Shown here piece by piece: positions 1 through 64,000 of a stretch of DNA of 64,000 nucleotides (position 1 is the first letter of the stretch; each line of letters begins with the position of its first letter). The translations under genes were made by a program, and so were the position numbers. The stretch comes from Burkholderiaceae bacterium. GTDB taxonomy: Bacteria > Pseudomonadota > Gammaproteobacteria > Burkholderiales > Burkholderiaceae_E. The stretch spans positions 112,653 through 176,652 of the forward strand of contig JAJTYR010000001.1 in assembly GCA_021463505.1 (NCBI GenBank). Reading direction: 5' to 3'. Under the pieces are notes generated by a model. It saw only the letters and a list, made by a program, of their open reading frames with translations, was not told where the DNA came from and searched no databases.

Positions 1-18
1 CGGTTTCACTGGACTAGG

Positions 19-909
19 GTGGCGAAGGTGACGTCGTCCCCGTCCCGGACGTCCGGCGCCGACGCGCTCGCGCGCGAACTGCTGGCCGGCGCCTCGATCG
101 AGATCCCGGCCCGCGAACTGGGTGACGCGGTGGCTTTCGCGCGCAGGCGCCAGGTATTCATCCCCTGGACGCCGAACCTCGATGCGCGGGCCATCGCGGC
201 GGCCACCTCCCGGGCGGGCGCACTCGGTCTGATGCCCGTGCCGCACGTGGTGGCGCGCCGCCTCGGCAGCGAATCGGCGGCGCGCGAACTGCTGGGCGAA
301 CTGCGCCGCGGTGGCGCCGAATCGGTGCTGCTGGTGGGCGGTGACCTGCGCGAGTCCGCTGGCCCCTACCGTTCGAGTTTCGAGGTGCTGCGCGCGGGCC
401 TGCTGCAGGACTGCGGCTTCGCGCAGGCCGGGGTCTGCGGCTATCCCGAGGGGCATCCGCGCATTCCCGAATCGGCGCTGCGCGAGGATCTCGATCTGAA
501 GCTCGGCTATGCGCGAAGTCACGGCCTGCGGCTGTTCGTGGTCTCGCAGTTCTGCTTCGACGGTGCGGCGATCGGCCGCTGGGCCGCCGATCTGCGCGCC
601 CGCGGCGTCGATGTGCCGCTGCGCATCGGCGTGGCCGGGCCGACCACGGTCGCGCGGCTGCTCAAGCTGGGTGTGCAGTGCGGGATCGGCAACTCGCTGC
701 GAGCGCTGAAAGGGCGGGTCGGATCGTTGACGCGGCTTGCGGCCACGCACGACCCGACGAAGCTGATCCGCGGGATCGCCGTGGCGCGCCTGGCGCAGCC
801 GTCGCTCGACCCCTTCGCGCTGCACCTGTTCGCGTTCGGCGGTATGACCCCGACGGCACAGTGGCTCTCCCGGAGCACGGAGGAGCCGGCTAATATGGCG
901 AGCGGCTGA
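19..909 (+). CDS. methylenetetrahydrofolate reductase-like protein (MetF family, copy 1)
   Basis: A 296-residue protein, close to the usual bacterial MetF length. It has the MetF-type patterns AGVCGYPEGHPRI and FVVSQFCFD (compare VAAYPEVHPE and ITQFFFD in E. coli MetF) and GVAGPTTVARLL. An early SIE motif matches the conserved glutamate near the MetF N terminus. It is expected to be an FAD-dependent TIM barrel interconverting methylene- and methyl-THF, but it is divergent and the reaction is inferred. The listed start is GTG at 19; the frame is open back to base 1, so the true start may lie outside the window. It lies 39 bases upstream of metY and is a paralogue of the gene at 4922-5830. Confidence 0.75.
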   Translation: MAKVTSSPSRTSGADALARELLAGASIEIPARELGDAVAFARRRQVFIPWTPNLDARAIAAATSRAGALGLMPVPHVVARRLGSESAARELLGELRRGGAESVLLVGGDLRESAGPYRSSFEVLRAGLLQDCGFAQAGVCGYPEGHPRIPESALREDLDLKLGYARSHGLRLFVVSQFCFDGAAIGRWAADLRARGVDVPLRIGVAGPTTVARLLKLGVQCGIGNSLRALKGRVGSLTRLAATHDPTKLIRGIAVARLAQPSLDPFALHLFAFGGMTPTAQWLSRSTEEPANMASG

Positions 910-948
910 CCCGTTCACGATCCATCCACACTCACAAGGGGACGTTCG

Positions 949-2238
949 ATGGCTACCGAAGCACGCAAATTCGCCTTTGCAACCCAGCAACTGCACGCCG
1001 GCCAGAAGTCCGACCCGACGACGGGCAGCCGCGCGGTGCCGCTGTACCAGACCACCAGCTACCAGTTCCGCGACACCGAGCACGCGGCCAACCTGTTCGC
1101 GCTCAAGGAACTCGGCAACATCTACACGCGACTGATGAACCCGACCAGCGACGTGCTCGAGCAGCGCATCGCGGTACTCGAAGGCGGCGTCGCAGGCGTG
1201 GCAGCCAGCTCGGGGCACGCTGCGCAGGCCCAGGCGATCTTCACGCTGTGCAATTCGGGCGACCACATCGTGAGCAGCAGCCGGCTCTACGGCGGCACCT
1301 ACAACCAGTTCAACCACACGCTGCGCAATCTGGGCATCGAGGTCACCTTCGTCGACCCGACCGACCCGAAGAACTTCGAGCGCGCGATCCGCCCGAACAC
1401 GAAGATCCTCTACGGCGAGACGCTGGGCAACCCCGACATCGCGGTGTTTCCGATCGAGGAGGTCGCCGCGACGGCGAAGAAGCACGGCATCGTGCTGATG
1501 ATCGACAACACGTTTGCCACGCCGTACCTGTTCCGGCCGATCGAGTGGGGCGCGAACGTGGTCGTTCACAGCACCACCAAGTTCATCGGCGGGCACGGCA
1601 CCAGCATCGGCGGGATGATCGTCGACGGCGGCAACTTCGACTGGACCAGCGGACGCTTCCCCAACTTCACGACTCCCGATCCGTCATATCATGGGCTGGT
1701 CTACGCCAGCCTGGTCGGCATGGGGCTGCCGCCATTCGCGATCAAGGTGCGCGTGCACGTGCTGCGCGACATCGGCGCCTGCGCGTCGCCCTTCAACAGC
1801 TGGCAGACGATCCAGGGCGTCGAGACGCTGAGCCTGCGGATGGAGCGCCACACGCAGAACGGACAGGCGGTGGCCGAGTTCCTCGAAAAGCATCCGAAAG
1901 TCGGCTGGGTCATGTACCCCGGTCTGAGGAGCCACCCCGACTACGAACGCGCGAAGAAGTACCTGCCGAAGGGCTGCGGCGCGATCATGGGCTTCGGCAT
2001 CAAGGGCGGGGTCGACGCCGGCAAGAAGTTCATCGAGAGCCTGCAGCTGTTCAGCCACCTGGCCAACGTCGGCGACGCCAAGAGCCTGGCGATTCATCCG
2101 GCCACCACCACGCACAGCCAGCTCACCGTCGAGGAACAGAAGACCGCCGGCGTGAGTCCCGACTTCGTGCGGCTGAGCGTCGGCGTCGAGGACATCGACG
2201 ACATCCTCTGGGACCTCGATCAGGCGCTCAACGCCTGA
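949..2238 (+). CDS. metY: O-acetylhomoserine sulfhydrylase (O-acetylhomoserine aminocarboxypropyltransferase)
   Basis: A 429-residue PLP enzyme of the Cys/Met metabolism family, full length for MetY. It makes homocysteine directly from O-acetylhomoserine and sulfide. The PLP lysine lies in the motif [13 protein letters not shown], and the N terminus TQQLHAG is typical of the family. AAGGGGAC lies about five bases before the ATG and fits a ribosome binding site. The next gene is metA, whose sequence predicts that it supplies the acetylated substrate, so the pair forms a direct sulfhydrylation route. A strong hairpin separates the two genes. Confidence 0.93.
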
Positions 2239-2246
2239 TGACGGTC

Positions 2247-2271
2247 CGGGCGGGCGCACCGCGCCCGCCCG
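2247..2271 (+). other. 11-bp perfect hairpin between metY and metA
   Basis: CGGGCGGGCGC and its exact complement are separated by only ACC, eight bases after the metY stop. There is no T-run after it, so it is not a classical intrinsic terminator. It could stabilise the metY message or reduce read-through into metA. Confidence 0.5.
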
Positions 2272-2289
2272 ACGCTGCCGGAGCCCATC

Positions 2290-3231
2290 GTGCCGGTCAG
2301 GATCCCGTCGACGCTTCCCGCCCGCGCCACGCTCGAGCGCGAGAACGTCTTCGTGATGGGCGAGGAGCGCGCCGCGCGCCAGGACATCCGTCCGATGCGC
2401 GTGGCGATCCTCAACCTGATGCCGACCAAGATCGCCACCGAGACGCAACTGCTGCGGCTGCTCGGCAATACGGCGCTGCAGGTGGACGTGACGCTGCTGC
2501 ACACCGCCACCCACGAGTCGAGAAACGTTGCCGCCGATCACCTGCTCGAGCACTACACCACTTTCGAGCAGGTGCGCCACGAGAAGTTCGACGGCCTGGT
2601 GATCACCGGTGCGCCGGTCGAGCAGATGCCGTTCGAGGAGGTCGACTACTGGCCCGAGGTCGCGGCGATCATCGACTGGGCCAGCGAGGCCGTCTCCTCG
2701 ACGCTGAACATCTGCTGGGGCGCACAGGCGGCGCTGTACCACCGCTACGGCATCCCGAAGCATCCGCTGCCGCGCAAGATGTTCGGCGTGTTCGAGCACC
2801 GCACGCTCGCGCCCACCGACCGGTTGCTGCGCGGTTTCGACGACGTCTTCCTCGCGCCGCATTCGCGGCACACCGAGGTGCGCCGCACCGACATCGAGCA
2901 GGTCGGCGAGGTTTCGATCCTCGCCGAATCCGACGATGCCGGCGTCTATCTGGCGGGTTCGCGCGACGGCAGGCACGTGTTCGTCACCGGTCATTCCGAG
3001 TACGACCCGCTCACGCTGAAGGCCGAGTACGACCGCGACGTCGCCAGGGGCCTGCCGATCGAGGTGCCGCGCAACTACTACCCGGACGACGATCCGTCGC
3101 GTCCGCCGCTGGTGCGCTGGCGCGGCCACGCGAACCTGCTGTTCGCGAACTGGCTGAACTACCACGTCTACCAGGTCACGCCGTTCCATCCGGGCGACAT
3201 CCCGATTGGCGCCATGCACACCGATTTCTAG
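2290..3231 (+). CDS. metA: homoserine O-acyltransferase, MetA family, predicted acetyl-CoA specific
   Basis: A 313-residue glutamine-amidotransferase-like acyltransferase of the MetA (HTS) family. Counting from the GTG start gives the catalytic residues Cys142 (NICWGAQA), His235 and Glu237 (GHSEYD). Residue 111 is glutamate in GAPVEQ, whereas E. coli MetA has glycine there (GAPLGL). In this family that position has been shown to set acyl specificity, with Glu favouring acetyl-CoA and Gly succinyl-CoA. The product is therefore predicted to be O-acetylhomoserine, matching the adjacent metY. GTG is preferred because it gives the standard numbering. Confidence 0.92.
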
Positions 3232-3246
3232 AACGGGCTCCCGAAC

Positions 3247-4917
3247 GTGTCGTCGAACATCCGGATCGCGCAGGCCGCGAAGATGCAGCGCATCTCGCGC
3301 ATCGCCCTCGAAAAGCTGGGCATTCCCGAGGAGCACGTCGAGACCTACGGACACTACAAGGCGAAGATCTCGCTCGACCATCTCGCGTCGCTGCGCGACC
3401 GCCCGGATGGCAAGCTGGTGCTGGTCACCGCGATCAGTCCGACGCCGGCCGGGGAGGGCAAGACCACGACCACGGTGGGGCTGGGCGACGCGCTCAACCA
3501 CATCGGCCGCAAGGCGGTGATCTGTCTGCGCGAGCCCTCGCTGGGACCGGTGTTCGGCATGAAGGGCGGTGCCGCGGGCGGCGGGTATGCGCAGGTGGTG
3601 CCGATGGAGGACATCAACCTGCACTTCACCGGCGACTTCTCCGCGATCGGCCTGGCCAACAATCTGCTCGCGGCGCTGATCGACAACCACATCGCGCACG
3701 GCAACGAACTCGGCATCGACCCGCGGCGCATCGAGTGGCGGCGCGTCGTCGACATGAACGACCGGGCGCTGCGCGAGATCGTGGTCGGGCTGGGTGGCAC
3801 CGCCAACGGTTTTCCGCGCGAAGACGGCTTCGAGATCGTCGTCGCCTCCGAAGTGATGGCGATCTTCTGCCTGGCCGGTTCGCTCGACGACCTGCGCACG
3901 CGGCTGGGCGAAATCGTCGTGGCCTGGAACCGCGAGGGGCGCCCGGTGCGCGCGCGCGACCTGAATGCGCACGGCGCGATGACCGTGCTTCTGAAGGATG
4001 CGCTCAAGCCGAACCTGGTGCAGACGCTCGAGAACAACCCGGCGCTGATCCACGGCGGTCCGTTCGGCAACATCGCGCACGGCTGCAACTCGGTGATCGC
4101 CACGCGCGCGGCACTGAAGCTGGCCGATTACGTGGTCACCGAGGCCGGCTTCGGCGCCGACCTCGGGGCCGAGAAGTTCCTCGACATCAAGTGCCGCAGC
4201 GCCGGGTTGATGCCCGATGCCGCAGTGCTCGTCGCGACGATCCGCGCAATCAAGTACCACGGCGGGGTCGATCCGCGCGAGCTCGGCCACGAGAACGCGA
4301 AGGCGCTTGCCCGGGGGATGGTCAACCTCGAGCGCCACGTCGAGAACCTGCGCGACGTCTACCGGTTGCCGGCGGTGGTCGCGATCAATCGCTTTTCCCT
4401 GGATTCCGACGAGGAGATCGAGGCGGTGCGCGCGCGGATGGCGAAGCTCGGCATCGGGATGGTCACCGCGAACCACTGGGCCGAGGGCGGGCGCGGTGCT
4501 GTCGATCTCGCGCACGCGGTGGTCGCGCTGTGCCAGAAGCCGGCCCGTCCGGCCTTCGTCTACGAGGACGACGAACCGCTGTGGCAGAAGATCGAGAAGG
4601 TGGCGAAAGCGGTGTATCGCGCCTCCGAAGTCACGGCCGACAGCAAGGTACGCGCGCGCATCCGCAAGCTGCAGGACGACGGCTACGGGCACTATCCGGT
4701 CTGCGTCGCCAAGACCCAGTATTCGTTCTCCACCGACCCGAAGCTGCGCGGCGCACCCGAGGGGCACGTGCTGAACGTGCGCGAAGTGCACCTGTCGGCG
4801 GGCGCCGGCTTCGTGGTGATGGTCTGCGGCGACATCATGACCATGCCCGGGTTGCCGAAGGCGCCGTCGGCCGACACCATCGACCTCGTCGACGGCAAGG
4901 TGGTGGGGCTGTTCTGA
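3247..4917 (+). CDS. fhs: formate-tetrahydrofolate ligase
   Basis: A 556-residue enzyme, full length for the family, that makes 10-formyl-THF from formate, THF and ATP in the cytoplasm. The nucleotide-binding motif [19 protein letters not shown] lies near residue 70. [22 protein letters not shown] and the C-terminal [11 protein letters not shown] are also family signatures. The start is GTG, 15 bases after metA, so co-transcription with metYA is likely. Its place next to MetF-like genes and, further on, 5-formyl-THF cyclo-ligase marks a one-carbon block. folD, which would link the formyl and methylene levels, is not in the window. Confidence 0.95.
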
Positions 4918-4921
4918 GCGC

Positions 4922-5830
4922 TCAGCCGGCGCTGGTGTCGCGGATCCACTGTGCGGAGTCCGCGAAATTGCCGAAGGCGAACAGGTGCAGCCCGGATACC
5001 CCCAGGCCGGCCGCCTGCGGTGCGAGGGCACGCGCAAGGTCGTCCGGGCCGTGGCGCGCGAGCATCCGGTTCAGCGAAACCGGCTGCGAGCCGAGCGCCT
5101 TCATCGAGGCGCCGATCCCGCAGCGTACGGCGTAGGCGAGCAACGTGCGCACGGTCGCGGGACCCGCCACGCCGACGCGCACCGGCAGCGTCACGCCACG
5201 TGCGCGCAGTCGTTCGAGCCAGTCGAGCACGCGCTGCGGCTCGAAGCAGAACTGCGAGACGACGAACAATTCGATCCCGTGCGCCTCGGCGTAGCGGATC
5301 TTGCGCCCGAGCGCGTCGTCGAGCGCCTGCTGTGCAATGCGTCGATGGCCTTCCGGATAGCCGGCCACGCCGATGCTGCGGATTCCGCAGGCCTCGAGCA
5401 CGCCGGTCTCGAGCACCTGCAGGCTCGAGTCAAACGGGCCGGCCCCCGTGTCGCTGTCGCCGGCAATCAGCAGCACGCGCGTCACGTCGGCCTCGTCGCG
5501 CAGTCGGGCAGCGAAGTCGGCCACCGCGGCCGCACTCGCGAAGCGGCGCGCGGCCAGGTGCGGCACCGGGTTCAGGCCGACCTGGCGCAGCCGCGTGGCC
5601 GTGCTGAGGACGTGGTGATAGGGGGTGCCCGGCAGGAACGTGACGTGGACGTCGGTGCCCGGTGCGAGCATTCGCGCATAACCGCCGACATCGGCGATGT
5701 TGCGGGTCGAGGTTTCGATCGATGCGCCACGCGCGAGGCGGACGATGGCCTCGCGCAGGCCGGCGTCGGCGCGCGCCGCCGTCGTGCCGGTTGCTGCCGC
5801 AGTACCTGTGCTTGCGTCTCCGGGGTTCAT
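4922..5830 (-). CDS. methylenetetrahydrofolate reductase-like protein (MetF family, copy 2)
   Basis: A 302-residue protein; the ORF track extends it upstream as a shadow, but the ATG at 5830 (MNPGDAST) is chosen because the preceding gene stops at 5842. It shares with copy 1 the motifs GVAGYPEGHRRI, FVVSQFCFE and GVAGPATVRTLL, so the two are clear paralogues. It is predicted to act on methylene/methyl-THF. The gene lies 11 bases after the methyltransferase gene on the same strand, which implies a two-gene operon. It converges on fhs with only four bases between stop codons. Confidence 0.75.
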   Translation of the reverse strand: MNPGDASTGTAAATGTTAARADAGLREAIVRLARGASIETSTRNIADVGGYARMLAPGTDVHVTFLPGTPYHHVLSTATRLRQVGLNPVPHLAARRFASAAAVADFAARLRDEADVTRVLLIAGDSDTGAGPFDSSLQVLETGVLEACGIRSIGVAGYPEGHRRIAQQALDDALGRKIRYAEAHGIELFVVSQFCFEPQRVLDWLERLRARGVTLPVRVGVAGPATVRTLLAYAVRCGIGASMKALGSQPVSLNRMLARHGPDDLARALAPQAAGLGVSGLHLFAFGNFADSAQWIRDTSAG

Positions 5831-5841
5831 GCCCGCGTCCT

Positions 5842-7242
5842 TCAGTCGCGATGCCGCGAGATGATGTACGACTCGTCCTGGAACCATAGCCCGTTGTAGC
5901 GGCGCAGCACCTCGCCGGTGACCTCGAGGTAGCGCCGGTCGCCCATCGCGCTCTCGAGCCGTGCGTCGTCGATCTGGCCGACGTAGATCGCGGCGTTCCA
6001 GGCGGCAAACAGCATCGACGTGCCGATCGACGCCGACAGTTCGGTAGGCAGCGCGTGCATGTCGAAGCGAAACAGCGAGCGTGCGTCGGAATAGGCATTG
6101 AAGTTCAGGCCGCGCGCGCCCGCGCCGAGCGCCGCCTTGACCGCCTTGAGCATCCGGTGGCGGTCGTGCACGAACGGGTTCTCCCCGGGCCACATCTTCT
6201 GCAGGATCTCGAGCCCGGGATCGTCGCCGCGCGAATGGATCGCCAGCAGCCGCCCGCCGGGGGCCAGGCTGCGCGCCAGTGGCGCGATCACACGCGAGGC
6301 CTTGAACTGCAGGTCGGCGCGCGCCCGGTAGGGCTGCGACGCAATCACCAGATCGTAACCGGCCTCGCCGCCGCCGCGCTTCGGAATCACCGACTCGAGC
6401 AGGAAGCGGTGGTCGTCGCGATACAGTACCAGCACGGTCGGCCGGGCATAGACGGGGTTGCCGGTGGCCGGATCGATGTTCACGCGCCAGTTCTCGGCGA
6501 GAAACGGCCCGAGTGCGGCGATCTGTTCCTCGAAGTCGTGCGAGGTGGCGCCCGTGAGCGCAACTTCGTGCCAGACCAGGGTGGTCGCCGCGGCCAGCGA
6601 CGCGGGCGCCAGCGACGGCGCCTCGGTGTAGTTCAGGTTGGTGAACACCAGCACCGTGGCCGGATGCTCGAAGAAGCGGTCGGCCATCTTCTCGAGCGTG
6701 AGCCGCACGTGCTCGACGCTGATTTCCTTGCCGACGATGTAGAACGGCATGGTCGCGAAGCGCTTGTGCATCGCGCGCATCGCGCGAACCAGCACGGTGC
6801 CGTCACCGAAGCCAGCGTCGAAGACGCGAACCGCGGGCGGCGACGGATGGATGTTCACCAGTTCCATGGCCACGCGTTGCGCGACCACCGCCTTCTCCGA
6901 GCAGGTGCTGACGAAGAGCTGGTACTTCTGCCGGTTGTCGAAGAAGCGGAAATTGCGGTCGACGTGGGCCGGCGGCTGTTGCGGATCGGTGCGCGGCAGC
7001 GGCAGCGGTGCGCCGGCCGGTGCATCGATCAGGAATCCGCGGCCGTGGCGCGCGGCGGCGCGCGCATCGCTCGCGATGAACCGGCGCACCCGCTCGGCGG
7101 TGGCGGTCGTGATCCGTCCGCCGTCGCGCAGGCGGTTGACGAACTTGCCGTCATTGACCGCGAAGCGTCCGAAGGTCGATTCTGCGACGCCTGCCCTGCG
7201 GCAGTATTCGACGATTTCGCGCAGCAGCGTGTCGGCTTCCAC
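5842..7242 (-). CDS. SAM-dependent methyltransferase with N-terminal helical domain
   Basis: A 466-residue protein of unassigned specificity. Residues 1-60 are helical and HTH-like (VNDGKFVNRLRDGGRITTATA). A class I methyltransferase motif, VFDAGFGDGTVL, lies near residue 140. The C-terminal part has AWNAAIYVGQID and a conserved-looking end. The start is GTG at 7242, preceded by a good promoter at 7281-7309. It is the first gene of an operon with a MetF-like enzyme, so it may use or renew a methyl donor in one-carbon metabolism. That link is inference and the substrate cannot be told from sequence. Confidence 0.6.
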   Translation of the reverse strand: MEADTLLREIVEYCRRAGVAESTFGRFAVNDGKFVNRLRDGGRITTATAERVRRFIASDARAAARHGRGFLIDAPAGAPLPLPRTDPQQPPAHVDRNFRFFDNRQKYQLFVSTCSEKAVVAQRVAMELVNIHPSPPAVRVFDAGFGDGTVLVRAMRAMHKRFATMPFYIVGKEISVEHVRLTLEKMADRFFEHPATVLVFTNLNYTEAPSLAPASLAAATTLVWHEVALTGATSHDFEEQIAALGPFLAENWRVNIDPATGNPVYARPTVLVLYRDDHRFLLESVIPKRGGGEAGYDLVIASQPYRARADLQFKASRVIAPLARSLAPGGRLLAIHSRGDDPGLEILQKMWPGENPFVHDRHRMLKAVKAALGAGARGLNFNAYSDARSLFRFDMHALPTELSASIGTSMLFAAWNAAIYVGQIDDARLESAMGDRRYLEVTGEVLRRYNGLWFQDESYIISRHRD

Positions 7243-7280
7243 CTGCGCACCCGTATCGGCCTATCCCCTGTGTCCGACCG

Positions 7281-7309
7281 ATTTGAGTGGATCCCCGGTG
7301 GGCTGTCAA
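7281..7309 (-). promoter_or_regulatory. sigma-70-type promoter for the methyltransferase-metF2 operon
   Basis: On the minus strand TTGACA (7309-7304), a 17-base spacer and TCAAAT (7286-7281) precede the GTG start at 7242. The -35 is perfect and the -10 matches four of six. Transcription would begin near 7274, giving a leader of about 30 bases. Confidence 0.55.
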
Positions 7310-7341
7310 GGTTTTTCGGCTCCCACCGGTGAAGTGGGACC

Positions 7342-7947
7342 TCAGGTGGGACGCTGTCGCCGATGGCGTGTCGCGGCGCGCTCGTCGACGATGACGTCCA
7401 TCGGGATGTCGTGCGGCTGCGGTTCGAACGCGGGCAGCGCTGCGGCCGAGTAGCCGACGCCGATCGTCAAGGTGTGCGCCGGGCTGGCGGCGAGGGTGCG
7501 GTCGTAGTAGCCGCCCCCGTAGCCGAGGCGGTAGCCTTCGCGGCTGAAGCCGACGAGCGGGGCGATCACCACTTGCGGCACGAGCGTCTCGCCGTCGGAC
7601 GGTTGCGGAATGTTCCAGACGCCGGGAACGAGCCGGGCGCCGGCGCGCCATTCACGAAACAGCAGTGGGGCACCCCGGGCGACAACGACCGGCAGCGCGC
7701 AACGCGCACCACGCTCGCGCAGCGATCCGGTCCACGCCCGCAGGTCGGGTTCGCCGCGGATCGGCCAGTAGACCGCCACGACCAGACCGCGCACCTCGGG
7801 CAACAACGGGTCGAGTACGGCGCCGATCCGGCGCGCGAACTCGCGTCGCTGCTTCGCTGGCATGGCCAGTCGCGCCGCAATCAGGCGGCTGCGCTCGGCC
7901 TTGCGCCACGCTGTCCAGGCCGGCATCGACGGCGTTTCTGCGTTCAT
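7342..7947 (-). CDS. 5-formyltetrahydrofolate cyclo-ligase
   Basis: A 201-residue protein from the ATG at 7947 (an upstream ATG at 7968 adds seven residues). The family signature GYRLGYGGGYYDRTLA, which binds ATP and substrate, lies near residue 150, and VWNIPQPSDGE matches the usual upstream loop. It converts 5-formyl-THF to 5,10-methenyl-THF, recycling an inhibitory folate. It lies on the same strand upstream of the methyltransferase/MetF2 operon but has a separate spacer with its own promoter after it. It is divergent from the MCE operon. Confidence 0.9.
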   Translation of the reverse strand: MNAETPSMPAWTAWRKAERSRLIAARLAMPAKQRREFARRIGAVLDPLLPEVRGLVVAVYWPIRGEPDLRAWTGSLRERGARCALPVVVARGAPLLFREWRAGARLVPGVWNIPQPSDGETLVPQVVIAPLVGFSREGYRLGYGGGYYDRTLAASPAHTLTIGVGYSAAALPAFEPQPHDIPMDVIVDERAATRHRRQRPT

Positions 7948-8060
7948 TCGTCTCCTTGCCGGCTGCACCCGCTTTGCGCCCGGCGTGCCTGCCCCCTATG
8001 TTAGTGTCGAACGCTGATGACACCCGTTTCGGCCATGCTGCGCCCCCGGTTGCCACTGCG

Positions 8061-9197
8061 ATGACCCCGACCGATGCAAGCTGTCTTCTCGAGCACGATG
8101 CCGATGGCAGCGTGCTTCGGCTGGTGGGCAGCTGGCGGCTGTCGCGCCTCGCCCGGCTCGATGCGGCCTTGCGCGCGTTGCCGGCCGTGCAAGGCGACTG
8201 GCGTCGCCGGGTCGCGCTCGATGGCTCCGGCCTGGCCGAGGTCGATACCGCAGCGGCACTGCTCGTCTGGTTCCATCTGGAGCAGGCCGGCGTACCGGCC
8301 GCAGAGGTCGGCCTGCGCGAGTTCGGTGGCGCGCAGGCGCGGATCCTCGAACTGGTTCGCGAGCGCCTGCCCGAACTGCAGCCGGCGGCGCCGCTGCGCC
8401 GGCGCGGGGCCCTGGGCCAGCTCGGCGTGTCGAGCCTGCAGTGGGCGGGGTTGCTTCACGGCCACCTCGACTTCCTGGGCCGCGTGATCGTCGAGCTGGC
8501 GCGCGTTGCCATGCGCCCGGCGATCCTGCGCGGGCGCGAACTGTCTGCGCAGTTCGCGCAGGTGTGTGTCACGGCAATTCCGGTGGTCGCGCTGGTGAGC
8601 TTCCTGATCGGTCTCGTGATCGCGTACCTGCTCGGGCTGCAGGCCGAGAAATACGGCGCGAACATCTTCGTCGTCGACGGCGTGGCGCTCGGGCTGGCGC
8701 GCGAGTTCTCGCCGCTGATCGTCGCCACCATCGTTGCCGGCCGCTCGGGTGCCGCGTTCACCGCCCAGCTGGGCACGATGAAGCTGACCGAGGAGATCGA
8801 CGCCATCCGCACGCTCGGGCTGTCGGCCGAGCAGGTGCTGGTGGTGCCGCGTGTCCTGGCGCTGGTGGTGTCGTTGCCGCTGCTGGTGTTCGTGGGCGAC
8901 GTGATGGGCGCGCTCGGCGCGATGGTCATCGCCGAGCGCATGCTCGACATCACGCCGTCCACGTTCGTGGACCGCCTGCACGATGCGCTCGCGCCGCGTC
9001 ACTTCGTGATCGGACTGGCCAAGGCACCCGCGTTCGCGCTGTTCATTGCGGTGATCGGCTGCCGTATGGGTCTTGCGGTGAGCCGCGACACCCGGTCGAT
9101 CGGGATCAACACCACCTCCACGGTGGTTCAGGGAATCGTCGCGGTGATCCTGCTCGACGCGCTGTTCGCGGTGCTGCTCCAGGAACTCGGGCTTTGA
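8061..9197 (+). CDS. MlaE-family ABC permease with N-terminal STAS (MlaB-like) domain
   Basis: A 378-residue protein from the ATG at 8061; an in-frame ATG at 7998 is also possible. Residues 1-95 resemble a STAS domain (VALDGSGLAEVDTAAALLVW). The rest is an MlaE permease with several membrane helices and the family motifs EFSPLIVATIVAGRSGAAFTA and GTMKLTEEIDA. In E. coli MlaB and MlaE are separate, so this is a natural fusion, known in other proteobacteria. It is the inner-membrane core of an MCE lipid transporter, followed by the ATPase with overlapping codons. Confidence 0.9.
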   Translation: MTPTDASCLLEHDADGSVLRLVGSWRLSRLARLDAALRALPAVQGDWRRRVALDGSGLAEVDTAAALLVWFHLEQAGVPAAEVGLREFGGAQARILELVRERLPELQPAAPLRRRGALGQLGVSSLQWAGLLHGHLDFLGRVIVELARVAMRPAILRGRELSAQFAQVCVTAIPVVALVSFLIGLVIAYLLGLQAEKYGANIFVVDGVALGLAREFSPLIVATIVAGRSGAAFTAQLGTMKLTEEIDAIRTLGLSAEQVLVVPRVLALVVSLPLLVFVGDVMGALGAMVIAERMLDITPSTFVDRLHDALAPRHFVIGLAKAPAFALFIAVIGCRMGLAVSRDTRSIGINTTSTVVQGIVAVILLDALFAVLLQELGL

Positions 9198-9964
9198 GCG
9201 GGTTCGCCATCGAAATCGAAGCGGTACGCACGCGATTCGGTGCGCAACTCGTGCACGACGGCGTCGACCTGCAGATCGGGCGCGGCGAACTGGTTGCACT
9301 GGTCGGCGGCAGCGGCAGCGGCAAGTCGGTGCTGTTGCGCGAGATCATCGGCCTGCAACGGCCGTGCGCGGGGCGCATCCGGCTGCTGGGCGCCGACGTC
9401 TGGGCGGCGTCGGTGCGCGAATTGACCGCGCTGCGGCGCCGGATCGGAGTGATGTTCCAGGATGGCGCACTGTTCTCGTCGCTGACCGTTGCCGGCAACG
9501 TGGCGACGCCGATGCTCGAGCACGGCGGGATTCCCGCGCGCCTGGTGGGCCCACTGGTCGACTTGCGACTGTCGATGGCCGGGCTGGCGCCACAGACGGG
9601 CGCGAAGCGGCCCAGCGAGCTCTCCGGCGGGATGCGCAAGCGCGCCGCGATCGCCCGGGCGCTCGCGCTCGAGCCCGAAGTGCTGTTTCTCGACGAGCCG
9701 ACTTCTGGGCTCGATCCGATCACCGCGCGCGCGTTCGACGCGCTGCTCGCCTCGCTCAATCGCGACCTCGGGATCACGGTGCTGCTGGTGACGCACGATC
9801 TCGACACGCTGGCGGGGATCGCGCAGCGCGTCGTCGTGCTCGGACAGGGGCGGGTGATCGCCGACGGCACGCTCGCGCAGGTGGCCGCGAATCCCGATCC
9901 GTGGATCCGCGCGTATTTCGCGGGCCGTAGAATGCTCGCGGAGGAGTCGCCCGATGGAGCCTGA
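9194..9964 (+). CDS. MlaF-family ABC transporter ATPase
   Basis: A 256-residue ATPase that powers the MlaE permease. Walker A is GGSGSGKS, the signature LSGGM and Walker B VLFLDEPTSGLDP. The ORF track starts far upstream in a shadow. The only sensible start is TTG at 9194, which overlaps the mlaE stop by four bases and yields SGFAIEIEAV, a normal ATPase N terminus. The overlap suggests translational coupling. The gene also overlaps the following MCE gene by 11 bases. Confidence 0.9.
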   Translation: MSGFAIEIEAVRTRFGAQLVHDGVDLQIGRGELVALVGGSGSGKSVLLREIIGLQRPCAGRIRLLGADVWAASVRELTALRRRIGVMFQDGALFSSLTVAGNVATPMLEHGGIPARLVGPLVDLRLSMAGLAPQTGAKRPSELSGGMRKRAAIARALALEPEVLFLDEPTSGLDPITARAFDALLASLNRDLGITVLLVTHDLDTLAGIAQRVVVLGQGRVIADGTLAQVAANPDPWIRAYFAGRRMLAEESPDGA

Positions 9965-10922
9965 AGCCCGATATACGCTGGTGGGCGCGGTCGTGCTGGC
10001 CCTCGTCGCGGCGGCCAGCATCGCCTACGTCTGGCTTGCGCACGGCGGGGGGGCGGCGGGTTACCGCTACTATGCGATCCACTTCGAGCAGCAGTCGCTC
10101 GACGGCCTGCAGCTCGGCAGCGACGTCAACATGCGCGGCGTGAAGGTCGGCCGCGTGCAGGAGTACTCGATCTCGCGCGACAACATCAATCGCGTCGGCG
10201 TTGTCGTGCGGGTCGATCGCGAGACGCCGGTCAGCCGCAACACCACGGCGGTGATCGCGCGCAACCTGGTCACCGGTCTGGCGCGCATCGACCTGGTCAC
10301 GCCAGGCACGCCGGGTCCCGAACTGGACGAAGTGCTGCCGGGCGAGCGCTATCCGGTGATTCCCGAAGGCACCTCCGACCTCCAGCAGATCGCCGGCGCG
10401 TTGAGCCGGCTCGCGGTGACCGGCGAAGGGGCGCTGGCGAACGTCGAGCAGCTGCTGAACGCGCAAAATCGCAAGACGCTGGCCGATGCGGTCACGGCGG
10501 TACGTGATCTGGCCAGGGGGCTCGATCAGCGGTTGCAGCGACTCGACGTCGCCGCCGACAGCATCCGCGAGACGGCGCTCGCCATGCAGCGTTCCAGCCA
10601 TGACGTCGCCGTGTCGATCGGACAGGTGGCGGGTGACGGGGGCGCGCTGCTGCGCGAACTGCAGCCGCTGGGCCGGCTGGCACACACGACGCTCGGCGAC
10701 CTGTCCGCGGCTGCGAAGGCACTCGAACGCGATTCGGCGGCGATCGCGCGGAAACTCGACGCCAGCGTTGATGCCGGCACGCTCGAATTGCGCGTCACCG
10801 CGCGCGAACTGCGCCACGGCGCCGAGCAATTGTCGCGCGCGGCCGAGCGGCTCGGCGATCCGCGCACCGCGCTGCTCGGGCCTTCGCCGGCGCAGCTCGG
10901 ACCCGGGGAGAAGTTGCCGTGA
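9954..10922 (+). CDS. MlaD-like MCE-domain substrate-binding protein
   Basis: A 322-residue protein with one N-terminal membrane helix (residues 7-29) and an MCE domain at about 38-118 (GLQLGSDVNMRGVKVGRV). It is much longer than E. coli MlaD (about 180 residues). The extra C-terminal half is Ala/Leu/Arg-rich and helical, probably forming a coiled coil across the periplasm. It should form a hexameric ring on the permease and carry phospholipid or another hydrophobic molecule. It overlaps the genes on both sides. Confidence 0.88.
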   Translation: MEPEARYTLVGAVVLALVAAASIAYVWLAHGGGAAGYRYYAIHFEQQSLDGLQLGSDVNMRGVKVGRVQEYSISRDNINRVGVVVRVDRETPVSRNTTAVIARNLVTGLARIDLVTPGTPGPELDEVLPGERYPVIPEGTSDLQQIAGALSRLAVTGEGALANVEQLLNAQNRKTLADAVTAVRDLARGLDQRLQRLDVAADSIRETALAMQRSSHDVAVSIGQVAGDGGALLRELQPLGRLAHTTLGDLSAAAKALERDSAAIARKLDASVDAGTLELRVTARELRHGAEQLSRAAERLGDPRTALLGPSPAQLGPGEKLP

Positions 10923-11575
10923 GGGCGGCATTGCGCAGGCGGCTGCTCGGCATGTTCGCAGCGACGCCGATCGCGTCGGGCCTGTCCGGCTGCATCGGCC
11001 CGGGCCAGGCGCCCGCGCATCTGCGCTACGAGCTCGATGATCCGGCGCCCCAGGCGCCGCCCGCGGGCGTGGAAGGCGCGCATGCCGCTGCTGCTGCGCG
11101 CGCACACACGCTGCTCGTCGAGGGCATCGCAGCCTATGCGTTTCTCGACAGCACCGCGATCGCCTACAGTCGCTCGCCCGGCGCACGCGCCAGCTACCAG
11201 TTCGCGAGCTGGACCGAGCGGCCGGCGGTGCGCATCGCGCGTCTGCTCGAACGGCGACTCGCCGCGACCGACGTCTTCGCCGACGTCGCTTCCGCGACCG
11301 CGCCGGTGCGCGGCGACTGGCTGCTCGAACTGCGACTCGAGCAGTTCTATCACGATGACCAGGCGCCGCCGGGCAGAGTGCGCATCGAACTGGTTGCCGG
11401 ACTCGTCGACCGCGCAGCGCGCCGCACGATCGCGCGGCGGCGTTTCGCCCAGGGCGAGCCGCTGGCGGACGAATCCGCCGCGCAGGCGGTCGCGGCGTTC
11501 GGGCGTGCGCTGTCGCGGCTGCTCGACGAAATCCAGCGCTGGGTGCTGCGGGAGGCCGATCGACCCGGGGTCTGA
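10919..11575 (+). CDS. ABC-type transport auxiliary lipoprotein (PqiC/DUF330-like)
   Basis: A 218-residue lipoprotein. The N terminus has arginines, a hydrophobic stretch and the lipobox LSGC with cysteine near residue 25. The body fits the ABC-transport auxiliary family that accompanies MCE systems, with YQFASWTERPAVRIARLLERRL as a characteristic stretch. Start GTG overlaps the mlaD stop as GTGA. It is likely the outer-membrane-anchored partner of this transporter. mlaA and mlaC are absent, so this is the second type of MCE system rather than classical Mla. Confidence 0.8.
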   Translation: MRAALRRRLLGMFAATPIASGLSGCIGPGQAPAHLRYELDDPAPQAPPAGVEGAHAAAAARAHTLLVEGIAAYAFLDSTAIAYSRSPGARASYQFASWTERPAVRIARLLERRLAATDVFADVASATAPVRGDWLLELRLEQFYHDDQAPPGRVRIELVAGLVDRAARRTIARRRFAQGEPLADESAAQAVAAFGRALSRLLDEIQRWVLREADRPGV

Positions 11576-11714
11576 CCCGTCCGTCCGGCGCGAATCGCCG
11601 CCGGTCGGCCGCACGGGGAAATCCGTCACGCTGTTTTGAGATCGTTCGCGCAACGAGGGGAAGGCGCCGCGGCCGTCGCGATCCGCGCCCCGGCTCTGGC
11701 GATGCGGGGATCTC

Positions 11715-13427
11715 ATGAGACCGTTGTTCAGGCGCGTACTGGTTGGCGCGCAGATCGCGGCCTTGTCGTGGGTGCTGGCGGCGTGCGGCGCCGGCGATGG
11801 ATCCAGCGGACCACCGACACTTCCGAAGGAGCAGCAACCCCTTCAGAAGGACGTGGTGCGTTTCCTGTCGCAGGCGGGCTTTGGCGGCTCGGGTGCCGAG
11901 ATCGAGCGCACGCAGCGGATCGGATTCCCGGCCTGGATCGACGAGCAGTTCGCGCACCGGCAGTTCCGTCACCAGGTCTACTTCGATGAACAGGTCGAGG
12001 CCGCCGCTGCCGTGGGCCAGTCGACGAACCAGCAGAACCTTGTCTACGAGAGCTTCTGGCGCACCGCGGTGGCCGGCGAGGGCCCGTTGCGCCACCGGAT
12101 CGCGTTCGCACTGTCGCAGATCTTCGTCGTGTCGCTCGCCGACGGCACGGTCAGTCAGTATCCGCGCGGCGTCGCGAGCTACCTCGACATGCTGGGGCGC
12201 AACGCGTTCGGCAACTTCCGCACGCTGCTGCAGGACGTGACGCTGCACCCGATGATGGGGCTGTATCTGTCGCACCTGCGCAACCAGAAGGAAGACCCGT
12301 CGCGCGGTCGGGTGCCCGACGAGAACTATGCGCGCGAGGTGATGCAGCTGTTCACGATCGGCCTGCACGAACTCGCGCCCGACGGAACGGTGCGGCTCGA
12401 CAGCCGCAACGAACCGATCGAGACCTACTCCAACGAGGATGTGACCGGCCTGGCGCGGGTCTTCACCGGCTGGAGCTGGGCGGGTCCGGACAAGTCCGAT
12501 TCGCGCTTCTTCGGCGGTAGCGCTTTCCCCGACCGGGACGTGCAGCCGATGCAGGCGTACCCCAAGTACCACTCGACGTCCGAGAAGCGCTTCCTCGGCA
12601 CGACGGTTGCGGCGCAGGCGACGGCCGACCCCGAAGCGAGCCTGCGCGTGGCACTCGACCGCCTGTTCGCGCATCCGAACGTCGGTCCGTTCATCGGCAG
12701 GCAGCTGATCCAGCGACTGGTGACCAGCAATCCGTCACCCGCCTACGTCGCACGGGTGACGTCGGCGTTCAACGACAACGGCTCGGGGGTGCGCGGCGAC
12801 ATGAAGGCAGTCATTCGCGCCGTGCTGCTCGACCCCGAGGCCCGCAGTCCGCTTCCCGGTGCGCCCGACTACGGCAAGCTGCGCGAGCCGGTGCTGCGCA
12901 TCGCGCACTGGCTGCGGGCATTCGGCGCGCGCTCGGCGTCGGGCCGCTACCTGATCGGCAACACCGACAACCCGAATACCAGTCTGGGCCAGACGGCAAT
13001 GCGCTCGCCGTCGGTGTTCAACTTCTTCCGGCCTGGCTACGTGCCGCCGAACAGCGACATCGCAACGGCCGGCCTGGTCGCGCCCGAGATGCAGATCACG
13101 CACGAATCGTCGGTCGCCGGCTACCTGAACACGCTGCGCAGCGCGATCTCGGGCGGCTTTGGCAGCGGCAGCCCGCGCGACCTGCAGCCGGACTACGGCG
13201 AAGTGATCGGACTGGCCGACCGTCCCGACGCGTTGGCCGACCGGATCGGCGCGCTGCTGATCGCCGGCGACATGTCGCCCGATCTGCGCGCGCAGCTGAT
13301 CGATGCCGTCGGATCGGTTGCCGTGTCGTCGACCAACGCGCAGTCGGCCGCCACGGCAAGATTGAACCGGGTGAAGCTGGCGATCTTCCTGGTCATGGCG
13401 TCGCCCGACTATCTCGTCCAGAAGTGA
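11715..13427 (+). CDS. DUF1800 family lipoprotein
   Basis: A 570-residue protein with a signal peptide ending in the lipobox LAAC (cysteine near 24). The DUF1800 pattern is clear: VVRFLSQAGFGG, NYAREVMQLFTIGLHEL, FTGWSW, RQLIQRLVTSNPSPAYVARV and PSVFNFFRPGY. The biochemical function of this family is unknown. It is paired with a DUF1501 gene that begins 11 bases later, an arrangement seen in many bacteria, so the two probably act together outside the cytoplasm. ATG 11715 follows GGGGATCTC. Confidence 0.88.
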   Translation: MRPLFRRVLVGAQIAALSWVLAACGAGDGSSGPPTLPKEQQPLQKDVVRFLSQAGFGGSGAEIERTQRIGFPAWIDEQFAHRQFRHQVYFDEQVEAAAAVGQSTNQQNLVYESFWRTAVAGEGPLRHRIAFALSQIFVVSLADGTVSQYPRGVASYLDMLGRNAFGNFRTLLQDVTLHPMMGLYLSHLRNQKEDPSRGRVPDENYAREVMQLFTIGLHELAPDGTVRLDSRNEPIETYSNEDVTGLARVFTGWSWAGPDKSDSRFFGGSAFPDRDVQPMQAYPKYHSTSEKRFLGTTVAAQATADPEASLRVALDRLFAHPNVGPFIGRQLIQRLVTSNPSPAYVARVTSAFNDNGSGVRGDMKAVIRAVLLDPEARSPLPGAPDYGKLREPVLRIAHWLRAFGARSASGRYLIGNTDNPNTSLGQTAMRSPSVFNFFRPGYVPPNSDIATAGLVAPEMQITHESSVAGYLNTLRSAISGGFGSGSPRDLQPDYGEVIGLADRPDALADRIGALLIAGDMSPDLRAQLIDAVGSVAVSSTNAQSAATARLNRVKLAIFLVMASPDYLVQK

Positions 13428-13438
13428 GGGGGCCGGAC

Positions 13439-14854
13439 ATGCAACGGATCGATGCATCGAGACGCGAGTTCCTGCGTACTTCGTCCCTGCTGTCGGTGCT
13501 CGGCCCGGCCGGTATGCCGTTCGCGCTGAACCTCGCGACCATCGGTGCGGCCGCGGCGCAAACCGCCGACGACTACCGTGCGCTGGTGTGCGTGTTCTTC
13601 TTCGGCGGCAACGATCACCACAACACGGTGATCGCCACCGACACGGCCTCGTGGAGCGAGTACCTGCGGCTGCGCGCAGCGCCGCCCGACCCGATCGCGC
13701 TCGCGGCGCCCGGCGCCGCCGGCGGCGTGCTGCCGGTCGAACCAGTGTCACCGCAGTCGGGGCGATCGTTCGCATTGCACCCGAACCTCGGACCGCTGAA
13801 GTCGCTGTTCGATGCCGGGCGGGTAGCGATCGTTGCCAACGTCGGGCCGCTGATCGCGCCGATGAGCAAGGCGCAGTACAACACCAACAGCGTATTGCGC
13901 CCGCCCAAGCTGTTCTCGCACAACGACCAGCAGTCGACCTGGCAGGCCTACGCGCCCGAGGGTTCGCGCTACGGCTGGGGCGGCCGCATGGGCGATCTGC
14001 TTGCCAGCCGCAATGCCGCGTCCACTTTCACCTGCATGTCGTTGTCGGGCAACGCGGTCTGGCTGGCCGGTCAGACAACACTTCAGTACCAGGTCGGGCC
14101 CAACGGCGCGATCCCGATCGCCGGACTGAGCGGTTCGCAGTTCGGCTCTCCGGTCGCTGCCAGCGTGCTGCGCTCCATCGTGACGGCCGATCGTCCCCAT
14201 CTGCTCGAACGCGAGATCAACCGCGTGAGCGCACGCTCGATCGACGCGCAGGCCGCTCTGAATGCCGCGATGCTGGCGGACAGTGCCGTGGCACCGGTGC
14301 CGTTGGTGCCCGGGACGACGCAGCGCAATGCGCTTGCAGCGCAACTGCAGACGGTGGCGCGCGTGATCGGTGGGCGCGGGGCGCTCGGCGCACGCCGGCA
14401 GGTGTTCTTCGTGGGCCTCGGTGGCTTCGACACTCACGACCGGCAGCGCGTGAATCACGGCAACCTGATGGCGCAAGTGGGGCAGGCGCTCGAGTACTTC
14501 GATGCGCTGCTGGCGAGTGCGGCGGTCAATGCGCTGAACGAGGTGACCCTGTTCACCGCGTCGGACTTCGGGCGCACGCTGACCAGCAACGGCGACGGCA
14601 CCGACCACGGCTGGGGCGCGCACCACTTCGTCAGCGGCGGCGCGGTACGCGGCAAGGACATCTACGGGCGCTTCCCGGTCGTCGGCGTGAACACCGATGA
14701 CGACGTGGGCCAGGGCCGCCTGCTGCCCGCGGTATCGGTCGACCAGTATGCAGGCACGCTGGCTCGCTGGTTCGGCCTGAGCGGTGCACAGGTCGACGAG
14801 GTGTTCCCGAATCTGCGCAACTTTCCGGTGACCAACCTCGGTTTCATGACCTGA
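13439..14854 (+). CDS. DUF1501 family protein with Tat signal
   Basis: A 471-residue protein from ATG 13439, chosen over GTG 13424 because GAGGGGG lies just upstream. The N terminus has a twin-arginine motif, SRREFLR, followed by a hydrophobic region ending AAAAQ, so export in folded form by the Tat pathway is predicted. It shows alkaline-phosphatase-fold features of the sulfatase-like DUF1501 family: FFFGGNDHHN, GGFDTHDRQ and TASDFGRTLTSNGDGTDHGWG. Histidine- and aspartate-rich motifs suggest metal binding. It is coupled to the DUF1800 gene upstream. Confidence 0.88.
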   Translation: MQRIDASRREFLRTSSLLSVLGPAGMPFALNLATIGAAAAQTADDYRALVCVFFFGGNDHHNTVIATDTASWSEYLRLRAAPPDPIALAAPGAAGGVLPVEPVSPQSGRSFALHPNLGPLKSLFDAGRVAIVANVGPLIAPMSKAQYNTNSVLRPPKLFSHNDQQSTWQAYAPEGSRYGWGGRMGDLLASRNAASTFTCMSLSGNAVWLAGQTTLQYQVGPNGAIPIAGLSGSQFGSPVAASVLRSIVTADRPHLLEREINRVSARSIDAQAALNAAMLADSAVAPVPLVPGTTQRNALAAQLQTVARVIGGRGALGARRQVFFVGLGGFDTHDRQRVNHGNLMAQVGQALEYFDALLASAAVNALNEVTLFTASDFGRTLTSNGDGTDHGWGAHHFVSGGAVRGKDIYGRFPVVGVNTDDDVGQGRLLPAVSVDQYAGTLARWFGLSGAQVDEVFPNLRNFPVTNLGFMT

Positions 14855-14873
14855 GGCGCGCGCCGCGCGCGCC
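14855..14873. terminator. GC hairpin between convergent genes
   Basis: GGCGCGCG, loop CCG and CGCGCGCC directly follow the DUF1501 stop and precede the end of the convergent membrane gene. It may end transcription from both sides, although there is no T-run. Confidence 0.35.
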
Positions 14874-14886
14874 CGCGCGGCGCCGT

Positions 14887-15231
14887 TCAGCGCCCGCGCA
14901 CGAGCAGCGCGCTCACCGCCCAGCTGATCAGGCTGTAGACGATCGCCGCGAGCACCGCCCAGCCGAAGCTGCGCACCTCGAAACCCTCGAGGAAGCGTGC
15001 CGCGAGCCAGAACGTGAATCCGTTGATCACGAACGTGAACAGCCCGAGGGAGAGCAGGTTCACCGGCAGTGTGAGCACCAGCAATACCGGGCGGATCACC
15101 GCATTGAGCAGCCCGAGCACCAGTGCTGCGACCAGCGCGGTGCCGAAGCCGGCCACCGTCACGGCCGGCATGAGCCAGGCGAGCAGCAGCAGGCTCGCCG
15201 CGTTGATCACCCAGCCGACGATCAGCCACAT
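14887..15231 (-). CDS. phage-holin-4-type small membrane protein
   Basis: A 114-residue protein with four predicted membrane helices. It matches the widespread holin superfamily IV-like membrane protein family (LLNAVIRPVLLVLTLPVNLLSLGLFTF region). These proteins are chromosomal and of unknown function; there is no lysis gene nearby, so a phage role is not supported. It is the last gene of a minus-strand run that begins with hemA, about 28 bases after uspA. Confidence 0.8.
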   Translation of the reverse strand: MWLIVGWVINAASLLLLAWLMPAVTVAGFGTALVAALVLGLLNAVIRPVLLVLTLPVNLLSLGLFTFVINGFTFWLAARFLEGFEVRSFGWAVLAAIVYSLISWAVSALLVRGR

Positions 15232-15259
15232 GGCGTGCCCCCTGCCGGTTGCATCCCGC

Positions 15260-15691
15260 TCACTTCACCAGCAGCACCGGAACCCTGGAGATCTCGGCCA
15301 CGCGCCGGGCGACCGAGCCGATCAGCAGGTCTTTCACCGCGCTGCGCCCTTTCGAGCCGAGCACCAGCAGGTCGAACTTGCCGCGCTCGGCCGCCGCGGC
15401 GATCTCGGTGGCCACGTGCCCCGTGCGCAGGATCATGTCGTGCGCGATGCCGGTCTTGTCGAGGAACCTGCGCGCCTCGGCGAGATCCTGTTCGCCGAGC
15501 TCGCGAAGATAATCGTTGACGGCCTCCTTGCCGACGAAGCGGCGCGCATGTCTGAGCGCGACGTCGTCGTGCACGCTGATCAGCGTGATCGAGCCGCCAT
15601 CGACCATGTGCCCGAGCATCTGGGCGGCGTACTTCACTGCACTGAGCGCGTTCTTCGATCCGTCGGTGGCCACGAGCATCTTCATTGTCAT
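15260..15691 (-). CDS. universal stress protein, UspA family
   Basis: A 143-residue single-domain protein. The N terminus MLVATDGSKNAL and the C-terminal ATP-binding pattern GSKGRSAVKDLLIGSVARRV place it in the nucleotide-binding UspA subgroup. Start is ATG 15691 or, more likely, the second ATG at 15685 (MKMLVATD). It is expected in the cytoplasm, helping survival in stress. A 118-base gap separates it from grxD, so it may have its own promoter. Confidence 0.9.
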   Translation of the reverse strand: MTMKMLVATDGSKNALSAVKYAAQMLGHMVDGGSITLISVHDDVALRHARRFVGKEAVNDYLRELGEQDLAEARRFLDKTGIAHDMILRTGHVATEIAAAAERGKFDLLVLGSKGRSAVKDLLIGSVARRVAEISRVPVLLVK

Positions 15692-15809
15692 TCGGGTTCT
15701 CCTGTTTCGGCAGCGCGCAGGCCGCCGCAGGCACCGCTGGCGCTGGCGATCGCAACGATGGGCCGGCCGGAAGTCACGGCGCCATTCTACCGGCGCCGCC
15801 GAGACCGCT

Positions 15810-16130
15810 TCAGGCCTGAGCGGCCTGCGGGATCAGCTTCTGCAGTTCCCCCGACTGGTACATCTCGGACATGATGTCGGAGCCGCCGACGAATTCGCCG
15901 CCGATGTAGAGCTGCGGAATGGTCGGCCAGTTCGCGTGTTCCTTGACCGCCTGGCGGACTTCGTCGTCCTCGAGCACGTTGACCGTGACGAGGTTCCTGA
16001 CGCCACAGGACTTCAGGATCTGGATCGCGCGGCCGGAGAAACCGCACTGGGGGAACTCCGCCGTGCCCTTCATGAACAGCACGATGGGGTTTTCGGTAAC
16101 GGTCTTCCGGATGAATGCCTTTGCGTCCAT
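15810..16130 (-). CDS. grxD: monothiol glutaredoxin, Grx4 family
   Basis: A 106-residue protein with the monothiol active site CGFS at residues 29-32, preceded by VLFMKGTAEFPQ. WPTIPQLYIGGEFVGGSDI provides the glutathione-binding TIPQ and GGSD motifs. It is expected to carry or insert [2Fe-2S] clusters with a BolA partner. It follows prmC by 85 bases; the order hemA-prfA-prmC-grxD is conserved in Betaproteobacteria. Confidence 0.95.
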   Translation of the reverse strand: MDAKAFIRKTVTENPIVLFMKGTAEFPQCGFSGRAIQILKSCGVRNLVTVNVLEDDEVRQAVKEHANWPTIPQLYIGGEFVGGSDIMSEMYQSGELQKLIPQAAQA

Positions 16131-16215
16131 TGAATGCCTCGGGGGGGAACGGCTGCGCCGCGATGCGGCGGAACGTCGATTCTAGGAACGAGCCGGACCC
16201 AGCGTCAAACCGGGG

Positions 16216-17103
16216 CTATTCGGGACGGCGCCCGAGGGTCACGCGCGGCAGGCCGGCCGCATCGGCGAGCGTCAGGATCGCCGCGAAGCCGGCGTCGGCC
16301 AGCAGCGTGCAGACGGCCGCGCCCTGGTCGTGACCGTGCTCGAGCAACAGCCACCCGCCGGGCTGCAACCGCGCGCCGGCGCCCGCCACGATCTCGCGCA
16401 GTGCCGCCAGCCCGTCGGCGTCGGCGGCGAGCGCCTGCGGCGGCTCGAAGCGCAGGTCGCCCTGTGCGAGGTGCGGGTCGCCGGTCGGCACGTACGGCGG
16501 GTTCGACACGACGGCATCGAAGCGCTCGTGCGTCTCGGGTGCCTGCCACCAGTGCCCGGCGCGCAGCCTCATGCGACCGCTCTCCAGAGCGTCGCCGGCC
16601 AGTCGCCGCGCGTTGCGGCCCGCCATCGCCAGTGCCTGGGGGGCGGCGTCGGTGCCGAGCACGCGCAGGTCGGAGCGCTCGCAGGCCAGGCTGATCGCGA
16701 TCGTACCGCTGCCGGTGCCCAGGTCGAGCACGTGCGCATCGCGCGGTGCTCGCTCGAGGGTGGCCTGCACCAGCAGTTCGGTCTCGGGGCGCGGGATCAG
16801 CACTGCCGGCGACACCTCGAAGTCGCGGCCGAAGAACTCGCGCACGCCGGTCAGGTAGGCGATCGGTTCGCCGTGGCGGCGCCGTTGCGCCAGCCCGGTG
16901 AAGGCAGCCGCGGCGCGCGCGTCGGCGGGTTCGTCGCCGTGCGCGAGCAGCCACTCGCGCCGGCGACCACTGGCATGCGCGAGCAGCACCCTGGCTTCGA
17001 GCCGCGGCAGGCCGCTGGCGAGCACGAGCCGCTCCCAGGTCGGCACCGCCGCCTGCGCAGTCACAGCGGCTGCTCCCATGGCCGGTGCGCCGCCCGCAGT
17101 CAC
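16216..17103 (-). CDS. prmC: peptide chain release factor N5-glutamine methyltransferase
   Basis: A 295-residue enzyme that methylates the glutamine of the GGQ motif in release factors. It has a helical N-terminal domain, the SAM motif [13 protein letters not shown] near residue 125 and the glutamine-binding NPPY near residue 198. The start is GTG at 17103, overlapping the stop of its own substrate gene prfA as GTGA, a tight coupling of enzyme and target. Confidence 0.94.
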
Positions 17104-18185
17104 GCGGCGCCCTCGCCGAGTTCGGCGATCAGGCGTGCCTGGTGCTCGGTCGACAGCGCGGCGATCAGGTCGCCGAGGTCACCGTCCATCACCTGTTGCA
17201 GCTTGTACAGCGTCAGGTTGATGCGGTGGTCGGTGACGCGCCCCTGCGGGAAGTTGTAGGTGCGGATGCGCCCGGAGCGATCGCCCGAGCCGACCAGCGA
17301 CTTGCGCTGCGCGGCTTCGCGTGCCTGTGCTTCGCGCATCCGGCGATCCTTCAGCCGGGTGGCGAGCACCTGCATCGCGCGATCGCGGTTGCGGTGCTGC
17401 GAGCGGTCGTCCTGGCATTCGACCACGATGCCGGTGGGCAGGTGCGTGATGCGCACCGCCGACTCGGTCTTGTTCACATGCTGTCCGCCGGCGCCCGAGG
17501 CACGGAACACGTCGATGCGGATCTCTTCGGGGTCGATGTCGATTTCGCCGACTTCGTCGGCTTCGGCCATCACTGCCACGGTGCAGGCCGAGGTGTGGAT
17601 GCGACCCTGCGCCTCGGTCTCGGGCACGCGCTGCACGCGGTGCCCGCCGGACTCGAATTTCAGCTGCGACCAGGCGCCGTCGCCGTCGATGCGGACGATC
17701 ACCTCCTTGTAGCCGCCCAGCCCGGACTCGCTGGCCGAGACCATCTCGGTGTGCCAGCCGCGGCGCTCGGCGAAGCGCAGGTACATGCGCAGCAGCGCAC
17801 CGGCGAACAGCGCCGATTCGTCGCCGCCGGTGCCCGCGCGGATCTCGAGCAGCACGCTGCGCTCGTCGTTCGGGTCTTTCGGCAGCAGCAGCCGCTGCAG
17901 CAGTGCCTCCTGGCCGGCCGCGCGGGCGGCCGCAGCGCTTGCTTCCTCGTCGGCGAACTCGCGCAGCGCCGGCTCCGCGCGCATCTGCTCGGCGGTGCGC
18001 AAGTCGTCCGTGGCGCGCTTCCAGGCTTCGTAGCAATCGATGACCTGCATCAGTTCGGCGTGCTCGCGGCCGGCACGGCGAAATGCCTCCAGGTCGCGTG
18101 CGGCGTCTTCGCCGGACAGCAGCAGGTTGACTTCGGCCAGGCGGCGTTCGAGTTGCGCGAGTCTGGCCTGCATCGAGGCCTTCAT
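17100..18185 (-). CDS. prfA: peptide chain release factor 1
   Basis: A 361-residue release factor that ends translation at UAA and [15 protein letters not shown] carries the catalytic GGQ near residue 231. The stop-codon-recognising PxT motif is PET in [10 protein letters not shown]. Length and motifs are normal. It lies 12 bases after hemA and overlaps prmC. Confidence 0.96.
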
Positions 18186-18197
18186 GCCCGGGCCTGC

Positions 18198-19514
18198 CTA
18201 GGTGGAGGCCGTGTGCGCGTCGTCGCTCCGCCGGGCGTCGGGCGACGCTGGCGCGAAGCGGTCGGGAAGCAGCTGGTCGATGATCGGCAACAGGTGTGCG
18301 CGCTGTGCGTCCGGCCCGTGCAGCAGGGCGGTCGGTCCGTGCAGGAACTTCGCGGTGAGCGCGTGCGCCAGCTGCTCCATCACCTCTGCGGGGGCCTCGC
18401 CGCGGGCCAGCGCGCGACGCGCGCGCTCGAGCTCGGCGTGCCGGATCGCCTCGCCGCGCGCGTGCAGCGAGCGGATCGCGGGAACCGCCCGGCGCGTGGA
18501 CATCCACTGCATGAACGCATCGACGCGGGTCTCGATGATTGCCTCGGCCTGTGCCACCGCCGCGCGGCGATTCTCGTGGCCCGCGGCGACCTGCCGGCCG
18601 AGGTCGTCGACCGTATAGAGAAAGACGTCGTCGAGTCGGGCGACTTCGGCTTCGATGTCGCGGGGTACGGCCAGGTCGACCATGAACATCGGCCTGCGGC
18701 GACGTGCACGCGTTGCCCGCTCGACCATGCCCAGCCCGATGATCGGCAGCGAGCTCGCCGTACAGGACACGACGATGTCGAATTCGTCGAGCCGTTCGGG
18801 CAACTCGGCCAGCCGCAGGCTCGCCGCGCCCAGCCGCTGCGCGAGCCGGCTCGCGCGGTCGATCGTGCGGTTGGCCACGACCATCGACTTCGGGTGCTGG
18901 GCGGCAAAGTGCGTGGCGGCCAGCTCGATCATCTCGCCGGCGCCGACGAACAGCACGTGCGTCTCGCGCAGGTCTTCGAAGATGCGTCGGGCCAGCCGCA
19001 CCGCGGCGGCGGCCATCGACACCGATCGGGCGCCGATCTCGGTGGTGCTGCGCACTTCCTTGGCGACCGCAAACGAGCGCTGGAACAACTGGTGAAGGTG
19101 CGATCCGAGTGCGCCGGCCTCGTGTGCGGCCCGTGCGGCCTGCTTCATCTGGCCGAGGATCTGGGGCTCGCCGAGCACCATCGAATCGAGGCCGGCGGCG
19201 ACGCGGAACGCGTGGCGCACCGCGTCGCCGTTGGGCAACGCGTACAGGTGCGCGAGCAGCGCCGGCCCGACGGGCGAGTGCCGGGCGTCGAGCCAGCCGG
19301 AGATCGCCGTCTTCGCCTCCTGCGGCTCGTGTGTCGCGCAATAGATTTCGGTGCGGTTGCAGGTGGAGAGGATCGCCGACTCGGGTGCCACCGGATACAG
19401 GCGCTCGCGCAACTCGGCGAGCGCCGTCCGCAGCGCCTCGCCCGGAAACGACACGCGCTCGCGCAGCACGAGCGGCGCGGTCTGGTGGTTCAGGCCGAGC
19501 GTAAGCAATTCCAT
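18198..19514 (-). CDS. hemA: glutamyl-tRNA reductase
   Basis: A 438-residue enzyme from the ATG at 19514 ([14 protein letters not shown]); the longer ORF start adds 17 residues without family similarity. The catalytic cysteine is Cys52 in STCNRTE. The NADPH domain has FVGAGEM and the C-terminal dimerisation helix is present. It reduces glutamyl-tRNA to glutamate-1-semialdehyde, the first step of C5 haem synthesis. It leads the conserved hemA-prfA-prmC operon. GATAAT lies about 12 bases upstream of the start on the minus strand but no good -35 is seen. Confidence 0.95.
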
Positions 19515-19862
19515 AAGAGCTTGAATATTATCGGATTCCGGTGCCGCTGGCTTGATCGGAATCACCCGAGGTCGGGTGCGTGCAAAGGCGCAGGCCGGAC
19601 GCCGCGGGCGCGCCGGGTGCTTGCCCCCGCTTCGCGGGGGTACCCTGCGATGCTCGCGGCACCGGCTGGCGCGGCGAAACTCGCTGCGCTCGCTCCCGCG
19701 AGCTCCGCTCGGACAATCGCCGCGAGAATGATGGACGATGCGCGCTGCGCGCGCCGCCGGTGCTGCTGCGCTTCTCGGCTGCGCACAAGGCGCGCCCGCG
19801 CCGCACTCGGCCCCCTGGCCCCCTTGCCCCGCCCCCCGGCTTGCCGCCGACTGCCGCGACGC
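19515..19862. other. 348-base gene-free, palindrome-rich spacer between hemA and ilvA
   Basis: No believable gene on either strand. It includes a perfect CCCCCGC-TTC-GCGGGGG hairpin at 19624-19640 and clustered GC palindromes such as CTCGCTGCGCTCGCTCCCGCGAG. The style resembles the intergenic repetitive sequence common in Burkholderiales genomes, but only one copy is visible here. Upstream hemA signals occupy the left end. Confidence 0.45.
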
Positions 19863-21386
19863 TCAGGAAGCGTGCGCGCCCAGGAACAGCCGGTAGGCCG
19901 GGTGCTGGCTTTCGTCGCGGTGCGGATAGCCGAGCGTGGCGAGGAACTCGCGGAACTGCTTCTTCTCGCCGGCCGGCACCTGGATGCCGACCAGGATGCG
20001 GCCGTAGTCGGCGCCGTGATTGCGATAGTGGAACAGCGAGATGTTCCAGTTCGGGCTCATGCTGGAGAGAAAGCGCATCAGCGCACCGGGGCGCTCCGGG
20101 AACTCGAAGCTGTAGAGCAGTTCGTTCCTGGCCAGCGGCGAGTTGCCGCCCACCATGTGGCGCAGATGCATCTTGCCGAGTTCGTCGTCGGTGAGGTCGA
20201 GCGTGCGAAAGCCTGCGGTCTCGAAGCCGGCGGCGATCTGCGCGGCCTCGCCAGGGCGCGAGGTCTGGATTCCGACGAAGACGTGCGCCTGCGTGGGGTC
20301 CGCGATCCGGTAGTTGAATTCGGTGACGTTGCGCGGCCCCACCGTCTCGCAGAAACGCCGGAAGCTGCCGCGCTCCTCGGGGATCGTCACCGCGAACACC
20401 GCTTCGCGCCGCTCGCCGATCTCAGCGCGCTCGGAGACGAAACGCAGCCGGTCGAAGTTCATGTTTGCGCCGCTGGCCACCGCGACCAGCGTCTCGTCGT
20501 GCAGCCGTTCGCGCTCGACCCAGGCCTTCAGACCCGCCACCGACAGCGCGCCGGCCGGCTCGAGGATCGAGCGCGTGTCCTGGAACACGTCCTTGATCGC
20601 CGCGCAGATCGCGTCGGTGTCGACCACCACGATGTCGTCGAGCAGGGTGCGGCAGAGCCGGAAGGTTTCTTCGCCGACTTTCTTCACGGCCGTACCGTCC
20701 GAGAACAGGCCGACGTCGTGCAACTCGACGCGCCGGCCGGCACGGATCGAGCGTGCCATCGTGTCGGAGTCTTCCGTCTGCACGCCGATCATGCGGACCT
20801 CGGGCCGCACCTGCTTCACGTAGGCGGCCACGCCGGCCGCCAGCCCGCCGCCACCGATGGGGACGAAGATCGCATGCAATGGTCCCTGGTGCTGGCGCAT
20901 GATCTCCATGCCGATCGTGCCCTGGCCGGCAATCACGTCGGGGTCGTCGAACGGATGCACGAAGGTGAGCCCTTCGCGTGCCTGCTGCGCGGTGGCTGCC
21001 ACCGCCGCGTCGCTGTACGACTCCCCGGTGAGCACCACCTCTGCGCCCAGCGCCCTGACCGCGTCGATCTTGAGTTGCGGCGTGGTCACCGGCATCACGA
21101 TCACCGCGCGGCAGCCGAGGCGACGCGCCGACAGCGCCACGCCCTGTGCGTGGTTGCCGGCCGACGCGGCGATCACGCCGCGCGCCAGTTGCGCGGCCGA
21201 CAGCCGCGCCATGCGGTTGTAGGCCCCGCGCAGCTTGAACGAGAACACCGGCTGCATGTCCTCGCGCTTGAGCAGCACGCGATTGGACAGCCGGGTCGAC
21301 AGGATGTCCGCCGCGTCGAGCGGCGACTCGTCGGCGACGTCGTAGACCTTCGCCGTGAGGATGCGCTTGAGGTAGTCGATCGACAT
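19863..21386 (-). CDS. ilvA: threonine ammonia-lyase, biosynthetic
   Basis: A 507-residue PLP enzyme. The ORF track runs 4.7 kb further upstream as an antisense shadow of the FAD dehydrogenase gene; the real start is ATG 21386 (MSIDYLKRI). The PLP lysine is in FSFKLRGAYN, the phosphate loop is GGGGLAAG, and SAGNHAQGVA is typical. Two ACT-like regulatory domains fill residues 330-507, as in the isoleucine-inhibited enzyme. It makes 2-oxobutanoate for isoleucine. TAGAAT lies 10 bases before the ATG. Confidence 0.95.
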   Translation of the reverse strand: MSIDYLKRILTAKVYDVADESPLDAADILSTRLSNRVLLKREDMQPVFSFKLRGAYNRMARLSAAQLARGVIAASAGNHAQGVALSARRLGCRAVIVMPVTTPQLKIDAVRALGAEVVLTGESYSDAAVAATAQQAREGLTFVHPFDDPDVIAGQGTIGMEIMRQHQGPLHAIFVPIGGGGLAAGVAAYVKQVRPEVRMIGVQTEDSDTMARSIRAGRRVELHDVGLFSDGTAVKKVGEETFRLCRTLLDDIVVVDTDAICAAIKDVFQDTRSILEPAGALSVAGLKAWVERERLHDETLVAVASGANMNFDRLRFVSERAEIGERREAVFAVTIPEERGSFRRFCETVGPRNVTEFNYRIADPTQAHVFVGIQTSRPGEAAQIAAGFETAGFRTLDLTDDELGKMHLRHMVGGNSPLARNELLYSFEFPERPGALMRFLSSMSPNWNISLFHYRNHGADYGRILVGIQVPAGEKKQFREFLATLGYPHRDESQHPAYRLFLGAHAS

Positions 21387-21470
21387 GAAGCGGCAGATTC
21401 TACCGTCTCGCGAAGCGGGCGACGCTGCACACGGGGCTGCGGCCGCGCTCGCTGATAGACTGCGCGGCCG

Positions 21471-21965
21471 ATGGATGGCCTGCTTCGGACCCTGCTCGAC
21501 TGGTTTGCGCTGCCCGGGAACGGGCTGTCGACGGTTTTCGCCGTGGCCTTCGTGTCGGCGACGCTGCTGCCGATGGGCTCCGAACCGGCCGTCTTCGGCT
21601 TCGTCAAGCTCGCTCCGGAGCAGTTCTGGCCGGCGATCCTGGTGGCCACGGCCGGCAATACGCTGGGCGGCGTGGTCAACTACTGGCTGGGCCTGGGTAC
21701 GCACGAAGCGGTTGCCCGCGGCAAGCGTACCGTCCACCTGAGGTGGCTCGAGCGCCTGGGTCCGAAGGCGCTGTTCTTCGCCTGGCTGCCTGCGGTGGGT
21801 GACCCGCTGTGTGCGCTGGCCGGCTGGCTGAGGCTGCCGTTCTGGCCGAGCGTGGGCTGGATGGCGCTCGGCAAGTGCCTGCGCTACCTGCTGATGACCG
21901 CCGCGCTGATGGGCGTGCCGGATGCGTGGTGGCACCTGCTGCTGCGGCCGTTCTCCGGGGGCTGA
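21471..21965 (+). CDS. YqaA-type inner membrane protein (SNARE-associated/DedA-like)
   Basis: A 164-residue membrane protein with about four helices, normal for YqaA. FVSATLLPMGSEP and ATAGNTLGGVVNYWLG match the family, and the half ending LPAVGDPLCALAGWLRL contains the G-D/P loop. Related DedA proteins act in membrane lipid or ion balance, but YqaA itself is uncharacterised. It is divergent from ilvA, with TAGACT nine bases upstream of its ATG. Confidence 0.85.
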   Translation: MDGLLRTLLDWFALPGNGLSTVFAVAFVSATLLPMGSEPAVFGFVKLAPEQFWPAILVATAGNTLGGVVNYWLGLGTHEAVARGKRTVHLRWLERLGPKALFFAWLPAVGDPLCALAGWLRLPFWPSVGWMALGKCLRYLLMTAALMGVPDAWWHLLLRPFSGG

Positions 21966-22025
21966 GCCGCCGAACCCGCAGCGTGCCGGCCGTTGCGATC
22001 GCGCTCGGATAAAATGCCCGGCTCG

Positions 22026-25000
22026 ATGAGTGCTCCTCTCTCCGATACGGCTGCCGGCCCGGGTCCCGAATCGCCGCCCGTCGCCGACGGGCAGGCCGCC
22101 GGCGCGGTGCGCCTGCGCGAGATCCCCTACAACTACACGTCGTTCTCCGATCGCGAGATCGTGATGCGACTGCTCGGCGCCGAGGGCTGGGCGATCGTCG
22201 CCGAACTGCGTGCCGAACGGCGCACCGGGCGCTCGGCACGCATGCTCTACGAAGTGCTCGGGGACATCTGGGTCGTGCGGCGCAATCCGTACCTGCAGGA
22301 CGACCTGCTCGAGAACCCGAAGCGCCGGCGCCTGCTGGTGCAGGCTTTGCACCACCGGCTGGGCGAGATCGAGAAGCGGCGCGCGCTCGACCTGAGCGAG
22401 CACGACGGCCCGGCCGCGAGCGCACGCAGCGCCAGGGTCAGCCGGCTGCTCGAACTGGCGCGCGCGGCGGTCGCTGCGTTCGAAGACGAGTGGGCGGGCA
22501 CCGCGGCGCTGCGCGCACGCGTGATGCGCCGGCTGTCGCGGCACACGTCGCGCGACAACGTCCGCTTCGACGGCCTGAGCCGCGTCTCGCATGTCACCGA
22601 CGCCACCGACTGGCGCGTCGAGTATCCGTTCGTCGTGCTCACGCCCGACAGCGAGGCCGAGATGGCCGCGCTGGTCGCCGCCTGCATCGACCTGGGCCTG
22701 ACGGTCATTCCCCGCGGCGGCGGCACCGGCTACACCGGCGGCGCGATTCCGCTCACGCCGATGTCGGCGGTGATCAACACCGAGAAGCTCGAGCGCCTCG
22801 GCGAAGTCGAGCGCATCCGGCTGCCCGGCGTCGATCACGAGGTGCCGACAATCCTTTCCGGGGCAGGCGTGGTCACGCGGCGGGTTACCGAGGCCGCCGA
22901 GCGCGCGGGGTTGGTATTCGCGGTCGACCCTACGTCGCTCGACGCCTGCTGCGTCGGTGGCAACGTCGCAATGAATGCCGGCGGCAAGAAGGCGGTGCTG
23001 TGGGGCACTGCACTGGACAACCTCGCCTGGTGGCGGATGGTCGATCCGGATGGCAACTGGCTCGAGGTCACGCGCATCGGGCACAACCTGGGCAAGATCC
23101 ACGAGGCGCCGGCTGCGGAGTTCGACCTGAAGTGGTACGCCCCCGCGCAGCTCGGCGCGGACGGCGCGATGCGCGGCGAGCCGATCCGCAGCGAGCGTCT
23201 CGACATCGAGGGGCGCCGCTTTCGCAAGCCCGGGCTGGGCAAGGACGTCACCGACAAGTTCCTCGCCGGGCTGCCGGGGGTCCAGAAGGAAGGCTGCGAC
23301 GGCCTGATCACGTCGGCGCGCTGGGTGCTGCACCGGATGCCCGGCTGCATCCGCACCGTCTGCCTCGAGTTCTTCGGCCAGCCCAGGGACGCGGTGCCGT
23401 CGATCGTCGAGATCAAGGCGTACCTCGACGAGCGGCCGCACGGCGCGATCCTCGCCGGTCTGGAGCACCTCGACGAGCGCTACCTGCGCGCGGTCGGCTA
23501 CACCACGAAGTCGCGCCGCGGCGGCCTGCCGAAGATGGTGCTGATCGGCGACATCGTCGGCGACGACGACGAGGCGGTCGCACGCGCCGCCTCCGAGGTG
23601 GTGCGGCTGGCGAACCGGCGCGCCGGTGAAGGTTTCGTCGCCGCTTCGGCCGAGGCGCGCAAGGCGTTCTGGGCCGACCGCGCGCGCACTGCCGCGATCG
23701 CGCGCCACACCAACGCGTTCAAGATCAACGAGGACGTGGTCATCCCGCTCGCGCGGATGGGCGAGTACACCGACGGCATCGAGCGCATCAACATCGAGCT
23801 GTCGACGAAGAACAAGCTGGCGACGCTCGACGCGCTCGAGCGGCTGCTCGCCGACGAGGCCCACCTGCCGCGCCCGGTGGCCGGTCGCGACGAGGCCGCC
23901 GACCGCGAGATGGCGGCGGCACGCCGCCTGCAGGCGCTGGAGGTCATCCGGGCGGCGCGCCGGCGCTGGCGCTTCCTGCTCGGGCACATCGACGAGCCGC
24001 TCGCGTCGTTGCGCGATGCGCTCTCCGGACTCGGCCTCGGGCACCTGCGGGCGGCGCTCGACGAGCGGCTCGCGCACGAGCCCGACGCCACGCTGTTTCG
24101 CGTGCTGCAGGACCGCACGATCCGCGTGTCCTTCAGGACCGAGGTGCGCGCGCCGCTCGGGAACATCTTCTCGGGGCTGGCATTCGCGCCGCTGCTGCAG
24201 GCGCTCGACGCGACCCACCGCAAGGTACTGCGCGGCAGGGTCTTCGTCGCGCTGCACATGCACGCCGGCGACGGCAACGTGCACACCAACATCCCGGTGA
24301 ACTCCGACGACTACGCGATGCTGAAGGAGGCCGAGGCAGCGGTGGCGCGCATCATGGCGCTGGCGCGCTCGCTCGACGGCGTGATTTCCGGCGAGCACGG
24401 CATCGGCATCACCAAGCTCGAGTTCCTCGGCGACGAGGAAGTCGCCGACTTTCGCGCCTACAAGCGGCGCGTCGATCCCGACGGCCGCTTCAACCGCGGC
24501 AAGCTGCTCGACGATCCCGCGCTGCCGGGCGACCTGCGCAACGCCTATACCCCGAGCTTCGGGCTGATGGGTGCCGAATCGCTGATCCTGCAGCAGTCCG
24601 ACATCGGCTCGATCGCCGACTCGGTGCGCAACTGCCTGCGCTGCGGCAAGTGCAAGCCGGTGTGCGCCACGCACGTGCCGCGCGCGAACCTGCTCTATTC
24701 GCCGCGCAACAAGATCCTCGCCACCTCGCTGCTGGTCGAGGCGTTCCTCTACGAGGAGCAGACGCGGCGCGGCGTATCGATCCGCCACTGGGACGAATTC
24801 TCCGACGTGGCCGACCACTGCACCGTCTGTCACAAGTGCCTGGCGCCGTGTCCGGTGGACATCGACTTCGGCGACGTGTCGATGAACATGCGCAACCTGC
24901 TGCGCAAGATGGGCAAGAAGAAGTTCAACGCGGGCAACGCCGCCGCGATGTTCTTCCTGAACGCCACCGACCCGGACACGATCCGGGCCACGCGCGCGGC

Positions 25001-26078
25001 GATGGTCGGCATCGGCTACCGCGCGCAGCGACTCGCCAGCGACCTGTTCCGGCGGCTGGCGAAGGAGCAGACGCGCAAGCCGCCTGCCACGGTCGGCCGG
25101 GCGCCGCTGAAGGAGCAGGTGATCCACTTCGTCAACAGGAAGATGCCCGGCAACCTGCCGAAAAGGACGGCGCGCGCGCTGCTCGACATCGAGGACTCGC
25201 GCTACGTGCCGATCATCCGCGACCCGCGGGCGACCACGGTCGACTCCGAGGCGGTGTTCTATTTTCCGGGTTGCGGCTCCGAGCGGTTGTTCTCGCAGGT
25301 CGGGCTGGCCACCCAGGCGATGCTCTGGCACGTGGGCGTGCAGACGGTGCTGCCGCCGGGGTATCTCTGCTGCGGCTATCCGCAGCGCGGCTCGGGCCAG
25401 TACGACCGGGCCGAGAAGATCATCACCGACAACCGGGTGCTGCTGCACCGGGTCGCGATCACGCTGAACTACCTCGACATCCGCACGGTGGTGGTCAGTT
25501 GCGGCACCTGCCACGACCAGTTGCAGGATTACCGGTTCGAGACGATCTTCCCCGGCTGTCGCATCGTCGACATTCACGAATTCCTGATGGAGAAGGGCGT
25601 GCGGCTCGACGGCGTGACCGGCGCGCGCTACCTGTACCACGATCCCTGCCACAGTCCGATCCGGGAACACGCGCCGCTGCAGGTGGTCAATGCGCTGATC
25701 AACGATTCGCTGAACGGTCGCGTCGAGAAGAACGACCGCTGCTGCGGCGAATCCGGCACGCTGGCGGTATCGCGACCCGACATCAGCACGCAGGTGCGCT
25801 TCCGCAAGGAAGAGGAGATGTGCCGCGACGTGGCGGCGTTGCGCGCACTGCCGGTGGCGGGCACGAACGACGCGTCGGGTGGCCGTTTCACCGGTCCGGT
25901 CAAGGTGCTGACCTCGTGTCCGTCGTGCCTGCAAGGCCTGGCGCGTTACGAGGAAGCCGTAGGGGCCGAGGCCGACTACATCGTCGTCGAACTGGCGCGA
26001 CACCTGCTGGGCGAAGATTGGCTGCCCACCTGGGTGCGCCGCGCCAACGACGGTGGCATCGAGCGCGTGCTCGTCTGA
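22026..26078 (+). CDS. giant FAD/FMN-binding oxidoreductase with Fe-S and CCG domains (DUF3683 family)
   Basis: About 1350 residues from ATG 22026 (an ATG four codons upstream is possible). An N-terminal DUF3683-like region is followed by an FAD-binding domain ([12 protein letters not shown] near residue 228), an FAD-oxidase C-terminal domain, two 4Fe-4S motifs ([11 protein letters not shown] near 868 and [12 protein letters not shown] near 931), and a CCG domain pair ([23 protein letters not shown]). It joins in one chain what GlcD, GlcF or LldE do as subunits. It is probably a membrane-associated 2-hydroxyacid dehydrogenase; the substrate is unknown. Similar proteins occur in other Betaproteobacteria. 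Confidence 0.88.
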
Positions 26079-26094
26079 CACACATCCCGATGCG

Positions 26095-26547
26095 ATGACC
26101 ACACGCCCGAGGATGGACTGCCCGCTGTGTGCGGACGATGGCGGCACGCTGGTGGCACGTACCCGCGAGTGGCGCGTCGTGCTGGCTGCCGAACCCGACT
26201 ATCCGGCGTTCACGCGCGTGATCTGGAATGCGCACGTCGCCGAGATGAGCGACCTCGATGCCGCCACCTGCGCCGCGCTGATGCGCGTCGTGCTCGCCGT
26301 CGAGCAGGTGCAGCGCGCGGTGCTGTGGCCGGACAAGATCAATCTCGCCAGCTTCGGCAACCTCGTGCCGCACCTGCACTGGCACGTGATTCCGCGCTGG
26401 CACGACGACCGGCATTTCCCCGAGCCGGTCTGGGGGCGTGCGACCGTCGGGCGCGATGCCGCCGTCGAGGCCCGGCGCGCGTCGGTCGCGGCGCGCCTGC
26501 CGACCTATCTCGAAGCGCTCGTGCAAACGCTGCACCCGGGCGTCTGA
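26095..26547 (+). CDS. HIT family protein
   Basis: A 150-residue histidine-triad nucleotide-binding protein. The HIT motif appears as HLHWHVIPR near residue 87, and the N terminus has a CxxC (CPLC) as in many HIT proteins. It is expected to hydrolyse or transfer nucleotidyl groups. It starts 16 bases after the dehydrogenase stop, so co-transcription is likely. Confidence 0.9.
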   Translation: MTTRPRMDCPLCADDGGTLVARTREWRVVLAAEPDYPAFTRVIWNAHVAEMSDLDAATCAALMRVVLAVEQVQRAVLWPDKINLASFGNLVPHLHWHVIPRWHDDRHFPEPVWGRATVGRDAAVEARRASVAARLPTYLEALVQTLHPGV

Positions 26548-26691
26548 CCTGACCGGATCGACCGGCTGTCGGCCCGCTGGCGCCGCCCATCCCGCGCCGG
26601 CGTGCGGTGTGCGGCAATGCCATTGCGCACGGCTCGCGCCAGCGCACACTGACGTTCGCAACGACGACCCCGCAACGATGCCGACACCGCC

Positions 26692-28353
26692 ATGACTCAC
26701 GGTGCGCCCCCCGATCTCGTGCGCGTGCGCGACGCTGCCTCGTGTCGTCACTGGCTCGCGGCGTTGCCCGCGGACGCGGGGCAGCGGCTGTCGGCGATCG
26801 ACGCGCTGCTCGCCGGGCTCGCACGGCCGGGCCACGCGGCCGACACGCTGTTCGAGATCCTCGATCAGACACGCAGCGAACAGGTGCGCGCCATCGACGA
26901 ATGCCTGGCGCCTCTGGCGGGGCTCGCGTTGCCCTGCGCGGAGCCGGAGTGGCAGCGCCTGGGGCGTGCGCTGGCCAGCCTGCGCGCCAGCCGCGACCTG
27001 TTCAAGCGGGCCTATTCGTTGATGCTCGGTGCCCACGGCGACGACACGCGCTCGATCATCCCCGGCGCCACGAACGCATTGCGTGTCGCGATGCCGCTGG
27101 CCCGGGCGCTCGACGCGCAGGCGCGCATCGTCGCGCTGCTGCTGCGCCATCGGGTCGCGCCGCTGCCGGCCGACTGGGAGGCGCTGTGCGTGCTTGCGCG
27201 GCACATGCGCCGCACCACTTTCCAGGACGAGGCGCTGATCGACGAGGTGCCGTTGGTCAAGCCGACGACGGCACGCGCGCTGTTCGTCTATCCGCTGCTG
27301 CTGCGGGCCGCGGCGCTGCCGTCGCGTGCGAGCGCGGAGGCGGGCCTGGCCGAGCGGCTCGCCGCGCGCCTGGCGGCGAAGGTCGGGTACCGCATCGACA
27401 ATGGCGCGTCCGAATCCAATCCACATGGCCCGACGCTCGTGCTCGGCGCCGGGCTCGCGGTGCGACTCGATACCCACAGGCTGCCGGCCAGCATTGCACG
27501 ACGCCGCCAGCAGTGGCTGGCCCCGACCGGCGAGGCGGTGTCGCGCAAGCCACTGCCGCTCGGGCGCAACGCCATCGAGGCGCTGCTCGAAGATCTCGGA
27601 CGACGCTGGACGCATGCCGCGTTGCTGGTCGCACCGGGGGGCGACCCCGAACCCCGCGGCGACGGCGCCGCTGTCGCGCGCAATGCGCGGCTGCGTTTCG
27701 GGCTGCCGCGCATCCACGCCGCGGACATGCTGCCGATTGCCGAGGTGCGCACCGCGCAGGCCGCCGATACGCAGTACGTATACAGCCGCCGCTGGGAGCA
27801 GAACACGATCATGCGCGTCGCGCTGGGCAGCGACGTCGACCGGGGCGACCCGGCCGCGCTGGTGATGGCCGAGGGCGAGGCGGTCGAGCAGCTCGAGGGC
27901 GAAGACGCGGCGCAGCTGCTGTTCCTGCGCCACGGTTCGGCGCCGCGCGCCACGCTCGGGGCCCTGGTCGCAATCGCGCCCGACTCCGGGCTGTCGCTGG
28001 CGACGGTCGAATCGATCGAACTGGTGCCCGGCACCGGCTACCTGCAGCTTCGCGGTCTGCGGCTGGGCCTGCGGTGCTGGCCCGGGCGGCCGGTGCCCGT
28101 GGGCGTGAAGATCGGCGAGGCGCTGTTCTTCGTCGATGCCTGGCTGCTGCCGGGCGATGCCGCCGCGGGCGGGCTGCCCAGTCTCGTACTGCCTCCGAAG
28201 CGGGCGCATGCCGGCGCCCGCGCAGTGCTGCGCGAATCCGGTCGCGACCGCCCGGTCCGGTTCGCGTCGCTGATCGAGCGTGGGCCCGGCTACGAGCGGC
28301 TGTCGCTGGCCACCGACGCCGTGCCGCCCGGTCCGCCAGGATCGCGGGACTGA
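26692..28353 (+). CDS. conserved hypothetical protein, 553 residues
   Basis: I do not firmly recognise it. It lacks a signal peptide and membrane helices. The N-terminal 130 residues are helical (CRHWLAALPADAGQ, SRDLFKRAYSLML) and remind me of betaproteobacterial proteins annotated as PilZ or cyclic-di-GMP binding. The C-terminal 200 residues seem beta-rich, with LLFLRHGSAPRATLGALV and VGVKIGEALFFVDAWLLPG. A signalling or surface-regulation role is only a guess. It starts at ATG 26692, 144 bases after the HIT gene, and converges on the response regulator gene three bases beyond its stop. Confidence 0.55.
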   Translation: MTHGAPPDLVRVRDAASCRHWLAALPADAGQRLSAIDALLAGLARPGHAADTLFEILDQTRSEQVRAIDECLAPLAGLALPCAEPEWQRLGRALASLRASRDLFKRAYSLMLGAHGDDTRSIIPGATNALRVAMPLARALDAQARIVALLLRHRVAPLPADWEALCVLARHMRRTTFQDEALIDEVPLVKPTTARALFVYPLLLRAAALPSRASAEAGLAERLAARLAAKVGYRIDNGASESNPHGPTLVLGAGLAVRLDTHRLPASIARRRQQWLAPTGEAVSRKPLPLGRNAIEALLEDLGRRWTHAALLVAPGGDPEPRGDGAAVARNARLRFGLPRIHAADMLPIAEVRTAQAADTQYVYSRRWEQNTIMRVALGSDVDRGDPAALVMAEGEAVEQLEGEDAAQLLFLRHGSAPRATLGALVAIAPDSGLSLATVESIELVPGTGYLQLRGLRLGLRCWPGRPVPVGVKIGEALFFVDAWLLPGDAAAGGLPSLVLPPKRAHAGARAVLRESGRDRPVRFASLIERGPGYERLSLATDAVPPGPPGSRD

Positions 28354-28356
28354 TCG

Positions 28357-28998
28357 CTACGAGAAGATCTGCCGGTAGCGGATGGCCAGTTCCATCAGGC
28401 GGTTCACGCCGTGTACGTCGAGTTTGTCGGCAATGTGCGTCCGGTGGGTCTGCACCGTGCGCAGACTGATGCCAAGGTGCTCGGCGATCTCCCGGCTCGT
28501 CAGCGACTGCGACAGCAGGCCCATGACACGCCGCTCGGTCGGCGACAGCGCGAGCAGTCGTTCGTCGAAGCCTGCCAGGGCGGTGGGGCCCGCCTTGCGG
28601 GGAGCGATCCTCACCGAGGCGCTCGCGTAGAACGCGTCGCGCCGGTGTTCGAGCGCGGCGTGGATCTCGGTCAGCGCGTCCTCCTTCGCGATGAAGCCCG
28701 CTGCCCCGAGCACGCGTGCGCGCTCGGCGAAGGCGGGTTCCGAATACATCGACAGCACCAGGGTGCGCAGCGCAGGCTGGTGGACGCGGATCCAGGCGAG
28801 CACCTCGTAGCCGCCCATCTCGCGCAGCGCGAGGTCCAGCAGCAGCACGTCGGGTTCGAGCGACAGGAGCATCCCCACGCAATCGCGTCCGTTGGCGGCC
28901 TCGCCCACCACCTCGACGGTGGGGTGCTCGGCGAGCGCGGCGCGCAGTCCTGCCCGGAACAGCGGGTGGTCGTCGCAGATGAGCACGTGCTGCTTCAC
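28357..28998 (-). CDS. NarL/FixJ-type response regulator
   Basis: A 213-residue regulator from GTG 28998; the longer ORF is a shadow of the kinase. The receiver domain has the acidic pair ICDDHP, the phospho-accepting aspartate in LLLDLAL near residue 55 and a lysine in FIAKED. The C-terminal LuxR-type HTH is LSPTERRVMGLLSQSLTSRE, with REIAEHLGISLRTVQTHRTHI. It overlaps the kinase gene by GTGA, so the two are a cognate pair. Target genes are not evident. Confidence 0.9.
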   Translation of the reverse strand: MKQHVLICDDHPLFRAGLRAALAEHPTVEVVGEAANGRDCVGMLLSLEPDVLLLDLALREMGGYEVLAWIRVHQPALRTLVLSMYSEPAFAERARVLGAAGFIAKEDALTEIHAALEHRRDAFYASASVRIAPRKAGPTALAGFDERLLALSPTERRVMGLLSQSLTSREIAEHLGISLRTVQTHRTHIADKLDVHGVNRLMELAIRYRQIFS

Positions 28999-30896
28999 CG
29001 CGCTGGGCTCCGTGACAGCTCGCCGTTGCGCGGTACGGCGCCGCGCGGGCAGGGCACCGAGACTTCGAGCCGGGTTCCGCCCGATGCGCCTGGCCCGATC
29101 GACCAGTGGCCGCCGAGCAGCCGCGTGCGTTCGTCGATCGACACGATCCCGAGTCCGCCGCTTCCGGCGGCGGGGTCGGCGCGATCTCCCGTTCCGACGC
29201 CGTCGTCTTCGATCGTGAGCCGGACCCACCCGTTGCGGCACGTGAAGTGCGCGGTGCAGTGCGTTGCGTCGGCGTGCCGAACGACGTTGCTCAAGCCCTC
29301 CTGCGCGATCCGGTACAGGTGCAGTCCGGTTTCGCCGGCCGGTTCGTCGGCGACGATGTCGAACGTCGCGGTGCAACGCACCGTCGTGTCGCGGTTCATC
29401 GCTTCGACCAGTGACTCGAGCGCCCCGCGCCAGCCGAGGTGGTCGAAGGTCGCCGGGTGGATCGCGCGCGAGATGCGCCGGATGCCGTCGAGGACGTCGG
29501 TGGCGTCGTCCAGTGCGTCGCCAACCGAGGCCTGGCCCGCGAAGCCCTGGCGTGCCGCGTCCTGTCTCAGCAGGTACAGGCGGTTGATCAGGAACAGCAG
29601 GCGCTGCCCGACGCTGTCGTGCAGATCCTGCGCGAAGCGTTGGCGCTCGATGTCCTGCGCGCGCAGGATGCGCGCGCTCGCGTCGCGCCGCGCGTCCAGC
29701 AGCGCCGCGTCGGCGGCGCGCCGATCCACCTCGGCGCCGCGCATCCGTGCCGCGAGCACCAGCGAGAACAGCAGCGCCTCGAGCGCGAGGAACGCGCCGA
29801 ACGCGTGGTCTGGCAGGCCGGGCGTTCCGGCCGCGGTGAGACGTTGCAGTGCCGCGGTTCCCACGGCCGGCAGCATCGCCAACAGGAACGGCAGGCTGAG
29901 CAGCCTCGCGTTGCGGTCGCCACGTACCACCCCGTGCGTCAGGGCGACGACGATGGTCGCCAGCGTGAGCACGCCGACGACCAGCAGCGCGTGGCGCCCG
30001 ACGTGGTACGGGCCGACGATCCCGGCGAGCCACGCGAGCGGGGCCAGCGCGACCGGCGCGAGCAGGGCGCGCAGCCACGCCCGGTGCGTGTCGCCACGCG
30101 CCAGTTGCTCGCGCACCATCAGCGCGCCGCTTGCGTTGCCGATGGCCATCGCGAGGTTCATCGCCTGGTCGCCCAGTGCCGGCCACTGTGGCCAGACGTA
30201 CAGCGGGCCGTAGCCGGCGAGGTACACCGCGATCACGATCATCGACAGGATCGTGATCGCGTTGAGCAGGAACACGCGGTCACGGATCAGCGTCGATACC
30301 GCCAGGTTGTAGCCAACGATCGCGAGGACGAAACCGAGCAGCAACAGGTCGACGTTCAGGCGCCGCGTCTGCAGCACGGCGTATTCGCCGCTGGCGTGCC
30401 GCTCGAAGCGCAGCACGGCGAACGACGGCTGCTCCACGTGCAGGTAGACCGGTCCGTTGTCGGCGACCTCCGGCACCGGCAGCGCCATCTCCGGCACCGC
30501 GAGCGTGCGCCCCCCGGGGCTCACGTGGTCGCCGGTGACCGAGGTCTCCCAGCGTCCGCTCGTACGGTCGCGCCAGTACAGCGTGGCGCGATCGACCACC
30601 GGCCTGATCGTGAGCACTGCACCGGCCAACGGTGCGTCGATGCGCAGCCACTGCGGACTGGAGTGTGGGCCGACGGCGACCGTCGCGAGCGCCGCGCCGT
30701 CGAAGCGCGCCGGCGGCGCGGTGCAGCAGGCGGAGACGTCGGTGACATCGTTGACACCGACGACCCCGACGCGCACTTCGAGTGCGGCGCCTGCAGTCGC
30801 GACGCCGGGGATCGCGGCAGCGGCGACGACCCCGCAGCCGGTCAGCGCGTGTGCGAGCGCGCTGCGCCGCGAGCGGCACCGGGGCACGCGGCGCAC
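28995..30896 (-). CDS. sensor histidine kinase, 7TMR-DISM type
   Basis: About 633 residues from GTG 30896, which begins a basic and then hydrophobic export signal; GTG 30914 is an alternative. An extracytoplasmic 7TMR-DISM-like domain (ATLYWRDRTSGRWE) is followed by about seven membrane helices. Then come a HisKA_3 dimerisation domain with the phospho-histidine in DLHDSVGQRL and a HATPase domain (EGLSNVVRHADATH, DDGVGTG, GGLGI). Small-ligand sensing outside the cell, perhaps carbohydrate-related, is typical of such receptors. It drives the NarL-type regulator next to it. Confidence 0.87.
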   Translation of the reverse strand: MRRVPRCRSRRSALAHALTGCGVVAAAAIPGVATAGAALEVRVGVVGVNDVTDVSACCTAPPARFDGAALATVAVGPHSSPQWLRIDAPLAGAVLTIRPVVDRATLYWRDRTSGRWETSVTGDHVSPGGRTLAVPEMALPVPEVADNGPVYLHVEQPSFAVLRFERHASGEYAVLQTRRLNVDLLLLGFVLAIVGYNLAVSTLIRDRVFLLNAITILSMIVIAVYLAGYGPLYVWPQWPALGDQAMNLAMAIGNASGALMVREQLARGDTHRAWLRALLAPVALAPLAWLAGIVGPYHVGRHALLVVGVLTLATIVVALTHGVVRGDRNARLLSLPFLLAMLPAVGTAALQRLTAAGTPGLPDHAFGAFLALEALLFSLVLAARMRGAEVDRRAADAALLDARRDASARILRAQDIERQRFAQDLHDSVGQRLLFLINRLYLLRQDAARQGFAGQASVGDALDDATDVLDGIRRISRAIHPATFDHLGWRGALESLVEAMNRDTTVRCTATFDIVADEPAGETGLHLYRIAQEGLSNVVRHADATHCTAHFTCRNGWVRLTIEDDGVGTGDRADPAAGSGGLGIVSIDERTRLLGGHWSIGPGASGGTRLEVSVPCPRGAVPRNGELSRSPAR

Positions 30897-31009
30897 GTCG
30901 GTCTGCTCGAACACCTGGCACCGCCCGCGGGAGTCGGGGACGCGCTCATCATGTCGCCGTGCCGCGGGTCGGGTCAAGGGTCGGCGGGCCGTACCCCGGC
31001 ACCGGCCCG

Positions 31010-32476
31010 TCAGTTCGCCGCCGGGCAGGCCACGGTGTAGTTCCACGCCGTGCCGCTGGTGGTGCCGGTGCAGTTCGGTTCGACCTGGATCGTCACGAAG
31101 CTGGCGAGCCCCGAGTACGGAATCAGCTGGGTCTTGCCGTTGCTGACGCAGCCCGAGTCGAACAAGGGGGCGCCGTCGTGCAGGACTCGGATGCGATCCT
31201 TGATGCTCCACATCTCGTAGGTGAGCGTGAAGCTGCCCGAGGTCGCGCCGAGCGGCACGTTGCGTGTGTCGGCCTGGTCGCCGCCCGCGTTCTGCACCTT
31301 GCTGCACTGGGCCACCGGGGGCGGTGCGCCGATGTCGGCGGCAGGCACGAGCGTTGTCTGGATGGCCACCGAACCGCCCGGGCCGCTGACGACGTCGGTG
31401 TCGGTGCCGCGCAGATGCCCGGGCGCGAACACGGCCGCCTCCCAGTCGCCAGCCGGCAGGCTCGGGCAGGTTCCGGCCTTCGTCGAGCAGAAGTAGATGC
31501 GGCAGCCATCCGCCGCCTTCGTGGCGACCGACTTCGCCAGCGGTATCGCCAGAGCCGAGCGCTCGGGATGCAGCCCGTAGCCGTCGCCGCCGCGAGCCTT
31601 CGTCTGGACGACCTGGCGGCACTCCCTGGTCGTGAAGATCGTCTCGACGTTGTCCTTGATCTCCCCCAGCTGCTTCAACAGGTCCTTCAGGTCGACGATC
31701 TCCGAGATGTCGTCCGGCAGGTACGAGCTGAAGGCGGGGATCGTGAAGTTCTCGATTACGAAGGTCCTGGCCGTGTCGATCCCTGTCTGCAGTTGACGCA
31801 ACGTCTGGATGATCCCCGCATCGATCTTCGCCCGGGCATCGGCGCTGGAAGTCGGCATGCCGCTATCCCGGTAGATCTGCCCGAGTCTGTCGACGAGACT
31901 CTGATGCTCGGCGTCGTTGGCTGCCTGCCAGCGCTCCCGGTAGCCGCTCTTCTCGGCAGCGTAGATGGCGGTGATCGCCGCAATGGCTCCCAGGACGATC
32001 GGAAGCGGAACGACCTTCTCGCTGGCCAGTTCCTTCGTATAGACCGGACCGAGGCCGTAGACGAACTTGTGAATGTGGTTCTCGCTCTGCTTCAGGTCTT
32101 CCATCGCGGTTTCCATGCGCCCGAGCAGCAGCGGGTACTCGGTGGTCCAGTAGCGATCCCAGTCGGCGTGGCGCCCGTCCACCAGCGCCTGTACCGCGAC
32201 CCTGTCGCCCGCCAGAATCGCCTCGACCGCCTTGCGTGTCTCGACGACCGCTTGGTACTGGTAGTCGAGCGCCGTCGCCTTGTCGGTCGGCGGGGTCAGC
32301 GTGCTGGCGGCAGGCGTGATGGTGGGAGGCGTGCCGGAGGCGGGCGGCGTGTTGGTGTCCTGCCCGCCGCCGCCACCGCCACCGCAACCGGTGACGACGA
32401 GCGCACTGCTGGCCGCGAGGATGACCAACGACTTGCCCAGGCGCCTCGACGACGCCTCTCGCCTTGATCGCGTCAT
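31010..32476 (-). CDS. large secreted lipoprotein of unknown function
   Basis: A 488-residue protein from ATG 32476, preceded by a strong GGGAGGGGA site; the longer start at 32530 is less likely. The signal peptide ends VVTGC followed by a glycine run, a lipoprotein signal, then a Thr/Pro-rich linker. The middle is helical (ALDYQYQAVVETRKAVEAIL). The C terminus is a beta-sandwich-like module with IKDRIRVLHDGAPLFDSGC and a final cysteine, a type seen at the ends of other exported proteins. It lies upstream of the two-component genes, same strand. Confidence 0.6.
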   Translation of the reverse strand: MTRSRREASSRRLGKSLVILAASSALVVTGCGGGGGGGQDTNTPPASGTPPTITPAASTLTPPTDKATALDYQYQAVVETRKAVEAILAGDRVAVQALVDGRHADWDRYWTTEYPLLLGRMETAMEDLKQSENHIHKFVYGLGPVYTKELASEKVVPLPIVLGAIAAITAIYAAEKSGYRERWQAANDAEHQSLVDRLGQIYRDSGMPTSSADARAKIDAGIIQTLRQLQTGIDTARTFVIENFTIPAFSSYLPDDISEIVDLKDLLKQLGEIKDNVETIFTTRECRQVVQTKARGGDGYGLHPERSALAIPLAKSVATKAADGCRIYFCSTKAGTCPSLPAGDWEAAVFAPGHLRGTDTDVVSGPGGSVAIQTTLVPAADIGAPPPVAQCSKVQNAGGDQADTRNVPLGATSGSFTLTYEMWSIKDRIRVLHDGAPLFDSGCVSNGKTQLIPYSGLASFVTIQVEPNCTGTTSGTAWNYTVACPAAN

Positions 32477-32600
32477 GGCTTTCCCCTCCCGCGCCGGCCG
32501 TGTCCGAGCCCGGATGGGTTCGCTCGCCAATGCCGACGCCGCGGGGTGATGCTAGCGGGCGCCTGCCGGCGCGAACATCCGCACATGTACGTAACGGGTG

Positions 32601-32655
32601 GCACGGGGTGCCACGGGGTGCCGCGGGGTGCCGCGGGGTGCCGCGGGGTGCCGCG
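32601..32655. repeat. 10-bp tandem repeat, about five units
   Basis: The units are gcacggggtg, ccacggggtg and then three identical ccgcggggtg, ending in a half unit; a degenerate unit precedes them. The period is close to one helical turn. It sits in the 308-base gap between the divergent lipoprotein and DUF971 genes; the rest of that gap shows no gene. Confidence 0.85.
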
Positions 32656-32784
32656 ACGTACTGCGCGCGGGCAACGCGCGCGGCACACCGGCCGCGACCC
32701 CGGCGTGCGGCCGGGCCTTGCCGTGATCTGGGCTAACATGCGCTATCGCGCCGTCGTCGGCGCGCTCCGATTCGCGACACAGTC

Positions 32785-33201
32785 ATGGCCGGTTCTGCTC
32801 ACGCCAATCCGTCACCCACCCGCGTCGTCGTCCATCAGGGCTCGCGCGTCCTCGAGATCGAGTTCGCCGACGGCAAGCTGTTCCGCCTGCCGTTCGAGTT
32901 CCTGCGCGTGTATTCGCCGTCGGCCGAGGTGCGCGGCCACGGACCCGGTCAGGAGAACCTGCAGACCGGCAAGGCCGACGTCGGCATCGCCTCGGTCGAA
33001 CCGGTCGGTCACTACGCGCTCCAGCCCACGTTCACCGACGGCCACGCCACCGGCATCTACGCGTGGGAATACCTCCACTGGCTCGGCGACAACCAGGACG
33101 AGTTGTGGCAGCAGTACCTGGCACGGCTCGAAGCGGCCGGCGCGAGCCGGCACGCGCCGGCCCCGATCCAGGCGAGCGCCGCGAAACGACCGAAGCACTG
33201 A
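32785..33201 (+). CDS. DUF971 domain protein
   Basis: A 138-residue protein with the gamma-butyrobetaine-hydroxylase-like N-terminal fold (DUF971): [20 protein letters not shown] and [28 protein letters not shown]. The C-terminal 25 residues are an Ala/Pro/Lys tail. Stand-alone DUF971 proteins are often encoded next to ubiE, as here, where only 14 bases intervene. A role in Fe-S cluster handling has been proposed for relatives; function here is not proven. Confidence 0.88.
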
Positions 33202-33215
33202 ACCTCGCTGTGTCG

Positions 33216-33956
33216 ATGAGCGGGTCCCGCACCACCCATTTCGGCTACGAGACCGTCGACGAGGCGTCCAAGGCGGCGCGCGTCGCCGGCGTGTTCCATT
33301 CGGTGGCCACGCGCTACGACCTGATGAACGACCTGATGTCGGCCGGGCTGCACCGGCTCTGGAAGGCGTTCACCATCGGTCAGGCCGCCGTGCGCCCGGG
33401 CATGCGCGTACTCGACGTGGCCGGCGGCACCGGCGACCTGGCGCGCGCGTTCGCACGCCGCGTGGGGTCGCAGGGTGAGGTCTGGCTCACCGACATCAAT
33501 GGATCGATGCTCGTGGTGGGGCGCGATCGCATGCTCGACGACGGCAGTCTGCAGCCGGCGGTGCGGTGCGACGCGGAGGCGTTGCCATTCCCCGATGGCT
33601 ACTTCGACCGCGTCACGGTGGCTTTCGGCCTGCGCAACATGACGCACAAGGAGCGCGCGCTGGCGGAGATGCGCCGTGTGCTCGCCTCGGGAGGCCGCCT
33701 GCTGGTCCTCGAGTTCTCGCAGGTGCGTAAGGAACTGGCGCCGTTGTACGACCTCTACTCGTTCTCGGTGTTGCCGTGGCTCGGAAAGCGCGTGGCCGGC
33801 GACGAGGCCAGTTACCGTTATCTGGCCGAGTCGATCCGCATGCATCCCGACCAGGACACGCTGAAGAAGATGATGGAAGAGGCCGGCCTTTCCCGGGTTC
33901 GCTACTTCAATCTCGCCGGCGGCGTCGTCGCGCTGCACGAGGGGTTCCAGGCGTAG
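33216..33956 (+). CDS. ubiE: ubiquinone/menaquinone biosynthesis C-methyltransferase
   Basis: A 246-residue SAM methyltransferase. [23 protein letters not shown] is the typical UbiE beginning, [12 protein letters not shown] is the SAM motif and [13 protein letters not shown] a family signature. It methylates the ring of the quinone precursor. ATG 33216 is chosen because it aligns with known UbiE starts. The gene heads a ubiE-Tim44-ubiJ order. Confidence 0.95.
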
Positions 33957-34045
33957 CGATCCGGTCGCGTGTGGGTTCTGGTTGAAGCAACGGGGCTTGG
34001 CCCCGATACACGGGCCGTTCGAACGGCCCTGAACATGGAGGGTGC

Positions 34046-34969
34046 ATGAAACTGATGTTCCGGATCCTGTCGGTGCTGGTTGCGCTGGCCGCCTCGATCG
34101 CGCTCGTCGCTCCCGAGGCCGAGGCGCGCCGCCTGGGCGGTGGCAAGTCCATCGGCCAGCAATCCAGCAAGGTCACCCAGCGCAGCGCAGCGCCGCAGCA
34201 ACCGGCCGCCGCGCCGCAGGCGCCCGCGCGGCAGGCGGGAGCGGCTGCGCCCGGCACGGGCAACCGCTGGCTCGGGCCGATCGCCGGCCTGGCCGCCGGT
34301 CTGGGGTTGGCCGCGCTCGCGAGCCATCTCGGCTTCGGCGAGGAACTCGCCGCGTTCATGCTGATTGCGTTGCTGGCGTTCGCGGCGTTCATGGCGTTTC
34401 GCATGCTGGCTGGTCGACGCACCGCGGGCGGACGCCAGCCTGCCTTCCAGGGTGCAGGCTATTCGCAGGCCGGTCTCGGGCAGGAGGCTACCGTGCGCCA
34501 TGCGCCGCTGCCGCAGGGCGGCGGCGGTTCCGCCGAGCGGCGCACGGTCACGCCGGTGGCACCCGCCAGCGTGGCGCCAACCGATGGCTGGGGCGTTCCG
34601 GCCGATTTCGACGCCGAAGGTTTCGTGCGCAACGCGAAGGTCCAGTTCGTCCGTCTGCAGGCCGCATTCGATGCCGCAGACCTGGCGGACCTGCGCGAAT
34701 TCACCACGCCCGAGATGTATGCCGAACTCGCCCTCGACCTCGGCGAACGCAAGGGCGCGGGGAACCGCACCGACGTGGTCACGCTCGATGCGCAGCTGCT
34801 CGGGATCGAAACCACCGCCGCCGAGTACATCGCCAGCCTGCGCTTCACCGGGATGATCCGCGAAGATGCCGGCGGCGAGGCGCGACCGTTCGACGAGGTC
34901 TGGAACCTGGTCAAGCCGGTCAGCGGCAGCGGTGGCTGGGTGCTTGCGGGCATCCAGCAGTTGAACTGA
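34046..34969 (+). CDS. Tim44-like domain protein
   Basis: A 307-residue protein. A signal peptide or first membrane helix (residues 1-27) is followed by a Gln/Ala/Pro-rich linker, two helices at about 75-120 and a Tim44-like domain at about 190-307 (DFDAEGFVRNAKVQFVRLQ). Its place between ubiE and ubiJ is conserved in Betaproteobacteria, which suggests a link with ubiquinone synthesis or membrane assembly, but no activity is known. ATG 34046 follows GGAGGGTGC. Confidence 0.87.
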   Translation: MKLMFRILSVLVALAASIALVAPEAEARRLGGGKSIGQQSSKVTQRSAAPQQPAAAPQAPARQAGAAAPGTGNRWLGPIAGLAAGLGLAALASHLGFGEELAAFMLIALLAFAAFMAFRMLAGRRTAGGRQPAFQGAGYSQAGLGQEATVRHAPLPQGGGGSAERRTVTPVAPASVAPTDGWGVPADFDAEGFVRNAKVQFVRLQAAFDAADLADLREFTTPEMYAELALDLGERKGAGNRTDVVTLDAQLLGIETTAAEYIASLRFTGMIREDAGGEARPFDEVWNLVKPVSGSGGWVLAGIQQLN

Positions 34970-34989
34970 CGATCCCGTCGGGGCGCGGG

Positions 34990-35655
34990 GTGCCGCTTGC
35001 GCGCCGCCTTGCCGATGGCGGCGCCTCCGCGTTGCTGTCGGCACTCGACCACCTGCTGCGCCAGCACGACTGGGCGCGCGCCCGGCTGGCTGGCTTTGCC
35101 GGTCGCGTCGTGCGCGTGGGTGTCGACGCGGCGCCACTGCCCGGGCTGCCGCCGCCGCAACTGCTCGCGCGAGTCCTCGACGACGGGCGACTGGCGTGGC
35201 TGCCGTGGCCCGTCGAAGGCGAGCCCGAGGCTGCGGTACGGATGTTGCTGCGGCCCTCGGTCGATGCGGCGTTTGCGCTGCTGCGCGAGGGCCCCGCAGC
35301 GCTGATGCCGCGTCTGCGCATCGAGGGCGAGGCGGCGTTCGCCGCAGCGCTGGGCGACGTCGCCAGGCAGCTTCACTGGGACGTCGAAGAAGATCTCAGC
35401 CGCGTGGTCGGTGATGCGCTGGCGCGTCGCATCGGCGCCGGCGTCGAGTCGGGTCGCGCCACTGCGCACGACCTGCGGGCGCGCGCCGCAAGCTCGGCGG
35501 TCGCGCATCTCGCGGGCGACGGTCGCCAGCTGGTGGTGCGTGACGAACTCGACGCGCTCGGTGCCGCGGTCGACGGACTCGATGCGCGCATCGCCCGGCT
35601 CGAAGCCGCCCATGGTGGACGCCGCCGCGGCCTTGCACGACCCGCGGGCCGTTGA
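34990..35655 (+). CDS. ubiJ: ubiquinone biosynthesis accessory factor UbiJ
   Basis: A 221-residue protein with an N-terminal SCP2-like lipid-binding domain (GEPEAAVRMLLRPSVDAAFALL, LRIEGEAAFAAALGDVA) and a helical tail (DELDALGAAVDGLDARIARLE). LHWDVEEDLSRVVGD is a typical UbiJ motif. It should present the lipid intermediate to the Ubi complex. The ORF track starts far upstream in a shadow; GTG 34990 is the first start after the Tim44 gene. The usual next gene, ubiB, is missing. Confidence 0.85.
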   Translation: MPLARRLADGGASALLSALDHLLRQHDWARARLAGFAGRVVRVGVDAAPLPGLPPPQLLARVLDDGRLAWLPWPVEGEPEAAVRMLLRPSVDAAFALLREGPAALMPRLRIEGEAAFAAALGDVARQLHWDVEEDLSRVVGDALARRIGAGVESGRATAHDLRARAASSAVAHLAGDGRQLVVRDELDALGAAVDGLDARIARLEAAHGGRRRGLARPAGR

Positions 35656-35695
35656 CGAGGTGTCCTGTCCGGCGTCGTCCCCGTGTCGTGGCGGC

Positions 35696-36436
35696 GTGCG
35701 GCCGGTGGTGCGGTTCGCACCGGTGCGCGCCCTGCTGTGGCGGCTCGCGCTGGGGCTTGCGCTGTGCGTCGATCCGGCCAGCGCGGCGACGCGATCCGTC
35801 GATGTGCCCGCGACGCAGCGGGCCGAGGCTGCCGGACTGGCGCCGGCGCTGCTCGATGCGCTGTCGGCAGCCGGCCTGGTGGGCCGTGGCGAGCCGGTGG
35901 CTGCGTTCGACTGGACCCTCGAAACGAAGCGACCAGCGCGCCCACCGCGCCAGGTTCGCGAGCGATTCGACGGCGGGCGGCCGGGTCAGCCGCCGGGCCT
36001 GAGTCCGGTGCTCCACGAGACGCTCGCCCCGAATCCGCGCGCGCCGCGACGCGGCATCAGCGTGCGTGGCCTGACCGTCGTGTACCCGGGCGACAGTGTG
36101 CTCGACGTGCAGGTGCAGGGGCTGCAGTTGCCGCTCGCGGCGGGTGCCCGTTTCCAGCTCGACTACGCTGAGGAGGGTTCGTCGCTGTCGCAGGAGTGCG
36201 TCGTAGGCGCCACCGTGGTGGCCGCCGGTGTGCACCCGGCGATGCCGGGCAGCGCCCGCACCATCGATTGTGACGGCCGCGGCCACTATCACGGAATCCC
36301 GGTGCGCGTGGGTGCGACAGTGCTGTACTTCGAGAGCCTTGGCGTGTTCCTGCAGGTGGCGCAGCACATCGACACCCCGATCGGCCGCCTGCGTGGCAGC
36401 ACCCGCGTCATCGACTTTGTGATGCTGGGACGTTGA
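35696..36436 (+). CDS. exported hypothetical protein
   Basis: About 246 residues from GTG 35696, which gives a neat signal peptide (RALLWRLALGLALCVDPASAA with an AxA cleavage site). ATG 35612, inside ubiJ, is the alternative. The mature protein has no family I recognise; its C-terminal half is beta-rich with two cysteines (QECVVGAT, TIDCDGRG). It takes the place where ubiB is expected. Its 3' end overlaps that of the convergent gene by 29 bases. Confidence 0.5.
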   Translation: MRPVVRFAPVRALLWRLALGLALCVDPASAATRSVDVPATQRAEAAGLAPALLDALSAAGLVGRGEPVAAFDWTLETKRPARPPRQVRERFDGGRPGQPPGLSPVLHETLAPNPRAPRRGISVRGLTVVYPGDSVLDVQVQGLQLPLAAGARFQLDYAEEGSSLSQECVVGATVVAAGVHPAMPGSARTIDCDGRGHYHGIPVRVGATVLYFESLGVFLQVAQHIDTPIGRLRGSTRVIDFVMLGR

Positions 36437-37757
36437 GGGTGCCCAGCCAGCCATCGACGATGTTGTCGAGCCGCGCGCCGCCGCGCTGCTCGAAGCGGTA
36501 GCGGGCGCGCACCACCGGGAGCGTCAGCCCGAGCATCGCGGCAAGGTCGATCGGCGTGCCGGCCACCACCACTTCCGCACCGCTGGCCACGATGCAGCGC
36601 GCGAGTTCCGCGCGCTGCCTGGCGCCGTAGCCCATGGCCGGCAGCACCGGCCCGATGTGCGGGAATGCGGCGAAGGTTGCCGCCAGCGACCCGTCGGCGA
36701 AGGGCCGCGGATCGACGATCGCGGCCGCGCCCGCGGCCTGCGCCGCCACGTGGCCGGCGCCGATCGCCATGCCGCCGTGGGTGATCGTCGGACCGTCCTC
36801 CACGACCAGCGCGCGCCGTCCGGCGACGATTCGCGGGTCGTCGAGCAGTACCGGAGAGGCTGCCCGGACGATTGGCGCATGCGCATTGACCGCGCGCAAT
36901 CGCTGCTCGAGTGCCTGCACCGCCGCCGTCGGCGCGGCGTCGATCTTGTTGACGATCAGAACGTCGGCCATGCGCGCCACCGTCTCGCCCGGATGGTGCG
37001 TGTCGACCTGGTCGGGGCGCAGCGCGTCCGCGAGCACCAGGTGCAGGCCAGGGCGCACGAACGGGAAGTCGTTGTTGCCGCCGTCCCAGACGATCAGCTC
37101 GGCCTCGGCCTCGGCGCGACGCAGGACTTCGGCGTAGTCGACGCCCGCGAACACGAGATGCCCGGCGGCAAGATGTGGTTCGTATTCCTCGCGCTCTTCG
37201 GCCGTGCAGCCCGCGGCGTCGAGGTCGGCCAATGTCGCGAAGCGCTGCACCCGCGCGGCGACCAGGTCGCCGTAGGGCATCGGGTGCCTGAGCACGGCCA
37301 CCCGCCAGCCGCGTTCGCGCAGCCACGACGAAAGCCAGCGCGCCACCTGCGACTTGCCGCAACCGGTGCGCACCGCCGAGATGGCGATCACCGGGCGGGT
37401 CGACGCGAGCATCGTCGCCGTCGGGCCGAGCAGGCTCACGTCGCAACCCGAGGCGAGGGCGCGCGACGCGCAGTGCATGACCTCGGCATGGGTGACGTCG
37501 CTGTAGGCGAACACCACGCGATCGACCCGCTGCTCACGGCACAGGGTTTCCAGATCCGCTTGGTCGCCGATCGGGATCCCGTCCGGATAGCGCGGACCGG
37601 CCAGTTCCGGCGGATAGCGCCGCCCGGCGATGCCGGGGATCTGCGTTGCGGTGAACGCGACGACTTCCACCGCGGGATCGTCACGATAGACGCGGTTGAA
37701 ATTGTGGAAGTCGCGTCCGGCGGCGCCGAGGATCAGGATGCGGGTGGGGCGGTTCAT
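36408..37757 (-). CDS. cyclic 2,3-diphosphoglycerate synthetase-like P-loop protein
   Basis: A 449-residue protein from ATG 37757; the ORF track extends it through the antisense strand of gdhA. The first 140 residues are Rossmann-like (RILILGAAGRDFHNFN). A P-loop, SAVRTGCGKSQVAR, follows near residue 130, then WDGGNNDFPF and a GTPase-like NKID. This architecture matches archaeal cyclic 2,3-diphosphoglycerate synthetases and their uncharacterised bacterial relatives. The bacterial substrate is unknown. It is divergent from gdhA. Confidence 0.75.
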   Translation of the reverse strand: MNRPTRILILGAAGRDFHNFNRVYRDDPAVEVVAFTATQIPGIAGRRYPPELAGPRYPDGIPIGDQADLETLCREQRVDRVVFAYSDVTHAEVMHCASRALASGCDVSLLGPTATMLASTRPVIAISAVRTGCGKSQVARWLSSWLRERGWRVAVLRHPMPYGDLVAARVQRFATLADLDAAGCTAEEREEYEPHLAAGHLVFAGVDYAEVLRRAEAEAELIVWDGGNNDFPFVRPGLHLVLADALRPDQVDTHHPGETVARMADVLIVNKIDAAPTAAVQALEQRLRAVNAHAPIVRAASPVLLDDPRIVAGRRALVVEDGPTITHGGMAIGAGHVAAQAAGAAAIVDPRPFADGSLAATFAAFPHIGPVLPAMGYGARQRAELARCIVASGAEVVVAGTPIDLAAMLGLTLPVVRARYRFEQRGGARLDNIVDGWLGTLNVPASQSR

Positions 37758-37919
37758 GGCCGGTCGTGCTCCAGGTCGGAAAATCGCCACGGTAGCCGAT
37801 CCGGCGAACCTGCTAGGATTCGCGATTCGGCGTTTCGCTGCCCGCGCTTCGCGCGCTCCTGACATGCATCGCGGGTGGCGAGTCGCCCCCCATCCCACGA
37901 TGACGAACCAGGAGTCCAG

Positions 37920-39263
37920 GTGAAACACGCCAGCCCGGAAGCGTTCCTCGCGTCGATCGCGCAACGCGATCCGCACCAGCCCGAATTCCTGCAGGCGGTC
38001 AAGGAAGTCGTCGGCAGCATCTGGCCGTTCCTGCACGAGTTCCCGCACTATGCCGACGATGCGCTGCTGGAACGCCTGGTCGAGCCCGATCGCGTTCTGC
38101 AGTTCCGCGTCTGCTGGGTCGACGACGACGGCACTACGCGCGTGAACCGCGCGTTTCGCATCCAGCACAGCATGGCGATCGGCCCGTACAAGGGCGGCAT
38201 GCGCTTCCACCCGTCGGTGAACCTCTCGATCCTGAAGTTCCTCGCGTTCGAACAGACGTTCAAGAACGCACTCACTTCGCTGCCAATGGGCGGCGGAAAG
38301 GGCGGCTCCGATTTCGACCCCAAGGGCAAGAGCGACGGCGAAGTGATGCGCTTTTGCCAGTCGCTGATGCTGGAGCTGCACCGCCACCTCGGGGCCGACA
38401 CCGATGTTCCCGCCGGCGACATCGGTGTGGGCGCGCGCGAGGTCGGGTTCATGGCCGGCATGATGAAGCGGCTGGCGAACAATTCGTCCTGCGTGTTCAC
38501 CGGCAAGGGTCTGAGCTACGGCGGCAGCCTGATGCGCCCCGAGGCCACCGGCTACGGCACCGTCTATTTCGCGCAGGAGATGCTGCGGCGCTCCGGCCGC
38601 TCGTTCGAAGGGATGACCGTCTCGGTCTCGGGGTCGGGCAACGTTGCCCAGTACGCGATCGAAAAGGCCATGGATCTCGGCGCGAAAGTGATCACCGCGT
38701 CCGATTCCGGCGGCACCGTGCACCTGCCCGAAGGCTTCGACGCGGACCGGTTCGCCGCGCTGATGACGCTGAAGAACGAGCGTCGCGGGCGCCTGGAGGA
38801 GTTCGCAGCGCATTTCGGGCTGCGCTTCGAGGCTGGCCGCAAGCCGTGGCACATTCCGGCCCACATCGCGCTGCCGTGCGCCACCCAGAACGAACTCGAC
38901 GAGCACGATGCGAAGATGCTGGTGGCCAACGGCGTGGTCTGCGTTGCCGAGGGCGCGAACATGCCTTGCACGGTCGACGCCGTCGACGTGTTGCAGCACG
39001 CGCGCGTGCTCTATGCACCAGGCAAGGCGAGCAACGCCGGCGGCGTGGCCACCTCGGGGCTCGAAATGGCCCAGAACGCGCAGCGCCTCGGCTGGACGCA
39101 CGCCGAGGTGGACGAGCGGTTGCACGCGATCATGAAGGCGATCCACGAGAGCTGTGTGCGCCACGGGCGGCGCGAGGACGGCAGCATCAACTATGTCGAC
39201 GGCGCCAACGTCTCGGGATTCGTCAAGGTGGCCGATGCGATGATCGCGCAAGGCGTGATCTGA
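37920..39263 (+). CDS. gdhA: glutamate dehydrogenase, NADP-type
   Basis: A 447-residue enzyme, the same length as E. coli GdhA, that aminates 2-oxoglutarate. GGMRFHPSVNLSILKFLAFE includes the substrate lysine region, PMGGGKGGSDFDPKGKSD the active-site lysine and SGSGNVAQYAIEKA the nucleotide site. GTG 37920 is chosen because AGGAG lies five bases upstream; the listed ATG adds fifteen residues without support. Confidence 0.95.
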   Translation: MKHASPEAFLASIAQRDPHQPEFLQAVKEVVGSIWPFLHEFPHYADDALLERLVEPDRVLQFRVCWVDDDGTTRVNRAFRIQHSMAIGPYKGGMRFHPSVNLSILKFLAFEQTFKNALTSLPMGGGKGGSDFDPKGKSDGEVMRFCQSLMLELHRHLGADTDVPAGDIGVGAREVGFMAGMMKRLANNSSCVFTGKGLSYGGSLMRPEATGYGTVYFAQEMLRRSGRSFEGMTVSVSGSGNVAQYAIEKAMDLGAKVITASDSGGTVHLPEGFDADRFAALMTLKNERRGRLEEFAAHFGLRFEAGRKPWHIPAHIALPCATQNELDEHDAKMLVANGVVCVAEGANMPCTVDAVDVLQHARVLYAPGKASNAGGVATSGLEMAQNAQRLGWTHAEVDERLHAIMKAIHESCVRHGRREDGSINYVDGANVSGFVKVADAMIAQGVI

Positions 39264-39309
39264 GTTACGCTAGGCGTCTTCGGGAGCAATCTTCCGGAAA
39301 GCGACGCCC

Positions 39310-40173
39310 ATGCCGCCTCCCAACGCACCTCCGCCTTCCACCGCGGGTCCGCCGTGGTGGCTCGTGGTGCTGGCGATCGCTGGAATCGCCGGCGGAATCT
39401 ATCTCTGGCAGCGCGACACGCCGAAGCCGGTGCCGCCGCCCACGACCGCCAGTGCACCAGCGGGTCCTTCGGCCGACGCCGCGCCGGCGCCCGCGCCGGT
39501 GCAGCCCGAAGCGGGCGCACCGCCCCTTGCCGCGCTGGTGACCGACGCACCCAGGAACCCGCTGCCGGGCGCGCTGCCCGACGCCGCCACGATGCCGTCG
39601 CCTGAGCACAGCGACGCGCCGATCCTCGAGGCGCTGCTCAGGCTCGCCCGCCGCGACGCACTGGGGCAGGTGCTGAACATGCAGGACCTCGCGCGCCGCT
39701 TCGTCGTCACGGTCGATCACCTGCCGCGCGAGCTGATTCCGGCGCAATTGAGCGCCGTCAAGCGTGTGCCCGGCCCGCTCGCGGTGGCGTCGGCCGAAGG
39801 CTCGATCACGCTGCAGCCGGCCAACTATGCGCGCTACGACACCTTCGTGCGGCTGGCCGGGTCGCTCGATCCGAAGACGATGGTCTCGATCTACCTGCGC
39901 TTCTATCCGTTGCTGCAGCAGGAATATCGCGCGATGGGCTTCCCGCATGGGCACTTCCACGATCGCCTCGTCGAGGCGATCGACGACATGCTCACCGCGC
40001 CCGAGGTCAGCGGTCCGATCCGGCTGGTGCAGCCGAAGGTCAATTACCGGTTCGCCGACCCGCTGCTGGAAAAGCTGTCGGCGGGTCGCAAGATCATGAT
40101 CCGCATCGGCCCCGAGCACGCGGCCCGGATGAAGACGGTGTTGCGCGCGTTGCGCGCCGAACTGGTGCGCTGA
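39310..40173 (+). CDS. DUF3014 domain protein
   Basis: A 287-residue protein with one N-terminal membrane helix (WWLVVLAIAGIAGGIYLW), a Pro/Ala-rich linker to about residue 95 and a DUF3014 domain (LNMQDLARRFVVTVDHLPRE, YLRFYPLLQQEYRAMGFP). It is probably periplasmic; function unknown. A shortened, frameshifted copy of its domain lies at 45724-45958. Confidence 0.88.
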   Translation: MPPPNAPPPSTAGPPWWLVVLAIAGIAGGIYLWQRDTPKPVPPPTTASAPAGPSADAAPAPAPVQPEAGAPPLAALVTDAPRNPLPGALPDAATMPSPEHSDAPILEALLRLARRDALGQVLNMQDLARRFVVTVDHLPRELIPAQLSAVKRVPGPLAVASAEGSITLQPANYARYDTFVRLAGSLDPKTMVSIYLRFYPLLQQEYRAMGFPHGHFHDRLVEAIDDMLTAPEVSGPIRLVQPKVNYRFADPLLEKLSAGRKIMIRIGPEHAARMKTVLRALRAELVR

Positions 40174-40185
40174 TCCGCTGGCGGC

Positions 40186-40827
40186 TCAGCGTGGCCGGCC
40201 GAAGTCCAGCGTCCACCAGGTGCGGTAGGTGTTCGACGAGGTGCCGGGTTTCAGCGCGAGTGCCACGTCCACGAAGTCGGCATGCATGATGTTCATGCAG
40301 TGTCCGGGGCTTGCGAGCCAGGCCGCGATCACGCGCGCCACGTCGGGCTGTCCGGCGGCGATGTTCTCGCCCACCGATTTCCACGGATAGCCTGCGGCCG
40401 TTGCGCGCGTACCGACGCTCGATCCGCCGGCGCCGGTGTGGCTGAACGTGTTGTTCGCCTGCATCCACTCCGAATGACCGATCGCGGCCTGCTCGAGCGC
40501 CGCGTTCCAGCGCAGCGGCGCAACGGCCGGCATCGGCGTCGTGCCGCAGGTGCGCGCGACGGCGCGGGCAGCGTTGAGCCGATCGAGTGCCCCGGCCAGG
40601 TCGTTGCCTGGCAACGCGCCGACGGGCACCGACGCGCTGCCTGCGACCGCCGCGGTGTCGGCATCCGCCGCCGTGCCGGCCGCGCCGTCATTGTCTGCTG
40701 CGCCACAGGCCGCCAGCGCCAGAGCCAGCAGCGCCGCGCCCGCGGCGCGCACGCGGCGCCACGGCGCGGCAGGGGCCCCGGGCTGGCAGGCGCTCCCGGT
40801 TGCGCGAGGACGGCAGGTCGTCTGCAT
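40186..40827 (-). CDS. CAP (SCP/PR1) domain lipoprotein
   Basis: A 213-residue protein from ATG 40827; a GTG near 40757 would give a shorter, more typical signal. The hydrophobic stretch ends LALAAC, a lipobox. The CAP domain has HSEWMQANNTFSH, GYPWKSVGENIAAG and WLASPGHCMNIM, the normal signatures. Bacterial CAP proteins are secreted and poorly understood. It converges with the DUF3014 gene 12 bases away. Confidence 0.88.
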   Translation of the reverse strand: MQTTCRPRATGSACQPGAPAAPWRRVRAAGAALLALALAACGAADNDGAAGTAADADTAAVAGSASVPVGALPGNDLAGALDRLNAARAVARTCGTTPMPAVAPLRWNAALEQAAIGHSEWMQANNTFSHTGAGGSSVGTRATAAGYPWKSVGENIAAGQPDVARVIAAWLASPGHCMNIMHADFVDVALALKPGTSSNTYRTWWTLDFGRPR

Positions 40828-40990
40828 CCGGCAATGGTCGGGTCTTCCACCACGTCGCGCAGCCGCGCGGCCGACGAGCGGTCGATCACCGGCGAAGACT
40901 GGCTGCAGGACCGAAAAACCCTGCTGGCAGCCCTGTGCATTGGCGAGGACTACCCTCGAAGCCATGTCTGCTCACGAAGCGGAGGCTGTC

Positions 40991-41596
40991 ATGGCAGAAA
41001 TCCTCGGACCCCGGAAGCTTGGCCCATTGACGCCGTTGGTCGGAGAATGGGAGGGCGACGTGGGTGTCGACCTCTCGTATCACAACCGGGACGACGAGAC
41101 CTCGGAGACCGGCTACTTCGAGAAGGCCTGGTTCCGGCCGATTCCGGTCGTCGAGAACGGCCGGCAGACGATGGAGGGGCTGAACTACGGAATGACCGCC
41201 TGGCGCCATGGCGAGGAAGCCATGGATCCGTTCCACGACGAGGTGGGCTATCTTCTGTGGGACAAGGCGAACGGACAGATCATGCGCTGCTTTGCCGTGC
41301 CGCGTGGCCTGGCGATCCTGGCCGGAGGCAATGCCCGGCCGCGTGACAGGACGCTGCATTTCACGGCCGAGCCCGGGTCGCGATCGTACGGCCTGTCGCA
41401 GAACCGCTATCTGCTGGAACGGGCCTCGGCGACCGCCTTCGAGAGCACCTTCACCATCCATGACGACGGCACCTTCAGCTACGCCTCGGACCTCGTCCTG
41501 AAGCTCGCCGCAACGGGCAGGGAGATGCACCATACCGACCGCAACACCTTGCATCGCGTCAGGCGGATTCATCCGGGTGCCGAAGTCGCAGGGTGA
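40991..41596 (+). CDS. nitrobindin-like heme-binding beta-barrel protein
   Basis: A 201-residue protein from ATG 40991, preceded by GCGGAGG five bases away; ATG 40964 is the alternative. LTPLVGEWEGDVGV near the N terminus matches the opening strand of FABP/nitrobindin-like barrels, and the end has HHTDRNTLHRV. Relatives bind haem or other small ligands. Haem binding is inferred by family resemblance only. It is divergent from the CAP gene. Confidence 0.6.
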   Translation: MAEILGPRKLGPLTPLVGEWEGDVGVDLSYHNRDDETSETGYFEKAWFRPIPVVENGRQTMEGLNYGMTAWRHGEEAMDPFHDEVGYLLWDKANGQIMRCFAVPRGLAILAGGNARPRDRTLHFTAEPGSRSYGLSQNRYLLERASATAFESTFTIHDDGTFSYASDLVLKLAATGREMHHTDRNTLHRVRRIHPGAEVAG

Positions 41597-41638
41597 CATC
41601 CGGGCGCCGGTCGCGTCGGCGCGTCGGCGCGTGAATCC

Positions 41639-43042
41639 TTGAAGCTGGCGCTCGGGGTTCGCCAGGTCCAGGCCGCGCGTCCGGTGCATCGTGTGCCGGC
41701 GTTCACGACGGTGTCGATGGCGTTGCTGATGATGTCGGTCGACTCGACGATCGTCGCGACCGCGCTCGGCTCCCTGCAGCACGGGCTCGGCACGACGATC
41801 AACTGGGCCGCGTGGACCATCACCGCCTATGCGCTGGGCTTCGTGCTGATGCTGCCGATCAGCGGCAAGCTCAGCGAGCGCTACGGCCGCCGCAGGGTGT
41901 TCCTGGGTTCGGTCGTCGCGTTCACGGCCGCGTCGCTGTGCTGCGGGCTGGCCGAAGACATCTACGTGCTGATCGCGCTGCGCGCGGTGCAGGCGGCCGG
42001 CGGCGCGGGCTTCACGCCGTCGGCCACCGGGATCATCGTCGATCACTTCGGCGACGCGCGCGATCGTGCGGTGAGTCTGTTCGGCAGCATTTTCCCGATC
42101 GGCGCGATGATCGGACCGGTTTTCGGCGGCCTGTTCGTGACGTACTGGAGCTGGCGCGGCGTGTTCTTCGTCAACGTGCCGATCGGGCTGGCGATCATCG
42201 CGATGGCGTCGCGCTACATTCCGCCCGACCCTCCGCGGGCGAATGCAACCCGTGGCGGGATGGACGCGCCGGGAATGGCATTGCTCGGTGCTGCGCTGCT
42301 CGGCGGCATGCTCGCCGCCAGCTACCTGGGCGAAGGCCATGCGACACTGTGGTCGCCGGCGTTCGTGCTGCCCGCACTCGTCACGGTGCTGGCCCTGCGG
42401 ATGTTCTTCGGCCACATCGCGCGTCGCGCGGATCCGTTCGTCGCGCCGCGCCTGATCCGCGGGCCGGGCTTCGGTGCCGTCAACCTGGTCAACCTGTCTT
42501 ACGGTGGCATCACCCACGGCGTGGTGACGCTGCTGCCGCTCTACGCGGCCAACCGCTACGGCATCGACGCGCTCGGCGCCGGCACGCTGCTGATCGCGCA
42601 AGGGCTCGCCGCGATCGCACTCTCCGTCATTGCCGCTCTGGCGCTGCGCCGCACCGGGCACCGGCTGCCGCTGTACGCCGGCGCAAGCGTCATCGCGGTC
42701 GGGTTACTCCTGCTCGCCGTCGAACCGCCGGACGGCGTGACGCCGTACACCTGGCTCGCCGGGGCTGCATTCCTGGTCGGGGCCGGGCGCGGGGCCATCA
42801 ACCCGGCCAGCCGCAACGCCGGGTTGCAACTGGCGCCCGAGCACTCCTCGACGCTCGCCGCGCTGCGCACCGCGTCCCTGCAGATCGGGGCGATCACTAC
42901 GGTGTCGGTCGTCACGGCGATCCTCGCCCGTTCCCCCGACCCCGGCGGCGTCCAGGGCTGGGTCTACGCCGTCATCGCCGTGCTGCTCGTTGCTGCCCTG
43001 CCGCTGATCACCCGCGTGCCGGAGCACCGTGGCTCGTGGTGA
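41639..43042 (+). CDS. MFS transporter, DHA2 (EmrB/QacA) family
   Basis: A 467-residue membrane protein from TTG 41639; the start is uncertain. The first helix has the motif MSVDSTIVATALGSL (motif D1 of 14-helix drug exporters), then WTITAYALGFVLMLPISGKL and the motif A-like GKLSERYGRRRVF. Number of helices looks like 12-14. Drug or metabolite export by proton exchange is expected. Downstream lies a decayed TctC fragment, so the gene borders the decayed region. Confidence 0.87.
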   Translation: MKLALGVRQVQAARPVHRVPAFTTVSMALLMMSVDSTIVATALGSLQHGLGTTINWAAWTITAYALGFVLMLPISGKLSERYGRRRVFLGSVVAFTAASLCCGLAEDIYVLIALRAVQAAGGAGFTPSATGIIVDHFGDARDRAVSLFGSIFPIGAMIGPVFGGLFVTYWSWRGVFFVNVPIGLAIIAMASRYIPPDPPRANATRGGMDAPGMALLGAALLGGMLAASYLGEGHATLWSPAFVLPALVTVLALRMFFGHIARRADPFVAPRLIRGPGFGAVNLVNLSYGGITHGVVTLLPLYAANRYGIDALGAGTLLIAQGLAAIALSVIAALALRRTGHRLPLYAGASVIAVGLLLLAVEPPDGVTPYTWLAGAAFLVGAGRGAINPASRNAGLQLAPEHSSTLAALRTASLQIGAITTVSVVTAILARSPDPGGVQGWVYAVIAVLLVAALPLITRVPEHRGSW

Positions 43043-43059
43043 CCCGATCGTTGCGGCCT

Positions 43060-43388
43060 GCGCGCGGGTTGCGGGCGGCGGAGCTGGCGCCGTCGCGCCT
43101 GCCGCAGTTGCCGGACGTACCGACGGCTACCGAGGCTGGTTTCCCGGGTATCGACGGCAGCGTCTGGCACGGTTCGTCGTACCCGCCGGCACCCCGCGAG
43201 AGATCGTCCTGAAGCTCGACGATGCCGCACAAGAGGCGCTGGCCGACAAGGAGGTGTTCGCCGGCCTGGTCAACAAGAACGCACTCGTCATCGAAGGCGG
43301 GCTGCCTGAACGGCTCGCGGCGGTGATCCACGACGACCTGGCCAAGTGGTCACGGATGGTGAAGATGACGGGCTTCAAGCCGGATTGA
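43060..43388 (+). pseudogene. C-terminal remnant of a TctC/Bug-family solute-binding protein
   Basis: One frame encodes LPDVPTATEAGFPGIDGSVWHG, a clear motif of tripartite tricarboxylate transporter receptors. The next part of the same family, FVVPAGTPREIVLKLDDAAQ, continues in another frame up to GFKPD and the stop. The break is at about 43170 and a single-base indel would restore it. About two thirds of the gene (the N-terminal part) is missing, so it is a remnant. The start is approximate. Confidence 0.8.
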
Positions 43389-43575
43389 AGCGGATTAGGG
43401 CCTGTCGCGCTGCACGCAGTGGCCGCTGCCGCCCATGAGCTGCAACGTGGTGGCACCGGTGAGCTGCAGCCAGTCCTGCTGGCTGCGCCGGTGCATTGCG
43501 GCGAAGGCGCCGCGTCGGGGGAGCGAGTAGGCGGGGTCACGGTGCGCGGCGCGCCCGAAACGGCGCGAGCTCACG

Positions 43576-43869
43576 ATGGTGCGTGCGTGGACGCCGCTCG
43601 GGTGTCCGCCTGCGTGGAGGTGGACACTTCCCCATGCGCCTGGCGAAACCCGGTCGGGAGAGCGCTTCCGGAGGTTGCTGCGGGCACCCGGCCGTGCACG
43701 CCACTGGCAACGCCTGCTGGACGAGCAACGGGCAGCATCGGTGGCAGGGATCGCCGAAGCCGAAGGCATGGACGTGGCGCAAGCACGCCGCGTAATACGG
43801 CGGACCCTGTTGGCCCCGGCGGTCATCGAACCGTTGGTGGGGCGCCCGGCATTGTGCTGGAGCGGGTGA
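43576..43869 (+). pseudogene. fragment of a resolvase-associated HTH protein
   Basis: Residues from about 43690 read RHWQRLLDEQRAASVAGIAEAEG, then RRVIRRTLLAPAVIEPLV. This follows the C-terminal pattern of small HTH proteins encoded with site-specific recombinases, often written as RWRKLLDEG...IAEAE...YVSRVLRLTLLAPDIVEAIL. The upstream half has no similarity that I see, and the motif is degraded, so a remnant is more likely than a working gene. The rest of 43389-43916 holds no convincing gene. Confidence 0.4.
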
Positions 43870-43916
43870 TGTGCCGCCTCTGGCTCAGCCATCGGGGCGC
43901 ACAGACACACGCACCA

Positions 43917-44378
43917 TCAGACGCTATCGGAGGCTGGGCGTTTCGGCACCAGTCGGCCAGCCAGACGCAGCCCGTCACGCATGTTCAGCGCCAGCAGCGT
44001 GACGTTGACGGCACCGGCCACCAACTCGAGCGCCTGCAGTGTGTAGAACGCGCGATCGAATTGCCCGGCGTTCGCCCAGGACGCAAGCCCCCAGGCACTG
44101 GGCAGCAGCACCAGCAGTCCGTTGGCGGCGACGACCTTCATCCGGCGCCCTTTGACATCGACAAGCCGCCCACGACGTGCACTCGCCAGCGAAAACCCGC
44201 TGCCGCCCGTGGCGGCCATTGCCGGAATCAACACCCACATGCCGGTCAGTATCGCGTTCTTGACAAAGGTCACACTGCCCTGATCCAGGAATAGCTCGGA
44301 TACGACCGTGGCCACCCAAAAAGTGACGATGCACACAAGCGCCACAGATCCGAAAAATCCGTGCAGCTTCGATTTCAT
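43917..44378 (-). CDS. four-helix membrane protein in a marR operon
   Basis: A 153-residue protein from ATG 44378 with four predicted membrane helices (GSVALVCIVTFWVATVVSELF, NAILTGMWVLIPAMAATGGSG, further ones at about 90 and 120). No enzyme motif is seen. Its ATG overlaps the marR stop as ATGA, so it is translated together with the regulator and is probably the function that the regulator controls. Confidence 0.75.
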   Translation of the reverse strand: MKSKLHGFFGSVALVCIVTFWVATVVSELFLDQGSVTFVKNAILTGMWVLIPAMAATGGSGFSLASARRGRLVDVKGRRMKVVAANGLLVLLPSAWGLASWANAGQFDRAFYTLQALELVAGAVNVTLLALNMRDGLRLAGRLVPKRPASDSV

Positions 44379-44869
44379 GACTTGATCTCCGGGGAAGGAA
44401 CAACGGTCTGCAACTGGAGCTGGATGGATTCGAGCGTTTGCGTCGCAGCGAGCGCCTGGGCGGCCGGGGTCGCCTTGGCCAGCTCGGCTGCTGTGGCAAC
44501 CCACATCGCATCGGCCTGGCGGTACAAGGCCAGGCCCTGCGGCGTCAATGCGTAGAACGGGGAGCGGCGGTGCGCGGGGTTCGACCGTGTCTCGACCAAG
44601 CCCTGCTCGAGCAACAGGTTCAGCTGCTTCTGCGCGCCTTGCCGTGTCACGCCCATGGCCTCGCCGATCAGGGGCGCTGTCAGCGGCATCTGCGCCAGCG
44701 CAATGGCTCCAAGCATTTGCCAACGGGCACTGGTCAGACCCAGTGGCTCGACCAGGCGGTCGCCCCAGTGCAACAGCAGCCCGTTGAGGCGAAACACGGT
44801 CAGCGCGAGTTCGGTGATGGCTGCAGTCCCGGGGGTTGCTGCGGGTGCGGTGACGGCTCTTTTCTTCAT
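44375..44869 (-). CDS. MarR family transcriptional regulator
   Basis: A 164-residue regulator from ATG 44869. The winged-helix core includes LTSARWQMLGAIAL, PLTAPLIGEAMGVTRQGAQKQL and the wing region LVETRSNPAHRRSPFYALTP. It should repress its own operon and release DNA on binding a small ligand. An almost perfect palindrome lies directly upstream. Local base composition looks less GC-rich than the flanks, and the operon sits between mobile-element remnants, which suggests transfer. Confidence 0.92.
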   Translation of the reverse strand: MKKRAVTAPAATPGTAAITELALTVFRLNGLLLHWGDRLVEPLGLTSARWQMLGAIALAQMPLTAPLIGEAMGVTRQGAQKQLNLLLEQGLVETRSNPAHRRSPFYALTPQGLALYRQADAMWVATAAELAKATPAAQALAATQTLESIQLQLQTVVPSPEIKS

Positions 44870-44871
44870 GG

Positions 44872-44905
44872 CAACCAGTTTCCAATAATGGAAACCGGTT
44901 GTCAA
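44872..44905 (-). promoter_or_regulatory. MarR operator palindrome overlapping a -35 box
   Basis: CAACCAGTTTCCA and TGGAAACCGGTTG are arms of 13 bases with one mismatch, separated by ATAA (44872-44901). The palindrome ends two bases from the marR ATG. On the minus strand TTGACA (44905-44900) overlaps its outer edge, so a bound protein would block the promoter. No good -10 is seen within the arms. Confidence 0.75.
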
Positions 44906-44949
44906 GTGATCCGTTCCGAGGACTGAATCGAAATCACGTCGGCAGAGGC

Positions 44950-45300
44950 GCGAATTGCGACGACCAGCAGCTGGCTGTTCCCGGCGACGATGGGTACGCC
45001 TGACGAGCCCCGGCGGCTGTCGCGGCGGAGCTACGCTGCAGCCTTGTGTTTCGGGGGCCGGAAGTCGCCCTTCGGCGGTGTACTCGGCGAGCATGCGAGG
45101 CCCGTGCAGAATCGCCAGCGTCGCGTCGGCTCTGCGCAGCACCACGACCTTGGCTTTCACGTAGTGACAGCGGTGGCGATCGGCCGGAATCTGCAGCTTC
45201 ATCGCCGCGAAGCTCACGCAGTTGTCCTTGCCCACCGTGCGCTCGAAACGCGCGCACAGGATGTCTCGCAGCGGTGGGCCGACCCAGGCCACGAAGGCGC
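44950..45300 (-). mobile_element. C-terminal remnant of an ISNCY-type transposase
   Basis: The minus-strand frame reads FVAWVGPPLRDILCARFERT, VGKDNCVSF, LQIPADRHRCHYVKAKV and LAILHGPRMLAEYTAEGRL. This is the C-terminal pattern of ISNCY transposases (LRDILC...ER.VG.DN...LQIP...HYVKA.V...LA.FHGPR.LA.Y). The N-terminal catalytic part is missing. It is joined at about 45300 to a piece of a different IS. Left limit approximate. Confidence 0.7.
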
Positions 45301-45707
45301 TGCCGTTCGCGCTTCACCGCCGTGCAGCTTCGGCACTGAACGCGGCGAACTTCGAGTTCGAGGTCGATGCGGGTGTCGCCACAGGACAGGTCCCGTGCGC
45401 GTCGGGTTCGCCGGTCGTACCAGCCCATCTGCGCCCGGCCGCAGCAGCCACAGAGCGTTTTTCCGAGCGCCGCACAAGGGTGATGACACGCGTCCTTGGA
45501 TCACTGAAGACACCGCGCACCGTGGAGAGCGGACGAAAACCCGGGAAGCGATACGCATCCCGGAGCGGCCGCTGTCGCTCGAGGGCAGTAGCCATGCCAA
45601 CATGTGCGCAGTTTCCAGCCCTCTCGAAAACCCCGAAGGTTCTCTGTCCACAAGGCTTCGCAGGCGATTCATGCCTTCATTTCACCCACACGACTTCCTG
45701 AAGACCG
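45300..45707 (-). mobile_element. N-terminal remnant of an ISL3-type transposase with one IS end
   Basis: From ATG 45595 the frame runs RFPGFRPLSTVRGVF to ITLVRRSEKRS, then shifts near 45445 to CGCCGRAQMGWYDRR, RARDLSCGDTRIDLELEVRR and VQCRSCTAVKRE, where it stops matching. That is the zinc-binding N terminus of ISL3 transposases. GGTCTTCAGGAAGTCGTGTG at 45707 resembles an ISL3 terminal repeat. The rest of the transposase and the other end are lost. Confidence 0.7.
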
Positions 45708-45723
45708 AGGAATCCATGCGCAT

Positions 45724-45958
45724 GCACTGGCGCAGGTGCTGAACATGCAGGACTTCGCGCGCCGCTTCGTGGTCACGGTCGACCGCCGGCCGCGCGAGTG
45801 GATTCAGGCTGGTGCAGCCGAAGGTTCATTACCGGTTCGCCGATCCGCTGCTCGAGAAACGGTCGGCGGGGCGCAAGATCATGATCCGCATCGGCCCCGA
45901 GCACGCAGCGCAAATGAAGAAGGCCTTGCGCGCGCTGCGCGCCGAACTGGTGCGCTAG
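45724..45958 (+). pseudogene. internally deleted duplicate of the DUF3014 gene
   Basis: The sequence follows the intact gene at 39310-40173 nearly base for base in two blocks: parent 39658-39738 (GTGCTGAACATGCAGGAC...) and parent 40022 to its stop. About 282 parental bases between GATTC and GGCTGGTGCAG are absent. An extra base at the join shifts the frame. The 5' 350 bases of the parent are missing too; similarity begins 17 bases beyond the ISL3 end. It cannot make the parental protein. Confidence 0.88.
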
Positions 45959-46114
45959 CGCGTCGCTCGCGTTCGCGGCAGCGACCCGAGGCTTGCGCCG
46001 ACTCGGTTGCAAGCCGGTTGCCTCGATCCGGACCAACGGCAACCGGCGGCATCGACGCCCGTGCGCGCAACGGGACGAGCCGCACTTCCGCAATCTGCGC
46101 GACAGGAGATCCCC

Positions 46115-46756
46115 ATGAGATTCGGCGTGCCTCGATCGACGTTCCTGGCGCTTGCGCTGGTGGCTGGCGCGGCTCTTGCACAGCAATCGTCGCAACCGTC
46201 GCAGCCAGCGCCGGGCACGCCTCCGCCCGCCGGGTACCGGATGGGACCGGGAATGATGGGCTACGGTCCCGGCTACGGCCCGGGGGGTGGTTACGGCTAC
46301 CGGATGGGCCCCGGGATGATGGGTGGCTACGGTCCCGGCTATGGCATGGGGCCGGGGATGATGGGCGGCTACGGCCCGGGCTTCGGAATGGGCTTCGGGA
46401 TGATGGGCGGCCACGGCATGATGGGCCCGGGCATCGGCCGCGCGCTCTGGGCGCTCGACCTCGACGATGCGCAGCGCAAGCAGGTGCTCGCGATCCAGGA
46501 CGACCTGCGCAGGAAGCACTGGGAACTCGCGGGCAAGGCGCAGGAAGAAATGGCGAGCCTGCGTGACGCCTGGCTGGCGCCCAGGCGCGACCGCGCCGCG
46601 ATCCTGGCCGGCTACAAGCGGCTGGGCGAATTGCGCCAGCAGTCGCTCGAGCAGTCGCTCGACGCCGCCGACCGCCTCGACAAGGTCCTCACCGAGCAGC
46701 AGCGCGAGCAGCTCAGGCGCTCGGGACCGTGGTGGCTCGACCGCGACGGCCAATGA
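46115..46756 (+). CDS. Spy/CpxP-like periplasmic protein with Gly/Met-rich repeats
   Basis: A 213-residue protein from ATG 46115, preceded by GGAGATCCCC. A signal peptide (residues 1-22, ending ALAQ) is followed by repeats of the type GPGMMGGYGPGYGM to about residue 108, and a helical domain (ALDLDDAQRKQVLAIQDDLR) resembling Spy/CpxP/ZraP proteins. Methionine clusters could bind Cu(I) or other soft metals; this is inference. The next gene encodes a SHOCT protein, a frequent companion in metal-response loci. Confidence 0.75.
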   Translation: MRFGVPRSTFLALALVAGAALAQQSSQPSQPAPGTPPPAGYRMGPGMMGYGPGYGPGGGYGYRMGPGMMGGYGPGYGMGPGMMGGYGPGFGMGFGMMGGHGMMGPGIGRALWALDLDDAQRKQVLAIQDDLRRKHWELAGKAQEEMASLRDAWLAPRRDRAAILAGYKRLGELRQQSLEQSLDAADRLDKVLTEQQREQLRRSGPWWLDRDGQ

Positions 46757-46828
46757 TCTGCCGGCGGCTGGCTCCCACACCCGGTCGCCCGGCCCGCCCG
46801 CGGCATTCGATCTCGGGGAGATCCCGAC

Positions 46829-47092
46829 ATGTGGCACGGAATGGACGGCTGGGGTTGGGGCTGGACCTGGGGCATCGGCATGGTCCACGGCCTGCTGTGG
46901 TGGATCTTCGTCATCCTCGGGATCGTGCTGCTGGTGCGCCTGCTCGCGCGCGGTGGAGGAGGCGGCGCGGCGCCACCGTCACCGCCGCCTGCGCCAGCCG
47001 AGACCGCGCTCGACATCCTGAAGAAGCGCTACGCGCGCGGCGAGATCGACAAGGCGGAGTTCGAGGAGAAGCGGCGCGACCTGCAGGCGTGA
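46829..47092 (+). CDS. SHOCT domain membrane protein
   Basis: An 87-residue protein with a Trp/Gly-rich start (MWHGMDGWGWGW), one membrane helix (residues 17-41) and a C-terminal SHOCT motif, ALDILKKRYARGEIDKAEFEEKRRDL. Function unknown; SHOCT parts are thought to mediate oligomerisation. It follows the Spy-like gene after 72 bases. Confidence 0.88.
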   Translation: MWHGMDGWGWGWTWGIGMVHGLLWWIFVILGIVLLVRLLARGGGGGAAPPSPPPAPAETALDILKKRYARGEIDKAEFEEKRRDLQA

Positions 47093-47095
47093 GGA

Positions 47096-47171
<76 letters not shown>

Positions 47172-47253
47172 GCCGGGGCGCAGGCCGGAACGCCGCGCCC
47201 GAAAGCGGGAAATCATAGCAGAACCGGGTCGGCGCCCGGCGTGCGTGCCGCCC

Positions 47254-47259
47254 TATAAT
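47254..47259 (+). promoter_or_regulatory. perfect TATAAT box six bases before the UbiH-like start
   Basis: The hexamer is exact, but no -35 is visible 16-19 bases upstream. Transcription would begin at or next to the ATG, so the message may be leaderless. Confidence 0.4.
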
Positions 47260-47265
47260 GCGCCG

Positions 47266-48564
47266 ATGCCTTCCAGCCCTGCCGCGATGCAGGCCGACGT
47301 CGCGGTCGTCGGCCGCGGCGCTGTCGGCCTGACTGCCGCGCTCGCGCTGGCGCGCATCGGGTTGCCGACCACGCTGATTGGCGCGCCGCCGTCGGTCGAT
47401 GCGGGCACCGTTGCGGGCGGCGACGTCGATCCCTGGGATCTGCGCGTTTTCGCGCTGTCTCCGGCCACGCGCGCGCTGCTCGAGTCGATCGGCGTCTGGC
47501 ACGCGCTCGACGCCGCACGCATCGCGCCCGTCTACGACATGCGCGTGTTTCCCGCGTTCACCTCGGATCGTGATGTGCTGCACTTCAGCGCCTACGAAGC
47601 GCGCGTGGAGGCGCTCGCCTGGATCGTCGAGCAGCGCAACCTGATGCGCGCGCTCGGGCAGGCAGTGCGTTTCGCAGGCCTGCAGATCGTCGACGAAGCT
47701 TTCGATCGCGTCGACGCCGATCCGCGCACGCTGCAGTCGGCGTCGGGCACCGTGCCCGAGCCGACGATTTCAGTCGGCCTCGAAGGCGGGCGCCGCCTGT
47801 CGGTGCGGCTGCTGGTCGGTGCCGACGGCGCGGGGTCGCGGGTGCGCGAATCGGCGGCGCTGACCTGGAGCGTCTCCGACTATCCGCAGCGCGCGCTGGT
47901 GGCGCACTTCGACACCGGGCGCCCGCATCGCGACATCGCCTGGCAGTGGTTCGGGCGCGACGGCATCCTGGCGTTGTTGCCGCTGCCGCTGCCCTGGCCG
48001 CCGGCCACGGCACCCGATGCGCCGCAGGGACGCGTCAGCATGGTCTGGTCGGCGCCGCCCGAACTGGCCGACGCGCTGCTGGCGATGACCCCCGGCGAAC
48101 TCGCGGCCCGGGTGCAGCAGGCCGCCGGCGCGGCGCTCGGCACGATGAGTGCGATCTCGCGGGTGCAGGCGTTTCCGCTGCGCCTGGGTCGCGTTGTCTC
48201 GATGGTCGGGCACCGGGTGGCGCTGGTGGGCGACGCTGCGCATCTGGTGCACCCTCTGGCCGGGCAGGGCATGAACCTGGGCTTCGGCGACGTGGCGGCG
48301 CTCGTGCGCGTACTGCGCGAGGGCGCCTCCGGTGGCGATCCCGGCGATCGGCTGCTGCTGCGCCGCTACGCGCGCGCACGCGCCGAACCGGTCGCCGCGA
48401 TGCGCAGCGCCACCGACGCACTGCAGCGGCTGTTCGACCCGACGCGCCGTTCGGCGCCGGCGGCGCTGGCCCCGCTGGTCGAATCGGCGCTGGCGCTCGG
48501 CTGGCGCGCAGTAGCAGGTTCGCGCTGGTTCAGGCGACAATTGGTGGCGCAGGCGGTTCGCTGA
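47266..48564 (+). CDS. UbiH/UbiF-family FAD-dependent monooxygenase
   Basis: A 432-residue flavoprotein. The dinucleotide motif is VVGRGAVGLTAALALA, the DG motif GADGAGSRVRE and the GD motif GDAAHLVHPLAGQGMNLGFGD, which is typical of ubiquinone hydroxylases. The ring position it hydroxylates cannot be told from sequence. ATG 47266 is the first start after TATAAT. dsbC follows after 60 bases, a neighbourhood common in Burkholderiales. Confidence 0.88.
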   Translation: MPSSPAAMQADVAVVGRGAVGLTAALALARIGLPTTLIGAPPSVDAGTVAGGDVDPWDLRVFALSPATRALLESIGVWHALDAARIAPVYDMRVFPAFTSDRDVLHFSAYEARVEALAWIVEQRNLMRALGQAVRFAGLQIVDEAFDRVDADPRTLQSASGTVPEPTISVGLEGGRRLSVRLLVGADGAGSRVRESAALTWSVSDYPQRALVAHFDTGRPHRDIAWQWFGRDGILALLPLPLPWPPATAPDAPQGRVSMVWSAPPELADALLAMTPGELAARVQQAAGAALGTMSAISRVQAFPLRLGRVVSMVGHRVALVGDAAHLVHPLAGQGMNLGFGDVAALVRVLREGASGGDPGDRLLLRRYARARAEPVAAMRSATDALQRLFDPTRRSAPAALAPLVESALALGWRAVAGSRWFRRQLVAQAVR

Positions 48565-48624
48565 CGCGTGCCGCGCCGTTTCTACCCGCGCGAGGAAGTT
48601 TGCGCAGCCGAGGATGACGCACCG

Positions 48625-49401
48625 ATGACCGATTCGTTGAGCTTCACCCGCGTGGCCGTCGCAGCGGTTGCGCTCGTCGCCGCTCTGGCGTTCTGGGCGG
48701 CCGCGCCGTCCGCGCAGACGCAGGGCGCGACCGTTGCCGACCCGGGGGCTGCCCGCGTCAAGGCTGCGGTCGAAGGGTTCTTCAAGGGGCGCTATTCGGT
48801 CGACGAGGTCCGCAAGACGCCGATGCGCGGCATCTACGAGGTGCGCGTGCGCAACGACGTGCTGATGTACGCCGACGAAACCGGCCAGTACGTCTTCCTC
48901 GACGGCAGCCTGATCGACCTGAAGGCCGAGCGCAACCTCACGCAGGAACGCATGGAGGAACTGCTCGCGATCGACTTCGGCACGCTGCCGCTCGAGCTGG
49001 CGATCAAGCAGGTCGCGGGCAACGGCAAGCGGGTGGTGGCGGTGTTCGAGGACCCGAACTGCGGCTACTGCAAGCGCCTGCGCGCCGACCTGGTCAAGCT
49101 CGACGACCTCACGATCTACACGTTCCCGATGGCCTTCCTTGCGGCCGATTCCGAGTCCAAGGCGCGCAAGGCGCTGTGCGCGGCCGACAAGGCGCGTGCC
49201 TGGAACGACCTGCTGCTGAACAACCGCATTCCGGGCAACACCGGCACCTGCGAGACGCCGCTCGCGAAAGTGGCCGAACTCGCGCGCAAGCTAGGCATCA
49301 CCGGCACGCCGGTGGTGTTCTTCGCCAATGGCAAGCGGCTGCAGGGCTACGCACCGCCCGATCGCTTCAACCGGATGCTGGCCGATTACTCGAAGGGTTG
49401 A
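48625..49401 (+). CDS. dsbC: thiol:disulfide interchange protein DsbC
   Basis: A 258-residue periplasmic isomerase from ATG 48625. A signal peptide ends APSAQ near residue 31. The N-terminal dimerisation domain spans about 40-100. The thioredoxin-fold domain has the active site CGYC at 146-149, the second cysteine pair (KALCAAD, TGTCETP) and the cis-proline motif GTPVVFF. It corrects wrong disulfides. The 3' end overlaps the convergent mltA by 35 bases. Confidence 0.95.
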   Translation: MTDSLSFTRVAVAAVALVAALAFWAAAPSAQTQGATVADPGAARVKAAVEGFFKGRYSVDEVRKTPMRGIYEVRVRNDVLMYADETGQYVFLDGSLIDLKAERNLTQERMEELLAIDFGTLPLELAIKQVAGNGKRVVAVFEDPNCGYCKRLRADLVKLDDLTIYTFPMAFLAADSESKARKALCAADKARAWNDLLLNNRIPGNTGTCETPLAKVAELARKLGITGTPVVFFANGKRLQGYAPPDRFNRMLADYSKG

Positions 49402-50554
49402 TCACCGGCTTCGCCAGCCCTTTCGGCCACAGCAGCCACATCCGCAGCGGCTGCTTCGTGCGACCGGCCAACCGGCCGGCCGCATCGTCCGCGCCCCAGA
49501 ACAGATCGGCTCGCACCGCGCCGGTGATCGCCGCGCCGCGGTCCTGGCTGAGCACGGCCCGCCGCAGCGGCGCGCCGTCATCGGGGTGCGTCGAATCGAT
49601 GAAGAGCAGCGCACCCGGCGGCACCTGCGCGGGGTCGGTGGCCACCGAGCGCAGCGGCGTCAGCGCCACGCCGAGTGACCCGGGCGGTCCGTCGTCGCCG
49701 TCGGGCAGTTCGCGAAAGAAGACGTAGCGGCGGTTGCGTCGCATCACCGCTGCGGCCTCGGCCGGATGCGCGCGCAGCCACGCCTTGATCGCTTCGGCGT
49801 CGACGGCTTCGGGTGCCAGCGCGCCGCGCGCGACCAGTTCGCGACCGATCGGGTAGTAGGGCTGGCCATTGTGGTCGGCAAAGCCGACGCGCATCGTGCC
49901 GCCGTCGCGCAAGCGCACGCGCCCCGAGCCCTGTATCTGCAGGAAGAAAGCCTCGACCGGGTCGTCGAGCCAGACCAGTTCGCGCCCTGCGAGCAGACGC
50001 CCGGTCTCGATTTCGGCGCGCGACGGGTAGGGCTGCAGCGTCTTTGCCGAAACGACCGTACCGGGCGAGGCGGGCAGACCCGATGCGGCGGCCGCGTCCG
50101 GCGCAGCGGCCGCGTCCGGCGAGTCGGCTGTTTTCGGCCTGGCCGCGGCGCGCAGCCGGCTGCCATCCGGGCCGCGCACCAGATCGGGCGGCCGCCGGTA
50201 GAGCGGTGCCTGGCCGTCGTGCTCGCGGTGGCGACTGCCGTCGACCACCGGTTCGTAGTAGCCGGTGAGCAGACCCGGGGCGCCGTTCTCGCGTACCAGC
50301 GGCCAGGCGGCGAACTGCGCGTCGAGCCATCCCTTCAGTGCATGGGCCGGCGGCAGGTTCGGGCACAGCGCCGGCCACGGCTGCGGCGGATGCGGCAGCG
50401 CACACTGACGCTCGATCGCGCGGTGCAACCCGGCGAGCGAGTCGTCATACCATCCGGGCAGCTGGCTGGGCGCGAGCGGCAGGGACTGCGCTGCGGTGCA
50501 AACGGCCGGAGTGATGGCGGCCAGCAGCAGTATGGCTCGCGTGCGCCGGAACAC
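49367..50554 (-). CDS. mltA: membrane-bound lytic murein transglycosylase A
   Basis: About 395 residues from GTG 50554, which gives a clean signal peptide (RAILLLAAITPAVCTAAQ); the ORF track's ATG at 50740 would run into apaG. LLTGYYEPVVDGSR, FFLQIQGSGRVRL and the 3D-domain region THPDDGAPLRRAVLSQDRG with DLFWG match MltA. It cuts glycan strands of peptidoglycan, making 1,6-anhydro products. A cysteine in the signal region (AVC) is not a good lipobox. Confidence 0.9.
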   Translation of the reverse strand: MFRRTRAILLLAAITPAVCTAAQSLPLAPSQLPGWYDDSLAGLHRAIERQCALPHPPQPWPALCPNLPPAHALKGWLDAQFAAWPLVRENGAPGLLTGYYEPVVDGSRHREHDGQAPLYRRPPDLVRGPDGSRLRAAARPKTADSPDAAAAPDAAAASGLPASPGTVVSAKTLQPYPSRAEIETGRLLAGRELVWLDDPVEAFFLQIQGSGRVRLRDGGTMRVGFADHNGQPYYPIGRELVARGALAPEAVDAEAIKAWLRAHPAEAAAVMRRNRRYVFFRELPDGDDGPPGSLGVALTPLRSVATDPAQVPPGALLFIDSTHPDDGAPLRRAVLSQDRGAAITGAVRADLFWGADDAAGRLAGRTKQPLRMWLLWPKGLAKPVINPSSNRPASG

Positions 50555-50620
50555 CGGGGCGGCCAGCCCGGCGACTCGCCCGGCCGCCAGCCAGCCGACC
50601 AGCGAGCTAGAATCGCCCGC

Positions 50621-50713
50621 ATGGACGAGGCGTGGATCCTGTTCGCCGAAGCCGGCGGCGTGCTGGCGCTGATGGTGTTCTTCGTCTGGTGGACGATGCG
50701 CGGCCGGAAGTGA
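50621..50713 (+). CDS. 30-residue single-helix membrane peptide
   Basis: Reads MDEAWILFAEAGGVLALMVF, then FVWWTMRGRK and a stop. An acidic start, one hydrophobic helix and a positive end are typical of small membrane proteins such as CydX-type subunits. It is too short for the ORF track. TAGAAT lies seven bases before the ATG. It lies opposite to the mltA-apaG gap. No family assigned; comparison with other genomes would decide. Confidence 0.5.
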   Translation: MDEAWILFAEAGGVLALMVFFVWWTMRGRK

Positions 50714-50739
50714 CGCACGGCGCATGGGCGCGCGGTTCA

Positions 50740-51120
50740 TCAGTGCAGCGTGCGCGGCATGCTGAGCGCGAACTCCTCGATCGGTACCTCGAAGCGGTGC
50801 CCGTCCTCGGCCACGAAGAAGTAGCTGCCGCGCATCGCGCCGGTGGGTGTGGCGATCTGGCTGCCGCTGGTGTATTCGAAGCCCGCGCCCGGCTCGAGCA
50901 GCGGCTGCTGCCCGACCACGCCCAGCCCCTGCACCTCGATCACCCGATCGCTGTCGTCGCGGATGATCCAGTGGCGGCTGATCAGCTGCGCCGCGACGTT
51001 GCCGGTGTTGGTGACGCGTATGGTGTACGCGAACGCGTATTGCGCATCTTCGGGTTTCGACTGCTCGGGCAGGTAGGCCGCCTGCACGTCGACGCGGAAC
51101 TGGTAGCGCTTGTCGGTCAC
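50740..51120 (-). CDS. apaG: ApaG domain protein (Co2+/Mg2+ efflux protein ApaG)
   Basis: A 126-residue protein from GTG 51120 ([20 protein letters not shown]). The family core [26 protein letters not shown] and the end [12 protein letters not shown] are present. It has a fibronectin-III-like fold; its exact role is unclear. The longer ORF is antisense to rpe. It is upstream of mltA on the same strand. Confidence 0.93.
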
Positions 51121-51208
51121 GGGAATCGGGGTCGGGAAGGGCACTAGAATCGCGATTGTAGACAAGGCGGGGCTGCGCCCCTCATCCGACCACGGGCAGG
51201 ACTCCACC

Positions 51209-51901
51209 ATGACGCAGGCCTTTCGCATCGCACCGAGCATCCTGTCGGCCGATTTCGCGCGACTCGGCGAAGAGGTGCGCGCTGTCGAGGCCGCCGGTGC
51301 CGACCTGATCCACTTCGACGTGATGGACAACCACTACGTGCCGAACCTCACCATCGGGCCGCTGGTGTGCGAGGCGCTGCGCCCGCACGTGCAGATCCCG
51401 ATCGACGTGCACCTGATGGTCAGCCCGGTGGACCGCATCGTCGGGGACTTCGCCAAGGCGGGCGCGAACCTGATCAGCTTCCACCCGGAGGCGTCCGGCC
51501 ACGTCGACCGCACGCTGCAACTGATCCGCGACTGCGGTTGCCGCGCCGGGATCGTGTTCAACCCGGCCACGCCGCTTTGCCATCTCGACCACGTGATGGA
51601 CAAGCTCGATCTGATCCTGCTGATGTCGGTGAATCCGGGCTTCGGCGGGCAGAAGTTCATTGCGGCCACGCTGCCGAAGATCCGCGCCGTGCGCGCGCGC
51701 ATCGACGCGCACGTCGCCGCCGGTGGCCAGTCGATCTGGCTCGAGGTCGACGGCGGCGTGAAGGTCGACAACATCGCCGAGGTGGCGCGCGCCGGCGCCG
51801 ACGCCTTCGTCGCGGGCTCGGCGGTGTTCGGCGCCGCCGATGCCGACGGCGGCTACCGTGGCGTGTTCACCAGGCTGCGTGCGGCGCTGGCGTCGGTCTG
51901 A
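51209..51901 (+). CDS. rpe: ribulose-phosphate 3-epimerase
   Basis: A 230-residue TIM barrel from ATG 51209 ([20 protein letters not shown]). The metal-binding parts are [14 protein letters not shown] and HLMV, with [12 protein letters not shown] and EVDGGV completing the site. It interconverts ribulose- and xylulose-5-phosphate. It begins the conserved rpe-gph-trpE order. TAGAAT at 51145-51150 may be part of its promoter. Confidence 0.96.
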
Positions 51902-51915
51902 GACCGCGCGAGCCT

Positions 51916-52599
51916 GTGGCCGTGCGCCTCTTCCGTGCCCGCGGGGCGGCCATCGACCTCGACGGCACGCTGCTCGACACGGTTGCCGACCTCGCCGCGG
52001 CGATCAACGCGATGCTCGCCGATTTCGGACGGCCTGCGCTGCCCGAGTCGGCAGTGCGCAGCTTCGTCGGCAAAGGCGCACGCATCCTCGTGCACCGCGC
52101 ACTGTCGGGCTCGCTGGACGGGCGCGTCGACGATGCGAGTGCCGTGCGCGCCATGCAGTCGTTCGAATGGCACTACGAGCGCGAGAACGGCCGTTCGGCG
52201 AAGCTGTTCCCGAACGTGGTCGAGGGTCTGGCCGCGATGCGCGCCGGCGGCTTGCGGCTCGCCTGCGTGACCAACAAGCCGCAGGTCTTCGCCGACGCGC
52301 TGCTCGAGCGCACCGGGCTGGCCGCGCAGTTCGAGTTCGTCATTGGCGGGGACGTGCTGCCGCGAAGCAAGCCCGATCCGATGCAGCTGCACCACGCCTG
52401 CGAGCGGCTCGGACTCGCGCCGTCGCAGATGGTGGCGATCGGCGATTCGTTGAACGACGCGCAGGCCGCGCGCGCGGCCGGCATGCCGGTGATGATCGTG
52501 CCGTACGGCTACAACGAAGGGCTGCCGGTGAGCGCCATCGACGCCGACGCGGTCGTCGCCGACCTGCTCGAGGCGGCCGCGCGCATCGAAGCCGGTTGA
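51916..52599 (+). CDS. gph: phosphoglycolate phosphatase, HAD family
   Basis: A 227-residue HAD hydrolase from GTG 51916; the ORF track starts inside rpe. Motif I is AIDLDGTLLDT, where the usual FDLDGT phenylalanine is isoleucine but both aspartates remain. Motif II is VTNKP and the late motif IGDSLNDAQAAR. It removes phosphate from 2-phosphoglycolate. It follows rpe by 14 bases, and its stop overlaps the trp -35 box. Confidence 0.92.
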   Translation: MAVRLFRARGAAIDLDGTLLDTVADLAAAINAMLADFGRPALPESAVRSFVGKGARILVHRALSGSLDGRVDDASAVRAMQSFEWHYERENGRSAKLFPNVVEGLAAMRAGGLRLACVTNKPQVFADALLERTGLAAQFEFVIGGDVLPRSKPDPMQLHHACERLGLAPSQMVAIGDSLNDAQAARAAGMPVMIVPYGYNEGLPVSAIDADAVVADLLEAAARIEAG

Positions 52600-52626
52600 C
52601 GCCTGCGCCGGCGGTGGTGTTATAGT
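52596..52626 (+). promoter_or_regulatory. trp operon promoter
   Basis: TTGACG (52596-52601), a 19-base spacer and TATAGT (52621-52626). Both boxes match five of six; the spacer is long. The -35 lies on the gph stop codon. Transcription would begin near 52633, about 44 bases before the leader peptide. Confidence 0.6.
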
Positions 52627-52676
52627 CCGCGACGTCCGGAAACACCCTGGACTTCTTCCCCCTCGTCTTCGCCCTC

Positions 52677-52754
52677 ATGTCCAAGCTTCAGGAACTTCGC
52701 CCGGCCCGCAACGCCAACGGTTGGCGTCGTTGGCGCTGGTGGTGCCGGCACTGA
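52677..52754 (+). CDS. trpL: trp operon leader peptide
   Basis: A 25-residue reading frame absent from the ORF track: it ends in NGWRRWRWWCRH and has four Trp codons at positions 16, 19, 21 and 22. Such a Trp-dense short peptide between a promoter and trpE is the hallmark of attenuation: ribosome stalling when charged tRNA-Trp is low would favour an antiterminator fold. A perfect hairpin, ACGCCAA-CGG-TTGGCGT (52711-52727), covers the first Trp codon. Confidence 0.88.
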   Translation: MSKLQELRPARNANGWRRWRWWCRH

Positions 52755-52831
52755 TCGCCACGCACCGGCCAAGCCGCTAGCGCCCGCGCGGCGCCGCATC
52801 CACGGCCGGGTTTCCTGAAACATCGCCTGGT

Positions 52832-52869
52832 GCCCCTCGGAGGGCGCCTCCGGGCCCGTAGCGGACCCG
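52832..52869 (+). promoter_or_regulatory. candidate attenuator hairpins before trpE
   Basis: GGTGCCC-ctcgga-GGGCGCC is directly followed by GGGCCCGTAGCGGACCC, a second hairpin. They sit where the trp terminator is expected, just before the trpE ribosome site. No T-run follows, so the exact terminator and its competing fold remain unresolved. Confidence 0.4.
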
Positions 52870-52891
52870 GCCGCAGTGCCGCGAGGGAGTC

Positions 52892-54373
52892 ATGACCGAA
52901 ATCGAATTCCGGGCGATCGCCGCCCAGGGCTACAACCGCATTCCGCTGCTGCTGGAGTGCTTTGCCGACCTCGACACCCCGCTGTCGCTGTACCTGAAGC
53001 TGGCGCAGCAGCCGTACAGCTTTCTGCTCGAATCGGTGGTGGGCGGCGAGCGCTTCGGGCGCTACTCGTTCATCGGCCTGCCGGCGAACACGATCATCCG
53101 CTCGACCGCCGATGGCGCCGAGGTGGTGAAGCACGGCGCGACGATCGAGCGCTTCCGGGGCAATCCCCTCGACTTCGTCGATGCCTGGCAGAAGCGTTTC
53201 AAGGTGGCGGTGCGCCCTGGCCTGCCGCGCTTCTGCGGCGGGCTGGCCGGCTATTTTGCCTACGACGCGGTGCGCCACATCGAGCCGCGCGCGGCCGGGC
53301 GCGACAAGCGCGACCCGGTCGGCGTCCCCGACGTGTTCCTGCTGCTCACCGAAGAACTCGCGATCGTCGACAACGTGACCGGCAAGATCTACCTGATGGT
53401 CTATGCCGATCCCGCCGAGGGCGAGGCCTACCAGCGTGCCCGCAAGCGCCTGCGCGAGCTCTACGCGCAGTTGTCACGGCCGCTGGCGATGCCTTCGCCC
53501 GAGCCGGGCGTCGAGACCGGCACGCGTCGCGAATTCGCCCGGGACGACTATCTCGCGGCCGTCGCGCGCGCCAGGGAATACATCACGGCCGGCGACGTGA
53601 TGCAGGTGCAGGTCGGCCAGCTGATCGAAAAGCCGTTCCGTGATTCGCCGCTGACGCTGTACCGCGCGCTGCGCTCGATCAATCCGTCGCCGTACATGTA
53701 CTTCTACGACCTCGGCGGGTTCCACATCGTCGGCGCGTCGCCCGAGATCCTCGTGCGCCAGGAGCGCCAGCCCGACGGCGACCGCATCACCATCCGCCCG
53801 CTGGCGGGCACGCGCCGCCGCGGCGCCACGCCGGCGCAGGACGAGGCACTCGCGCAGGAACTGCTCGCCGACCCGAAGGAGATCGCCGAGCACGTGATGC
53901 TGATCGATCTCGCGCGCAACGACGTCGGCCGCATCGCCGAGACCGGCAGCGTGCGGGTGACCGACCGGCTGGCGATCGAGAAGTACTCGCACGTGATGCA
54001 CATCGTCTCGAACGTCGAGGGCCAGCTGAAGCCGGGCACGGGGCCGATCGACGTGCTGCGCGCGACTTTCCCGGCAGGCACGCTCACCGGTGCGCCGAAG
54101 ATCCGTGCGATGCAGATCATCGACGAACTCGAGCCGACCCGTCGCGGCATCTACGGCGGCGCCTGCGGCTACATCTCGTTTCTCGGCGACCTCGAACTCG
54201 CGATCGCGATCCGCACCGCGGTGGTCAAGGACGGCACGCTGTACGTGCAGGCCGCCGCCGGCATCGTCGCCGACTCGGTGCCCGAGAACGAGTGGCAGGA
54301 GACCGAGAACAAGGCGCGTGCGGTGCTGCGCGCGGCCGAGCTGGTGCAGGCCGGCCTGGATGGCCAGATCTGA
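52892..54373 (+). CDS. trpE: anthranilate synthase component I
   Basis: A 493-residue enzyme from ATG 52892, preceded by GAGGGAG. The feedback-inhibition motif LLES is at 45-48 ([10 protein letters not shown]). The chorismate-binding part has [28 protein letters not shown] and [15 protein letters not shown]. With TrpG it makes anthranilate from chorismate and glutamine. It is subject to tryptophan feedback (motif) and to attenuation by the leader upstream. Confidence 0.97.
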
Positions 54374-54390
54374 GGCGGCGGGAGACGAAG

Positions 54391-54954
54391 ATGCTGCTGA
54401 TGATCGACAACTACGACAGCTTCACCTGGAACCTGGTGCAGTACTTCGGCGAGCTGGGCGAGGAGGTGCGCACGGTGCGCAACGACGCGATCACGCTCGA
54501 CGGGATCGCCGCGCTCGCCCCGGCGCGCATCGTGATCTCGCCGGGCCCGTGCACGCCGGCCGAGGCCGGCATTTCGCTGCCGCTGATCACGCGTTTCGCG
54601 GGCCGCATCCCGATCCTCGGCGTCTGCCTGGGACACCAGGCGATCGGCGCCGCGTTCGGTGGGCGCGTGGTGCGCGCGAAGCAGGTGATGCACGGCAAGA
54701 CCTCGGCGATCCGCCACGACGGGGCTGGCGTGTTTCGCGGACTACCCGATCCGTTCACCGCGATCCGCTATCACTCGCTGGCGGTCGAGCGCGAGACGCT
54801 GCCGGGCTGCCTCGAAGTCACTGCCTGGACCGACGACGGCGAAATCATGGGTTTGCGTCACCGTGAATGGCGCGTCGAGGGCGTGCAGTTCCACCCCGAA
54901 TCCATCCTCAGCGAGCACGGCCACGCGCTGCTCGCCAATTTCCTGGAGAACTGA
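54391..54954 (+). CDS. trpG: anthranilate synthase component II (glutamine amidotransferase)
   Basis: A 187-residue amidotransferase from ATG 54391; the listed start is a shadow. The catalytic cysteine is Cys79 in GVCLGHQA and the His-Glu pair is in VQFHPESI near residue 170; ISPGPCTP is the oxyanion region. It supplies ammonia to TrpE. It starts 17 bases after trpE. Confidence 0.97.
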
Positions 54955-54955
54955 A

Positions 54956-55999
54956 ATGACGATCACTGCGCAGGAAGCGCTCACCCGTTGCATCGAGCAT
55001 CGCGAGATCTTCCACGACGAGATGCTGACGCTCATGCGCCAGATCATGAGCGGCGGGATGTCGCCGACGATGATGGCGGCCATCCTGATGGGCTTGCGGG
55101 TGAAGAAGGAGACGATCGGCGAGATCAGCGCCGCGGCGCAGGTGATGCGCGAGTTCGCCCACAAGGTCGACGTCGACGGCGGCGCGCACTTCCTCGACGT
55201 GGTCGGCACCGGCGGCGACGGCTCGCACACCTTCAACATCTCCACCGCATCGACCTTCGTGGTCGCGGCGGCCGGCGCGACGGTGGCCAAGCACGGCAAC
55301 CGCAGCGTCTCGTCGAAGTCGGGCGCCGCCGACGTGCTCGAGGCGCTGGGGGCCGACATCATGCTGGCCCCCGCGCAGGTGGCCGACTGCATCCGCGCCA
55401 CCGGGGTCGGCTTCATGTTCGCGCCCAATCACCACCCGGCGATGAAGAACGTCGCGCCGGTGCGCCGCGAACTGGGCGTGCGCACCATCTTCAACATCCT
55501 CGGACCGCTCACCAATCCGGCCGGGGCGCCGAACATCCTGATGGGCGTGTTCCACCCCGACCTGGTCGGCATCCAGGTGCGCGTGATGCAGCGGCTGGGC
55601 GCGCGGCACGCGATCGTCGTCTGGGGCAAGGACGGCATGGACGAGGTCTCGCTCGGCGCCGCGACGATGGTCGGCGAACTGAAGAACGGCGAGGTGAGCG
55701 AGTACGAGATCCATCCGGAGGACTTCGGCCTGTCGATGATCAGCAACCGCGGCCTGCGGGTGGCCGACGCGCTCGAATCGAAGGAGATGGTGCTCGAGGC
55801 GCTGTCGAACCAGCCGGGCACGCCGCGCGAGATCGTCACGCTGAACGCGGGCACGGCCCTCCATGCGGCCGACGTGGTCGACTCGATCGCAGCCGGCATC
55901 GCGCTGGCGCGCGAGACGATCGCATCGGGCGCGGCGCGTGCCCGGCTCGACGCGTTCGTGCAGTTCACGCAGCGCTGCGCGGGGCAGGGTCATGGCTGA
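54956..55999 (+). CDS. trpD: anthranilate phosphoribosyltransferase
   Basis: A 347-residue enzyme from ATG 54956, one base after the trpG stop (tgaAATG). The PRPP-binding motif is [16 protein letters not shown] near residue 85; [12 protein letters not shown] and [15 protein letters not shown] are typical. It transfers phosphoribosyl to anthranilate. It overlaps trpC by eight bases. Confidence 0.97.
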
Positions 56000-56792
56000 G
56001 GACGTCCTGGCGCGCATCGTCGCCGTCAAGCGCGAGGAAGTGGCGGCGGCGCGTCGGCTGCAAAGCGACGCCGGGCTGCGCGCGCAGGCCGAGGCGGCAT
56101 GCGGCGCGCAACCCGTACGCGGCTTCGAGCGCGCGCTGCGCGCGAAGATCGCGGCCGGCCGCGCAGCCGTCATCGCCGAGATCAAGCAGGCGAGCCCGAG
56201 CAAGGGCCTGCTGCGCGACCCCTTCGATCCGCCGGCGATCGCCGCCCGCTACGCCGCGCACGGCGCGGCCTGCCTGTCGGTGCTCACCGACGAGCGCTTC
56301 TTCCGGGGCTTGCTCGACGACCTGCGGGCCGCGCGTGCGGCGTGCGCGCTGCCGGTGCTGCGCAAGGATTTCGTCGTCGACGCCTGGCAGGTCTACGAGG
56401 CGCGCGCGAACGGCGCCGACTGCATCCTGCTGATCGTCGCGGCGCTCGACGACGCGCAACTCGCCGAATTCGTATCGATCGCCCGTGCGCTGTCGATGGA
56501 CGTGCTGGTCGAGGTGCACGATGCGGCCGAACTCGATCGCGCGCTCGCGCTGGGCACGCCGCTCGTAGGCATCAACAATCGCAACCTGCGCAGCTTCGAG
56601 GTCTCGCTCGATACCACGCTGGCGCTGCTGCCGCGCATCCCGCCCGACCGGCTGGTCGTCACCGAGAGCGGCATCCTGGCCCCGGCCGACGTGGCACGGA
56701 TGCGGCAGGCCGGCGTGAACGCGTTCCTGGTCGGCGAGGCGTTCATGCGCGCGCCCGACCCCGGCGAGGCGCTGGCGGCGCTGTTCGGCTGA
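55992..56792 (+). CDS. trpC: indole-3-glycerol phosphate synthase
   Basis: A 266-residue TIM barrel from ATG 55992. [13 protein letters not shown] carries the first catalytic lysine, [12 protein letters not shown] the second, with [12 protein letters not shown] and VTESGI closing the active site. It is the last gene of the operon; trpF, trpB and trpA are not here and must be elsewhere. A small GAGCAG/CTGCTC hairpin (56791-56809) overlaps its stop and could end transcription. Confidence 0.97.
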
Positions 56793-56814
56793 GCAGGCCG
56801 ACGCTGCTCGCGCG

Positions 56815-58623
56815 TCAGGGTGCTCGGCTGGCGCGGGCCGGCCGGCTCCCGCCCAGCCACCCGGCGAGCAGCCGCGCCGCGCGCGCCCCGGGCCTTGGCG
56901 CGAGCTTCAGCTTCGCATCGGTCGCCGGCGGCGCGTCGAGTTCGATTTCGCAGTCGAACAACTCGTCGCGACGGAATGCGTGCACGCGCAGCCGGTCTCC
57001 CGGCTTGCGGCGCGCAAGCAGCGCCTTCAGCGCGCGCTCGTCGATGCGCAGGCCGTCGACAGCCACCAGCGTGTCGCCGGCCGAAAGACCGGCGCGTTGC
57101 GCCGCCTGGCCGGTGTAGGCGGTCGTGATCGTCAACTGGCCCTCGCGCGTGGCGAGCTTGGCGCCGAGCGAAGCCGGCCCCTGGTCGCCCGGACCGAATC
57201 CGGGCTCGACGCCCACCGCCCGCAGCAGCGGCACGAGCGACAGCTCCGCCGTGCCGTAGGCCCAGCTGCGGATCTGCGCGTCGAGCCGCAGGCCGGTCGC
57301 TTCTTCGAGCAGGCGCGGAAACTCGTCTTCGGCGAGTCCTTCGCGCCGTGCGAAGAAGTCGCGCCCGTAGCGCCTCCACATCAGCCGCATCGCGTCGTCG
57401 AGCGAGCGTTTCCCGCCGGTACGGATGCGGATCGTCAGGTCGAGCGCCAGCGCCACCAGCGAGCCCTTCGCGTAGTAGCTGGCGATCGCATTCGGCGAGT
57501 TCTCGTCCTGCCGGTAGTACTTGATCCATGCATCGAAGCTCGACTCGGCCACGCTCTGAACCCGCCGGCCCGGGCCGCGCATCACGCCGCTGATCGTCTT
57601 CGCGAGCAAACCCAGGTACGCGTCGTGGTCGATGACGCCGGAGCGCACCAGCATCAGGTCGTCGTAGTACGAAGTGAAGCCCTCGAAGATCCACAGCAGC
57701 CGCGTGTAGTTTTCCTGCTGCAGGTCGTAGTGCGCGAACACTGCCGGCTTGATCCGCTTGACGTTCCAGGTATGGAAGTACTCGTGGCTCGCCAGCCCGA
57801 GGAAGCTGCGATAGCCGTCGGACGTTTCGCGCTGGCCGCGCCACGGCAGGTCGTTGCGCGCGCAGATCAGCGCGGTGCTCGAGCGGTGTTCGAGGCCCCC
57901 GTATCCGTCGCCGACCGCCATCACGAGGAAGAGGTAGCGCTCGACCGGCGCGCGGCGCGTGTGCGGCTCGAACAGGCGTACCTGCTGCGCGCAGACGCGT
58001 GCGAGATCGCGACACAGCCGCGCGGTGTCCGCATCGTGGCGTCCGGTGATCGCGACTTCGTGGCGCACGCCTCCTGCTTCGAAGCCGGCGAGCGTGAAGC
58101 GTCCCATCTCGACCGGGTGATCGACGAGTTCGTCGTAGTCGGCCGCGCGATAGCGACCGAAGCCGTGGCGGCGCGCACCCGCCCCGGGCAGGGTCGTGGC
58201 CACGCGCCAGCCGGCGCAGTCGTCGCCCGCCGGCGGCTCGATCCACACCTCGCAGGGCTGGTGTTCCTGGCCCAGCACCCTCAGGAACACGCTGGTGCCG
58301 TTGAAGAAGCCGTGCGTCGCGTCGAGGTGTGCCGCGCGTACCGACAGGTCCCAGGCATAGACCCGGTAGACGAGGGTCAGCGGGCCGTCGCAGCGCGCTG
58401 CCTGCCAGGTGTGCTTGTCGAGCTTGCGCAGGCGCAGCGCGCGCGTGTCGCCGCCGCGCGCGTCGATCGAGACCACGTGTCGCGCGAACTCGCGGATCCT
58501 GTAGCTGCCCGGGATCCAGGCGGGCAGCGCGACGCGCTGGCCCTGCGGATCGGGCTGCGCGATCGTCAGCGTGACCTCGAACAGGTGCGCGTGCGGATCG
58601 ATCGGGGCGATCCGGTACGACAC
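56815..58623 (-). CDS. M61 family peptidase with PDZ domain
   Basis: About 602 residues from GTG 58623 (SYRIAPIDPHAHLFEV); upstream GTG 58692 is possible. The zinc site is HEYFH in LASHEYFHTWNVKRIKP, with the third ligand in WIFEGFTSYYDDL. A C-terminal PDZ domain (AQRAGLSAGDTLVAVDGL) follows. Family members are glycyl aminopeptidases or related; no signal peptide is seen. The first 870-residue ORF is a shadow. It lies downstream of the oxidoreductase gene on the same strand. Confidence 0.9.
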   Translation of the reverse strand: MSYRIAPIDPHAHLFEVTLTIAQPDPQGQRVALPAWIPGSYRIREFARHVVSIDARGGDTRALRLRKLDKHTWQAARCDGPLTLVYRVYAWDLSVRAAHLDATHGFFNGTSVFLRVLGQEHQPCEVWIEPPAGDDCAGWRVATTLPGAGARRHGFGRYRAADYDELVDHPVEMGRFTLAGFEAGGVRHEVAITGRHDADTARLCRDLARVCAQQVRLFEPHTRRAPVERYLFLVMAVGDGYGGLEHRSSTALICARNDLPWRGQRETSDGYRSFLGLASHEYFHTWNVKRIKPAVFAHYDLQQENYTRLLWIFEGFTSYYDDLMLVRSGVIDHDAYLGLLAKTISGVMRGPGRRVQSVAESSFDAWIKYYRQDENSPNAIASYYAKGSLVALALDLTIRIRTGGKRSLDDAMRLMWRRYGRDFFARREGLAEDEFPRLLEEATGLRLDAQIRSWAYGTAELSLVPLLRAVGVEPGFGPGDQGPASLGAKLATREGQLTITTAYTGQAAQRAGLSAGDTLVAVDGLRIDERALKALLARRKPGDRLRVHAFRRDELFDCEIELDAPPATDAKLKLAPRPGARAARLLAGWLGGSRPARASRAP

Positions 58624-58721
58624 CGACTCGACGCCGCGCCGAGGCGCAGCGCCCGCGGAACTGCGCGCCGCCCCTGCGCCGCGGCGCGCCACGTCTGCGG
58701 GCGGGCGCTTCGCTGGCGCGC

Positions 58722-59717
58722 TCAACGGTTCACGTCGACTGCGACGCGGCCGCGCACCTTGCCGGCCAGCATCTCCGGAGCGAGCCTCAGCGCATCGTCG
58801 AGCCCGACCACGGTGGTGATCCGCTCGATCTGCGCTGGATCGAGGTCGCCCGCCAGTCGCTTCCAGGCTTCGCGCCGGTCCTCCATCGGGCACATCACCG
58901 AATCGACGCCGATCAGGGCCACGCCGCGCAGGATGAACGGCGCGACCGTCGCCGGGAGGTCCATGCCGCCGGCCAGCCCGCAGGCGGCGACCGTGCCGCG
59001 ATACCTGACCTGCGCGCAGGCGTTGGCCAGCGTGTGCGAACCCACCGCGTCGATCACGCCGGCCCAGCGCTCCTTCTGCAGCGGCTTGCCGGGCGCCGAC
59101 AGCGCCGCGCGGTCGATCACTTCGGCGGCGCCGAGCGCGCGCAGGTAGTCGGCCTCGTTCGCGCGGCCGGTCGAGGCGACCACGCGAAAGCCCAGCCGCG
59201 CGAGCAGCGCGATCGCCACGCTGCCCACACCGCCCGCAGCGCCGGTCACGAGGATCTCGCCTTGTGCGGGCACCACGCCGCGCCGTTCGAGTGCCATCAC
59301 GCACAGCATCGCCGTGTAGCCGGCCGTACCGATCGCCATTGCGCGGCGCGCATCGATATCCGCGGGCATCGCGACCAGCCAGTCGCCCTTCAGGCGCGCG
59401 CGCTGCGCGAGGCACCCCCAGTGGGATTCACCCACCCCCCAGCCGTTGAGAATCACGCGGTCGCCGGCGGCGAAGCGCGGATGCGCGCTCGATTCGACGA
59501 CGCCGGCGCCGTCGATGCCCGGCACCATCGGCCAGCGGCGCACCACCGGGGACCGATTGGCAAGCGCGAGCGCATCCTTGAAGTTGATCGTCGAATACTC
59601 GATGCGCACCGTGACGTCGGCATCGGGCGTGGCCGCCGCGAGTTGGTCGTCGGTCAGTAGCCTGCGGGTCGCGGAGAAACCGTCACCGGACTTCTCCAGG
59701 TAGAGCGCGTCGAACAT
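58722..59717 (-). CDS. acrylyl-CoA reductase-type MDR oxidoreductase (AcuI/YhdH)
   Basis: A 331-residue medium-chain reductase without zinc ligands. The NADPH motif is [21 protein letters not shown] near residue 150. The N terminus FDALYLEKS and [11 protein letters not shown] agree with the YhdH/AcuI group, which reduces acrylyl-CoA to propionyl-CoA. The specific substrate here is inferred from the family. Confidence 0.9.
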
Positions 59718-59942
59718 CGGTGGATCTCCTGAAAGCAGCCGCTCGAAGCGGGCTATTTTGCCCGCTTCGCCGCCGGATGGTGATTTCCGCGAGACCGCCG
59801 GCGCGGCCGCGCTCCGGGTGCGCCGCCGGCGGCGGGTACACTCGGCGGAGCGTGCCCTCCGTTCGTCCGGCCGGCACCGGCGATGCCGCGGCAGGCATCG
59901 ACACTCGTCTCATGCACAGGAGCCCGCATTGCGGATCACCCG

Positions 59943-60989
59943 ATGAACTCCGACCGCGTGCCTGAATCCCGGCCGTTCCGGGCAACGGCGATTGCGCTGC
60001 TGCTGGCTACGAGCCTCGTGGCTTGCGGCGGCGGGTCGAGCAGCGGGCACGGCCCTTTCGTTCCGGCCCCGATCGCCTGCGACTGGGCATCGGTATCGAG
60101 CCCCGACGGCTTCGCGATCGGTATGTGCGCATCCACGGCCACCGGCGTGTTCGTCGATGTCGGGAGCGCGGTGACGATGCCGCTGCCCACCGACAGTTAC
60201 AACCTCACGCTGGATTTCCCGACAGCGCTCGATTCGAACGATGGTTCCACCGCTTTCACCAGCGCAAACCTGACCCCGCCGGAATGGGGTCGCAACCTGC
60301 TCGGTGCGCTGCAGGGGATCTCCTACGAGATGCCGCTCGACCGGGACCTGAAGTCACCTTACGCCGCGCTGACCGACTTCCACGGGGCGGCCGGATACCT
60401 CTACGGTCCGCCGTGGTTGCCGCCGCAACTCGAATACGTTCGCTTCGGCACCTGGGAGAAGGTGCCGACCGGCAACGAGGGTTTCGTAGGCCCCTGGTAT
60501 GCGCGAACGTCGGGCATCGTGAAGAACTTCTGGCCGCTCGGTTCCGTCGATCGCGTCTACCGCGGCTATGTCGCCGGCGCGATCGGACCGGGCGAAGACG
60601 GCAGTCCGTACCTGCAGCGTCTGCGCAGCTTCAGTGCACCGATCGAGGTCGTCGTCGACGGCAACGGTCGGGTCGTCTCGGCCGCGCTGGGCACGATCGT
60701 GATGCCCTACTACGACGCGAATGCGCAACCCGGGTTCGAAGCTCTGGCGGTCGATCCGCCGAGGCTGCTGCCGTCGATGACCGATGTGCCCGACGGCGTG
60801 CTGACGGGTTCGGTGGTTTCCGCTGCCGGCCCGGACGCCGACGTCGTCGATGGCCGCTTCGAGGCCCATTACTTCGGTCCGGCCGCCAGGCGCGGCCACG
60901 AACTCGCCGGGCGCTTGCGCTTGCGCACCAGCAACGGGCTGGTCGCCATCGGCGCGTTCGGTGCGCAGTTCGTGCCCGCGGTGCCGTGA
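59943..60989 (+). CDS. hypothetical lipoprotein with TbpB-like C-terminal barrel motif
   Basis: A 348-residue protein from ATG 59943. The signal ends LVACGGGSS, a lipobox. The mature part has no clear enzyme motif. The last 50 residues, GRFEAHYFGPAARRGHELAG followed by IGAFGAQF, follow the pattern seen in transferrin-binding-protein-like surface lipoproteins (small barrel closing with FGA). Surface exposure and ligand binding are inferences. The 225-base upstream region holds no gene. Confidence 0.55.
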   Translation: MNSDRVPESRPFRATAIALLLATSLVACGGGSSSGHGPFVPAPIACDWASVSSPDGFAIGMCASTATGVFVDVGSAVTMPLPTDSYNLTLDFPTALDSNDGSTAFTSANLTPPEWGRNLLGALQGISYEMPLDRDLKSPYAALTDFHGAAGYLYGPPWLPPQLEYVRFGTWEKVPTGNEGFVGPWYARTSGIVKNFWPLGSVDRVYRGYVAGAIGPGEDGSPYLQRLRSFSAPIEVVVDGNGRVVSAALGTIVMPYYDANAQPGFEALAVDPPRLLPSMTDVPDGVLTGSVVSAAGPDADVVDGRFEAHYFGPAARRGHELAGRLRLRTSNGLVAIGAFGAQFVPAVP

Positions 60990-61002
60990 GGCGTTGCGGC
61001 GC

Positions 61003-62337
61003 TCAGCGCCCCCGCTTGTCGACCACCCGCCTGGCCTTGCCCACCGAGCGCTCGATCGCGCCCGGTGGTTCCACCCGTACCGCGACGGTCACGCCGATGT
61101 AGGTCTTGACGGCGTGCTCCAGCGCGGCGGCCGCGCCGACGGCGTCCGAGCCGTCGTGATGTTCGCCGGCCTTCAGTTCGACGCGCACGGTCAGCGCGTC
61201 CATCGGCCCGTCGCGCGTGAGTTCGCAGACGTAGTGCGGCGCCAGGTTGGGCCGTTGCAGGATCAGCTCCTCGATCTGCGACGGAAACACGTTCACGCCA
61301 CGCACGATCATCATGTCGTCGGAGCGGCCGGTGATCTTCTGCATGCGCCGCATGGTGCGGGCGCTGCCCGGCAGCAGACGGGTGAGATCGCGGGTGCGAT
61401 AGCGCACGATCGGCAGCGCTTCCTTCGACAACGACGTGAACACCAGTTCGCCGAACTCGCCGTCGGGCAGGACTGCACCGGTCTGTGGATCGACGATCTC
61501 GGGATAGAAGTGGTCCTCCCAGATCGTCGGGCCGTCTTTCGTTTCGAGGCACTCGCAGGCCACGCCGGGCCCCATCACCTCGGACAGGCCGTAGACGTCG
61601 ACCGCGTCGATCGCCAGGCGTTTCTCGATCTCGGCGCGCATCTCGTTGGTCCATGGCTCGGCGCCGAAGATGCCGATGCGCAGGCTGGTGGCGCGCGGAT
61701 CGAGCCCCTGGCGCTCGATCTCGTCGGCGATCGCCAGCATGTAGCTCGGCGTGACCAGAATGACGGCGGGCCTGAAGTCGGTGATCAGTTGCACCTGTCG
61801 CTCGGTCTGCCCACCGCCGAACGGGATCACGGTCAGGCCCAGTCGCTCGGCGCCGTAATGCGCGCCCAGCCCGCCGGTGAACAGCCCGTAGCCGTAGCTG
61901 ACGTGGGCGATGTCGCCGGGGCGGGCGCCGGCAGCGCGGATCGAGCGCGCCATCAGGTCGGCCCATGCGTCGATGTCGCGCGCGGTGTAGCCGACCACCG
62001 TGGGCTTGCCGGTCGTACCGCTGGAGGCGTGGACGCGCGCCACCTTTTCGCGCGGCACCGCGAACATGCCGAACGGATACGTCTCGCGCAGGTCGACCTT
62101 GGTGGTGAACGGAAACCGCGCGAGATCCCCGAGCGAGTTCAGGTCTTCGGGCCGGACCCCCGCGGCGTCGAACTTCGCGCGGTAGTGCGCGACGTTGCGG
62201 TACGCGTGGTCGAGCGACCAGCGCAGTCGCTGCAACTGCAGCGCGCGCAGTTCGTCGACGCTCGCCCGCTCGATTGGTTCGAGCGGGAACCCTCCGGCCG
62301 AAACCATCGCTGCGGCGACCTTGCTGCTCATGGGCAC
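61003..62337 (-). CDS. paaK: phenylacetate-CoA ligase
   Basis: A 444-residue AMP-forming ligase from ATG 62337 or the ATG two codons on. The ATP motif is [13 protein letters not shown], then [15 protein letters not shown] and the late motif [20 protein letters not shown], specific for PaaK. It activates phenylacetate in the aerobic CoA pathway. It is divergent from the enoyl-CoA hydratase gene, with 269 bases between them; other paa genes are not in the window. Confidence 0.94.
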
Positions 62338-62606
62338 TCCTCCGATCGATCCTGCGCAGGTGCCGGCCTGCGTCCGTTATCCGCGACCGTCCGATCTTAA
62401 ACCTTGCGCGGCCGTCCGGCGCCGCACCCGGCCTGCGCGGTGTGCGCGACTGGCGCGGCATGCGTGGCAGAATCGGCGATGACGACCGGCGCGATGCTTG
62501 CCCGCGGGTGAGGGGCCGGCGTCTTTCTTCCACCGTCGATGGCGCCGCCTGCCGGCACCCGTCGATGCACCCGCCCGCAGTGCGGGCGCCACGAGGAGCA
62601 CTGCGC

Positions 62607-63383
62607 ATGTCCTACGAAAACATCCTGGTCGAAATCCGCGGCCGGGTCGGCCTGGTCACGCTCAACCGGCCCAGGCAGCTCAATGCGCTCAACGACCGCC
62701 TGATGGACGAACTCGGTGCCGCACTGGCTGACTTCGATGCCGACGACGGCATTGGCGCCATCGTCATCACCGGCAGCGACAAGGCGTTTGCCGCCGGCGC
62801 CGACATCGCCGCGATGGCCGCCTGGGGCTACATGGAGGTGTTTCGCAACGAGTACATCACGCGCAACTGGGAGACGCTGCGGCGTATCCGCAAGCCGGTG
62901 ATCGCCGCCGTGGCCGGCTATGCGCTCGGGGGCGGCTGCGAACTGGCGATGATGTGCGACATCGTGATCGCCGCCGACACCGCGAAGTTCGGCCAGCCCG
63001 AGATCCGCCTCGGGGTGATTCCGGGCGCCGGCGGCACCCAGCGCCTGCCGCGCGCGATCTCGAAAGCCAAGGCGATGGATCTGTGCCTGACGGCCCGGAA
63101 CATGGACGCGGCGGAAGCCGAGCGCGCCGGGCTGGTGTCGCGCGTCGTGCCGGCCGAGCGGCTGCTCGACGAGGCGCTCGAGGCCGCGACCACCATCGCC
63201 GGGTTTTCACTGCCCTCGCTGATGATGGCCAAGGAGGCGATCAATCGCGCCTACGAGATGCCGCTCTCGGAGGGCATCGTGTTCGAGCGCCGTCTGTTCC
63301 ACTCGCTGTTCGCCACCGAGGATCAGAAGGAAGGGATGGCCGCGTTCGTCGAAAAGCGCAAGCCGCGGTTCCGTCACCGCTGA
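62607..63383 (+). CDS. enoyl-CoA hydratase (PaaF-like)
   Basis: A 258-residue crotonase from ATG 62607, after GAGGAG. The oxyanion hole is [10 protein letters not shown] and [11 protein letters not shown]; the catalytic glutamates are in GCELAM and [18 protein letters not shown], both present. The neighbouring paaK suggests phenylacetate breakdown (PaaF role), but fatty-acid oxidation is also possible. It is the last protein gene before the rRNA operon. Confidence 0.93.
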
Positions 63384-63444
63384 GGCGAGGCAGCAGGCGC
63401 GCGACCCGGGCCGACGGGCGCACGGTGGCCGGCGACTGCAGCGC

Positions 63445-63472
63445 GTGCCTGACGCGGTGTGCCTGACGCGGT
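63445..63472 (+). repeat. perfect 14-bp tandem duplication abutting the rRNA -35 box
   Basis: GTGCCTGACGCGGT occurs twice in a row (63445-63458, 63459-63472). The second copy ends one base before the -35 of promoter P1, where an UP element or activator site would be expected. Confidence 0.85.
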
Positions 63473-63501
63473 TTGCGGACTTCCCGGGTTGTCGCTATAC
63501 T
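63473..63501 (+). promoter_or_regulatory. rRNA operon promoter P1
   Basis: TTGCGG, a 17-base spacer and TATACT (63496-63501). The -10 matches five of six. It is about 395 bases before 16S, a normal distance for rRNA leaders. Confidence 0.65.
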
Positions 63502-63606
63502 TTCGGGTTGCGCAGTGCTCGGGCATTACGCAACCGGCAAGGCCTCACCGCAAAGGCGGGAAGGGCGGGAAGGCGGAACGGAAAGCCGACGGTAACGGTG
63601 GTCAGG

Positions 63607-63635
63607 TTGACACGGTTTCATGAAGCATCCATACT
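63607..63635 (+). promoter_or_regulatory. rRNA operon promoter P2
   Basis: TTGACA (perfect), a 17-base spacer and CATACT. With P1, 134 bases upstream, it forms the tandem arrangement common for rRNA operons. Confidence 0.55.
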
Positions 63636-63649
63636 CTCCCTTCTCTGCT

Positions 63650-63695
63650 GACCGCGCATCGATGCAAACGCAGCGCGGTCGATGATCTTTAAAAA
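63650..63695 (+). promoter_or_regulatory. boxB-like hairpin and boxA antitermination element
   Basis: GACCGCGC and GCGCGGTC (63650-63657, 63673-63680) form an 8-bp stem. TGATCTTTAAAAA (63683-63695) follows and resembles the boxA consensus TGCTCTTTAACAA. Together they match an rRNA nut site that lets polymerase pass Rho terminators. Confidence 0.7.
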
Positions 63696-63826
63696 TCAAC
63701 AGCCGATAAGTGTGGGCGTTCGGGCGAACGCGCCAAGCCGAAGGTTCTCACGGACCCGAGGCGGGTTCCAGGCCGGACTCGTTCCGGTGTGGATCTCGGA
63801 AAATCGAACGCTCACACGGTAAAAGA

Positions 63827-63883
63827 ACATCCATTGGGCAACCAATGAATGTCGATTCCGTTGAGCAGGCCTGGAAACAGGCC
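63827..63883 (+). other. two GNRA-tetraloop hairpins in the 16S leader
   Basis: CATTGG-GCAA-CCAATG (63832-63847), extended by ACAT/ATGT across one mismatch, and GGCCTG-GAAA-CAGGCC (63868-63883). Both are perfect stems with tetraloops of the GNRA class. They are probably part of pre-16S processing or folding. Confidence 0.75.
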
Positions 63884-63895
63884 AACCAAGAGATC

Positions 63896-64000
63896 GAACT
63901 AAAGAGTTTGATCCTGGCTCAGATTGAACGCTGGCGGCATGCCTTACACATGCAAGTCGAACGGCAGCACGGGGGCAACCCTGGTGGCGAGTGGCGAACG
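63896..64000 (+). rRNA. 16S ribosomal RNA, 5' part
   Basis: GAGTTTGATCCTGGCTCAG begins at 63904, and eight bases before it, by comparison with E. coli, set the start near 63896. The following ATTGAACGCTGGCGGCATGC, with CCTTACACATGCAAGTCGAA, is of the betaproteobacterial type. The gene continues beyond the window. Confidence 0.97.

Follow-up and report, generated by a model that had tools for sequence, protein, structure and literature searches.

The palindromic element directly before a marR-family gene of a Burkholderiaceae bacterium very probably serves the adjacent MarR-family repressor as its autoregulatory operator, controlling an operon of marR and a membrane-protein gene; this attribution is drawn from sequence comparison. 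The element probably comprises two MarR-dimer sites 20 bp apart and extends from a −35-like TTGACA through the marR start codon. The window, that is, the whole stretch of DNA analysed, is 64,000 nucleotides long; the features of the element and of the operon are listed below in window coordinates.

44375..44869, minus strand: predicted marR-family autoregulator (P0001), 164 aa, with PF12802 and MarR relatives in the PDB
43917..44378, minus strand: four-helix membrane protein P0002, 153 aa, with predicted helices; its start overlaps the marR stop as ATGA
44869..44904, minus strand: full putative operator, 36 bp, TGACAACCGGTTTCCATTATTGGAAACTGGTTGCCA, with 16-bp arms, two mismatches and a 4-bp loop
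44872..44901, no strand assigned: core palindrome of the original prediction, with 13-bp arms and one mismatch
44888..44905, minus strand: distal MarR-dimer sub-site (inferred), TTGACAACCGGTTTCCAT, with a perfect outer and a degenerate inner half-site
44868..44885, minus strand: proximal MarR-dimer sub-site (inferred), the second register of the matrix scan, symmetrical with the distal one
44900..44905, minus strand: TTGACA, a perfect −35-like hexamer that doubles as the outer half-site and at which the conserved block of the orthologues starts

The original prediction described a palindrome with 13-base arms and one mismatch, AT-rich within a GC-rich genome, overlapping TTGACA, at a distance of two bases from the start codon in a MarR–membrane protein operon. 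All of this was confirmed. The core palindrome, CAACCAGTTTCCA-ATAA-TGGAAACCGGTTG, has a 4-bp loop and is separated by two bases from the marR ATG (44867–44869, minus strand); its GC content is 43% versus 69.7% for the window. The range originally given ends at 44905 because the TGTCAA at 44900–44905 (TTGACA on the minus strand) overlaps the palindrome. A wider symmetry reaches into the start codon, taking in its first base, and the conserved block around the palindrome is 36–38 bp long (44868–44905). The exact palindrome word occurs once in the window and once in the 3.58-Mb genome. Three distinct places in the window, the core palindrome included, have arms of 13 bp or more with no more than one mismatch, and Markov-shuffled windows contain 0–9 matches of equal quality. 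Palindromicity by itself is thus weak evidence, and it is conservation that decides. Two more long palindromes are present in the window, at 30228–30261 and 33135–33162.

The consensus before marR orthologues is TTGACAACYRGTTnCC-N6-GGnAACYRGTTGTCA, and the element is kept upstream of most orthologues with 50–75% identity (down to about 50%). The DNA preceding the element is unrelated among these orthologues, and the position of the ATG after the element is identical in a set of seven distinct close relatives that includes the window. The operator, marR and the membrane-protein gene are all present in a contig from a viral collection (L072). Whole genomes were searched with the 36-bp pattern, allowing up to three mismatches, in a family sample of 74 and an order sample of 399 genomes. 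The operator was found in four family genomes, exactly the four that possess the regulator. In the order sample, the nine genomes with the operator are all among the 11 regulator-positive ones, and none of the 388 regulator-negative genomes has it (Fisher p about 1e-16). Of all the evidence for the element as the predicted site of the regulator, this co-occurrence across genomes weighs most. A search for further copies, proposed together with the original prediction, gave one site per genome in the 11 genomes tested and zero for a reversed control pattern, so the regulon would be local.

The two regulator-positive order genomes that lack the long operator contain, respectively, only degenerate remnants (G385) and a divergent gene layout with a short-type site (G302). 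The membrane-protein homologue of G385 (locus L067) has two in-frame TAA stops and, with the degenerate operator, is apparently part of a decaying copy of the module. At another locus (L101:3454-3984, minus strand), a marR gene has the same operator as in the window and stands before the gene of a different multi-helix membrane protein, which resembles the DUF2269 type by eye.

In more distant relatives, often divergently arranged, palindromes of 18 bp, TTGACA-N6-TGTCAA, stand between the genes or ahead of them; 14 such sites were counted in 96 kb of the relatives' loci versus none in 20 shuffles. The recognition helix reads RQGAQKQLN in the long-operator group and NRQNVQRIVN in the short-site group, so the relatives form a natural series of matching changes in recognition helix and operator. 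The original assignment of the palindrome to the adjacent MarR is upheld by this co-variation, by cross-species conservation and by co-occurrence with the regulator, but the extent had to be revised from 30 bp to 36–38 bp running into the start codon. A matrix was built from distant relatives' short sites chosen by eye and applied to the long operators. On nearly every one of them, register 0 scored best and register 20 next, with the centre far lower; registers 0 and 20 amount to one observation rather than two because register 20 follows by symmetry, and there are fewer independent observations behind the two-dimer reading than it seems. In the window, the best register is the distal sub-site; the proximal sub-site, centred 20 bp from it, overlaps the marR start codon. 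Single relatives point the same way. Locus L055 retains a complete 18-bp distal site in the same layout, with the symmetry of the whole palindrome lost, L138 has a complete 18-bp site in the layout of L055, and L046 has two complete 18-bp sites 19 bp apart. By the symmetry of the sites, MarR is predicted to bind each of them as a dimer.

With one MarR dimer bound in the middle of the 30-bp palindrome (TTTCC-N6-GGAAA), as on a single ordinary operator, the outer TTGACA/TGTCA would be conserved as promoter or flank; such an arrangement agrees with the good conservation of the central GGAAAC half-sites in the close group. The matrix of the relatives, however, rejects the central register, the long operator has nothing in common with the distant relatives' sites except its outer half-sites, and L055 keeps its distal site without the whole-palindrome symmetry. 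In addition, 36 bp exceeds the usual cover of one MarR dimer. A single central dimer is considered unlikely, and the original notion of a 13-bp-arm operator, whose palindrome is real, is better read as two dimer sites.

The palindrome would fold into a stem of 13 bp and a 4-nt loop immediately ahead of the start codon and could also act in RNA, as an attenuator or terminator hairpin in the marR leader. This is very improbable and was rejected: there is no terminator call on the marR strand, the 18-bp sites of the relatives lack a loop and are unable to form such a hairpin, and L055 has lost the long-range pairing while its distal site is complete. Least probable, to the point of being negligible, is an inverted repeat that marks the end of a mobile element or has arisen by chance in a GC-rich genome. 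Shuffled windows do yield palindromes of equal quality and the neighbouring DNA contains an ISL3 transposase remnant, but the element is present in a single copy per genome, occurs only with the regulator and is locked to marR starts across unrelated genomes, and this reading was rejected as well.

The assignment of P0001 to the MarR family is confirmed by its winged-helix domain (PF12802, 53.2 bits with a cut-off of 27, E = 3e-14). The protein contains no cysteine, nor do several orthologues; a thiol switch of the OhrR type is therefore unlikely, and a bound ligand is expected. There is no clear Shine–Dalgarno sequence at the marR start. A scan for promoters came back empty. The candidate −10 hexamer GAAACT (44877–44882) matches the consensus at three of six positions, and in the candidate layout, TTGACA-N17-GAAACT-N7-ATG, transcription would start at the ATG. 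Given the 3/6 match and the empty scan, the promoter position and the leaderless start are a guess; a leaderless marR mRNA is conceivable, at somewhat less than an even chance.

According to the proposed mechanism, two MarR dimers would sit next to each other on the same side of the double helix, their centres being about two helical turns apart. The bound repressor would cover the DNA from TTGACA to the marR start codon and exclude RNA polymerase from a single promoter, which is predicted to serve both marR and the translationally coupled membrane-protein gene. Such promoter occlusion by bound MarR is likely. A small ligand, possibly quinone-like or another aromatic or redox-active compound, may release MarR and switch both genes on, although this step is only weakly indicated. 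The regulator–operator pair is defined precisely enough for direct testing.

P0002 starts 8 nt downstream of a GGAG. The original view of it as a four-helix membrane protein of no known function stands: searches of Pfam and NCBIfam with P0002 and 40 relatives gave scattered weak matches, none above the curated cut-off, and a PDB sequence search with P0002 gave no relative. A match to SLT_beta (E = 0.15) was dismissed as noise. The AF2 model, with a pLDDT of 52 at first and 72.6 when one diverged relative was included, is a plain four-helix bundle, for which Foldseek returned generic helical bundles only, none at E ≤ 0.001. Relatives of P0002 are encoded in 33 of 399 sampled phylum genomes. A MarR gene lies within 1.5 kb in 21 of the 29 membrane-protein loci of this sample and is absent from that distance in the other eight. 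Pairing of the two genes extends from alpha- to gammaproteobacteria, which supports the compact regulator–output module originally proposed. Near-invariant residues across 55 homologues are H6, E28, K40, K76, R79, M80, N86, Q115 and E118. Three relatives are extended at the C-terminus by an FAD/NAD(P)H reductase domain (PF00175, FNR-like):

L022:3989-5149: fusion of a P0002-family protein with an FNR-like reductase
L023:3989-5149: fusion of the same type
L031:781-1926: fusion of the same type

In genome G244 (L138:1500-2973), the operator precedes an extra, ABM-family monooxygenase-like gene and lies about 410 bp from the marR start; marR is followed by a cytochrome b561 replacing P0002. ABM-like genes recur at other loci. 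Because of the reductase fusions, the b561 replacement and the recurring ABM-like genes, P0002 may have a membrane redox role, at a chance just short of even, possibly with quinones or aromatics as partners. Judging from the fusions and replacements, the output protein would most likely be an electron-handling membrane component whose partner is an FNR-type NAD(P)H reductase. A combined scheme, in which a MarR-controlled four-helix membrane redox family is supplied with electrons by an FNR-type NAD(P)H reductase, in some species fused to it, and reduces or detoxifies the quinone-like or aromatic compounds sensed by MarR, with a two-dimer operator that includes a leaderless start codon, is speculative and, taken as a whole, rather unlikely. 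The P0002 family is widespread and unnamed; its near-invariant residues, the reductase fusion and the predicted MarR control offer leads for assays.

The DNA around the module is variable:

43042–47094: variable segment with syntenic DNA on both sides, bounded on the right by the 3′ end of tRNA-Phe
44937–45428, minus strand: ISL3-family transposase remnant (Zn_ribbon_ISL3, just below the cut-off), directly upstream of the operator

In a comparison with genome G067, synteny holds for the left flank (an MFS transporter) and, from 47094 on, for the right flank, but G067 has other DNA in place of 43.04–47.09 kb. The 3′ end of the tRNA-Phe gene (47096–47171, minus strand) forms the right boundary both in the window and in G067 (L115). 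The suggestion that the module is probably mobile is partly supported, by its patchy distribution, plasmid-borne relatives, the viral-collection contig, the variable tRNA-Phe region and the ISL3 remnant; against it, no intact mobilisation gene was seen, and a search for an att-like repeat of the tRNA-Phe end found none. Other features of the surrounding DNA are a C-terminal TctC/Bug receptor fragment after the MFS gene (43029–43388, plus strand), apparently a truncated gene; an LTXXQ-family protein gene with tandem 42-nt repeats encoding Gly-Met-Tyr-rich segments (46007–46756, plus strand); and an ORF with a THAP4-like heme-binding β-barrel domain (PF08768; 40541–41596, plus strand).

No description of the operator sequence or of the pairing of marR with the membrane-protein gene was found in the open-access papers searched, and searches of the open literature yielded nothing relevant on the motif, on DUF2269 with MarR or on leaderless MarR operators. 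The operator would represent MarR autoregulation of a known type, and the paired membrane-protein family is uncharacterised. Autorepressed operons such as those of MarR, MexR and MhqR resemble the predicted operon in having a winged-helix repressor, a palindromic operator over its own promoter and an adjacent target; unlike them, the present system has a single-copy putative operator of 36–38 bp reaching the start codon. P0001 is related by sequence to SCO3205 (PDB 4b8x, E = 5e-6), also a MarR regulator. The SCO3205 operators were predicted from conserved upstream regions as two intergenic sites and then confirmed by SPR (PMC3737563); the same ortholog-footprint approach was used here. The two SCO3205 sites are separate, one each before sco3204 and sco3205, whereas both sub-sites described here form one symmetric element before one operon. 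The element would work like the operator of QacR, a TetR-family protein that binds one long palindrome as a dimer of dimers (PMC6018408), the two dimers on two sub-sites being deduced here from sequence. QacR belongs to a different protein family, of which the present MarR is not a member, and its dimers sit on opposite faces of the helix at sites that overlap, whereas the MarR dimers, with centres 20 bp apart, are predicted to lie on the same face.
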